Source: an uncultured Hyphomicrobiales bacterium (lineage in GTDB: Bacteria; Pseudomonadota; Alphaproteobacteria; Rhizobiales; Beijerinckiaceae). Taken from it: DNA of 38,397 nt. Shown here one piece after another: positions 1-38,397 of the stretch. The position numbers and the translations under genes are program-made. A model generated the notes under the pieces. The model saw nothing but the letters and a program-made list of their open reading frames with translations, was not told the DNA's origin and made no database searches. Position 1 is the first letter of the stretch. Every line of letters starts with the position of its first letter. The stretch covers positions 1 to 38,397 of the forward strand of contig CAIZEI010000155.1 of assembly GCA_903931945.1 (NCBI GenBank), read 5' to 3'.

Positions 1-120
1 ACTGATACAATCCGTCATCGCCTCACACGCTCTGCGGGTAGAGGTAGGTCAACCAAGGGCAGAGACTTTCTCTTAGATTCCTAGAAATCTGTCTCACTAA
101 CCGGGGCCACCGTAGTTTGT

Positions 121-888
121 ATGGATAGCCAACCCTCGATCGATCGCGTTCGGTCTCTTTACGTCGATTTGTTGTTGAAAATATTGGTCAATACCATTTA
201 TGAGGATCCCGCGATGGATCCCTGGCACAAAAAGGACGGTTTCAGTCAGAAAAATCGGGCAATTGGCGAGGATTGGCCACGGTCGGCGCATACCATGGTT
301 GGCGTGGCGCGTTTGCACAATCTGGCCGACCTGGCGCAAGAGGCGATAAAGCAAAATATTCCCGGTGATTTCATTGAGACCGGGGTCTGGCGCGGGGGGT
401 GCTGTATTTTGATGAGTGGCATTCTCGCCGCCTACGGCGACACGACAAGGAAAGTATTCGTAGCGGATTCATTTGAGGGTCTACCCACGCCAAAACCGAA
501 ACGTTATATTTGGGACAAAGATGACCCACTCCACAAATATTCGCAATTGGCTGTCTCAATGGAAGAGGTGAAAGCAAACTTTGCAAAATATGATCTACTG
601 AGTTCGAATGTCGAATTCATCAAGGGATTTTTTGACAAAACCCTGCCGACGCTGAGCTCAAATTCCTTTTCATTACTCCGGCTTGATGGCGACATGTACG
701 AGTCGACAATTGTGGCGCTCGAAAATCTCTATCCCAAGTTGTCGCCGGGCGGTTTCATTATTGTCGACGACTACGGTGCGGTGGAGGGCTGCCGGAAAGC
801 GACTGATGATTATCGGCGTGAAAACAATATCGGTGCGACGCTGAATGTTGTCGATTGGACGGGCGTTTGGTGGCAAAAACCTGCTTGA
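121..888 (+). CDS. TylF/MycF-type O-methyltransferase
   Basis: This 255-residue protein looks like an S-adenosylmethionine-dependent O-methyltransferase of the TylF (macrocin O-methyltransferase) family, whose members methylate sugar hydroxyls on macrolides or surface glycans. The sequence shows the SAM-binding strand and loop [10 protein letters not shown] (residues 84-93), the metal-binding region [12 protein letters not shown] (185-196) and IIVDDYG (212-218) with a paired Asp. It ends in [11 protein letters not shown], a typical family C-terminus, so the gene is complete. No strong ribosome site precedes the ATG. The gene is visibly more A+T-rich than the housekeeping genes downstream, which suggests transfer with the glycan locus. 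The family is secure; the substrate, probably a sugar of O-antigen or exopolysaccharide, is inferred from neighbours. Confidence 0.85.
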
Positions 889-1097
889 AGCCCCGTTGCG
901 GCGATACTTTGCGCGATCGCATTCCCAAGACCCAGATCGAACAGCCCGAAATAGCCAAGGAAAGCCCATACCACGGCCAGAACGCCGTAGCGGGCTTCGC
1001 CAATAGCGTGAATGTAAATGGGGATCGTCAAAAGTGAGAGAGCAAGCGGGAGCGCCGTGCCGAGCAAATTGTAGACGGTATGTTTTCGGGTGCTCAC
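889..1097 (-). pseudogene. Truncated N-terminus of a polysaccharide flippase (Wzx-like)
   Basis: Read on the minus strand from a GTG at 1097, about 66 residues match the start of a MOP-superfamily oligosaccharide flippase. The segment has the first helix ([18 protein letters not shown]), the conserved [13 protein letters not shown] stretch and the [16 protein letters not shown] motif. Similarity stops near 900, right behind the methyltransferase stop, while a full flippase needs some 400 more residues. An upstream start at 1151 or 1187 is possible but those residues do not look family-like. I read it as a remnant left by a rearrangement that joined the methyltransferase gene to this locus. 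The region 1190-1400 shows no recognisable gene. Confidence 0.7.
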
Positions 1098-1400
1098 GAA
1101 CGAATTGGCCTCTTTGAAAAACGATTGCGCCCCGGGAGGAAAACCCGCCATCGATACGGCGAAGGCCGGTCGTCGCGGCGCTCCCAATCCGACGATATCG
1201 TCGTCAACCCCGTCGACCGACCTATGCCAGACCGCGCGAGTTCACGCAAACCCTGTTCCCGGACTTGCGTGCGGAGCTCAAGAGGCAACGCCGCAATCCG
1301 GTCATACAGGCTGCGCCAGCGCAATTATGGTATCGCGGCCCTTGCGCCGGAGCGCCCGGCGTATCATAGCGGCACCGGGAGCGTCCTTACACGCGTGGGA

Positions 1401-2423
1401 ATGCGAGGTTGCCTGTTGCCGGACGGAACGCATATTGCCGTTATCATCCCCTGTTACAGGTCGAAAAGGCATGTGATGGAGGTTCTGCGCGCGATTCCGC
1501 CCGCAGTGACCGCAATCTACTGCATCGATGACGCCTGCCCGGAGCAAACCGGACACTACATTACAGCGACCAATATCGACCCGCGCGTCACGGTTCATGT
1601 CCGGCCGGTCAACGGCGGCGTCGGCGCAGCCACCATTGACGGTTACGAAATGGCTCTGGCGCAAGGCGCCGACATTTGCGTCAAAATCGACAGCGACGCA
1701 CAAATGGACCCCTCGCTAATTCCATTTTTCGTTGAGCCCATCATGTCCGAACACGCCGATTACACGAAAGGCAATCGTTTTTTTAATGTCGAAGACCTCG
1801 TCGATATGCCCAGGGCTCGTTTGATCGGGAACATTGGACTGTCGTTCCTGAACAAGTTTTCGAGCGGATACTGGAATGTGTTCGATCCGACGAATGGCTA
1901 TACCGCCATACATGCGCGCGTTCTGGAGCGGCTGCCGCTCGCCAAGATCGACAGCCGTTTCTATTTTGAATCCGATATGCTGTTCCGCCTGGGATGTCTG
2001 AGCGCCTGCGTCAAGGATATCCCGATCGCCGCCAGATATGGCGACGAAGACTCAAATCTGAAGATTCAGAACGTCATGATTCCTTTCTTCGTAAAGGCCG
2101 TCAGAAACTCTTTCAAGCGGATTTTCTTTCGCTATATATTGCGCGATTTTGCGATTGCCTCGGTTTTTCTGATGTTTTCGCTCATTTTTCTGACGATCGG
2201 GTTTTCCTATGGCTTCTATTATCTCGCCCAATCATGGTTCGGCGGCAAGCTTGCAACGCCGGGACAGGTGATGCTTTCCGCGCTTCCTATCATCGTTGGA
2301 ATCCAGTTCGGCCTGTCATTCCTGCATTACGACATCGACAGCTCTCCGCGAGAACCGATCCATCCCTATTTGCCCGCCCTGCGTTCGACCGGGACGACGA
2401 CCGATGCCGCTTCATCGAACTAG
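1401..2423 (+). CDS. Family 2 glycosyltransferase, DPMS-like, with C-terminal membrane segments
   Basis: This 340-residue protein resembles dolichyl/polyprenyl-phosphate sugar synthases (GT2), which move a sugar from a nucleotide donor to a membrane lipid phosphate. Visible are the GT-A start IAVIIPCYR (12-20), the Asp pair YCIDDACP (40-47), NGGVGAA (71-77) and the DSD metal motif (97-99). Two hydrophobic segments near residues 255-310 probably anchor it in the inner membrane. The frame stays open upstream to 1080, but the family begins at the ATG at 1401; residues before it look non-coding. It overlaps the next gene by 20 bases, which suggests the lipid-linked sugar it makes is used by that membrane transferase. 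The sugar is not known. Confidence 0.82.
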   Translation: MRGCLLPDGTHIAVIIPCYRSKRHVMEVLRAIPPAVTAIYCIDDACPEQTGHYITATNIDPRVTVHVRPVNGGVGAATIDGYEMALAQGADICVKIDSDAQMDPSLIPFFVEPIMSEHADYTKGNRFFNVEDLVDMPRARLIGNIGLSFLNKFSSGYWNVFDPTNGYTAIHARVLERLPLAKIDSRFYFESDMLFRLGCLSACVKDIPIAARYGDEDSNLKIQNVMIPFFVKAVRNSFKRIFFRYILRDFAIASVFLMFSLIFLTIGFSYGFYYLAQSWFGGKLATPGQVMLSALPIIVGIQFGLSFLHYDIDSSPREPIHPYLPALRSTGTTTDAASSN

Positions 2424-3816
2424 TCATCGCCTCGCGCTGGCGGTCCTGGCCATTCTCATCAGCGCCTATGCCATTGCGACATCGCCATCCCAGCCCTTCA
2501 CAACGCCAGACTCAATTCTGTATCAGAACTTCTCTGTTACGATCACCGCGATCTATCCTGTTTTCTTGAGACTGATACCGGCTTCATTGTTGGTGTTTGC
2601 GCAAACTCTGTTATTGCTTGCCTCTGCCGTCTGGCTGGCGTTTGAACTGGGGCGCGCAACGCACCCACTGGCGGCGCCGCTGTGCCTTGCGGCGATCGCA
2701 CTCAATCCCGGAATGCTTGGCTTTGCCCGCAGCATATTGTCTGAAGGTCTGTTTGAACCTCTGCTGTGCTGCTTTCTGGCGCTCAGCATTCGCTATCTCA
2801 GGTTCCCCTCGCCCTCCTGCGCAGCGGCGATTGGCGCACTGGCGGGCCTGTGCGTTTCAACGCGTCCCATCGCCTATCCTCTCGTTCTATCGTTCATTGT
2901 CATGGCGCTGCTCGCGCGCTCGCTCTCCCTGAAGGCGGTCCGGCCAGCGCTTGTCCTGGCGCTTGCCGGCGCTGTCGGGGTCATTGGCGCCGAACGCATC
3001 TATTCCAGAGCCTTGCATGGCGGTGAACTGACGACGATTGCGGGCAAGCATCTTTACGCCAAAGCCGCTTTGCTCTCGCTGCCGGATGACGCGAGCCATG
3101 CCGCCCCCGCCTCGTCCGATCCTGAGGACATCCTGCGATCCGGACTGACCACCGATTTCGAGCCCATCCGCGCCCTGCTGAACGCGCATCGCGACGAAAT
3201 TCCCTATCCTGTCCTGGAATCGTTTTATGAAGGCTGTCTGCAACTGGAGTGCATTCAAAGTCTCCGGGATAAAATCCCGCTTTCCGAAGCGAGATTCAAT
3301 GACATTCGATTCAGGTTGGGGCTTGAGCGAATTCTTCAGGCGCCACTCCAGTTTTTCCAATTGACCTGGCAAAATTACAAGGACCTTTGGGTGTTGTTTC
3401 CCAGAGGTTATCCGGCGTTTGCGCCCGTGGTGGACGCCTTTATCGCGACGAATCGCCCGCTGCCATTCGAGGCATCGATCCCCCCTTTCCTGCTGACGCC
3501 CCGGCCGGCCTCGAATTTGGCCTATATCGTGCGTCCAGCCTTTATTGGCGTCGGTGCGCTCACGCATCTTGCTTTTCTGGCGTCGACGATTCTTTTGTTC
3601 ATGCCACGCGCCACGCCAGGGCCTGCAACCCGCATCGCGGGGCTGGCCGCGACCGCCATCGTACTGGTATTTACGTTCAACGCCTTTACCGGCGTGGGCG
3701 GACCGCGCTACATGATGGGCATGTGGCCAGCCATCGTCCTGATGCTGGCGGCCATCGCTGCTCCTGTCTTCAAGACGATCGGACCTGATGACGGCGAGGC
3801 CGCGCCTGATGCCTAA
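2404..3816 (+). CDS. GT-C-like integral membrane glycosyltransferase
   Basis: This protein of about 470 residues has many hydrophobic helices and the layout of GT-C enzymes (GT39/ArnT-like), which use polyprenyl-phosphate sugars as donors on the periplasmic side. After the first helix comes a short acidic loop, TTPDSILYQNF, where GT-C enzymes usually carry a catalytic acid. A large soluble insert lies around residues 220-340, and VGGPRYMMGMWP near the C-terminus resembles the end of the family. The start at 2404 lies inside the preceding gene and begins just before the first helix; an in-frame start at 2296 would add an unlikely Ser/Cys-rich leader. Membership of the broad fold is fairly sure, the acceptor is unknown. 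Confidence 0.7.
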   Translation: MPLHRTSHRLALAVLAILISAYAIATSPSQPFTTPDSILYQNFSVTITAIYPVFLRLIPASLLVFAQTLLLLASAVWLAFELGRATHPLAAPLCLAAIALNPGMLGFARSILSEGLFEPLLCCFLALSIRYLRFPSPSCAAAIGALAGLCVSTRPIAYPLVLSFIVMALLARSLSLKAVRPALVLALAGAVGVIGAERIYSRALHGGELTTIAGKHLYAKAALLSLPDDASHAAPASSDPEDILRSGLTTDFEPIRALLNAHRDEIPYPVLESFYEGCLQLECIQSLRDKIPLSEARFNDIRFRLGLERILQAPLQFFQLTWQNYKDLWVLFPRGYPAFAPVVDAFIATNRPLPFEASIPPFLLTPRPASNLAYIVRPAFIGVGALTHLAFLASTILLFMPRATPGPATRIAGLAATAIVLVFTFNAFTGVGGPRYMMGMWPAIVLMLAAIAAPVFKTIGPDDGEAAPDA

Positions 3817-5131
3817 ACTGCTGCTGATCGAATTGAACGAGTTCAATCCGGACCTCATTCTGGATGTTTCCCGAAAGCTCGGGCTGAAAAATCTCCCAAA
3901 ACTTCTGGCGCTCCCGCATTGCGCAACGACAACGCAGGACGAAATCGAGCATCAAGGCCTTGACCCCTGGGTTCAGTGGGCGAATGTCCACAGCGGGCTC
4001 CCCTCGCACCAGCATGGCGTCAGGCGGTTGGGCGACACCGCGCGGCAAACGGCGCCGCAGATATGGAACCGGGTCGCTGCGATGGGCTATTCGTGGGCCG
4101 CTTGGGGCGTAATGAACGCGCCGCGCGGGGATATGCAGGGCTGCAAGCTGTATGTCCCAGACCCATGGTCCTACGATGAACGCGCCACCCCCCCGCAACT
4201 CGAAACGCTGCTGGCGTTGCCGCGCCACATGGCGACCCATTATCTCGACCCCGGCGCCTCAAAACTGCTGCTGTCGACGCTCCGCTCGGCGAGCTACTTC
4301 CTGCCGCCGTCGCAATGGCCGATCGCCGCGCGATTTGCGGCCAAACTTCTGTCGGGCATAGCTGCCTGCGGCGCCAATGTGCACACATTTGCCGGTTTGC
4401 TCGACTATCTTGGGGCGCTGGTTTTCCTGCGCGAGAAAATGCGCAGCAAACCGGATCTGAGCGTCATTTTTCTCAATCTCGTGGCGCATAGCCAGCATCA
4501 TTTCTGGACTGCGGGCCGCGATTACGACCAGCGACTGCTCTACGCAATTCGGGTCGCCGACGCGATTGTCGCGCTGCTGCTGGAGTCTCTGGACCCAGAC
4601 GAGGCTGTGATCTGCATGAATTCCATGCGTCAGGAAAATGTTGCCGGTCGGGGATTTTTTGTCTACCGGCAGATCGATCCGGACAGAACCATCAACCGGC
4701 TTGGGGTTGCCGGCGGTACCGTCCAGCAATGCATGACAAACGAATCGCATATCCTGTTTGACACAGTTCAGGAGGCTGACGCCGCCGAACAGCAATTGCG
4801 TTCGCTCACGCTCGGCGATGGGAGCCCGCTTTTGTTCTTAGAACGCGACCATCCCACAAAAGTCTTTGCGCAAATCTGCATTGACAATCCGGTTCCGCCG
4901 GACGCCCGGATCGTCGGAACCGGGATTGACGTCGCGTTCTACGACCTCTTCGCGCTGGTGTGCGAGCGCACAGGCGCGCACACGCAGACCGGCGATCTCT
5001 ATTATAAATCCATTGATATCGGGCCGGGCCCCCTGTTCAACCATCAGATCGGCGATCTCATTGTTGATCATTTCAAAAATGGAACACACCGTAACGCGGT
5101 CGTAGAGACCGTTTCAAATCAGGAGGCATGA
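3809..5131 (+). CDS. Alkaline-phosphatase-superfamily-like protein, function unknown
   Basis: This 440-residue soluble protein resembles type I phosphodiesterase/alkaline phosphatase superfamily members. It starts with LLLIELNEFNPDLI, has NVHSGLPSHQHGVRRLGD around residues 58-75 (the usual nucleophile/TGxxPxxHG region) and FLNLVAHSQHHFW near 225-237. Several places where the fold normally carries metal ligands differ: Glu-Leu-Asn in the first strand and MNSMRQEN where DHG is expected. The enzyme may therefore be divergent or inactive. I chose ATG 3809, which has GGCGAGG nine bases upstream and overlaps the previous stop by eight bases; 3788 is an alternative. It is probably co-translated with the two glycosyltransferases and could transfer or remove a phosphate-linked group on the glycan, but that is inference. 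Confidence 0.62.
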   Translation: MPKLLLIELNEFNPDLILDVSRKLGLKNLPKLLALPHCATTTQDEIEHQGLDPWVQWANVHSGLPSHQHGVRRLGDTARQTAPQIWNRVAAMGYSWAAWGVMNAPRGDMQGCKLYVPDPWSYDERATPPQLETLLALPRHMATHYLDPGASKLLLSTLRSASYFLPPSQWPIAARFAAKLLSGIAACGANVHTFAGLLDYLGALVFLREKMRSKPDLSVIFLNLVAHSQHHFWTAGRDYDQRLLYAIRVADAIVALLLESLDPDEAVICMNSMRQENVAGRGFFVYRQIDPDRTINRLGVAGGTVQQCMTNESHILFDTVQEADAAEQQLRSLTLGDGSPLLFLERDHPTKVFAQICIDNPVPPDARIVGTGIDVAFYDLFALVCERTGAHTQTGDLYYKSIDIGPGPLFNHQIGDLIVDHFKNGTHRNAVVETVSNQEA

Positions 5132-5184
5132 TGGCGATGACGGGTTTGGAGTATTTGAATGTTCCAGCGAAAGAGAGACGCTAG
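5128..5184 (+). CDS. Possible 18-residue leader or remnant peptide
   Basis: A strong AGGAGG lies just before ATGATG, and the ATG overlaps the stop of the previous gene in an ATGA arrangement. The frame ends after 18 codons at TAG 5182-5184 and the peptide matches nothing I know. The good ribosome site suggests a fourth gene of the operon once began here and was lost by recombination. A genuine mini-protein cannot be excluded. The following 195 bases up to 5379 hold nothing I recognise. Confidence 0.25.
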   Translation: MMAMTGLEYLNVPAKERR

Positions 5185-5379
5185 ACTGAGGCAAGTTCAC
5201 CGACCGGAATAGAGCGAGACACCCTCCCGATACTTGACCGCCACTGAATCATCCGGCAGGGAAGGCCAAGGCATTTGTTTTTGCGAAGAAATCCTGCTCA
5301 TTGTCGATAGTCGCCTTTACATTGGCGTCGATCTTCTCAAGGTCATGCGGGCGTTCATTCGTGTGAGAGATATCGACTC

Positions 5380-6384
5380 GTGGCTGAAACCATTAAATCG
5401 CTGCAATATGGGCGCGCCTGCGCCGCGATCGCTGTTGTGGCCCACCACTCGGTAGCCGCCGCGACCGCATTTGTCCCTTCTCATTTGCCGTTGGCTGCCA
5501 TTCCCCTGTACCGAGGCTACCTTGGCGTGGATTTTTTCTTTGTCTTGTCGGGCTTCATCATCATGCATGCCCATGCGAACGACCCGAAATCTCCAACATC
5601 CGCACTTGTCTATATCAAAAAACGACTACGCCGTATTTACATTCCCTACCTGCCTATTTCCATATGTCTGGTCGCTTTGTATCTCCTGCTGCCGAATGTT
5701 TCTCAAGGCAACCGGGATTGGGGACTATTGACATCCATGACGCTGATCCCGACGGAACATCCACCCGCTATTGCAGTTGCCTGGACACTGATCCATGAAA
5801 TGATTTTTTATAGCCTTTTTCTAGTTTCATATTTTACCGGCAATTCCATGCAGCTTATTGTTGTCTGGCTCGCTGCCATTCTCGGGAAATGGTCACTCGG
5901 CTGGACATCCGGTGTTCCGTTCGCAGAGTTTCTCCTATCACCGTTGAATATTGAATTCATTGTGGGAATGGGGCTCGCCCAAGCCTATCCGCGTGTACCG
6001 AATCATATGTCCAAACTGTTGATTTACTGTGGACTTGTCGCCGTCGTCGGTTATTTCTATTTCTTTGACGCGGAGTCGAATCGAGTTTTGTTCGGTATAT
6101 CATTGGCTCCCATTGTGCTCGGAATTGCCGTTTTGGAACGACAATCCAGATGGGCGCCAATCGGAGGGTGGTTGATACTCGGGAACGGCTCTTATTCGAT
6201 CTATCTGGTTCATGCTACGGTCGTTTCAATCGCGGCCCGCCTTTCGGCGGCAGCAATGCTCTCATTGCAAATAACACTTCCGCTTTGCATCCTGGCGGGC
6301 GTCATCGCCGGACTCGTCTATCACTTTGGCGTCGAGAAGCCTTGCACCCGCCTCGTTTACCAAATGACCGTGACCAAGCCCTAA
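5380..6384 (+). CDS. Acyltransferase family 3 membrane protein
   Basis: This 334-residue polytopic membrane protein belongs to the acyltransferase-3 family (OafA/ExoZ-like), which O-acetylates or otherwise acylates surface polysaccharides. It opens with IKSLQYGRACAAIAVVAHHS, the usual first helix with the catalytic-type histidine pair, followed by GYLGVDFFFVLSGFII, a hallmark of the family, and KKRLRRIYIPYLP. About ten hydrophobic segments follow, and NGSYSIYLVHATVV near residue 267 is the typical late helix. The start is a GTG that places the first motif where the family expects it. Base composition looks A+T-richer than the genome core. It is separated from the glycosyltransferase operon by about 250 bases and ends in a terminator hairpin. 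Confidence 0.87.
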   Translation: MAETIKSLQYGRACAAIAVVAHHSVAAATAFVPSHLPLAAIPLYRGYLGVDFFFVLSGFIIMHAHANDPKSPTSALVYIKKRLRRIYIPYLPISICLVALYLLLPNVSQGNRDWGLLTSMTLIPTEHPPAIAVAWTLIHEMIFYSLFLVSYFTGNSMQLIVVWLAAILGKWSLGWTSGVPFAEFLLSPLNIEFIVGMGLAQAYPRVPNHMSKLLIYCGLVAVVGYFYFFDAESNRVLFGISLAPIVLGIAVLERQSRWAPIGGWLILGNGSYSIYLVHATVVSIAARLSAAAMLSLQITLPLCILAGVIAGLVYHFGVEKPCTRLVYQMTVTKP

Positions 6385-6407
6385 AAGCACACGCGCCTGT
6401 GCTTTTT
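6383..6407. terminator. Bidirectional rho-independent terminator
   Basis: A nine-base-pair stem (AAAAGCACA at 6383-6391 with TGTGCTTTT at 6398-6406) encloses a six-base loop and is followed by T on the plus strand; A residues at the left give a U tract on the minus strand. It lies between the convergent acyltransferase and ModA-like genes and should serve both. Confidence 0.8.
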
Positions 6408-6427
6408 CACGCCACTCACCACGCCTA

Positions 6428-7195
6428 TCATTTCCCCGGCGTGAATCCTGCTTCGCTTAGCATCTTGCTCGCAGCTTCACTCTTGATGAAACTCACCAGC
6501 GCCGAAGTGGCGGCGGCATCGGCAGGTTTCGCGCCCGTCGCGACACGGTAGACAATTGGCGTCGAAATTTCAGCCGGCGTCAGGCCAAGGATATCGATGC
6601 CTTGAACGGGCAGCAGCTCTCCATACTGCTGCGCGCCGATTTCGGCTTCGCCCCTCGCGATGGCCTCGCCAACCGAACCGCGAATGACATGGCCCTGCGC
6701 TTTTGCCTTGACCAGGTCGGCGATCCCCAGCTTTTCCATCGACGCCATGAAAAACCCGCCGCTGGTGCCCGAGCTATAGGCGATCGTCCCCGCGTTCTGC
6801 ATCGCTTTCTTGAGGGCGTCCGGGGTTGAAATATCGGGCCTGGCGGCGCCTGCTTTCACAGCAAGCGCGACGCGCGAGGTTACGAGGTTTGCCGCCGAGC
6901 CCGCCATCAGCGTTCCGGCCTTTTCCATACCCTCAATATCAGCCGCTGATTGCAGCGTCACATCGAGCGCTTGCCCCTCTTTGGCCGATTTGATCGCCGC
7001 TTCGCCGTTTACAAAATCGAGCGTGACCTTATTGCCGGTGGTCTTTTCAAACGCGGCGGCGATAGCCTTGGCGGCGGGCCGCAGCGCCGGGCTCGACACC
7101 AGCCGCAATTCGCTCGCCGAGGCGCCTGATACGATTGCGCCGAGCGTCGCGCCCGCAAGCGCCGTCAATACCTGAAATGAACGAGTTCTGTTCAT
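6428..7195 (-). CDS. ModA-like periplasmic substrate-binding protein
   Basis: This 255-residue secreted protein resembles molybdate-type ABC transporter binding proteins. A signal peptide ends near SGASA (residues 24-28), followed by ELRLVSSPALRPAAKAIAAAF, the normal first strand and helix, and then SSGTSGGFFMASMEKLGI and GEAEIGAQQYGELLPV in the second lobe. GGGGAGA before the ATG is a good ribosome site. No modB or modC partner is visible. A similar but clearly different protein lies on the other side of ispH. Solitary ModA-like proteins are common in Alphaproteobacteria and often have no known ligand, so molybdate binding should not be assumed. Confidence 0.8.
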   Translation of the reverse strand: MNRTRSFQVLTALAGATLGAIVSGASASELRLVSSPALRPAAKAIAAAFEKTTGNKVTLDFVNGEAAIKSAKEGQALDVTLQSAADIEGMEKAGTLMAGSAANLVTSRVALAVKAGAARPDISTPDALKKAMQNAGTIAYSSGTSGGFFMASMEKLGIADLVKAKAQGHVIRGSVGEAIARGEAEIGAQQYGELLPVQGIDILGLTPAEISTPIVYRVATGAKPADAAATSALVSFIKSEAASKMLSEAGFTPGK

Positions 7196-7251
7196 CGATG
7201 TCTCCCCTGTGCATCCCGCCTATGGCTGGCGGTTGCGCTCAGGCAAGCCTA

Positions 7252-8211
7252 TCACGCTCCCGTTTCGGCGCGAAGCTCCCTTGGCAGCGGAAAGAACATG
7301 TTTTCCCGGGCTGTCGTCACGACCTCAAGCGTTACGTCATAGCGTTCGCGAAAGGCTGCGACGATTTCATCGATCAGCGTTTCGGGCGCCGAAGCGCCAG
7401 CTGTCAGACCGACGCTTTTGACGCCCGCCAATGCGGGCCAGTCAATATCCGCCGCGCGCAAAGCCATCTGCGAAATGCGACAGTCCCAGCGTTCGGCGAC
7501 TTCGCGCAACCGCAGGGAATTGGACGAATTGCCCGAGCCAACCACAATCATCGCCTCGACGCGCGGCGCAACAGCCTTGACCGCCTCCTGCCTGTTGGTC
7601 GTGGCGTAGCAGATATCGTCTTTCTGCGGCGCTGCGATATCGGGAAACCGTCGCGTCAAAGCCGCAATGATCGCTGCGGTGTCGTCGACCGAAAGCGTCG
7701 TCTGTGTGACATAGGCCAGATCTGCGGAATCGGGGAGCGTCAGTCCTTCGACATCCCCGACAGTTTCGATCAACTCAATGGCGCCCTCAGGCAGTTGGCC
7801 CATGGTGCCAACAACTTCCGGATGTCCGGCGTGGCCGATCAGCAGGATGCGCCGCCCGCGTTTAAAATGCGCCATCGCCTCGCGATGCACCTTGGTCACC
7901 AGCGGACAGGTTGCATCGATGCCGGTGAGACGCCGCGCGCTGGCGGCGGCTGGAACGTCTTTGGGCACGCCATGGGCGGAAAAAATCACTGGCGCAGCGC
8001 CATCGGGGACCTCATCGAGTTCATCGACGAAGATCGCGCCCTTGGCCTTCAGATCGTCCACGACATATTTGTTGTGCACGATTTCATGGCGCACATAGAC
8101 CGGCGCGCCGTATTTTTCGAGCGCCCGCTCCACTGTATCGATGGCGCGCACGACGCCGGCGCAAAAACCGCGCGGCGCGCACAGAAGAAGCAGGAGCGGT
8201 GGTTTGGACAT
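7252..8211 (-). CDS. ispH: 4-hydroxy-3-methylbut-2-enyl diphosphate reductase
   Basis: IspH (LytB) carries out the last step of the methylerythritol phosphate pathway, reducing HMBPP to isopentenyl and dimethylallyl diphosphate with a [4Fe-4S] cluster in the cytoplasm. The 319-residue protein shows all three cluster cysteines: PRGFCAGV (C17), [11 protein letters not shown] and [10 protein letters not shown]. The substrate-binding residues are also visible in RHEIVHN, FSAHGV, the Glu in [13 protein letters not shown] and SGNSSNS. Length and order match the family throughout. Its two neighbours are binding proteins on the same strand, separated by about 50 bases each, with no evident functional link. 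The ribosome site before 8211 is weak. Confidence 0.97.
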
Positions 8212-8258
8212 GCCGCTTTTTGCGCCAGAGCGCGCAGCGATGCAAGCGTTTCGAGCCG

Positions 8259-9014
8259 CTATTTGTCGGCGACCTGCTCAATCCCCGCCGCTTGCCAGAA
8301 TGCGCGCGCATCCGGCGAGGCGAGAAATTTCAGCAATTGCAGCGCCGGTTCGGGCGCAGCATTCGCAGCCGGAACACCCGTGTCGTAATCAAGATAGGCC
8401 TGAACGGCGGCCGGAACCGGGCCCGCCAGCACAACGCCTTTGGCGCGCGGGATTTCGCTGACGTTGAACAGGCCAAAATCAACTTCGCCACTGGCGATCA
8501 GCGCCTGCCCCTGCGGCGACATCACTGCCTTGGCCCGCACGGCGTCCGCAACGCCGGTCTTTTCAAGCACTTTTTGCACGGAAAGCCCGCTCAATCCACC
8601 GGTGGTGGCGTCGCTATAGACGATGGCTTTGGCGTCGAGCAGCATCTTTCTGAAGGCCTCCGGCGTTGAAAAATCATAACGCGGCCCCGCCTCACGCGCC
8701 GCCACGCCGACCCCGACGCGCGCGAGCGGATGCGCCGAACCCGAGCGCAATCGACCCTCTTTCGCCAGGACTGCGAGAAACTGCGCCGGAATCACATAGG
8801 CTTCAAAGGGTTCGCCAGCATCGATTTTCTGCTGGATCACCGCAGGATTGGCGAATGTGAAATTCACGCGATGCCCGGTCTTTGCAGAAAAGGCTTCGCC
8901 TGCGGCCTTTTGCGGGGCTGCAACGGCATTGCCGCTCAGAACGCGGATTTCGTCAGCCTTCAGGGGGAAGGCTGCAAATACGAACACGATCGGCAACGCG
9001 AGAATTCGCAGCAT
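8259..9014 (-). CDS. ModA-like periplasmic substrate-binding protein
   Basis: A 251-residue secreted binding protein of the molybdate-binding (ModA) fold. A signal peptide ends near PLKA, then [22 protein letters not shown] opens the first lobe; [19 protein letters not shown] and [19 protein letters not shown] mark the second lobe, and [19 protein letters not shown] is a typical ModA C-terminus. GGGAGGGG before the ATG is a very strong ribosome site. It lies upstream of ispH on the same strand and may be cotranscribed with ispH and the other ModA-like gene. No permease or ATPase is present nearby, so the ligand is unknown. It diverges from trmD across a 119-base gap. Confidence 0.8.
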
Positions 9015-9133
9015 GGTCCCCTCCCTCGGTCAGCGTGACAATAGCACAGGCGCACTATTGCGATATTTCCGCATCCGGCAAGCGCTGGCCCGCCGCCCCT
9101 TGCCAAGCGGGCCATCACGGCCCAAAAAACAGC

Positions 9134-9829
9134 ATGTTCCAAGCGACGATTTTCACACTCTATCCCGAAATGTTTCCCGGTCCGCTCGGATTTTCCCTAT
9201 CCGGCGACGCATTGTCGCGTGGCTTGTGGTCGCTGGAGACGTTCAATATTCGCGATCACGGTCTTGGCAAACATCGCGCGGTCGACGATACGCCAGCGGG
9301 CGGTGGACCGGGCATGGTCATCCGCGCCGATGTCCTCGCCACAAGCCTCGATGCGGGACTGCCTGCGTCCGATCCACGGCCCAGACTGCTGATGTCGCCG
9401 CGTGGACAACCGCTGACGCAGGCGCGCGTCCGCGAATTGACCGCAGGCGCCGGCGTCATTCTTGTCTGCGGGCGCTTTGAAGGCGTTGACGAGCGCGCGA
9501 TCGAAGCGCGCGGGCTCGAGGAAATTTCGATCGGCGACTATGTGCTGTCCGGCGGCGAAATTGCGGCGATGACGCTGCTGGACGCCTGCGTGCGTTTGAT
9601 TCCGGGTGTGATGGGCAAGCTGGAATCGGGCGGCGAAGAAAGTTTTGAGCAGGGGCTGCTGGAATATCCGCAATATACGAGGCCGCGCGAGTTTGAGGGT
9701 CGGCCCATTCCGCCGGTGCTGCTCAGCGGCGATCACGCGAAAATCGCCAGATGGCGCCGCGTGCGATCGGAAGAACTTACGCGTCAGCGCCGGCCCGATT
9801 TGTTGCCCGGCAAACCCTTTGGCGATTGA
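9134..9829 (+). CDS. trmD: tRNA (guanine-N1-)-methyltransferase
   Basis: TrmD methylates G37 next to the anticodon of several tRNAs using SAM and prevents +1 frameshifting. The 231-residue protein begins [16 protein letters not shown], the family start, and contains [24 protein letters not shown] and the knot region [17 protein letters not shown], followed by LIPGVMG. The C-terminal half has the expected LEYPQYTRP and [10 protein letters not shown] motifs. The frame is open upstream to 8882, but the family begins at the ATG at 9134, although its ribosome site is poor. It is not flanked by rpsP, rimM or rplS, its usual partners; instead a GST gene follows 27 bases downstream. Confidence 0.95.
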
Positions 9830-9856
9830 ATCTAGCAACGCATCAGGGAGAGAAAA

Positions 9857-10468
9857 ATGATCAGGATACGCATGGTTCCCGCCTCGCCTTTCGTGCGCAA
9901 ATGCCGCATCGCCGCCGCGCATCTCGGCCTCATGGACCGGGTGATATTTATCGATGCGCCCGACGATCGCGACAACGCGCTGCGGAACAACAATCCGCTC
10001 GGCAAAATCCCCATCGCGCTGCTGGAGAACGGCGAGGCGCTGTACGACAGTCGCGTCATTCTCGAATATTTCGATTTTTTGGCGGGCGGCGGACGGATCA
10101 TCCCCGGCGATCCCGCGCGCCGCTTCAAAACGCTCACGCATCAGGCGCTGGCCGATGGCGTCATGGATGCCGCCGTCCTGCTCGGCTACGAGACGCGCTT
10201 TCGCGAACCGCATCAGCATTCCCCCAAATGGATCGCCCTTCAGGAAGGCAAGATCGCCACCGCGCTCGACTTTGCCGAAGCTGCGCCCGACATTCACGCC
10301 ATCGCCGGCGATATCGACGTCGGCCATATCGCGCTGGCCTGCGCGCTCGGTTTTCTCGATCTGCGGCGCGGCGGCGGCTGGCGCGAAAGTCGTCCCGCGC
10401 TGGTCGCATTCCTCGAGCGTTTTGCGGGGCAGGTTCCATCCTTTGCGGCGACAAAAGCCGCGCGGTGA
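9857..10468 (+). CDS. Glutathione S-transferase family protein
   Basis: A 203-residue cytoplasmic protein with an N-terminal thioredoxin-like domain and C-terminal all-helical domain, as in YibF-type glutathione S-transferases. The start has MVPASPFVRKCRIAAAHLGL, placing Ser-Pro-Phe at the active-site turn; NPLGKIPIALL carries the cis-proline, and ALYDSRVILEYFD the Asp-Ser pair that holds the gamma-glutamyl group. The C-terminal domain shows HIALACALGFLDLR. GGGAGAG before the ATG gives a clear ribosome site. It lies 27 bases after trmD and is probably cotranscribed with it. The electrophile or peroxide substrate cannot be told from the sequence. Confidence 0.88.
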   Translation: MIRIRMVPASPFVRKCRIAAAHLGLMDRVIFIDAPDDRDNALRNNNPLGKIPIALLENGEALYDSRVILEYFDFLAGGGRIIPGDPARRFKTLTHQALADGVMDAAVLLGYETRFREPHQHSPKWIALQEGKIATALDFAEAAPDIHAIAGDIDVGHIALACALGFLDLRRGGGWRESRPALVAFLERFAGQVPSFAATKAAR

Positions 10469-10558
10469 AGCGATTTTTTCCAGGGCGTGACAGCTCCACA
10501 ATGGGTGACGCGAGCCATTGGCGCATTGTAGCTGCTTCTGGATTTTTTGGAAAAACTC

Positions 10559-10593
10559 TTGAGCCCGGCGGCATTTTGCATACAGTGTGTGCA
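10559..10593 (+). promoter_or_regulatory. Candidate promoter with overlapping operator of the RHH/PIN module
   Basis: TTGAGC (10559-10564) and TACAGT (10581-10586) are spaced by 16 bases and resemble a sigma-70 promoter. A near-perfect inverted repeat, TGCATACA-G-TGTGTGCA (10577-10593), covers the -10 box 18 bases ahead of the antitoxin start. This is where a ribbon-helix-helix antitoxin would bind to repress its own operon. The match is by eye. Confidence 0.5.
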
Positions 10594-10610
10594 ATCGGGA
10601 ACGAAGGCCA

Positions 10611-10883
10611 ATGCCAGACGAATATCCCTCTGTCTCCGTCCGGCTCTCGCCGGACCTGATGAAAACGCTCGACGCGGTCGCCCGCAAATGCGGCAGAACG
10701 CGTTCGGCCATCGTCAAGCAAGTGTTGCAGACGCATCTGGCGCGCGATTATGCGGATGCCGCAGCGCGCAAGAAACGCCTTGACGGGCTGATGCAATTCG
10801 CTGGCGCCGGCGCCAAACTTTCGACCTATACATCCACCGGAGATGTGGACGCCACAATCAACCGCCTGCGCGGCGAGGATTGA
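10611..10883 (+). CDS. Ribbon-helix-helix antitoxin
   Basis: This 90-residue protein starts with a ribbon-helix-helix DNA-binding domain: SVSVRLSPDLMKTLDAVARK supplies the strand and first helix, and GRTRSAIVKQVLQTHLA the second helix. The rest, ending near STGDVDATINRLRGED, would wrap around the toxin. Its partner, the PIN-domain gene, begins within its last codons. ATG 10611 follows GAAGG; an upstream in-frame start at 10587 would fall within the putative operator, so I prefer 10611. It is expected to neutralise the toxin and, with it, repress the promoter at 10559-10593. Confidence 0.82.
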   Translation: MPDEYPSVSVRLSPDLMKTLDAVARKCGRTRSAIVKQVLQTHLARDYADAAARKKRLDGLMQFAGAGAKLSTYTSTGDVDATINRLRGED

Positions 10884-11328
10884 AAGCCTCGCGAGCGCGC
10901 GCGTCTATATTGATTCCAATATCCTGATTTATTTCGTCGAAGATGTCGCGGGCCTGGGCGAGCGAACGCGCGCCCTGTTCGGAGCCCTGCACGCGGGACA
11001 TTGCGAAATCTTTACCAGCGAAATCACGCTTGGCGAATGCCTGTTCCGTCCGCATCGCGACCGGAATGCCAAGCTTATAGCGATCTATGAAGATTTTTTT
11101 GGCGCTGAGGACATCGCGAACATACCTGTCCATCGCGACATCATCCGCGCCGCCGCCGCGCTGGCGGCAGTTTCGAACCTGAAAATGCTCGACGCGATCC
11201 ACATCGCCTCGGCTGTTGCCGGTGACTGCGCGATCTTTGTCACCAACGATGCGCGAATCCGGTCCGTTGAGGGTTTGCGCGTTCTTCAGTTTGCGGATGT
11301 CGACGAGACGGGCGCGAGCGAGGGATAG
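10843..11328 (+). CDS. PIN-domain ribonuclease toxin (VapC family)
   Basis: VapC-type toxins are magnesium-dependent endoribonucleases that cut tRNA, rRNA or mRNA when freed from antitoxin. The 161-residue protein has the PIN signature: the first Asp in VYIDSNILIYFVE (D24), an acidic pair in SEITLGECLF (E60/E65), LDAIHIASA and FVTNDARI. All four acidic positions are kept, so it should be active. The only in-frame standard start upstream of the domain is ATG 10843, which overlaps the antitoxin by 41 bases and has GGAG too close to be useful, so translation is probably coupled to the antitoxin and the true start may be a non-standard codon nearer 10879. Confidence 0.82.
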   Translation: MWTPQSTACAARIESLASARVYIDSNILIYFVEDVAGLGERTRALFGALHAGHCEIFTSEITLGECLFRPHRDRNAKLIAIYEDFFGAEDIANIPVHRDIIRAAAALAAVSNLKMLDAIHIASAVAGDCAIFVTNDARIRSVEGLRVLQFADVDETGASEG

Positions 11329-11428
11329 GGATAGCGTTGGTGGGAGGGAGAGGCTGGAGCCGGCTGCGCGCGACTATCTGGAGGAATGGACAAACTGTCG
11401 CTCTAATTCCCCCATCAATGGGCAACGA

Positions 11429-11788
11429 TCAGGCCCGTGCCGTCCGCCTGGATTTCTGTTTGATTTCGCCAATCCCGCCAGGGCTTGCTGTCTCGCCCTC
11501 GGGAAAGGTCACCAGCAATTGCAACTCGCAGCCAAGCGCGCCGATATAATCGCGCAATGTCGAGAGCTTCATATCCGAGCGCTTTTCAAGCCGTGAGATA
11601 TAGACCTGCTTGCCGCCCACACGGCGCGCGACTTCGTCCTGAGTGATCGACCTGGACTGGCGCAACTCACGCAGCGCCGTTTCCCCGGCGATCCGTTCCT
11701 TCGATCGAGCAGCGATTTTCGCGCGGCGCGCTTTTGGCAGGGTGGCGAGGATGTCGCGGACGGGAATGGGGCGATAGTTGGCTTTCAT
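11429..11788 (-). CDS. XRE-family helix-turn-helix protein (HigA-like), orphan
   Basis: This 119-residue protein carries an XRE-type helix-turn-helix in its second half: ALRELRQSRSITQDEVARRV, then KQVYISRLEKRSDMKLSTLR and a C-terminal IGALGCELQLLVTFPEG, which is typical of HigA-like antitoxins. The N-terminal part (MKANYRPIPVRDILATLPK) also matches that group, where a RelE/HigB toxin gene usually lies directly upstream. Here the upstream sequence (11789-12272) is palindromic repeat DNA and no toxin is visible. It may be a lone regulator or the remainder of a broken pair. It converges on the vapC gene with 100 bases between. Confidence 0.8.
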   Translation of the reverse strand: MKANYRPIPVRDILATLPKARRAKIAARSKERIAGETALRELRQSRSITQDEVARRVGGKQVYISRLEKRSDMKLSTLRDYIGALGCELQLLVTFPEGETASPGGIGEIKQKSRRTARA

Positions 11789-11859
11789 GTTTTCTGCGCC
11801 GCGACAACAAATAGCGCGCGTGTTCTTCGAAACGGGTGTCGGCCCGGGCGATCAGGCGA

Positions 11860-11880
11860 TTCTCCCGCGACGCGGGAGAA
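11860..11880. repeat. Perfect palindrome
   Basis: TTCTCCCGCG and CGCGGGAGAA flank a single A, giving a 21-base perfect inverted repeat. It is one of the REP-like units of the cluster. Confidence 0.7.
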
Positions 11881-11957
11881 GGGGACCGACAGGCCGGATG
11901 AGGGCGGCGGCAGCGAGTCAAAACGGCGATGTTGAGCGCGTTTCATCGCCCTCACCC

Positions 11958-12001
11958 CGGTGCTTCGCACCGACCCTCTCCCCGTAAGAACGGGGCGAGG
12001 G
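11958..12001. repeat. Tandem hairpins of REP-like unit
   Basis: Two hairpins stand side by side: CGGTGC-TTC-GCACCG (11958-11972) and an 11-pair stem with one mismatch starting CCCTCTCCCCGT (11974-12001). Confidence 0.65.
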
Positions 12002-12199
12002 TTGGCGCGCGCCCGCAAAAAATCGCGCCCCCGCGCTGCGCGCTCCGGGCCACGTCGCCCTCCAGGAGCGACAGAAAGGTGCGCGCCGAGCGGGGCGCCC
12101 AAGCACCGCTATCCCCCGATTTTCTCGGAATGGGCGGCGGCGAGACTCTCAAAACCGGTCATTCCCGCCAGCGTCAGGACACGTCCCATCCCCCACCCC

Positions 12200-12218
12200 G
12201 CCGAAGCCATGCTTCGGC
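12200..12218. repeat. Hairpin of REP-like unit
   Basis: GCCGAAGC and GCTTCGGC enclose CAT. The flanking CCCACCCC and ATCTCCCC phrases fit the same repeat family. It lies 54 bases beyond the cysK stop and could help end that transcript. Confidence 0.6.
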
Positions 12219-12272
12219 TGATCTCCCCATCAACAGGGAGGGCAGCACGCGCCGCCGCATGTCTCCAAAAAA

Positions 12273-13235
12273 TCACAGCCCCTCGAACAGCGCCGTCGAC
12301 AGATAGCGCTCCGCAAAGCTCGGGATGATGATGACGATGTTCTTGCCTTCCATGCCCGCGCGCGAGCCGACTTCAATGGCCGCAGCAACCGCCGCGCCGG
12401 AGGAAATTCCGACCGGAATGCCCTCGAATCGCGCCAGGTGACGCGCTGTATCGAAGGACGTCTGATTGCCCACAGTCACGACTTCATCGATGACGCTGCG
12501 ATCGAGAATGGCGGGCACAAACCCCGCGCCAATGCCCTGAATTTTGTGCGGGCCGGGCTGGCCGCCCGAGAGCACGGGCGAATCCTCAGGTTCGACGGCG
12601 ATGATTTTCACCGAAGGCTTTTTGGCCTTCAGCACCTGACCGACGCCGGTGATCGTGCCGCCGGTGCCAACGCCCGAGATCAGCACATCGACCTCGCCCT
12701 TGGTGTCGTTCCAGATTTCAATCGCTGTCGTATTGCGATGAATCTCGGGATTGGCGGGGTTTTCAAACTGTTGCGGAATGATCGCGCCAGGCGTTTCAGC
12801 GACAATCTCGTTGGCTTTGGCGATGGCGCCTTTCATGCCTGCGGGGCCAGGCGTCAACACGAGTTCGGCGCCGAGCAGCGCCAGCATCTTGCGGCGCTCG
12901 ATCGACATGGTTTCGGGCATGACCAGTTTCAACTTGTAGCCGCGCGCGGCGGCGACGAAAGCCAGCGCAATGCCGGTGTTGCCAGATGTGGGTTCGACCA
13001 GCACGGTCTTGCCCGGAATGATTTTTCCCGCAGCCTCAAGCGCGTCGATCATCGCAACGCCAATACGATCCTTCACGCTGGCGATGGGATTGAAAAACTC
13101 CAGCTTGGCGAGCAGATTGGCCTTGACGCCTTTTTCTTTTGCCAGTCGGTTGAGGCGCACCAGCGGCGTATCGCCAATCGTGTCGGTGATGCTGTCATAG
13201 ATGCGGCCGCGGCCCGAAGTCTGCTTGGTGGACAT
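12273..13235 (-). CDS. cysK: Cysteine synthase A (O-acetylserine sulfhydrylase)
   Basis: CysK makes L-cysteine from O-acetylserine and sulfide using pyridoxal phosphate. The 320-residue protein shows the PLP lysine in [11 protein letters not shown] (K55), the substrate loop TSGNTGIA, the phosphate-binding GTGGT and the late serine motif [11 protein letters not shown]. Length and order are those of CysK. The frame runs on to 13457, but the family starts at ATG 13235, preceded by GGGAGAT. It lies 73 bases downstream of an Rrf2-type regulator on the same strand, which points to control by sulfur or cysteine status, as with CymR. The C-terminus ends in FEGL, an Ile-free tail, so binding of a serine acetyltransferase C-terminus cannot be judged. 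Confidence 0.96.
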
Positions 13236-13308
13236 GGCAAAATCTCCCTGGCTGCGGCGGAGCTGATGTGTCCCACCGCTTTTTGGTATTTGCTTTATAT
13301 CACAAAAC

Positions 13309-13752
13309 TCAGATGGTGAAATCGGATTTGATGTCGAGCTTGCCGAAGACTGCGCCCGCTTGCGCGCGCGCGCAGAGTTCATCAACATCGATCCGGTCCA
13401 GCGCCGCCAGAAATCCGGCGCCGGCTTCACAGACGAGCGGCGTGATAACAGCTTCAATCAGGCGTGAACCGCCCTCGTTGTTTTCATCGCCCGCTTCAAA
13501 GGCGGCGCGCACAATATCGCCCGCGCTGATGCGGCGACGTTCGCGCGCGAGTTCATAACCGCCGCGCGGGCCACGCACGCCCTTGAGAATATTGGCGCGC
13601 ACCAGAGCCTGCAACAGCGTTTCAAGATGGCGCGGCGGCAATTGATGGCGCGCAGCCAGCGCTTTGGCCGCCACTGGCTGGGGCCGCGCGTGAATCGCCA
13701 CATCGACAACCGCCGCAATGGCCAGCAGCGCCCGGTTTGGCAGCAGCATCAT
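13309..13752 (-). CDS. Rrf2-family transcriptional regulator
   Basis: This 147-residue protein has the Rrf2 winged helix: [11 protein letters not shown] at the start, then [28 protein letters not shown]... and [26 protein letters not shown], the family's helix-turn-helix and wing. IscR-type sensors bind an iron-sulfur cluster with three closely spaced cysteines; here only two cysteines, about 24 residues apart, are seen in the C-terminal part, so the IscR type of cluster is unlikely. The ATG overlaps the dut stop (ATGA), so the two are translated together. Its position directly ahead of cysK suggests a CymR-like role in cysteine supply, but the target is inferred from location only. Confidence 0.87.
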
Positions 13753-14213
13753 GATTTTGACGCTCCACCCGTGGAGCCAAAGCCGCCAGCGCCGCGCGCA
13801 CTGACGGAAATGTTCTTCGTTTCAAACAGTTCAGCCTGCGCAACCGGTGCAACAATCATCTGCGCAATACGGTCGCCGCGCGATATCTCGAACGGCCTGT
13901 CGCCATGATTGATCAGGATGACGCCGATTTCCCCGCGATAGTCAGCGTCAATGGTTCCGGGCGCATTCAATACGGTGACGCCATGTTTGAGCGCCAGCCC
14001 CGAACGCGGGCGCACCTGCGCCTCGAAGCCGTTGGGCAATTCAATGGCGAGCCCCGTCGGCACGAGCTCATAGGCGCCCGGTTCGATAACCACCGTCGAT
14101 CCCGCCGCGACGGCCGCCATGAGATCGAGCCCTGCGGCGCTGTGCGTTTGATAGGCAGGCAAAGGCAAGCCTTCTCCATGCGGCAAACGCTTGACATGAA
14201 TCTGCACGCTCAA
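13749..14213 (-). CDS. dut: dUTP diphosphatase (trimeric dUTPase)
   Basis: Dut hydrolyses dUTP to dUMP and pyrophosphate, keeping uracil out of DNA and feeding thymidylate synthesis. All five motifs of the trimeric enzyme are visible in the 154 residues: [46 protein letters not shown] and the C-terminal GAGGFGSTG that closes over the active site. The start is a TTG at 14213 that overlaps the coaBC stop by four bases (TTGA); a GTG six bases further is possible. Coupling of coaBC and dut is well known in bacteria. Confidence 0.96.
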
Positions 14214-15478
14214 GAGCCTGACCCCCCGATCCGCTCCGCCAGCGCTGCAATCAGCCGCGCCGCAACCTCTTCCTTGCGCATCCTGGGCCAGGAGTCGACC
14301 CCCTTTGCGTCAACCAGATGCACCGTATTCAGATCGCCCCCCAGTACGGCATTTTCCGGGCTAACGTCATTGGCGACAATCAGATCGCAGCCTTTCTTTG
14401 AGAGTTTTTCACGCGCGTGATTGAGAATATCGTCTGTCTCCGCAGCAAATCCAACCACCAAAGCGGGCCGTTGCTGCTTGCGACCGCCAATGGCGGCAAG
14501 AATATCCGGGTTCTCGACAAGCATGAGCGCGGGCGGGCCGGAGGCGACCTTCTTCAGTTTGCCTGCGGCGGGCGCAGCGGCGCGCCAGTCGGCCACAGCG
14601 GCGGCGGCAATAAAAATGTCCGTCGGCATCGCAGCTTCAACCGCCGCCAGCATTTCAGCGGCGGTTTCGACATGGCGCATGTCGACCCCGACCGGATCTG
14701 GAATGGACACCGGACCGCTGATGAGCGTCACATCCGCGCCCGCCCATGCCGCCGCCTGCGCAATCGCGTGGCCCTGCTTGCCCGAGGAGCGGTTGGCGAT
14801 ATAGCGCACGGGATCGATGGGTTCATGGGTCGGGCCCGACGTGATTACGACGCGTTTACCGGCGAGCGCTCCCGATGTCGCGAGCACACCCGCCGGCAGA
14901 GGAATGGCGGTTGGCGATTGCAGGGCTTTTTCAACCGCCGCGACAATATCCAGCGGTTCGGCCATGCGGCCCGGCCCATATTCGCCGCAGGCCATTTCCC
15001 CTTCGTTGGGGCCAACAAACGCCATGCCGTCGGCTTTCAGCCTGGCGATATTGCGCTGCGTTGCCGGGTGCAGCCACATCCGCAGGTTCATGGCGGGGGC
15101 GGCGAGCGCGCGCGTGTCGGTCGCCAGCAGCAGAGTAGAGGCAAGATCGCCGGCGAACCCATTCGCCGCTTTGGCCAGCAGATCGGCAGTGGCGGGGGCG
15201 ATAACAATCAAATCGGCGTCGCGCGAGAGTTCGATATGCCCCATGCGAGCGTCATCATCGAGCGAGAAAAGGTCCTGCCGCACGGGCTCGCCGCACAGCG
15301 CCGCCAGCGACAGCGGCGTCACAAATTTCGCGCCCGCTGGCGTCAGGACGGCGTGGACGCTCGCGCCGCGCTCCTTTAACCGGCGCACAAGATCAAGCGC
15401 CTTGTAGGCGGCGACGCCGCCGCCAACGATGAGCAAAATGCGGCGCGAGGCGAGGGATTGCGGGATAGAATGGCTCAC
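14210..15478 (-). CDS. coaBC: Bifunctional phosphopantothenoylcysteine decarboxylase/phosphopantothenate-cysteine ligase
   Basis: CoaBC performs two steps of coenzyme A synthesis: it joins cysteine to phosphopantothenate with CTP and then decarboxylates the product with FMN. The N-terminal CoaC part shows [46 protein letters not shown] and APAMNLRMW, with [13 protein letters not shown] carrying the catalytic Cys. The CoaB part shows [27 protein letters not shown], then AAAAVADWR and [10 protein letters not shown] prefer the GTG at 15478, which has GGAG about nine bases ahead; ATG 15517 and 15556 are in frame but add residues that do not look conserved. Dut follows with a four-base overlap. 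Confidence 0.93.
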
Positions 15479-15743
15479 GCTGAAATCACTCCGGACGCTC
15501 CACGCCAAATCCCGCATTGCAGCTGTTGAATACACTGGAACGCGCGCCTGCGCCAATGGGGGAAATGTCTTCTCCCCATCGCGAGCCGCAGAAGCCTGAA
15601 AATTTTGCGCAATTCATCATGCGAATTTCACGGGCCAGCCATGTTCCCAGCACCCTTTCTCGCAGATGCGAAAGGCGTATTGTGCATCGCACAATGATCA
15701 GTTCGAGCTTTTGACAGCTTGTGATCGCAACAGGACACTGACA

Positions 15744-15968
15744 ATGCAGGCCAGAACGTTCAATACCGCAATGAATATGGCCGTTTTCAAACCGGCGCGA
15801 TTCGATTTGAACGGCGTATTGCGCCAGATTTCCGACATCTTCGCGGCCGTTGGCGAGGGCATACGGGCGTCTGACCGCTATTGCGACTTAACGAGCGAGG
15901 GCGTGCCGGCGAACGTCGCTGTGCGCAAGGCGTTCGATCATGTGTGGAATGAGATCCACAACTCATAA
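15744..15968 (+). CDS. Small hypothetical protein
   Basis: This protein of 74 residues is not recognised. It reads as mostly helical, with VLRQISDIFAAVGEGIRASDRY and VPANVAVRKAFDHVWNEIHNS as likely amphipathic helices, and no signal peptide or membrane segment. AGGA lies about ten bases before ATG 15744; the frame extends upstream to 15666 but that part is less convincing. It diverges from coaBC and converges on the TadG-like gene. Short helical proteins of this general look occur in Rhizobiales without known function. Confidence 0.55.
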   Translation: MQARTFNTAMNMAVFKPARFDLNGVLRQISDIFAAVGEGIRASDRYCDLTSEGVPANVAVRKAFDHVWNEIHNS

Positions 15969-15990
15969 CGCTTTGCCACCGCCTCGGGAT

Positions 15991-17208
15991 TCACTGGGTC
16001 AGGATCGGGCCACCGCGAAGATCGGAATTTGCTCCGCACTGAACGCCCTGAATCGTGAAGAAGAAATCCTGCGATTGCCAGTCGCCGTCCGTGAGCCCAC
16101 CGGACTTCCACGGCGTATCTTCAAGCGCCCAGTACGTGACCTGACCGCACGGGATGAGCGTCGTGATCGTCGGGGTGCTGCCAAGCGGTATCTGCACAGC
16201 GCTGGTCGGCGGCTGAGGGATGGCGCTTTGGCTCACGAAAAGCGAGTTCGACGTGCCCGGATCATTCGTCGCCGAGGTCCAGGGCGAACCGATGGGGTTT
16301 ACTGTATAGGCGTAGCTTGAGCATCCCGGCGATACGCATGTCGGTGACGAAAACGTTTCCATCAGATTGTACCGGGGCGAGGTCTGCAGCGATCCGTTGG
16401 AGGATTGGACCGTCGACCCCGCAGCAATGCAGGTGATATTCGTCAGCGGCTGCGTTGGATCGGGCGTCTGGCCAGCCGGACAGCCCGAGGGGCTGACTGT
16501 CTGCACGAGATAGGCATTGTCATATGCCGAGCCGAGAGACACCGCCTCGATTGATCCGGATATGAAGTTTCCGTTCGAGTCCCACAGCGCCGTCGTACCG
16601 TCCGGGAATGTGAAGGTAATCGAGCCTGAAGGTCCCGAACCCGATAGATTTGTCGGCTGATATGTGTAGGTCGCTATGACGCTGTCGCTTGTGGCGCCGA
16701 CGTTGTGAACGAAAAATTGCAGCGATTTCCAATAGGCGCATCTCGCCGTTGTCGCCACGATCTGGGCGGACGTGGGCATGTTCTGGGACTGGAGCGCAGC
16801 GGTCGCGGTGATGGTGAACGTCCCGAGGTTCGGAAGCAGCGAGGACGTCGGCGCCGCGATTGAACCGGAAATTGTTGCCTTATATTTGGCCGGGGAGGTC
16901 GAGGTCGCCGGCGTAAAAACAAAGTTTTGGGATGAGACGGTGACGTCAGCGAGAGGCCCGATGACTGCTGACAGGTACTGGCTCGTCTGCGCATCCGTCG
17001 GCCCGGACGGACTCGTCCCGAGCGCAGCAAGCACGGCGTTGTCAGCCGCAGCCTGGAGTTTGGTTCGTCGCGAAATGAAATGCGAGTAATCGACCGCCGC
17101 CGTGACCGAAAGCGCCAGGGGAAGCAACGCCATGGCGAAAGTCGTTGCGAGGCCGCCGCATCGGTCTCGGCCAAAATCGGCCACGCGCGATTTGAACATT
17201 GGTTTCAT
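15991..17208 (-). CDS. TadG/TadE-like membrane-anchored protein
   Basis: This 405-residue protein begins with the TadE/TadG-like N-terminus of Flp pilus loci: FGRDRCGGLATTFAMALLPLALSVTAAVDYSHF, a single membrane helix, followed by RRTKLQAAADNAVLAAL, the usual helix after it. The remaining 350 residues are Ser/Thr/Pro/Gly-rich, probably beta-structured and outside the inner membrane, with several cysteines that could form disulfides. GAGGGAAG precedes ATG 17208; the frame continues to 17259 without support. No other tad/cpa gene is nearby, so this is a solitary member. It may act as a minor pseudopilin or as an unrelated envelope protein. Confidence 0.75.
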   Translation of the reverse strand: MKPMFKSRVADFGRDRCGGLATTFAMALLPLALSVTAAVDYSHFISRRTKLQAAADNAVLAALGTSPSGPTDAQTSQYLSAVIGPLADVTVSSQNFVFTPATSTSPAKYKATISGSIAAPTSSLLPNLGTFTITATAALQSQNMPTSAQIVATTARCAYWKSLQFFVHNVGATSDSVIATYTYQPTNLSGSGPSGSITFTFPDGTTALWDSNGNFISGSIEAVSLGSAYDNAYLVQTVSPSGCPAGQTPDPTQPLTNITCIAAGSTVQSSNGSLQTSPRYNLMETFSSPTCVSPGCSSYAYTVNPIGSPWTSATNDPGTSNSLFVSQSAIPQPPTSAVQIPLGSTPTITTLIPCGQVTYWALEDTPWKSGGLTDGDWQSQDFFFTIQGVQCGANSDLRGGPILTQ

Positions 17209-17420
17209 ATCGCAAGCTTCCCTCAATGTTCCACCAAAACAACAGGCGCAGACATTCAATTCCGCATGACGTTTGATGTTCTTTCTTCAACAGGTTGATG
17301 AGAATTCCCAATGTCGTCGATTTTAACGATCTACGCCTTAAGAAAGCTTTAGCCTGTCACCAGGCGAACTTCCCTCCCATTTCAATTGCCTCTCCCCGCC
17401 CTTCAGCGTAAAGCACGCTC

Positions 17421-18491
17421 ATGAAATTCCTCGATCAGGCCAGAGTTTACGTGCGTTCGGGCGATGGCGGCGCGGGCGCCGTCTCGTTCCGGCGCGAGAA
17501 ATTCATCGAATTCGGCGGCCCTGACGGCGGCGATGGCGGGCGCGGCGGCGATGTCGTGGCGATCTGCGTCGATGGCCTCAACACGCTGATCGACTACAGA
17601 TATCAGCAGCATTTCAAGGCGAAAACCGGAATGCATGGCATGGGCCGCAACCGCGCCGGCCCGCGCAGCCCCGATATTGAGATGAAAGTGCCCGTCGGCA
17701 CACAGATTTTCGATGAGGACAACGAAACCCTGCTTGCCGATCTCACGGAGGCCGGGCAACGCTATGTCATCGCCAAGGGCGGCAATGGCGGCTTTGGCAA
17801 CGCCCATTTCACCACCTCCACCAATCGCGCGCCCCGCCGCGCCAATCCAGGCCAGGTGGGCATCGAGCGCACCATCTGGCTGCGCCTCAAACTGATCGCC
17901 GACGCCGGGCTTGTCGGCCTGCCCAACGCCGGCAAATCGACGTTTCTGGCGACCGTCAGCGCGGCGCGTCCCAAAATCGCCGATTACCCCTTCACCACCT
18001 TGCATCCCGGCCTTGGCGTCGTGCATATCGACGAGCGCGAATTCGTGCTGGCCGATATCCCCGGCCTGATCGAGGGCGCGCATGAAGGCCTTGGCCTTGG
18101 CGACCGATTTCTGGGTCATGTCGAGCGCTGCCGCGTGCTGCTGCATCTGGTCGACGCCACGGGCGAGCACGCCGGAACCGCCTATCGCATCGTGCGCCGC
18201 GAACTTGAGGCCTATGGCCACGACATCGAATCCAAGCCGGAAATTGTCGCCCTGTCGAAAGTCGATGCGGTCGATGAGGCCACCCTGAAACTTCAGACCG
18301 AACGCTTGAAACGCGCGGTCCGCGCTTACGGGCCGGAGCCTGCCGCAGGCGAAAAACGGCGCCCGCCGCTGATGCTGTCCGCCGCCACGAACAAGGGCGT
18401 CGCGGAGGCCTTGCGCGGACTGGCCTCGAACATCGCAGTCGCAAAGCGCGAGGAAACGCGCGCGCTCGAAAAAGTGGAATGGGCGCCCTGA
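17421..18491 (+). CDS. obgE: Obg-family ribosome assembly GTPase
   Basis: ObgE (CgtA) is an essential GTPase that binds the 50S ribosomal subunit and links ribosome maturation to growth and stress. The 356-residue protein has the glycine-rich Obg domain ([24 protein letters not shown]..., residues 14-160) and the G domain with G1 [10 protein letters not shown]3 [17 protein letters not shown]4 LSKVD and G5 SAATNKG. The TLHPGLGV switch region is present. No clear Shine-Dalgarno precedes ATG 17421. It is often next to rplU-rpmA and proB; here its neighbours are a TadG-like gene on the other strand and an SDR gene 72 bases downstream. Confidence 0.97.
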
Positions 18492-18563
18492 GGCCTGCCT
18501 TGTCTTGACGGGCGTCCCGGCGACAGGCATCCATGCCGGACCAATCTAACAGAGACTGCGGCC

Positions 18564-19325
18564 ATGGCGCTTCAAACTTCTCAATCGCTCGCCGGCAAGG
18601 CCGCGCTCGTGACAGGCGGCAGCAATGGCATTGGCCGCGCCGCCGTGCGGATGCTGGCGGCTGAGGGCGCCAGCGTCATTATCGCTTACAACAAGGGAAT
18701 GGAACGCGCGCAGTCCGTGCTCGCTGAATTGCCCGGCGCCGGCCACAGCGTGCAGCAATTGACGCTTGAGGACGCAGACTCCATCGCTGCGGCGACGGCA
18801 GCGACCAAAGCGAAGTACGGAAAACTCGACGTGCTGGTGAACTCGGCCGGGTTCACGAGGCCGGTGGCGCATAACAACCTCGACGCGCTCGATGACGCGC
18901 TGTTCGATAGCATCATGGTCGCCAATGTGCGCGGCCCTTTCGCCATGACGCGGGCGTTTCGCGGGTTGCTTGAGGCTGGTGGCGAGAGCGTGATTGTCAA
19001 TGTCTCATCGATCGCTGCATTCACTGGTTCGGGCAGCAATATCGCCTATTGCGCATCGAAAGCCGCGCTGGACACGATGACGATTTCACTGGCGCGCGTG
19101 CTGGGACCGAAAATTCGTGTTATGGGCGTTTCGCCCGGCGCTGTCGCGACGGATTTTGTCGCCGGGCGCGGACGCCCGGAACTGGAAAAGCTCGCGCAGG
19201 CGACGCCTTTGAAAAAAATTGTCGAGCCGGAAGATGTCGCCATGGCGATCATGGCCTGCATCACGCATTTGAAGGCGACGACAGGGTCGTACATAACGGT
19301 GGACGCCGGGCGGTTTCTGGCGTGA
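18564..19325 (+). CDS. Short-chain dehydrogenase/reductase
   Basis: A 253-residue NAD(P)-dependent oxidoreductase of the classical SDR family. It has the cofactor motif TGGSNGIG (17-24), NSAG after the fourth strand, a catalytic Ser in VNVSSIAAF, and the YCASK motif supplying Tyr and Lys. The C-terminus (TTGSYITVDAGRFLA) fits FabG-like members. Its stop overlaps the GTG start of opgH (GTGA), so the two are translationally coupled. It could modify a sugar or lipid used with the glucan, but the family is broad and the substrate is unknown. Confidence 0.85.
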   Translation: MALQTSQSLAGKAALVTGGSNGIGRAAVRMLAAEGASVIIAYNKGMERAQSVLAELPGAGHSVQQLTLEDADSIAAATAATKAKYGKLDVLVNSAGFTRPVAHNNLDALDDALFDSIMVANVRGPFAMTRAFRGLLEAGGESVIVNVSSIAAFTGSGSNIAYCASKAALDTMTISLARVLGPKIRVMGVSPGAVATDFVAGRGRPELEKLAQATPLKKIVEPEDVAMAIMACITHLKATTGSYITVDAGRFLA

Positions 19326-21139
19326 GCGAGAGCGCCCGGGCCCTGCCGCGCGAACATTTGACGCCGGCGGGTCTCCAGTCGACGGCGATGCTGGCGCGGC
19401 GGCGATGGATTTCCGCGCTCGCGAACGCCGCAATTTATCTCGGCCTGCTCGTCTGGCTTGCAAGCATCCTTGGCGCCGGCGGCTGGAGCCCCATCGACGC
19501 GTTGATTTTTATGTGTTTCGCCATTGCCGCGCCGTGGAGCGTGCTCGGCGTCTGGAATGCATGCCTCGGTTTCTGGCTTCTGCATTTTACCTCAGATCCG
19601 ATGGCGGCGGTTGCGCCCTTCGCTGCTGCGGGCGACGAGCCCAGCGCGCTTGCCAGCGATATCGCTGTGTTGATGACGCTGCGCAATGAAGACCCCCAGC
19701 GCGCCTTCGCGCGCCTGCGTGTGGTGAAGCAAAGTGTGGACGCCACCGGACAGGCAATGCGTTTTGGCTGGTTTGTGCTGAGCGACACCAACCGACCTGA
19801 AATCGCGACAGAAGAAGAGACCGCCTTCGCCCGCTGGCGCGATGAAATTGGCCCTGACGCGCGGCTGTTTTACCGCCGCCGCGAAGCCAATGACGGTTTC
19901 AAGGCGGGCAATCTCCGGGACTTCTGCCGCCGCTGGGGCGCGGATTTCGAATTCATGATTCCGCTCGACGCAGACAGTCTGATGGATGGCGAAACGATCC
20001 TGCGCATGGCGCGCATCGGGCAGGCCAATCGGCAGCTTGGCGTCCTGCAAAGTCTGGTTGTCGGCGCGCCATCTGCGTCCGCATTCGCGCGCCTGTTCCA
20101 GTTTGGAATGCGGCATGGAATGCGTCCCTATACAATGGGCTCGGCCTGGTGGGCGGGGGATTGCGGACCCTTCTGGGGCCACAATGCGCTGGTGCGTATC
20201 AAGCCGTTCATCGAGCAATGCGAATTGCCTGACCTGCCTGGCGGCCCGCCACTGGGCGGCGCCATTCTCAGCCATGACCAGATCGAAGCCGCCCTGATGC
20301 GACGCGCCGGATTCGAGGCGCGGGTGTTGCCGGTGGAATGCGGCAGCTATGAAGACAATCCACCCGATCTGTTCGAATTCACGCGCCGGGATCTCAGGTG
20401 GTGTCAGGGCAACATGCAATATATCGGTCTGCTCGGGCTGCCCGGCCTCAAACCGATGAGCCGGTTCCAGCTGATCTGGGCGATCATGATGTTTGTGGGT
20501 GTGCCAGCATGGACCGCGATCATTCTTCTGTGCGCGATCAAACCGATTGATGGCAAAGATATGTCGGGCTTTCCCGAAGGCTCGGCCATCGCGTTCTATC
20601 TTGTATTCCTGTTGATGTATCTCGCGCCGAAGCTCTGCGGCTTTCTCGATATCGCGCTCACAAAAGGCGGCGTCGCGCGCTACGGCGGCGGGCTGCGCTT
20701 TACGCTGGGCTGTCTTGCCGAACTGAAATTCTCGTTCCTGCTCGGCGCCTCGACAACCCTGCGTACAAGTCTGTTCATGATCGGGCTGCTGTTCGGACGC
20801 TCCATCATCTGGAGCGGGCAAATGCGCGACGCCCGCGCGCTGTCATTTGGCCAGGCGTTGCAAGGCCTGTGGCCGCAAACCCTGGTTGGCGTTTTTGTGC
20901 TGTCGCTTGCATGGACGCAGTCGCATGCGCTGGCGTTGTGGTCGCTGCCGTTGACGGCAGGCTATGTTCTCGCGGCGCCCTTCGCCGTGCTGACAGCCTC
21001 GCCACGCGTTGGCGCATGGCTTGTGCGCTGGCGCCTGTGCGGCTTGCCCGAAGACATCGAACGCCCACCTGTATTGAAAGCGCTCGCCGAGGCGCTGAAC
21101 AAGGATTCTTTTTTGTCGCCAACGGAGGCAAACAGATGA
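19322..21139 (+). CDS. opgH: Glucans biosynthesis glucosyltransferase H
   Basis: OpgH (MdoH) is an inner-membrane GT2 enzyme that polymerises the glucan backbone of osmoregulated periplasmic glucans and pushes it across the membrane. The 605-residue protein has two N-terminal helices (around residues 30-85), the catalytic domain with VLMTLRNEDP, FKAGNLRDFC, the metal motif PLDADSLMDG, FWGHNALVR, LSHDQIEAALM and RWCQGN, and then five or six C-terminal helices. It is shorter than the 847-residue E. coli protein, lacking much of the N-terminal cytoplasmic region, as in other short alphaproteobacterial forms. The GTG at 19322 overlaps the SDR stop; ATG 19388 is an alternative. Opposite end: its stop overlaps the next start (ATGA). 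No opgG is present. Confidence 0.9.
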   Translation: MSESARALPREHLTPAGLQSTAMLARRRWISALANAAIYLGLLVWLASILGAGGWSPIDALIFMCFAIAAPWSVLGVWNACLGFWLLHFTSDPMAAVAPFAAAGDEPSALASDIAVLMTLRNEDPQRAFARLRVVKQSVDATGQAMRFGWFVLSDTNRPEIATEEETAFARWRDEIGPDARLFYRRREANDGFKAGNLRDFCRRWGADFEFMIPLDADSLMDGETILRMARIGQANRQLGVLQSLVVGAPSASAFARLFQFGMRHGMRPYTMGSAWWAGDCGPFWGHNALVRIKPFIEQCELPDLPGGPPLGGAILSHDQIEAALMRRAGFEARVLPVECGSYEDNPPDLFEFTRRDLRWCQGNMQYIGLLGLPGLKPMSRFQLIWAIMMFVGVPAWTAIILLCAIKPIDGKDMSGFPEGSAIAFYLVFLLMYLAPKLCGFLDIALTKGGVARYGGGLRFTLGCLAELKFSFLLGASTTLRTSLFMIGLLFGRSIIWSGQMRDARALSFGQALQGLWPQTLVGVFVLSLAWTQSHALALWSLPLTAGYVLAAPFAVLTASPRVGAWLVRWRLCGLPEDIERPPVLKALAEALNKDSFLSPTEANR

Positions 21140-22089
21140 TCAGATGGCTGATATCCCCCGCGATTGGTCTCGCCCTCGCGTTCACGCCCGCTCATGCGCA
21201 ACAAAACATCGCGGCGGATGAACTCTCCGTCTCGGTCGCGAACAAAAGCGAGCCGGTTCTTTGCGCAGAAAAAGACAATATCGCGCTGGAATTCACCTCG
21301 CCCGCCGTGCGTTCAATGCGCGTGCAGGCCGTGCATCCCGCCTATATCGGCATGATCCAGACAGATCGCTTCGCGCCGGATTTCACATCCTGCGATATGG
21401 CGAGCGATCCGGCGTTTCACGCTGACAATTCGCGCAAGGTGACCTTTTTTGAAACGCCGGATCTGTGGCTGACCGGCTATACCTATCCCTCGTTCTGGCG
21501 TCCGGCGAACACGCCCGTGCGCGTCGGCGATCATGTCGAGAACGGGCTGCATCTCGTGCAACTCTGGGTGCGCTATCGCGAGCGTCCGGAAGAAGTGCTC
21601 GTCTTTTATCCGCCCGATGGCTACTGGCGCGCGCGCCCCCTCACCTTCGGCGATCTGCGCTGGACCGCCTATGGTTCGTCATTCCTGATCGGTCCGGTGG
21701 AAACACAGGGCCGCCCGATCGTCGATCTGAAATCGATCGATTTCGAGCCGCCCACCAAAACCTTCACGCTGACGTTTGCGCGCGGCGGCTCCGCCAAACT
21801 CAAGATCGCGGCAATTGAATCCACCGGCATAACGCTCGAAGTCTCCTATTCCGGCGCCATGCCCGACGGCCTGCCCTTTGCCGCGATGCGATCGATGTAT
21901 GTGACCGAATTCAATGCGGATGTCGCGCGCGTGGCCTGGCGAACCAGGGGCGGCGCCGCCTGGGGCGAGTCGCCGATTCTGAGCTGGAAGGGCGGCGAGG
22001 CCACAGAAGTCTGGGCCGGTCGCGTCACGCCCTCAATCCATAACCTGTCGGCGCCGGATATGGTATTTGGAAAATTTTCAGCGAAATAA
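21136..22089 (+). CDS. Secreted protein of unknown function, coupled to opgH
   Basis: This 317-residue protein has a clear signal peptide (MIRWLISPAIGLALAFTPAHA, cleaved before QQN) and no further membrane segment, so it is periplasmic. It contains LWVRYRERPEEVLVFYPPDGYW and repeated strand-like stretches such as TKTFTLTFARGGSAKLKIA, which suggest a beta-rich fold. I see no OpgG/OpgD signature and no known catalytic motif. GGAGG lies ahead of ATG 21136, which overlaps the opgH stop, so the two are made together. In other bacteria the gene coupled to opgH is opgG, which processes the glucan in the periplasm; a similar role here is inference from position. Confidence 0.72.
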   Translation: MIRWLISPAIGLALAFTPAHAQQNIAADELSVSVANKSEPVLCAEKDNIALEFTSPAVRSMRVQAVHPAYIGMIQTDRFAPDFTSCDMASDPAFHADNSRKVTFFETPDLWLTGYTYPSFWRPANTPVRVGDHVENGLHLVQLWVRYRERPEEVLVFYPPDGYWRARPLTFGDLRWTAYGSSFLIGPVETQGRPIVDLKSIDFEPPTKTFTLTFARGGSAKLKIAAIESTGITLEVSYSGAMPDGLPFAAMRSMYVTEFNADVARVAWRTRGGAAWGESPILSWKGGEATEVWAGRVTPSIHNLSAPDMVFGKFSAK

Positions 22090-23529
22090 CTTTAGCGACC
22101 GGCGCGCCACTTTATGTACCCACCCGAACAGAACGAAGACTGTGGCAAGCTCCAACGCTGGAATCATGGGCGCGAGAAATCGCGTTTCGATATTGTCTGT
22201 GAGCGCGAAGAACAGGGTTCGCGCAACGATCCATCCTGTCGTCAGAAGCATGATCTCGCGCGAGGGTTTTGGCGCCCCGCAAAAGCTCAATACAAGCGCC
22301 GCCGCAAATCCAGCCATCGTTACAATGCGATAAAACGTCGTGAGCATTTTGGTGATCGTCTGGCCTGGATAGGCGCGGGCGATTTCAACCCAGCCGCTTT
22401 GAACATTCACCTGGCCGCGTGAAAAATCGGCAGGAATTTCACTCGGCAGTCCAAAACTCGAAAACGGATTGCTCCAGAGCGCCAGAGCGCGCTCCGCAGG
22501 CAATTGCACATAGGTGCGCAAAGGGGCGCGGGCGGCGCGTTCGCGCGCGAGGTCAGAAAATTGCGCATCGAGCGCGGGTGGAAACGGACGCCCGTCCCAG
22601 CTTTTCAGATCGTCGAGCAATTTGACGACACGCGCCTGTTCTTCAGGCGAATCCCATGCGCTGGAATCCACCCTGACGCCGCTGTAGCGCATGAAGGTGA
22701 GCGGCCAGAGCCACGCAACCCGCTGATATTCCGTTGTCGCCCAGGTCGCGCCCCAGGCGACATAGCCATAGGGCGAAGGCGCGTTCGATTTTTCGATCAC
22801 CGCGATGGGCGGCGCCAGCGGCAGGCCTGCGCGATGATTGCGCCAGGTCCAGCCTGCGAGGGTCAGCGCAACCAGCGCGCCGACACCCGCGCAACGCGCC
22901 ACCGCCCGCGCCGGGCGTTCGACCATGAACGCCGTGAGTGCAACGGGAACCGCCAGCAAAAACCCGTCCCAGCGCAGCCATCCCCCGGCGATCACGGCAA
23001 GCGACAAGGATATCCATCGCAGGCGCCGGTCCGTCAGGGAGGCCACGCATTCGGCAAGCAACCAGATGGCGACGGCAATCGAAATTCCTTCGGTTACAAG
23101 ATAGCGCGGCCAGCCAATCGTGAGCGGTGAAAGCGCCAGCACGATTCCAGCGGCCAGGGCGGCGCCTCCCGAGCCTGAAAAGGCGCGAACCGCAGCCGCG
23201 AGGCGCGCAATCGCCAGTGCGCACAATAAACACTGGACGACGCGGATCATGGCTTCAGAAGCGCCAGACACACGCCAGATCGCTGCGACAAACAGGGGAT
23301 AGCCCGGCAGGTGATTGCCGCCAAAATGCGGTCGGCAGTCGCCATCGGCGGGAACAGACAGCGAGACCCCGCATCCCCGCAGTATATTGTCTGCAATCGT
23401 TGCGTAGGTCGGCCAGTCCCCGCCCTCTGCGGGAAAGGCGAGCGCCAGAACAAACCGCGTTGCAAACGCCAGCGCGAATATCAAGGCTATGGCGCCCGAC
23501 GATGAGCGCCGGCGCATCGCGATTTGCAT
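22078..23529 (-). CDS. GT-C-like membrane glycosyltransferase (GT39/ArnT-like)
   Basis: This membrane protein of about 483 residues has the GT-C layout. The first helix (GAIALIFALAFATRFVLALAF) is followed by an acidic loop EGGDWPTYATIADNIL, where the catalytic Asp is expected, then HLPGYPLFVAAIWR, a motif close to that of dolichyl-phosphate-mannose mannosyltransferases. At least nine hydrophobic segments follow, and TDNIETRFLAPMIPAL near the C-terminus fits the family end. ATG 23529 (or 23517) is chosen because sequence further up, though open, is Arg-rich and non-hydrophobic; no good ribosome site is seen. It converges on the secreted protein gene with a 12-base overlap. The acceptor is unknown. 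Confidence 0.78.
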   Translation of the reverse strand: MQIAMRRRSSSGAIALIFALAFATRFVLALAFPAEGGDWPTYATIADNILRGCGVSLSVPADGDCRPHFGGNHLPGYPLFVAAIWRVSGASEAMIRVVQCLLCALAIARLAAAVRAFSGSGGAALAAGIVLALSPLTIGWPRYLVTEGISIAVAIWLLAECVASLTDRRLRWISLSLAVIAGGWLRWDGFLLAVPVALTAFMVERPARAVARCAGVGALVALTLAGWTWRNHRAGLPLAPPIAVIEKSNAPSPYGYVAWGATWATTEYQRVAWLWPLTFMRYSGVRVDSSAWDSPEEQARVVKLLDDLKSWDGRPFPPALDAQFSDLARERAARAPLRTYVQLPAERALALWSNPFSSFGLPSEIPADFSRGQVNVQSGWVEIARAYPGQTITKMLTTFYRIVTMAGFAAALVLSFCGAPKPSREIMLLTTGWIVARTLFFALTDNIETRFLAPMIPALELATVFVLFGWVHKVARRSLKLFR

Positions 23530-23705
23530 ATCGGGACTGACGACCTGCCGAACCACTCCATCCCGCCTCTGTTCGCGCGATCCGCCATATAGACAGCTTT
23601 TGCCGCGCGAAGAAAATCGGCTGGAATGCAGCAGCGGCTGGCGGCGCGCGGCCATGCAGGTGTAAACGATTGCCACCCGACGCATCCCACCGATGAGCAG
23701 CCCGC

Positions 23706-24683
23706 TTGAACGACCAGCTCGCCCCCCTGCCGCGACGCATCCCCGCCATCGATGCGCTGCGCGGTTGCGCCCTGCTGGGCATGTTTGTCTTTCACCTGAC
23801 CTGGGACCTCGCCTATTACGGATACATCCCGTCCGGCGCGCCTTTTTCGCCTGCGATGATGGGCTTTGGCCATGCCGTGGCGATTGCATTTCTGGCGCTG
23901 GCGGGGGCAAGCCTCGCGCTCGCGGCGCGCAATGGAATGAACTGGGCGTTGTATTGGCGCCGACTGGCGATGATATCAGCCGCTGCGGGTGTGATTACCC
24001 TTGGCACGCTTTACCTCTTCCCGGATGAATTCATTTTCTTTGGCATTTTGCATTGCATTGCGGTTGCAAGCCTGCTCGCTGCGCTGTTTTTGCGCGCGCC
24101 GCCATGGGCCCCTTTGATAGCCGCCCTGCTTGTGGCGTCAGCCCCCCTGTTCATCGCATCGCCAGCGCTCGACAACCTGTTTGGCTGGTCGCTTGGCCTT
24201 GGCGCGCATTGGCCGCGCACCAATGACTGGCGACCGCTGTTTCCCTGGGCGGGAGCTACGCTGGCCGGCCTTGGCCTGATGCAGATCGCTCTGGCGCACA
24301 GGCTCCCTGCGGCCATTGTGAGCTGGCGGGCCATGCACGCGCCGACGCGCGCGATCGTATGGGGCGGGCGCCATTCGCTGCTGGTCTATCTCGTTCACCA
24401 GCCGCTGTTTTTTGGCCTGATCACGCTCGCCGCCATGGCCGCGCCGCCAGCCGCTGCCCCGGCCGTCGATGAGGACGCGCAATTCCAGCAAAGTTGCGTG
24501 GACGCATGCCGTTCATCCGGCGCCACAGTCAATATCTGCACCGCCCTGTGCGCCTGCGTGGCCGAAGGAACACACGCTTCGGGCCTGTGGCGCGCGATGC
24601 TGGATCAACGAATGACGCCGGCGCAAAAGCGATCCGTAGACGCATTAACGCAGGAATGCGCCGCGCCAAAGCCTCGTCAATAG
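23706..24683 (+). CDS. DUF1624/HGSNAT-type membrane acyltransferase with Cys-rich tail
   Basis: This 325-residue membrane protein matches the heparan-alpha-glucosaminide N-acetyltransferase catalytic-domain family (DUF1624). It opens with RIPAIDALRGCALLGMFVFHLTWDLAYYGY, the family motif with the active-site type His, followed by about seven helices, including GRHSLLVYLVHQPLF, the closing motif. The last 70 residues form a soluble tail with a regular set of cysteines (FQQSCVDACRSS, NICTALCACVAEG and a final Cys), probably disulfide-linked outside the membrane. The start is TTG 23706. It diverges from the GT-C gene across 176 bases. It may acetylate a cell-envelope sugar using acetyl-CoA. Confidence 0.8.
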   Translation: MNDQLAPLPRRIPAIDALRGCALLGMFVFHLTWDLAYYGYIPSGAPFSPAMMGFGHAVAIAFLALAGASLALAARNGMNWALYWRRLAMISAAAGVITLGTLYLFPDEFIFFGILHCIAVASLLAALFLRAPPWAPLIAALLVASAPLFIASPALDNLFGWSLGLGAHWPRTNDWRPLFPWAGATLAGLGLMQIALAHRLPAAIVSWRAMHAPTRAIVWGGRHSLLVYLVHQPLFFGLITLAAMAAPPAAAPAVDEDAQFQQSCVDACRSSGATVNICTALCACVAEGTHASGLWRAMLDQRMTPAQKRSVDALTQECAAPKPRQ

Positions 24684-24988
24684 CAATAGCGATCCGAAAC
24701 CCGCATCCACGACCCGTTGCGGCGCTCCACCCAGCAACCGCGCTGGTAGGCGTAATATCCGTTGCGCCTGCGTTGCCCATCCGCAGCGATGGCCGCGCCG
24801 GCTCCAGCGCCCAGAATCGCGCCAATGGCGATGCCCGGGCCACGCCCGCCGGTGACGACCCCGCCGAGCACGCCGCCTGCAACGCCGCCCAGCAGAGCGC
24901 CGCCGAGCACGTTTTGCGCATGCGCGTCATTGACTGGCGCAGCTACCGCCGCAGACAATAAAAGTGCAGACATCAAAAGCGCTTTCAT
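24677..24988 (-). CDS. Glycine-zipper exported protein
   Basis: A 103-residue protein with a signal peptide (MKALLMSALLLSAAVAA...AHA) and a glycine-zipper region, VLGGALLGGVAGGVLGGVV followed by GIAIGAILGAGAGAAIAA, that would form one or two membrane-inserted hairpins in the envelope. The C-terminus is aromatic and basic (YYAYQRGCWVERRNGSW), with two Cys likely bonded. Similar small glycine-zipper proteins are widespread in Rhizobiales, with functions in envelope stability unknown in detail. Its end overlaps the convergent DUF1624 gene by seven bases. Confidence 0.75.
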   Translation of the reverse strand: MKALLMSALLLSAAVAAPVNDAHAQNVLGGALLGGVAGGVLGGVVTGGRGPGIAIGAILGAGAGAAIAADGQRRRNGYYAYQRGCWVERRNGSWMRVSDRYCY

Positions 24989-25188
24989 GGCTCAATCTCC
25001 AACCGGCAGCCGCCCGGGACAGGCGGAGAAACCTAACCCGGTCCAATGCGCCGGGCAACGCCAAAAAATGATGTGACAGGGTTTCCTTAATTTCACCACC
25101 TTCACGGCGTAGCCTCTGCCAATTGCGGCTTGATCGTCGCGATTTGACCAGCGGGACCGGGCGCGCCCGGAAAATCAGGAGACGACCG

Positions 25189-25452
25189 ATGGCGACTTCA
25201 ACCCGGGGCTTTGCCTCAATGGATCCAGAAAAGCAACGCGCAATCGCCCGCAAGGGCGGCGAGAGCGTGCCGAGCGGCAAGCGCAGTTTTTCGCAGAATC
25301 ACCAGCTTGCGGCGGCGGCTGGGCGCAAAGGCGGCCTGAGCGTCAGCCCGCAGAAACGGAGCTTCGCGCAGGATCATGAACTGGCGTCGCTGGCGGGCCG
25401 CAAAGGCGGTCAGGCCTCGCATGTGCGCAAACCCACGACGGCGACAAGCTGA
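25189..25452 (+). CDS. KGG-repeat stress-induced protein
   Basis: An 87-residue hydrophilic protein with three KGG repeats: GFASMDPEKQRAIARKGGESV, then RSFSQNHQLAAAAGRKGG and RSFAQDHELASLAGRKGG. This is the GsiB/con-10-like motif found in general stress proteins, which are thought to protect cells during drying, heat or starvation. It is probably largely disordered and cytoplasmic, with no cysteine. AGGAGA lies before ATG 25189. The gene stands alone, with 200 bases upstream; I did not find a convincing EcfG-type promoter there. Confidence 0.85.
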   Translation: MATSTRGFASMDPEKQRAIARKGGESVPSGKRSFSQNHQLAAAAGRKGGLSVSPQKRSFAQDHELASLAGRKGGQASHVRKPTTATS

Positions 25453-25551
25453 CGGATGTCCTGTTTCGACGAAACAGGACATGAATCGGTCTTTTGAATG
25501 CCTGCGTTTGGATCGGGCGACGGGCGCGTGAGCTTGCGCGGGTTCGCCCGG

Positions 25552-26991
25552 TCAAGGGTCGATCCGCCCCATCGCAGCGCCGATCAACACAAGGCAGGGG
25601 CTTTTGGCCTGCGCGTCGATGGCCAGTTCCGGCAGCGACTGGATGGTTCCATAGATATGGCGTTCCCCCGGCCAGGACGCGCGCTCGACAAGGATTGCCG
25701 GCGTATGCGGCGTCAGGCCTTCGGCGATCAGCCGCGCGCTAAGGTCGGGGAGTGTTTTCAGACCCATATAGACGACGCTTGTCGCGCCTTTGTCGGCGAG
25801 CGCCCGCCAGTCGACATCATCCGGCAATTTACCTTCGCGCGTATGGGCCGTGATGAATTGCACGCGGCGGGACAACGCGCGTTCGGTGAGGGATAATTGC
25901 AGGGACGCTGCGGCGGCTGAGGCCGCCGTCACGCCGGGAACGACCTCAACCGGAACGCCTGCCGCGCGAAGACCGGAAATCTCCTCTCCCGCGCGGCCAA
26001 ACACCATGGGGTCGCCGCCTTTCAGGCGAACCACGCGTTTGCCTTCCCGGGCCAGCTCGATCATCAGGGACGTAATATCCTCTTGCGTGCAGGAGGGTTT
26101 GAAGCCGCGCTTGCCCACGGAAAGCCGCGTCGCCTCGCGACGCGCCAGATCCAGCGCGCCTGGCAGGATGAGGTCGTCGTAAAGCACCACATCCGCCGAT
26201 TGCAGCGCACGCACGGCCTTCAACGTCAGCAATTCAGGGTCGCCTGGCCCGGCGCCGACCAGCGCCACAGAGCCGGCTGCGCTGGCGCCGGGCGCCGTTT
26301 GCATGCGAACCGCCGCAAGGATTCTGTCGAGATCGCTGGCGTCCGGCGCGCGATCCGGCCGGTCGAAAGCCATTTGCGCAAACCGTTCCCAGACGCGTCT
26401 TCGATCGCCATGATCTAGCTTCAGGGCGGCCACCGTCGGGCGCCAGGCCTTGGCGGCCGCCGCCCAGCGGCGAAACCCCTGTGGCAAAAGCGTCTCGATC
26501 CGCGCTCGCAGCATCTGCCCGAAAACCGGAGCGCCGCCATCGGTGGAAATGCCAATAACCAGAGGCGAACGCTCAACGATCGCGCCGAACTGGAAGTCGC
26601 TCTGCGCGGGCCTGTCAATCACATTGGCGGGAACGCCCGCGCGCTTTGCCGCCGCATGGAAAGCCTGCGCAGCGCCTTGGCTTTCCGCACATCCAATGGC
26701 GATCGCCACGCCCGCGAAATCCGCGTCACCACAGACCCGTTCATGCAGCGCGATGGCCTGCGACCCTGAAGCCAGCTCCCGCATCTTGTCGCTGAATTGC
26801 AAGGCGTAAACATCAACGCTGGCGCCGGCAGCGGCCAACAGTTCGGCCTTCCACGCAGCCGGGTCGGCGCCGCCCGAGACCAGCGCCCGCTTGCCCCTGA
26901 GGCGCAGGAACACCGGCAGCGTCGCAATCTCCGCCATCCCCGGCGCAGGCGTCCGGTTGGGCTGGCGGGGGCTGGCGGGCGTCGGGGGCAT
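25552..26991 (-). CDS. cysG: Siroheme synthase (precorrin-2 dehydrogenase/ferrochelatase and uroporphyrinogen-III methyltransferase)
   Basis: CysG makes siroheme, the cofactor of sulfite and nitrite reductases, from uroporphyrinogen III. Residues 20-215 form the dehydrogenase/chelatase part (LPVFLRLRGKRALVSGG..., NVIDRPAQSDFQFGAIVERS); the C-terminal 250 residues form the SAM-dependent methyltransferase with VALVGAGPGDPELLTLKA, VVLYDDL, RLKGGDPMVFGRAGEE and PGVTAASAAAASL. The nucleotide-binding loop reads GGADPAAWKAELL rather than the GGGxVAxRK form, a variant I associate with Rhizobiales. ATG 26991 gives a 479-residue protein; ATG 26934 also keeps the fold. Together with cysK it belongs to sulfur assimilation. 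Confidence 0.93.
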   Translation of the reverse strand: MPPTPASPRQPNRTPAPGMAEIATLPVFLRLRGKRALVSGGADPAAWKAELLAAAGASVDVYALQFSDKMRELASGSQAIALHERVCGDADFAGVAIAIGCAESQGAAQAFHAAAKRAGVPANVIDRPAQSDFQFGAIVERSPLVIGISTDGGAPVFGQMLRARIETLLPQGFRRWAAAAKAWRPTVAALKLDHGDRRRVWERFAQMAFDRPDRAPDASDLDRILAAVRMQTAPGASAAGSVALVGAGPGDPELLTLKAVRALQSADVVLYDDLILPGALDLARREATRLSVGKRGFKPSCTQEDITSLMIELAREGKRVVRLKGGDPMVFGRAGEEISGLRAAGVPVEVVPGVTAASAAAASLQLSLTERALSRRVQFITAHTREGKLPDDVDWRALADKGATSVVYMGLKTLPDLSARLIAEGLTPHTPAILVERASWPGERHIYGTIQSLPELAIDAQAKSPCLVLIGAAMGRIDP

Positions 26992-27215
26992 GGACGGGCA
27001 ATACAGCGGGCCTGAGCGCTACGCCACCTATTTTCGAACAAAAGTTCGCGAGATATGCAGTTCCCTTCATCCTTTGGTCTAAGGGGGGCGGACATTCCGC
27101 CGCAATCAACAAAGGGTCGCTTGACTTCATTGCGCCCCCCAGTTTGGTACGCGATGGCGCTCGACGCGCTGGACCGGGAAACGCCGGCCTTTGGAAGGAA
27201 GCCAAGGAGTCAGTC

Positions 27216-28415
27216 TTGACCATCAATAAATTTGCTTTGGCCCTCGCGGCCACCACCGCCCTGACATTTCCCGCTTTGGCCGCCGACGCCATCAAGGTCG
27301 GCCTCAGCGGTCCCTATACCGGCGGTTCCTCGTCGATGGGCGTCAGTATGCGCGATGGCGTCAAGCTTGCCGTCGATGAAATCAACAAGGCAGGCGGCGT
27401 CAATGGCGCCACCATCCAGCTCATTGAGCGCGACGATGAGGCGAAGAACGAAGTCGGCGTGCAGATCGCACAGGAACTCATCAACAAGGAAAAGGTTGTC
27501 GCGACGCTCGGCTTCATCAATACCGGCGTCGCGCAGGCGGCCGAACGCTTTTATCAGGAAGCGGAAATACCCGTGCTCAACAATGTTGCGACGGGCTCGA
27601 TTCTGACCCGTCAGTGGCCAACCGAGAAAACCAATTACGTTTTCCGCAACGCCGCCAACGACACCATCCAGAGTTCGATGATCGCCGCAGAGGCGATCAC
27701 CCGCCAGGGCTTCAAGAAGCCCGCGATCCTGTCGGACTCGACAAATTATGGCCAGCTCGGAAAAGCCGATCTGACCGACGCCTTGGCCAAGTTGAATGTG
27801 ACGCCGGTCGCCGTTGAAAAATTCAACGTCGGCGACACCGACATGACCGCGCAGGTTCTGAAGGCCAAGGAAGCCGGCGCCGATGTCATCCTGACCTACG
27901 CGATCGGACCTGAACTCGCGCAGATCGCCAACGCGATGGCCAAACTCGGCTGGAAAGTTCCGCTCGTCGGCTCATGGACCCTGTCGATGGCGAGCTACAT
28001 CGATACGTCAGGCGCCAATGGCGATGGCGCGATCATGCCGGAAACCTTCATCGAACTGCCAACGACCCCCAAGCGCAAGGCCTTTATCGAAGCCTATCAC
28101 AAGGCTTACGGCGGCGACCGCATGCCCTCGCCCGTGTCGGCGGCGCAGGGCTATGACTCCGTCTACCTTCTTGCGGCGGCGATCAAACAGGCCAAGTCCA
28201 CCGAGGGCCGCAAGATTCTGGCTGCGCTCGAAAACCTGCAGGAGAAGGTCGAGGGGGTCGTAACGACCTATGACCATCCGTTCAGCGCAACGGACCACGA
28301 AGCCATCAGCGCGAATATTCCGGTTATGGGCCTCGTCAAGGCCGGACGCGTTGTCCCCGCCCATCCCGAAGATGTCGCCGGCGACAAGGCCCTGCGGGTC
28401 AAGCCGAAGGGCTGA
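27216..28415 (+). CDS. livK: Branched-chain amino acid ABC transporter substrate-binding protein
   Basis: This 399-residue periplasmic binding protein of the Leu/Ile/Val type (peripla_BP_6) captures the ligand for the transporter encoded downstream. The start TTG 27216 follows AAGGAG by seven bases, with a signal peptide ending ALA before ADAIKVGLSGPYTGGSSSMG. The type I fold is visible in VKLAVDEINKAGGVNGATIQLI, VATLGFINTGVA and the C-terminal PSPVSAAQGYDSVYLLAAAIKQA. Members also bind amides, aromatic acids or urea, so the ligand should not be assumed. LivH follows after 81 bases. Confidence 0.9.
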   Translation: MTINKFALALAATTALTFPALAADAIKVGLSGPYTGGSSSMGVSMRDGVKLAVDEINKAGGVNGATIQLIERDDEAKNEVGVQIAQELINKEKVVATLGFINTGVAQAAERFYQEAEIPVLNNVATGSILTRQWPTEKTNYVFRNAANDTIQSSMIAAEAITRQGFKKPAILSDSTNYGQLGKADLTDALAKLNVTPVAVEKFNVGDTDMTAQVLKAKEAGADVILTYAIGPELAQIANAMAKLGWKVPLVGSWTLSMASYIDTSGANGDGAIMPETFIELPTTPKRKAFIEAYHKAYGGDRMPSPVSAAQGYDSVYLLAAAIKQAKSTEGRKILAALENLQEKVEGVVTTYDHPFSATDHEAISANIPVMGLVKAGRVVPAHPEDVAGDKALRVKPKG

Positions 28416-28496
28416 TACAAGATTGCTCCCTCTCGCCGATGCACCGGAGAGAGGGAGCCCAGCCCCCAAACCCCGGCGTTCCCCTCGGAAAAGACG

Positions 28497-29396
28497 ATGC
28501 AAATTCTCGGGCAGCTGATCGTCAGCGGCATTTCGGTCGGCATGATCTATGGTGTGATCGCCTTTGGCTATCAACTGACGTTCGCGACATCAAAGACGTT
28601 GAATTTCGGTCAGGGCGAAGCGCTGATGCTGGGCGCGCTCGTCGGCCTGACGACCATCAATTTTCTGATTGGCGCGGGCCTTGGCAACCTGGCGGCCTTC
28701 CTCATCATGTTGCCCGTCGTTTGCGTTTTTGGTTTGCTGCAGGGCGCCGCTGTCGAGTTTTTCGGCGTCCGGCAGGCCGTCAAGAACAAGTCCGATTCCG
28801 GATGGATCATGGCGACCATCGCGCTTGGCATCATTTTCAAGAACATGGCCGAGAATATCTGGGGACATGACGCGCTGCGGTTTCCTTCGCCGCTGCCCGA
28901 GGCCGCGATTTCATTCGGCGGCGTGCGCATCCAGCCGATGGAAATCGCAATTGTCATCGGCGCGATCGCGCTGATGATCGCCATTGAAATATTCAACCGC
29001 CGATCGATTTATGGCAAGGCGGTGATCGCCACAGCCAATGACCGCGACGCCGCTGGATTGATGGGCATCGATACCCGGCTCGTCATCATGTTTTCCTATG
29101 CGCTGTCATCGATGAGCGCCGCATTTGCGGGCGTGCTGGTGGCTCCTGTCACACTCACCGGCGCGACGATGGGCGCGGCGCTGGGTCTCAAAGCCTTTGC
29201 AGTCGCGATTATCGGCGGCCTTTCCAGCGGCATTGGCGTGGTTGTCGGCGGACTGATCCTCGGCATTACCGAAAATCTTACCGGCTTTTATATATCGACA
29301 GGCTACAAGGATGTTCCGGGCCTGCTGCTGCTGTTGCTTGTGTTGTCGCTGAAGCCCGCTGGCCTGTTCGGCGCCAAAGCCATCAAGAAAGTCTGA
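28497..29396 (+). CDS. livH: Branched-chain amino acid ABC transporter permease (LivH)
   Basis: LivH is one of two inner-membrane permeases of the transporter. The 299-residue protein shows the family start LIVSGISVGMIYGVIAFGYQL, TLNFGQGEALMLGAL, the ATPase-contact loop TANDRDAAGLMGIDTRLVIMFSYALSS and the end LLLLLLVLSLKPAGLFG. About eight helices are expected. The stop lies three bases ahead of the livMG start, so they form one operon. Ligand class as for livK. Confidence 0.93.
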   Translation: MQILGQLIVSGISVGMIYGVIAFGYQLTFATSKTLNFGQGEALMLGALVGLTTINFLIGAGLGNLAAFLIMLPVVCVFGLLQGAAVEFFGVRQAVKNKSDSGWIMATIALGIIFKNMAENIWGHDALRFPSPLPEAAISFGGVRIQPMEIAIVIGAIALMIAIEIFNRRSIYGKAVIATANDRDAAGLMGIDTRLVIMFSYALSSMSAAFAGVLVAPVTLTGATMGAALGLKAFAVAIIGGLSSGIGVVVGGLILGITENLTGFYISTGYKDVPGLLLLLLVLSLKPAGLFGAKAIKKV

Positions 29397-29399
29397 ACC

Positions 29400-31406
29400 A
29401 TGGCGCGGCGTATCGGCTTTATTCTCGCATTAACTGCAGGCGTCGCGCTCCTGCCGTTCACGATCACCAGCCCCTATTATCTGCATATCATCGTGACGGC
29501 GGCGATCTTCAGCATCGTGACGCTGGGGCTCGATATTGTTTTTGGCTATACGGGCGAAGTCTCGATCGGCCATGCAGCTCTGTTTGGCATCGGCGCCTAC
29601 ACGGCTGGCTCGCTGTTCATGCACCTCGGCCTTGGTTTCTGGCCTTCGTTGCTGGTCGCGCCCTTCATCGCGGCCTTCTTCGGCGCAATCCTCGCTTTGC
29701 CTGCGCTCCGCGTGACAGGCCCCTATCTGGCAATGGTGACGCTGGCCTTTGGCACCATCGTGCAAATTCTCATCAACGAGATGACCGATCTTGGGCCCTG
29801 GCTGAACCATTTCGATCTCACCCATGGACCGCTGGGAATCACGCTGACGACGCCGGTCTTCTACGACTGGCGCGATCTTGGCGATGCTTTTCCACCTTTC
29901 GATATGTCGATCAAGCGTGTGCGCGAGGTCCAGTATTTTTACGTGAGCGCGCTGTTTCTGGCGCTGACGGTGATCATCATCAACCGGATTCTGGCGTCGC
30001 GTTTTGGCCGCGCGTTCGAGGCTCTGCGCGACAGTCCCATCGCATCCGATTGCATGGGTGTCAGCGTCTATCGTCACAAGGTCATGGCCTTCGTGCTGAG
30101 CGCGGCTTTTGCAGGACTTGCGGGCGTCCTGTTCGCCTATTCCGAACAATATATTGCGCCCAATAATTTCAGTTTCGATCTGTCGATCCAGTTTCTGCTG
30201 GCGGTCACCTTGGGCGGGCGGAAATCGCGGCTCGGGCCCATACTGGGCGCAGCGATTGTGGTCTATCTCCCCAATCTGCTGGCCGACATCGATCTCTTCC
30301 GGCAAATGGTTTTGCTGATCGCTGTCGTCGCTGTCGCGGCAGGCGTTTATGTGTATTTCAAAAAGCCGGAGGAGCGGGCGAAAGCGGCAGTCCCCGTTGC
30401 GCTCTGCCTCGCATTTTATGTTTTCTCGCTCTATCTGCAAAAGATCACCGATTACAAATTGTCGATCTTCGGCGCGATGATTCTGTTTGTCGTCTATTAC
30501 CTGCCCGACGGCATTGTCGGCTTCCTGCGCAAAGTCGCTGGCGCCATCAATCCCGGTTGGGCGCGCAGCCATGCGGCGTTTGACGTCTCCGGCGCGCCAG
30601 GCATAGCGCTGACGAGCGCGGGCGGCGCAGCGGGCCCCATTCTCACAGTCGACAATATCGTGATGCAGTTTGGCGGCTTGCGCGCGCTTGATCAGGTGAA
30701 TCTCAATGTGATGCGCGGGACCGTGCATGGATTGATCGGACCCAATGGTTCCGGCAAATCCACCATGATGAATGCGCTGACCGGCATCTACATTCCCACA
30801 GCAGGCTCCATCCGCCTTGAGGGTCAGGAGATTGCAGGCCTCAAATCGCCCGAAATCGCGGCGCGTGGCATCGCCCGCACATTTCAGAATGTGCAATTGT
30901 TTGGCGAACTCTCGCTGATTGAAAATGTTCTGGTCGGCCTGCACCACACCTATCGCTCGACAGTGTTCGACGCCGCCCTGGCGACATCGCGCGCGCGCCA
31001 CGAAGAGGCCTCCGCGCGCTCCAGAGCGGCCAGCATATTGTCCTTCGTCGGGCTTGCGGACCTTGCCAACGAAGAAGCGCGCAACCTGCCCTATGGCAAG
31101 CAGCGCCTTCTGGAGATTGGTCGCGCGCTGGCGCTCGATCCGAAATTGCTGCTGCTGGACGAACCGGCTGCGGGCCTGACCGCGCCAGATATTCGCGAGC
31201 TGATGGATATCATCCGCAAGATCAGCGCTGAAGGGGTCACCATCATTCTCATCGAGCATCACATGGATGTCGTCATGTCGATCTGCGATATCGTGACAGT
31301 GCTCGATTTTGGACAGAAAATCGCCGAGGGCAAGCCCGCCGATGTGCAGAGCAATCCACGCGTCATAGAGGCCTATCTTGGCGGCGCGGCCGCCCAAGCG
31401 GCATGA
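29400..31406 (+). CDS. Fused LivM permease and LivG ATPase
   Basis: A 668-residue fusion of two transporter parts. Residues 1-395 are LivM: TLGLDIVFGYTGEVSIGHAALFGIGAY, ALRDSPIASDCMGVSVYRHKVMAF, LAVTLGGRKSRLGP and extra C-terminal helices (about 330-375). Residues 415-668 are LivG: TVDNIVMQFGGLRAL, Walker A GPNGSGKS (447-454), FQNVQLFGELSLIENV, NLPYGKQRLLEIGRAL in place of the signature, and Walker B LLLLDEPAAGL, followed by the switch His in IEHHMDVVMSICD. A flexible Gly/Ala linker (400-412) joins them. Fused LivMG proteins are known in Rhizobiales. The separate LivF follows after 10 bases. Confidence 0.92.
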   Translation: MARRIGFILALTAGVALLPFTITSPYYLHIIVTAAIFSIVTLGLDIVFGYTGEVSIGHAALFGIGAYTAGSLFMHLGLGFWPSLLVAPFIAAFFGAILALPALRVTGPYLAMVTLAFGTIVQILINEMTDLGPWLNHFDLTHGPLGITLTTPVFYDWRDLGDAFPPFDMSIKRVREVQYFYVSALFLALTVIIINRILASRFGRAFEALRDSPIASDCMGVSVYRHKVMAFVLSAAFAGLAGVLFAYSEQYIAPNNFSFDLSIQFLLAVTLGGRKSRLGPILGAAIVVYLPNLLADIDLFRQMVLLIAVVAVAAGVYVYFKKPEERAKAAVPVALCLAFYVFSLYLQKITDYKLSIFGAMILFVVYYLPDGIVGFLRKVAGAINPGWARSHAAFDVSGAPGIALTSAGGAAGPILTVDNIVMQFGGLRALDQVNLNVMRGTVHGLIGPNGSGKSTMMNALTGIYIPTAGSIRLEGQEIAGLKSPEIAARGIARTFQNVQLFGELSLIENVLVGLHHTYRSTVFDAALATSRARHEEASARSRAASILSFVGLADLANEEARNLPYGKQRLLEIGRALALDPKLLLLDEPAAGLTAPDIRELMDIIRKISAEGVTIILIEHHMDVVMSICDIVTVLDFGQKIAEGKPADVQSNPRVIEAYLGGAAAQAA

Positions 31407-31416
31407 GGTTTTTCCG

Positions 31417-32139
31417 ATGCTGAAAGTCGAGAAACTCGTCGCCGGTTATGGCAAGGTGCAGGTGCTGCATGGCGTCAGCATCGAGGTCGCCGATGGCCAG
31501 CTCGTGACGCTGATCGGTTCGAATGGCGCAGGCAAAACCACGACGCTGCGCGCGCTGTCGGGCATGATCGCGCCACAGTCGGGCTCCATCAAGCTTGGCG
31601 CAGTCGAGATCGCCGGTCTGCCCTCGCACAGGATCACGCGGCTCGGCGTCGCCCATTCGCCGGAGGGACGGCGCGTGTTTCCGACGCTTCCCGTCAGCGA
31701 CAATCTGCTGCTGGGCGCTTTTCCCCGCCTGACCGGCGCGCGCCCGAAAGGCGATACGGCGGCGGACCTCGAAAAAATGTTCGAACTTTTCCCGCGTCTG
31801 CGCGAACGCCGCACGCAATTGGCCGGCACGCTGTCGGGCGGCGAGCAGCAGATGCTCGCGATGGCCCGCGCGCTGATGCTCAACCCTGATCTTTTGATGC
31901 TGGACGAGCCCTCCATGGGCCTGTCGCCACGCCTTGTCGAAGAGGTTTTTGCGACCATCGCGAGACTGAAAGCGACGGGTATCACGATGCTGCTGGTCGA
32001 GCAGTTCGCCGCAGCCGCGCTCGAGGTCGCCGATTTCGGCTATGTCATGGAAAATGGACGGATCGCTGCGTCCGGCCCTGCGGCAAGACTGCGCGATGAT
32101 CCGGCGGTGCGAGCCGCTTATCTTGGCGCCGCGCATTAG
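31417..32139 (+). CDS. livF: Branched-chain amino acid ABC transporter ATPase (LivF)
   Basis: LivF is the second ATPase of the transporter. The 240-residue protein has LVAGYGKVQVLHGVSIEV, Walker A GSNGAGKTT, the Q-loop region, AHSPEGRRVFPTLPVSDNLLLGA, the signature LSGGEQQMLAMARALM and Walker B LLMLDEPSMGLSP, followed by LLVEQF. ATG 31417 is chosen: GAGG overlapping the livMG stop lies just ahead, and an in-frame start at 31378 would lie within livMG. After its stop there are 231 bases, with no clear terminator, before the propeller protein. Confidence 0.94.
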   Translation: MLKVEKLVAGYGKVQVLHGVSIEVADGQLVTLIGSNGAGKTTTLRALSGMIAPQSGSIKLGAVEIAGLPSHRITRLGVAHSPEGRRVFPTLPVSDNLLLGAFPRLTGARPKGDTAADLEKMFELFPRLRERRTQLAGTLSGGEQQMLAMARALMLNPDLLMLDEPSMGLSPRLVEEVFATIARLKATGITMLLVEQFAAAALEVADFGYVMENGRIAASGPAARLRDDPAVRAAYLGAAH

Positions 32140-32370
32140 GCGTCTTTTCCCGAAAACCGTCACGTTCGGCTTGCGTCCGTCAAAGGGATTGCCGGGCGTC
32201 ATCGAGGCATTGGAGCTGAAACTGAGCTTGGCGCGGTGAAGCGTTCAGTTGGCGGCGACAATTGGATTGCTGCGACACATGAACGGTGTATTGTGCCAGG
32301 CAAGCGAAGATCAATTCGACAACCTCCGGCCAGCGCCGGGTTGCAACGCAAAAGACCTCGGGAGGGCGAT

Positions 32371-34092
32371 ATGCGAGATTTCAAAAGCTTTGGAAGCGTG
32401 CTGACCGGATTGGCGCTGGTCGGCGTGATCGGCCTGGGCCTGTCTGTTTCACCTCTTCTGGCGGGCGCCCCGGCGATGGCGCAGGGCGCGGCGCCAGCAG
32501 CGCTGACCGGCAAGGTGACCTCGACAGCGGAAGGCGCGATGGAAGGCGTCGTCGTCAGCGCCAAACGCCAGGGCTCGACGATCATGGTGTCGGTGGTCAC
32601 CAATGCGCAGGGACAATACCGTTTCCCCAAGGACCGGCTGGAGCCGGGCGTTTACGACATCACCATGCGCGCTATCGGTTACACCCTGCCAAAAACCACG
32701 GCGACGCTGGCGGCCAACGCGCCTGCCGAGCTCAATCTCGATTTGAAGAAAGCCTCGCCCGATCGACTGCTGATGCAAATGTCGAACAGCGAGCTGCTTC
32801 AAAGCGCGCCGGGAAACGACAGCCAGAAAACGTCCATGCTCCGTTGTCTTGATTGTCACGGTTTCCAGCGACCCTTCTTTTCAAAGGAAACCGCCGACGA
32901 AATGGCGCTGACCGTGCAGCGCATGGGCGCGCATACCGCGAACGCCTCGCCGGATTTCCCGTTCTTCGCACAGGACGCGTCCGAGAAACTGTCAAAGCCG
33001 CCGTCGCAGGGCGAGAAGGACCTTGGCGCCTATATCGCCTCGATCAACATGAGCAAGGGCGACAGCCTGCCCTACCCGCTCAAGACCATGGCGCGGCCCA
33101 AGGGCAAGGCGACGCAGGTGATTGTCACCACCTATGATCTGCCCGGCCTTGCCGCGCCGCACGACACGTTGTTGGATCCGCGCGGCAACGTCTGGTTCTC
33201 CGACTTCCAGGAGCAGTTCATCTCCAAACTCGACCCCAAAACCGGCAAGGTCACGCAGTACCCGGTGCCTGTGGCCAAACCCGGCTTTCCCACCGGCGGG
33301 CTGATGATCACGATGGATAAGGACGGCAACATCTGGGAAGGCATGATGGGACAGGCCCAGATTGCGAAAATCGATCCCAAGACGGAAGAGGTGAGTTTCC
33401 TCATGGCCCCCGAATGGGACAAGGGCGACACGCGCTTCACCATGATCGACGCGCTCCATTCGAATGTCGATGGCAAGCTGTGGACCAAGACGAATGGCGG
33501 GCCCGATCCCGATCATTCCAATAAACTCTATCAGGTCGAACTCGCCACCGGAAAATTCACCGAGGTCTTGCCGCCGCCAGGCAAGCGCGACATCGCAGCC
33601 TATGGTCTTGTGACCGATCTCAACAACAATGTTTACGGGCTCGATAACAATTTTGCCCAAAAGCAGATATGGCGCACCGACGCCAAAACCGGACAAACCA
33701 CCTATATCGATGTGCAAAATGGCGGCGGGCGACGCGGCCATATCGACGCGCAGAACCGGCTGTGGTTTTCGCAGTTCTATACCAACCGCTATGGCATGTA
33801 TGACCCCGCCGCCAATAAAGTCACGCTCTATGACGTGCCGACACCCTTCGCCGGCGCCTATGACGTGCAATTCGACGACAAGAAATACGTCTGGGGCGCG
33901 GACATGAGCACGGATCTTGTCCAGCGCATGGACCTGGATACCGGCGAATGGACCTCCTATCTGCTGCCGATTTCGATCAACGTGCGGCACGTGGACGTTC
34001 AGAAGACGGACAACCCGACGGGCCTCACCAGCATGTGGGCCGAGGGCCAGCAGAACGGCAAGATTGTGCACGTTGAGCCGCTGGCGCCTTAA
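32371..34092 (+). CDS. Secreted fusion: carboxypeptidase-regulatory-like domain, CxxCH haem motif and Vgb-like beta-propeller
   Basis: This 573-residue exported protein has a signal peptide ending PAMAQ (near residue 38). Residues 42-125 form a carboxypeptidase-regulatory-like/beta-sandwich domain (LTGKVTSTAEGAMEGVVVSAKR ... GQYRFPKDRLEPGVYDITMRAIGY). Residues 155-225 carry one c-type haem motif, CLDCH (C159, C162, H163), with methionines nearby that could be the second ligand. Residues 245-573 contain about seven propeller blades (DPRGNVWFSDFQ, DKDGNIWEGMMG, NVDGKLWTKTNG, NLNNNVYGLD-like, DAQNRLWFSQF and so on), as in virginiamycin B lyase and related proteins. GGAGGG precedes ATG 32371. The domain order suggests a periplasmic redox protein that recognises a ligand, not an antibiotic lyase. 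It follows the Liv operon on the same strand. Confidence 0.8.
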   Translation: MRDFKSFGSVLTGLALVGVIGLGLSVSPLLAGAPAMAQGAAPAALTGKVTSTAEGAMEGVVVSAKRQGSTIMVSVVTNAQGQYRFPKDRLEPGVYDITMRAIGYTLPKTTATLAANAPAELNLDLKKASPDRLLMQMSNSELLQSAPGNDSQKTSMLRCLDCHGFQRPFFSKETADEMALTVQRMGAHTANASPDFPFFAQDASEKLSKPPSQGEKDLGAYIASINMSKGDSLPYPLKTMARPKGKATQVIVTTYDLPGLAAPHDTLLDPRGNVWFSDFQEQFISKLDPKTGKVTQYPVPVAKPGFPTGGLMITMDKDGNIWEGMMGQAQIAKIDPKTEEVSFLMAPEWDKGDTRFTMIDALHSNVDGKLWTKTNGGPDPDHSNKLYQVELATGKFTEVLPPPGKRDIAAYGLVTDLNNNVYGLDNNFAQKQIWRTDAKTGQTTYIDVQNGGGRRGHIDAQNRLWFSQFYTNRYGMYDPAANKVTLYDVPTPFAGAYDVQFDDKKYVWGADMSTDLVQRMDLDTGEWTSYLLPISINVRHVDVQKTDNPTGLTSMWAEGQQNGKIVHVEPLAP

Positions 34093-34521
34093 GGGAGATT
34101 TTTTCCGATTGACCGGAACCCGGACATGAAAGCCGCCGCAGTCGCGGGGGCTTGAGGCAAGCAACCCGCGGCAAAATCGGGGCGGTTCAGTTTTTTCGCG
34201 ATCGCGCTGATGTCAATATCCTCCGTGTTTGTGTTTGCCAGGTTGCCAGAAAATGCAGGCGCTTCCCTCCAATCGGGGATGTTGCGGTGACCTTGTTCGG
34301 CGTCAATCCGGGGCGATTCAGTCGTGAAGCCTCAGCCGCTTATTTTAAACGGAAAGCCAGTGGAATGGAAATCGTGCGTGTTGCGCCCAATGGCGCCGCC
34401 GGGACAAGAAAGAGTTGCTTCAACAGCATAGAATTGGGATCGCGGGCTTCCAGGAGCGATTCCTGGAAGGCGCAGGCCCGGATCATCCGGACCGCCTGGA
34501 CGGCGTGAAGAAGTGGATGAA
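34093..34521. other. Intergenic stretch without recognisable gene
   Basis: About 430 bases with short open frames on both strands, none of which I recognise. It starts with a terminator-like hairpin and is A+T-richer around 34330-34440. Some codon-like stretches (such as around 34415-34500) could be decayed coding sequence, but I cannot name a parent gene. Confidence 0.4.
34130..34153 (+). terminator. Terminator-like hairpin after the propeller gene
   Basis: AAGCCGCCGC pairs with GCGGGGGCTT over ten positions with one mismatch and a four-base loop, 38 bases beyond the stop. It lacks a T tract, so it may be a weak or factor-assisted terminator. Confidence 0.4.
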
Positions 34522-35001
34522 ATGGACTCGCGGACCCTGGCCGGTCTGTCATCAATTGTCAGGTCTGATCCATCACGAAAACAAGTGGCCCGTATGGCGG
34601 ATACCACAAGCATTGACGCCTGCCGGAACAGGGTTTTCGTTGGCTACGCCGTGGCCGGTTTTGTCGTGGCGGCGATCTATCTGTACTCCCAGGTCGATAC
34701 CGTGGTCTCGGAGGTTTCAGACAATCAGGCCATGGCCTTCATAGGAATTCTGGCGGGCTTCCTGTGGTTGGGCGGAAGCGTCGCCAACGCCATCCGGAAA
34801 GACGATCAAGGCTGTTTTCCATGGTCAAACGGCCGGGCGACCCTTCGCTGTCTTGCGTCCGAATTCCCGGCGCTCGTGTTCTTCCTCGCGGTAGCCCTTG
34901 CTTTATTGTGGGGTTCCGCACCAGGTTTCCTTTATCCAGCGGCGTTGGGATACGCCTATTGGATGCGCTGGCGGGTCAGGACACGCGACGATCGTGAGTG
35001 A
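34522..35001 (+). CDS. Unknown membrane protein
   Basis: A protein of about 159 residues with four likely membrane helices: RVFVGYAVAGFVVAAIYLYS, AMAFIGILAGFLWLGGSVANA, FPALVFFLAVALALLWGSA and FLYPAALGYAYWM. The last residues are basic and acidic (RWRVRTRDDRE), pointing inside. I do not recognise a family. GAAGAAG lies nine bases before ATG 34522; a GTG at 34513 and ATG 34594 are alternatives, and the helices are unaffected. It stands alone between the propeller gene and an antitoxin on the other strand. Confidence 0.55.
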   Translation: MDSRTLAGLSSIVRSDPSRKQVARMADTTSIDACRNRVFVGYAVAGFVVAAIYLYSQVDTVVSEVSDNQAMAFIGILAGFLWLGGSVANAIRKDDQGCFPWSNGRATLRCLASEFPALVFFLAVALALLWGSAPGFLYPAALGYAYWMRWRVRTRDDRE

Positions 35002-35078
35002 ATTTGCGGGCGTGGGGCGCGATGAAGGCCGCCCGCCCGGCGTGGCGCTGTCGAACAGCGATTGAACCCGCAGGCGAA

Positions 35079-35327
35079 TTAATCGTCCAGGCCGGCCGCC
35101 TTGCGAAGCGCGTCATTAATCCGTTCTTGCCAGCCGGGGCCTCCGTCCTGGTAGTGCTCAAGCAGGTCTCGATCGAGTCGCAAGGACACAAGTTCCCTGG
35201 CTCCCGGCGGAATGGTTTTCCTGGCGAGGGGCGCCGCCACGACTGGTTTCGTCGTCGCCTTTTTGAACGCGGCCTCGGCGACCGAATGAGGGTCCGATCC
35301 GCGGTTTCGGCTGGGAGGTTTCGTCAT
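35079..35327 (-). CDS. BrnA-type (DUF4415) antitoxin
   Basis: This 82-residue protein resembles BrnA-family antitoxins, ribbon-helix-helix proteins that neutralise BrnT ribonucleases. The end shows the family motif ELVSLRLDRDLLEHYQDGGPGWQERINDALRKAAGL, with the strand, first helix and second helix in order. The N-terminus is basic and disordered. CAGGAG lies before ATG 35327. BrnT normally lies directly upstream with a small overlap; here the upstream frame is open and encodes something else (35158-35589), so the usual toxin is missing or replaced. Confidence 0.8.
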   Translation of the reverse strand: MTKPPSRNRGSDPHSVAEAAFKKATTKPVVAAPLARKTIPPGARELVSLRLDRDLLEHYQDGGPGWQERINDALRKAAGLDD

Positions 35328-35589
35328 CGAGCAACTCCTGAGACAATGCCAGGGCGCGGGTTTGGGCCAACGCGCCTGGAATTTGATTCTGCCGCGCAAA
35401 TCCGATTCGCGCCAGCATGTCGACGGCGCGGCGGATTTTGCGTTCCGATCCCTCCCCGACCGTCGGCAACAAAATCACCCACCGGCTGTCAGACGTTGCC
35501 CCGGCCAGCGCGGGATCGCGTTCACCGTCAACTATACCCATCAATTCAGGCGACCGTTCCGCCCGCGGCCTTTCCCGTGCTATGGTCAT
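35158..35589 (-). CDS. Possible hypothetical protein overlapping the antitoxin
   Basis: A minus-strand frame of 143 codons from ATG 35589 (or 35646) runs into the antitoxin gene in another phase. Its first 87 residues, before the antitoxin start, have ordinary codon use and contain SDSRWVILLPTVGEGSERKIRRAVDMLARIGF and ALAQTRALALSQELLDDE, which look like helices of a real protein. I do not recognise it and it lacks the BrnT signature. The overlapping C-terminal part looks less natural. It could be a displaced toxin, a decayed gene or chance. Confidence 0.28.
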   Translation of the reverse strand: MTIARERPRAERSPELMGIVDGERDPALAGATSDSRWVILLPTVGEGSERKIRRAVDMLARIGFARQNQIPGALAQTRALALSQELLDDETSQPKPRIGPSFGRRGRVQKGDDETSRGGAPRQENHSAGSQGTCVLATRSRPA

Positions 35590-35657
35590 CGCAAGGCATC
35601 GCTGCCGCGCGTTGATGACGCCGGCGCGAATGCCACGTTGAGCCACGGGAGGAAATC

Positions 35658-36302
35658 ATGACGCCGTCACGCTTCATTGCCGCCGCCGCAGGAACGCTGC
35701 TGTTCGCACTGCTCGGATCGCCGTCGTCCGCTGACGTCATTTCCGATTGGAACAAGGCCGTAGCGCCGCCACCGCCTGAACTCAAGGAGGTCGTGATCGA
35801 TAATGCGACGACGGCCGTCCTCTTTCTCGACATGATGAAAGGCGGCTGTAGCGCTCGCCCCCGGTGCATCGCGGCTGTGCCAAACGTCAAGCTGCTGCAC
35901 GACGCCGCGCGAGCGCACAATATGGTCGTCTGGTACAGCCTTGTCGGCTCGGACGGCAAGGCGACGCCGGACGACGTCATCGACGCCGCGATCAAACCTC
36001 GCGCCGGAGAATGGTACCGGCAGAGCGGGCCGGACAAGTTTCTTGGTTCGCCCCTTGAGCCCGTTCTCAAGCAAGCCGGGATCAAGACCGTGATTATCTG
36101 TGGCAATTCATTTCAAAGCGCGACCGTCGGCACCGCGTCGGGCGCGGCGCAGCGAGGCTACAAGGTCATCGTTCCGGTTGACTGCTCGGCTGGCGAGGAT
36201 GTCTACAATGAACAATATGCAACTTTCCATCTGGCGAAAGGCGGACCCGTGGGCGTCACGAGTCAGGTCACCTTGACGCGCAGCGCGATGATCAAATTCT
36301 GA
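35658..36302 (+). CDS. Secreted isochorismatase-fold protein lacking the nucleophile cysteine
   Basis: This 214-residue protein has a signal peptide (MTPSRFIAAAAGTLLFALLGSPSSA) and the isochorismatase/cysteine hydrolase fold. The first catalytic Asp is present in TTAVLFLDMM (D58), and the Lys in SGPDKFLGSPL (K127). In cysteine hydrolases the next motif is T-x-x-C-V-x-x-T-A; here it reads FQSATVGTA, with Ala155 at the cysteine position. The usual amidase mechanism is therefore not available. True isochorismatases also do without the cysteine, but these are cytoplasmic. GGGAGGAAA lies before the ATG. Neighbours downstream, on the other strand, concern a Bug receptor and an amidohydrolase. Confidence 0.82.
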   Translation: MTPSRFIAAAAGTLLFALLGSPSSADVISDWNKAVAPPPPELKEVVIDNATTAVLFLDMMKGGCSARPRCIAAVPNVKLLHDAARAHNMVVWYSLVGSDGKATPDDVIDAAIKPRAGEWYRQSGPDKFLGSPLEPVLKQAGIKTVIICGNSFQSATVGTASGAAQRGYKVIVPVDCSAGEDVYNEQYATFHLAKGGPVGVTSQVTLTRSAMIKF

Positions 36303-36303
36303 A

Positions 36304-36329
36304 CTGCGCGCGCGATTGGGCGCACGCAG
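36304..36329. terminator. Hairpin after the isochorismatase-fold gene
   Basis: CTGCGCGCGC pairs with GCGCACGCAG (one mismatch, loop GATTGG) directly after the stop, between convergent genes. There is no T tract on either side, so terminator function is only likely. Confidence 0.35.
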
Positions 36330-36429
36330 GTCGAGGCGAATGACCGTTGACATAATCTTGCATGATCGGTCTCTCCCGGTGTGAGTCCTCCGGGGCGGAA
36401 AGTCTCCGGCGCGTCTAATACTCACGCAA

Positions 36430-37425
36430 TTATTGTTTTTCGATGTTGTTTTCACGCGCCACGCGCTCCCACGTCGCAGATTCTCGCGCCAGCATGGCGG
36501 CAACCGATTGAGTTGTGCCACCCGTCACATCGAGCCCAAGGGCCTTGAATTTTGCGCGCACGCTGGCCTCCTCCAGCGCTCGATTAAACATTTCATTGAG
36601 AGACTGCGCTATATTTTGCGGCATGTTCGGCGGACCGACCAACACGCGCCAGGCCGTCAGTATGAATTCTTCCGGGTATCCAAGTTCAAGCAAAGTTGGA
36701 ACGTCAGGAGCGTCCGCTGACCTTTGAGGCGATCCAACTGCAAAAAACTTCAGTTTCCCGTCGCGATACCAGGGCAAAAGCGAAGCTGCCGACAGGATCG
36801 CGAAATCGACTTCGCCATGCAGGAGCGCCTGCGTTGCCGGCCCCGCGCCCTCGTACGGCACGTGATTCATTTGCACCCCGCTGAATTTTTCCAGAAGCAA
36901 TGTCGACATGTGATTGCCGCCGCCAATTCCCGGCGAGGAGTAATGCACACCGTCGGGATGCGCTTTTGCATATTCAATTAAATCCTTCAGCGAGTCGCCC
37001 GGAAAATCGCCGCGCGCCACCACAACAAGCGGCTGCGTGGCGATCTCAATGACGGGCGTCAACATTTTTGGGTCATAGGTCAGATTCTTGCGCGTCACCG
37101 GATTGAAAACCATAGGCGACGCTGGAGATGCAAACAACGTATAGCCATCAGGTTTGGCCCGCATCACGACGGTTGCGCCAATAGCGCCGGTCGCACCAGG
37201 TCGCACATCAATTTGCAGCGGCTGCCCGACATGCTCGCGAAACCAGTCGCTCAGAATGCGGATCTCGAATTCCATCGAGCTCCCCGCCGAAGAACCTACA
37301 ACAATGGTGATGGGATGCGAAGGAAGTAAACTCGCTTCAGAGCGCGCGTCAACAACCGCCATGGCGATGCTTGCCAATGCGACAGAAATCGAAATCATGC
37401 GCAGACGGCTTTTATCCAATTTCAT
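36430..37425 (-). CDS. Bug-family (TctC-like) periplasmic solute receptor
   Basis: A 331-residue secreted binding protein of the Bug family, which captures carboxylates and related small molecules. A signal peptide is followed by HPITIVVGSSAGSSMEFEIRIL, the usual first strand and phosphate-like loop, then VDVRPGATGAIGA-type sequence (IDVRPGATGAIGATVVMRAKPDGYT), HVPYEGAGPATQALLHGEVDFA and VPTLLELGYPEE. Tripartite tricarboxylate transporter membrane genes are not nearby, as is common for Bug proteins. The start overlaps the end of the M20 gene by 14 bases, so the two formed an operon. The ligand is probably the substrate or product of that amidohydrolase. Confidence 0.88.
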   Translation of the reverse strand: MKLDKSRLRMISISVALASIAMAVVDARSEASLLPSHPITIVVGSSAGSSMEFEIRILSDWFREHVGQPLQIDVRPGATGAIGATVVMRAKPDGYTLFASPASPMVFNPVTRKNLTYDPKMLTPVIEIATQPLVVVARGDFPGDSLKDLIEYAKAHPDGVHYSSPGIGGGNHMSTLLLEKFSGVQMNHVPYEGAGPATQALLHGEVDFAILSAASLLPWYRDGKLKFFAVGSPQRSADAPDVPTLLELGYPEEFILTAWRVLVGPPNMPQNIAQSLNEMFNRALEEASVRAKFKALGLDVTGGTTQSVAAMLARESATWERVARENNIEKQ

Positions 37426-38278
37426 GTTCGCCTCCTGCCGAATCGCTCTGGATGAAGCGCGGCCTGACTTTCAGATAGCGTTCACGCATTGCAGGCCGAA
37501 ATCGATCCATTGTTGCGCGATTCAGGGCGAGCGGCGGCTTTTGATCCGGCGGCAAAAGACTTGACCATGGCGCGCCCGCAATTTCCGTAGCGAAAGTTTC
37601 CTTTGCGCGTGCGACGAGGTCGGGGTTAGAAAAGCATTCAAGGACACAATTGGCGATCACATTCGCGCCTGCCAACGCTCCTTTATGTGCGATGGAGGTC
37701 GCAAGCGCGACGCCTGCCGTCCAGTGGTGATAGGAGATGCCAGGAATATTGGACGGAAAATAGATTTTCGCCATTGGAACTTTCCATGACACATCGCCTG
37801 CGTCATTGGCCGCCGGGCGTTGTGTCGCCGGCCCCTTCATAGGACGGACATGGCTTGCGAGGCCAGTGATATTGACGCCGGCCTTCTGTTGCAGCGCCCG
37901 TGCGAGGGACTCCTCCTCAGCATTCCACAAGGGCGCCCCCAGACGCTCCATTTCCGATTGTGCAAGCATCGCCAGGGTTTCATTGCCGCGCACAGGCCAC
38001 ACAGCGCTTTGCACCTCGACGGTAAACGTCGTGTTTGTCATGAGCGCCGCGCCTTCGGCGATTTTTTTGGCGCGTTCGAAAACCTGCTGCGCTGCGGCAG
38101 CGGTGGAGCCCCGGAAATACCACCAGATCGAAGCCATTTTGGGAATGACATTCGGTTGATCGCCACCGTGCGTTATCACCCGCTGGCATTGTGTCAACGG
38201 TTGCATGTGCTCACGAAATTCGGCCATGCCGACATCCATCAACACGACAGCGTCAAGTGCGTCGCGCCCCTTCCCAGG
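37412..38278 (-). pseudogene. 3' part of an M20-family amidohydrolase (AbgB-like), cut by an insertion sequence
   Basis: The frame encodes the C-terminal 285 or so residues of an M20 peptidase/aminobenzoyl-glutamate hydrolase type protein: GRDALDAVVLMDVGMAEFREH, VITHGGDQPNVIPKMASIWWYFRG (dimerisation domain), ISYHHWTAGVALATSIAHKG with a metal-site type His, and a normal C-terminus. Similarity starts abruptly at PGKGRDALDA near 38278, just where DNA of another character begins; a stop lies at 38288-38290. The first 180-200 residues, with most metal ligands, are missing from this side. A short internal GTG start at 38245 is unlikely to yield a working enzyme. The Bug gene downstream may still be transcribed. 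Confidence 0.75.
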
Positions 38279-38397
38279 GCACCGAACTCAAGTTAATGGG
38301 CCTTAACGGATTGCGTTTTGCGTGATTCCATGGAGCGGTTTGATTCGGGGAGCCGCCGCCATGAGCCTTGCCTTTGATGTTTTCGTTGAAAAACCGC
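38279..38397 (+). mobile_element. Left end of an insertion sequence (partial)
   Basis: At about 38278 the M20 reading frame ends and is replaced by 80 bases with no gene (GCACCGAACTCAAGTTAATG...), followed by a ribosome site and a start that faces out of the window. This is the normal layout of an IS end: terminal repeat, short leader, transposase start. The other end and the target duplication lie beyond the window, so this is inferred. Confidence 0.5.
38361..38397 (+). CDS. Start of a probable transposase (partial)
   Basis: ATG 38361 follows GGGGAG by about ten bases and encodes MSLAFDVFVEKP before the window ends. This resembles the opening of some IS4-type transposases (FDxFVExSP...), but 12 residues are too few to be sure. 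Position inside the broken amidohydrolase gene supports it. Confidence 0.4.
   Translation, partial: MSLAFDVFVEKP

What the first reader, a model, noticed from the sequence alone, without database searches (positions are those of the whole stretch)
32371..34092. Secreted protein joining a beta-sandwich, a haem-c motif and a Vgb-like propeller
A signal peptide, a carboxypeptidase-regulatory-like domain, a single CLDCH motif (C159/C162/H163) and seven propeller blades occur in one reading frame. Virginiamycin B lyase itself is a bare cytoplasmic propeller without haem. The combination implies a periplasmic electron-transfer sensor or enzyme whose ligand sits in the propeller. I do not know a characterised protein with this order.
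Basis: partly seen in the sequence, partly recalled or inferred. Interest (0 to 1): 0.7.

Follow-up and report, generated by a model that had tools for sequence, protein, structure and literature searches.

The report
Secreted haem-c protein with Vgb-like propeller
This is a secreted bacterial protein in which a small haem-binding module sits between a beta-sandwich and a seven-bladed propeller; it belongs to a widespread, apparently unstudied family often named after an antibiotic-destroying enzyme, but is more likely a redox protein.

The parts
32360..32366 (+). Shine-Dalgarno-like GGGAGGG before the ATG
   Evidence: sequence, (my reading)
32371..34092 (+). gene for the 573-aa secreted CarboxypepD_reg - haem c - Vgb-like propeller protein
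32371..32481 (+). signal peptide, residues 1-37 (predicted cleavage AMA/Q)
   Evidence: sequence; A37-Q38 conserved; pLDDT under 50 for 1-38
32503..32745 (+). CarboxypepD_reg beta-sandwich, residues 45-125
   Evidence: PF13620 E 6e-13; matched by 72 of 72 members of alignment A3
32755..33114 (+). helical haem-c module, residues about 129-248; no Pfam match
32845..32859 (+). CLDCH haem-c attachment motif, C159/C162/H163
   Evidence: 119 of 120; 81 of 81 plus 8 of 8
32923..32925 (+). M185, candidate distal axial haem ligand, 22 residues after H163
   Evidence: 81 of 81; Met at +22 in 119 of 119 CxxCH-bearing listed homologues
33115..34089 (+). seven-bladed propeller, residues 249-573
33160..33165 (+). 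H264-D265, channel strand of blade 1 (PHD)
   Evidence: 81 of 81
33295..33297 (+). G309, blade 2 channel position
   Evidence: 81 of 81
33601..33603 (+). Y411, blade 4 channel position
   Evidence: 80 of 80
33730..33735 (+). R454-R455, blade 5 channel position
   Evidence: R454 79 of 80, R455 80 of 80
33859..33861 (+). Y497, blade 6 channel position (where Vgb has H228 in the direct blade register)
   Evidence: 80 of 80; Vgb letters
33985..33987 (+). R539, blade 7 channel position (where Vgb has catalytic H270 in the direct blade register)
   Evidence: 79 of 79; Vgb letters, title of 2z2p

Best explanation
A periplasmic, soluble mono-haem c protein. The Sec signal delivers it to the periplasm, where the genome's Ccm system attaches haem to C159/C162; H163 and M185 are the axial ligands. 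The beta-sandwich is a stabilising or docking module. The propeller's top channel, lined by H264/D265, Y411, R454/R455, Y497 and R539, holds a small anionic (carboxylate-like) ligand. The most likely activity is oxidation of that ligand, or of a partner docked there, with one-electron transfer through the haem to the periplasmic cytochrome pool. It is not a streptogramin lyase. Shown here: the domain order, its conservation and the replacement of the Vgb catalytic set in the direct blade register. Strongly inferred: covalent haem and export. Inferred only: ligand, catalysis and electron path.
For: CxxCH in 119 of 120 listed homologues and in 89 of 89 genome loci and paralogues examined (81, 8). 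M185 81 of 81. 51 of 81 proteins contain only two Cys, which favours haem attachment over a general Cys-rich site. CcmE, CcmF_C and CcmH occur together on contig C36 of the genome. The channel set is conserved and recurs in the shorter haem + propeller family as H122-D123/Y251/R293-R294/Y337/R381 (at least 97% of 120). In a control of 120 homologues of a haem-less propeller, CxxCH occurs in 0 and PHD in 2. On a 57-row propeller tree haem-bearing and bare forms lie on two sides of one branch, SH-aLRT 99.9 (quick method, no bootstrap). Weak sequence similarity of related haem modules to cytochromes: quinohaemoprotein amine dehydrogenase haem domain and Cytochrome_CBB3. Periplasmic redox genes recur in the flanks of some of 89 loci: PQQ dehydrogenase 11, CytoC_RC-type cytochrome 10, molybdenum aldehyde-oxidase type 7, GMC oxidoreductase 4 (single-linkage clusters, each named from one member).
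Against: No Pfam model recognises the haem module of the window protein, and its isolated model has no significant fold match (best E 2.6). No known redox cofactor site is evident in the propeller. No operon partner is conserved: among ORFs within 1.2 kb redox families are not prominent; TctC, NHL, MmgE/PrpD and NMT1 are, while PQQ dehydrogenases and cytochromes appear in the distant control; within 700 bp the CytoC_RC type occurs at 5 and PQQ dehydrogenase at 1 of 89 loci. One homologue of 120, P0102, reads CLDCR. The bare control is not wholly free of the other motif: an RR pattern occurs in 28 of 120. Co-occurrence of haem and channel set is confounded by shared ancestry. I had no model coordinates, so the haem-propeller distance is untested.
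Confidence: 0.5

Rival explanations
1. Electron carrier with a docking propeller: the haem shuttles electrons from a separate periplasmic dehydrogenase, and the propeller and beta-sandwich only bind that partner.
For: Propellers and Ig-like domains are common protein-binding modules (general knowledge). Flanking genes include PQQ, GMC and molybdenum dehydrogenases in several loci. Many paralogues could match many dehydrogenases.
Against: Partner genes are not conserved next door. A conserved polar channel set is more than docking needs.
Confidence: 0.22
2. Redox- or ligand-sensing binding protein working with transport or signalling components.
For: In the window it follows a branched-chain-amino-acid-type ABC operon on the same strand, and a similar ABC ATPase lies in the flanks of 6 other loci of 89, adjacent at 1. 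TctC-like solute receptors lie in the flanks of 20 of 89 loci, though the own genome has 133 TctC matches.
Against: None of the window's ABC genes matched in the flanks of the 14 related loci compared with it (three of these had under 0.5 kb upstream). TctC is nearly as common in the distant control (7 of 120 near, 5 of 120 far). Pfam finds no signalling domain.
Confidence: 0.15
3. A Vgb-type lyase (C-O bond cleavage) carrying an accessory haem module.
Against: In the direct blade register Vgb H270, H228, E268 and E284 correspond to R539, Y497, N537 and Q560 (my reading). In the shifted register E284 falls on F279, not on a Glu. Scores lie far under NCBI's cut-offs for VgbA and VgbB (29.6 and 33.7 against 600).
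Confidence: 0.05
4. CxxCH binds another metal or forms a disulphide; no haem.
For: The haem module has no recognised cytochrome model and no fold match.
Against: C, C and H plus a Met at fixed spacing are conserved over the family in an exported protein of a Ccm-bearing genome. Some relatives hit cytochrome models weakly, and one (P0219) is named 'cytochrome C' by its source.
Confidence: 0.08

Closest known systems
Virginiamycin B lyase, Vgb (PDB 2z2n, 2z2o, 2z2p, 2qc5; Pfam PF24684)
   Different: The solved Vgb chains are bare propellers of 299-300 residues. The window protein is exported, has two extra domains and a haem motif, and lacks the catalytic His270 and its partners in the direct register.
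Haem c + Vgb-like propeller proteins without the beta-sandwich (own-genome L110, 408 aa; 7373 matches, 120 inspected)
   Same: Signal-like N-terminus, CxxCH with Met at +20 and +21 after the His, and PHD, Y, RR, Y, R at the same blades.
   Different: No CarboxypepD_reg (L110). His also in blades 2 and 3 (H164, H208), where the window protein has none. I found no characterised member.
Quinohaemoprotein amine dehydrogenase and other propeller/haem-c enzymes (cytochrome cd1, PQQ quinohaemoproteins; recalled)
   Same: Haem c module coupled to a propeller in the periplasm (recalled); weak match of related haem modules to PF09098 and TIGR03908.
   Different: Different propeller family, and no second cofactor recognised here.
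CylK (eLife 2022, PMC8916777; abstract and passages seen)
   Same: Vgb-like seven-bladed propeller with an N-terminal domain over its top face; the active site lies at the domain interface and uses Arg and Tyr.
   Different: CylK's N-terminal domain is a calcium-binding beta-roll; no haem is mentioned in the passages seen; its chemistry is an alkylation.

Membership tests
Virginiamycin B lyase (enzyme) | seven-bladed Vgb-type propeller | tested here: met
Virginiamycin B lyase (enzyme) | catalytic His270 (H270A inactive, title of 2z2p) with E268, E284 and H228 (roles of the last three recalled) | tested here: not met
   R539, N537, Q560 and Y497 by blade-for-blade reading; R539 is 79 of 79. The register is an assumption
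Virginiamycin B lyase (enzyme) | single-domain protein without signal peptide | tested here: not met
Virginiamycin B lyase (enzyme) | cleaves streptogramin B | not testable with these tools
   needs an assay
c-type cytochrome | CxxCH in an exported protein, conserved | tested here: met
   export by sequence only
c-type cytochrome | conserved distal ligand candidate | tested here: met
   M185 81 of 81
c-type cytochrome | cytochrome c maturation genes in the genome | tested here: met
   CcmE, CcmF_C, CcmH on C36
c-type cytochrome | known cytochrome fold or curated cytochrome profile | tested here: inconclusive
   weak only: at most 3 of 67 members per Pfam cytochrome model at E up to 1; no significant Foldseek hit; model made without haem
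c-type cytochrome | covalent haem | not testable with these tools
   needs spectroscopy or mass spectrometry
CarboxypepD_reg (PF13620) | profile match over cut-off | tested here: met
   49.4 bits against 32.3
Quinohaemoprotein amine dehydrogenase alpha subunit | haem-binding domain PF09098 / TIGR03908 | tested here: inconclusive
   window domain: no match; 3 of 67 and 5 of 67 members weakly
Quinohaemoprotein amine dehydrogenase alpha subunit | beta and CTQ-bearing gamma subunits beside it | not tested
   no specific search was made

The most novel reading that the evidence does not exclude
The haem c + Vgb-like propeller proteins are an undescribed class of periplasmic oxidoreductase in which a lyase-type propeller has become a redox active site wired to a haem c, expanded to about a dozen copies per genome in some soil bacteria, each copy with its own substrate.
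Probability: 0.33. Interest if true: 0.75.

Novelty: new variant of a known kind. Interest (0 to 1): 0.45.

Why it matters
Where a source names the listed homologues, the name is nearly always that of an antibiotic-resistance lyase, although the lyase's catalytic residues appear replaced and a haem-binding module is present. Such names can inflate resistance surveys and hide what may be a large family of periplasmic redox proteins. The haem, the ligand pocket and the electron path are each directly testable.

Tried and rejected
Conserved operon: the ABC operon upstream in the window found no match in the flanks of 14 related loci (L027, L028 and L064 had under 0.5 kb upstream, and other flanks are cut by contig ends). 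A similar ABC ATPase lies in the flanks of 6 other loci of 89. Tallies of ORFs within 1.2 kb (120 of 151 eligible, 69 loci) against ORFs at 4.5 kb or more (120 of 175, 55 loci) show no strong redox partner. The printed 25 of about 122 families each leave out many single matches, and my ORF picker can choose false antisense frames.

Known fold for the haem module: folded alone (pLDDT 92.4) and searched; no significant hit. AlphaFold2 has no haem, so this does not show a new fold. A PDB sequence search with the module gave only weak hits, the best a cytochrome c (3a9f, E 0.055).

Breadth: strong matches (E <= 1e-60) in 1 of 200 genomes of the phylum and 1 of 297 of the order, in each case the window's own genome, so the family looks patchy. 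By contrast 9 of 24 same-genus genomes have matches at E below 1e-200, and records labelled Acidobacteria, Alpha-, Beta-, Gamma- and Deltaproteobacteria, Rokubacteria and Bradyrhizobium carry relatives (the best 80 of 160 were kept).

Papers: ten searches listed no study of a haem-bearing Vgb-like protein in the held open-access library, judged from titles and starts of abstracts; where more than 20 papers matched only 20 were shown. I read the abstract and passages of one paper (PMC8916777) and opened no other.

Rows dropped: one search lost 8 of 89 proteins to my ORF picker; all 8 were read in frame and carry CxxCH, the Met and PHD, but L032 and L034 failed the RR pattern that I used. The tree used 57 selected rows; one of its 41 'haem-bearing' rows is the C-x3-CH variant L020. 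The bare query L118 was a 291-aa piece that begins inside its open frame, not at a start codon.

Full report
What is there. The frame 32371-34092 (+) encodes 573 aa, starting at an ATG with a good ribosome site (my reading). A GTG-started extension (618 aa) is possible but would put 45 residues before the signal. Residues 1-37 are a signal peptide by sequence; A37-Q38 is conserved in at least 98% of the 120 listed homologues. Pfam finds CarboxypepD_reg at 45-125 (E 6e-13) and Vgb_lyase (E 2e-15), both over their cut-offs. Between them lies a helical module with the only CxxCH, CLDCH at 159-163; no Pfam model matches it.

Not chance. CxxCH appears in 8 of 200,000 shuffles of the protein. Among the 120 homologues listed (of 1285 at E <= 1e-3; the list includes the window protein itself) 119 keep it; the exception P0102 reads CLDCR and is one sequence on one contig. 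In 81 proteins (the window, 8 own-genome paralogues and 72 of 80 fetched loci) C159, C162, H163, M185, H264, D265 and G309 are all 81 of 81. The 8 loci lost to my ORF picker also have CxxCH and the Met. 51 of the 81 have only two Cys. More distant proteins outside this count: those with a haem motif include L017-L019, L109, L110 and L114-L117; own-genome L020 has CFQSCH; L111, which starts at a contig end, and L118, a bare propeller, have no motif.

The pocket. Reading the channel strand of each blade gives H264-D265 (blade 1), T308-G309, T357-M358, Y411, R454-R455, Y497 and R539. G309 is invariant, and the others, except T308 and those of blade 3, are nearly or fully invariant. Blade for blade, Vgb has H228 and H270 in blades 6 and 7 (letters; H270A is inactive by the title of 2z2p); the CylK paper states that Vgb's substrate analogue and Mg2+ bind in blades 6 and 7 (PMC8916777, passages). 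Here these positions are Y497 and R539, with N537 for E268 and Q560 for E284. The lyase site therefore appears lost. Conserved Arg and Tyr suggest an anionic ligand; this is inference.

Relatives. The genome holds seven further full-length copies at 32-55% identity, a ninth full-length match at 28%, and more distant ones, 25 matching stretches in all; the eight copies read from L001-L008, the window's among them, all have CxxCH. One distant paralogue, L110 (408 aa), has signal, haem module and propeller but no beta-sandwich. Its search gave 7373 proteins, which may include other architectures (capped); of the 120 listed, 119 have CxxCH (the exception, P0212, is a 302-aa sequence lacking the N-terminus), 120 have PHD and 119 an RR. 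H122, D123, Y251, R293, R294, Y337 and R381 are conserved in at least 97%, matching the set of the window protein blade for blade. By contrast, among 120 listed homologues of a bare propeller from a same-genus genome (L118; 6191 found, capped) none has CxxCH, 2 have PHD and 28 an RR pattern; 78 of these 120 pass the same crude hydrophobic test, so export is not special to the haem forms. A tree of 57 propellers puts all 41 haem-bearing rows on one side of a branch, SH-aLRT 99.9; within them the sandwich-bearing rows need two changes, because L117 groups with the haem-only rows. Haem and pocket thus travel together, though shared ancestry alone could explain this.

Context. Upstream in the window lies an ABC transporter operon with a branched-chain-amino-acid-type receptor; downstream are an isochorismatase-fold protein, a TctC receptor and part of an amidohydrolase-like protein. 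Over 89 loci with flanks of up to 8.0 kb upstream and 9.9 kb downstream (window 8.0 and 4.3 kb; many cut by contig ends), recurring clusters include TctC-like (20 loci, the window's own TctC in the cluster), PQQ dehydrogenase (11), CytoC_RC-type cytochrome (10), molybdenum aldehyde-oxidase type (7), ABC ATPase (7 with the window) and GMC oxidoreductase (4) (names from one member each, the ABC name by my reading). Within 700 bp: TctC-like 5 loci, CytoC_RC 5, MmgE/PrpD 3, molybdenum type 2, GMC 2, PQQ 1, ABC ATPase 1. ORFs within 1.2 kb, tallied against distant ones, do not favour redox enzymes: near, TctC 7, NHL 7, MmgE/PrpD 4, NMT1 3 of 120; far, TctC 5, NHL 2, PQQ 3, Cytochrome_CBB3 3 of 120. 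Context does not settle function. The genome has cytochrome c maturation genes.

Distribution. Strong relatives occur in 9 of 24 same-genus genomes (E below 1e-200) but in none of the other 199 genomes drawn from the phylum or 296 from the order at E <= 1e-60. They also occur in records labelled Acidobacteria, several proteobacterial classes, Rokubacteria and Bradyrhizobium. This patchy spread with local expansion suggests horizontal transfer; in the tree an Acidobacteria sequence (L030) groups with own-genome L002 and the window clade, SH-aLRT 100.

Verdict. The protein is ordinary within a widespread, apparently unstudied family, and the family itself is the interesting object. A haem-c-linked propeller oxidoreductase is my best reading at 0.5; a docking electron carrier and a sensor remain open.

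Noticed in passing
L020:6190-8304: Distant own-genome paralogue with CFQSCH (C-x3-CH) instead of CxxCH at the haem position.
   Followed up: no
L110:704-1927: The haem + propeller family without the beta-sandwich has conserved His in the channel strands of blades 1, 2 and 3 (H122, H164, H208), a possible three-His metal site of which the window family has only the first.
   Followed up: partly
window 36430-37425 and genome-wide: 133 matches to the TctC solute-receptor family in a 5-Mb genome.
   Followed up: no
G011:C160, G011:C452, G015:C368, G016:C15: Neighbouring same-strand copies of this family in same-genus genomes.
   Followed up: no
near neighbours of the 80 fetched loci: NHL-repeat propeller proteins sit near this gene in some loci (7 of 120 near ORFs, 2 of 120 far).
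   Followed up: no
listings: Where a source gives a name it is nearly always virginiamycin B lyase or streptogramin lyase, though the Vgb catalytic His is absent in the direct register; exceptions are 'cytochrome C' (P0219) and a few 'hypothetical protein'.
   Followed up: partly
L009:7645-10536 (-): Paralogue L002 lies beside a thiamine-diphosphate-enzyme-like and a Rieske-oxygenase-like gene (my reading, no family scan); clusters of each span 3 loci.
   Followed up: no
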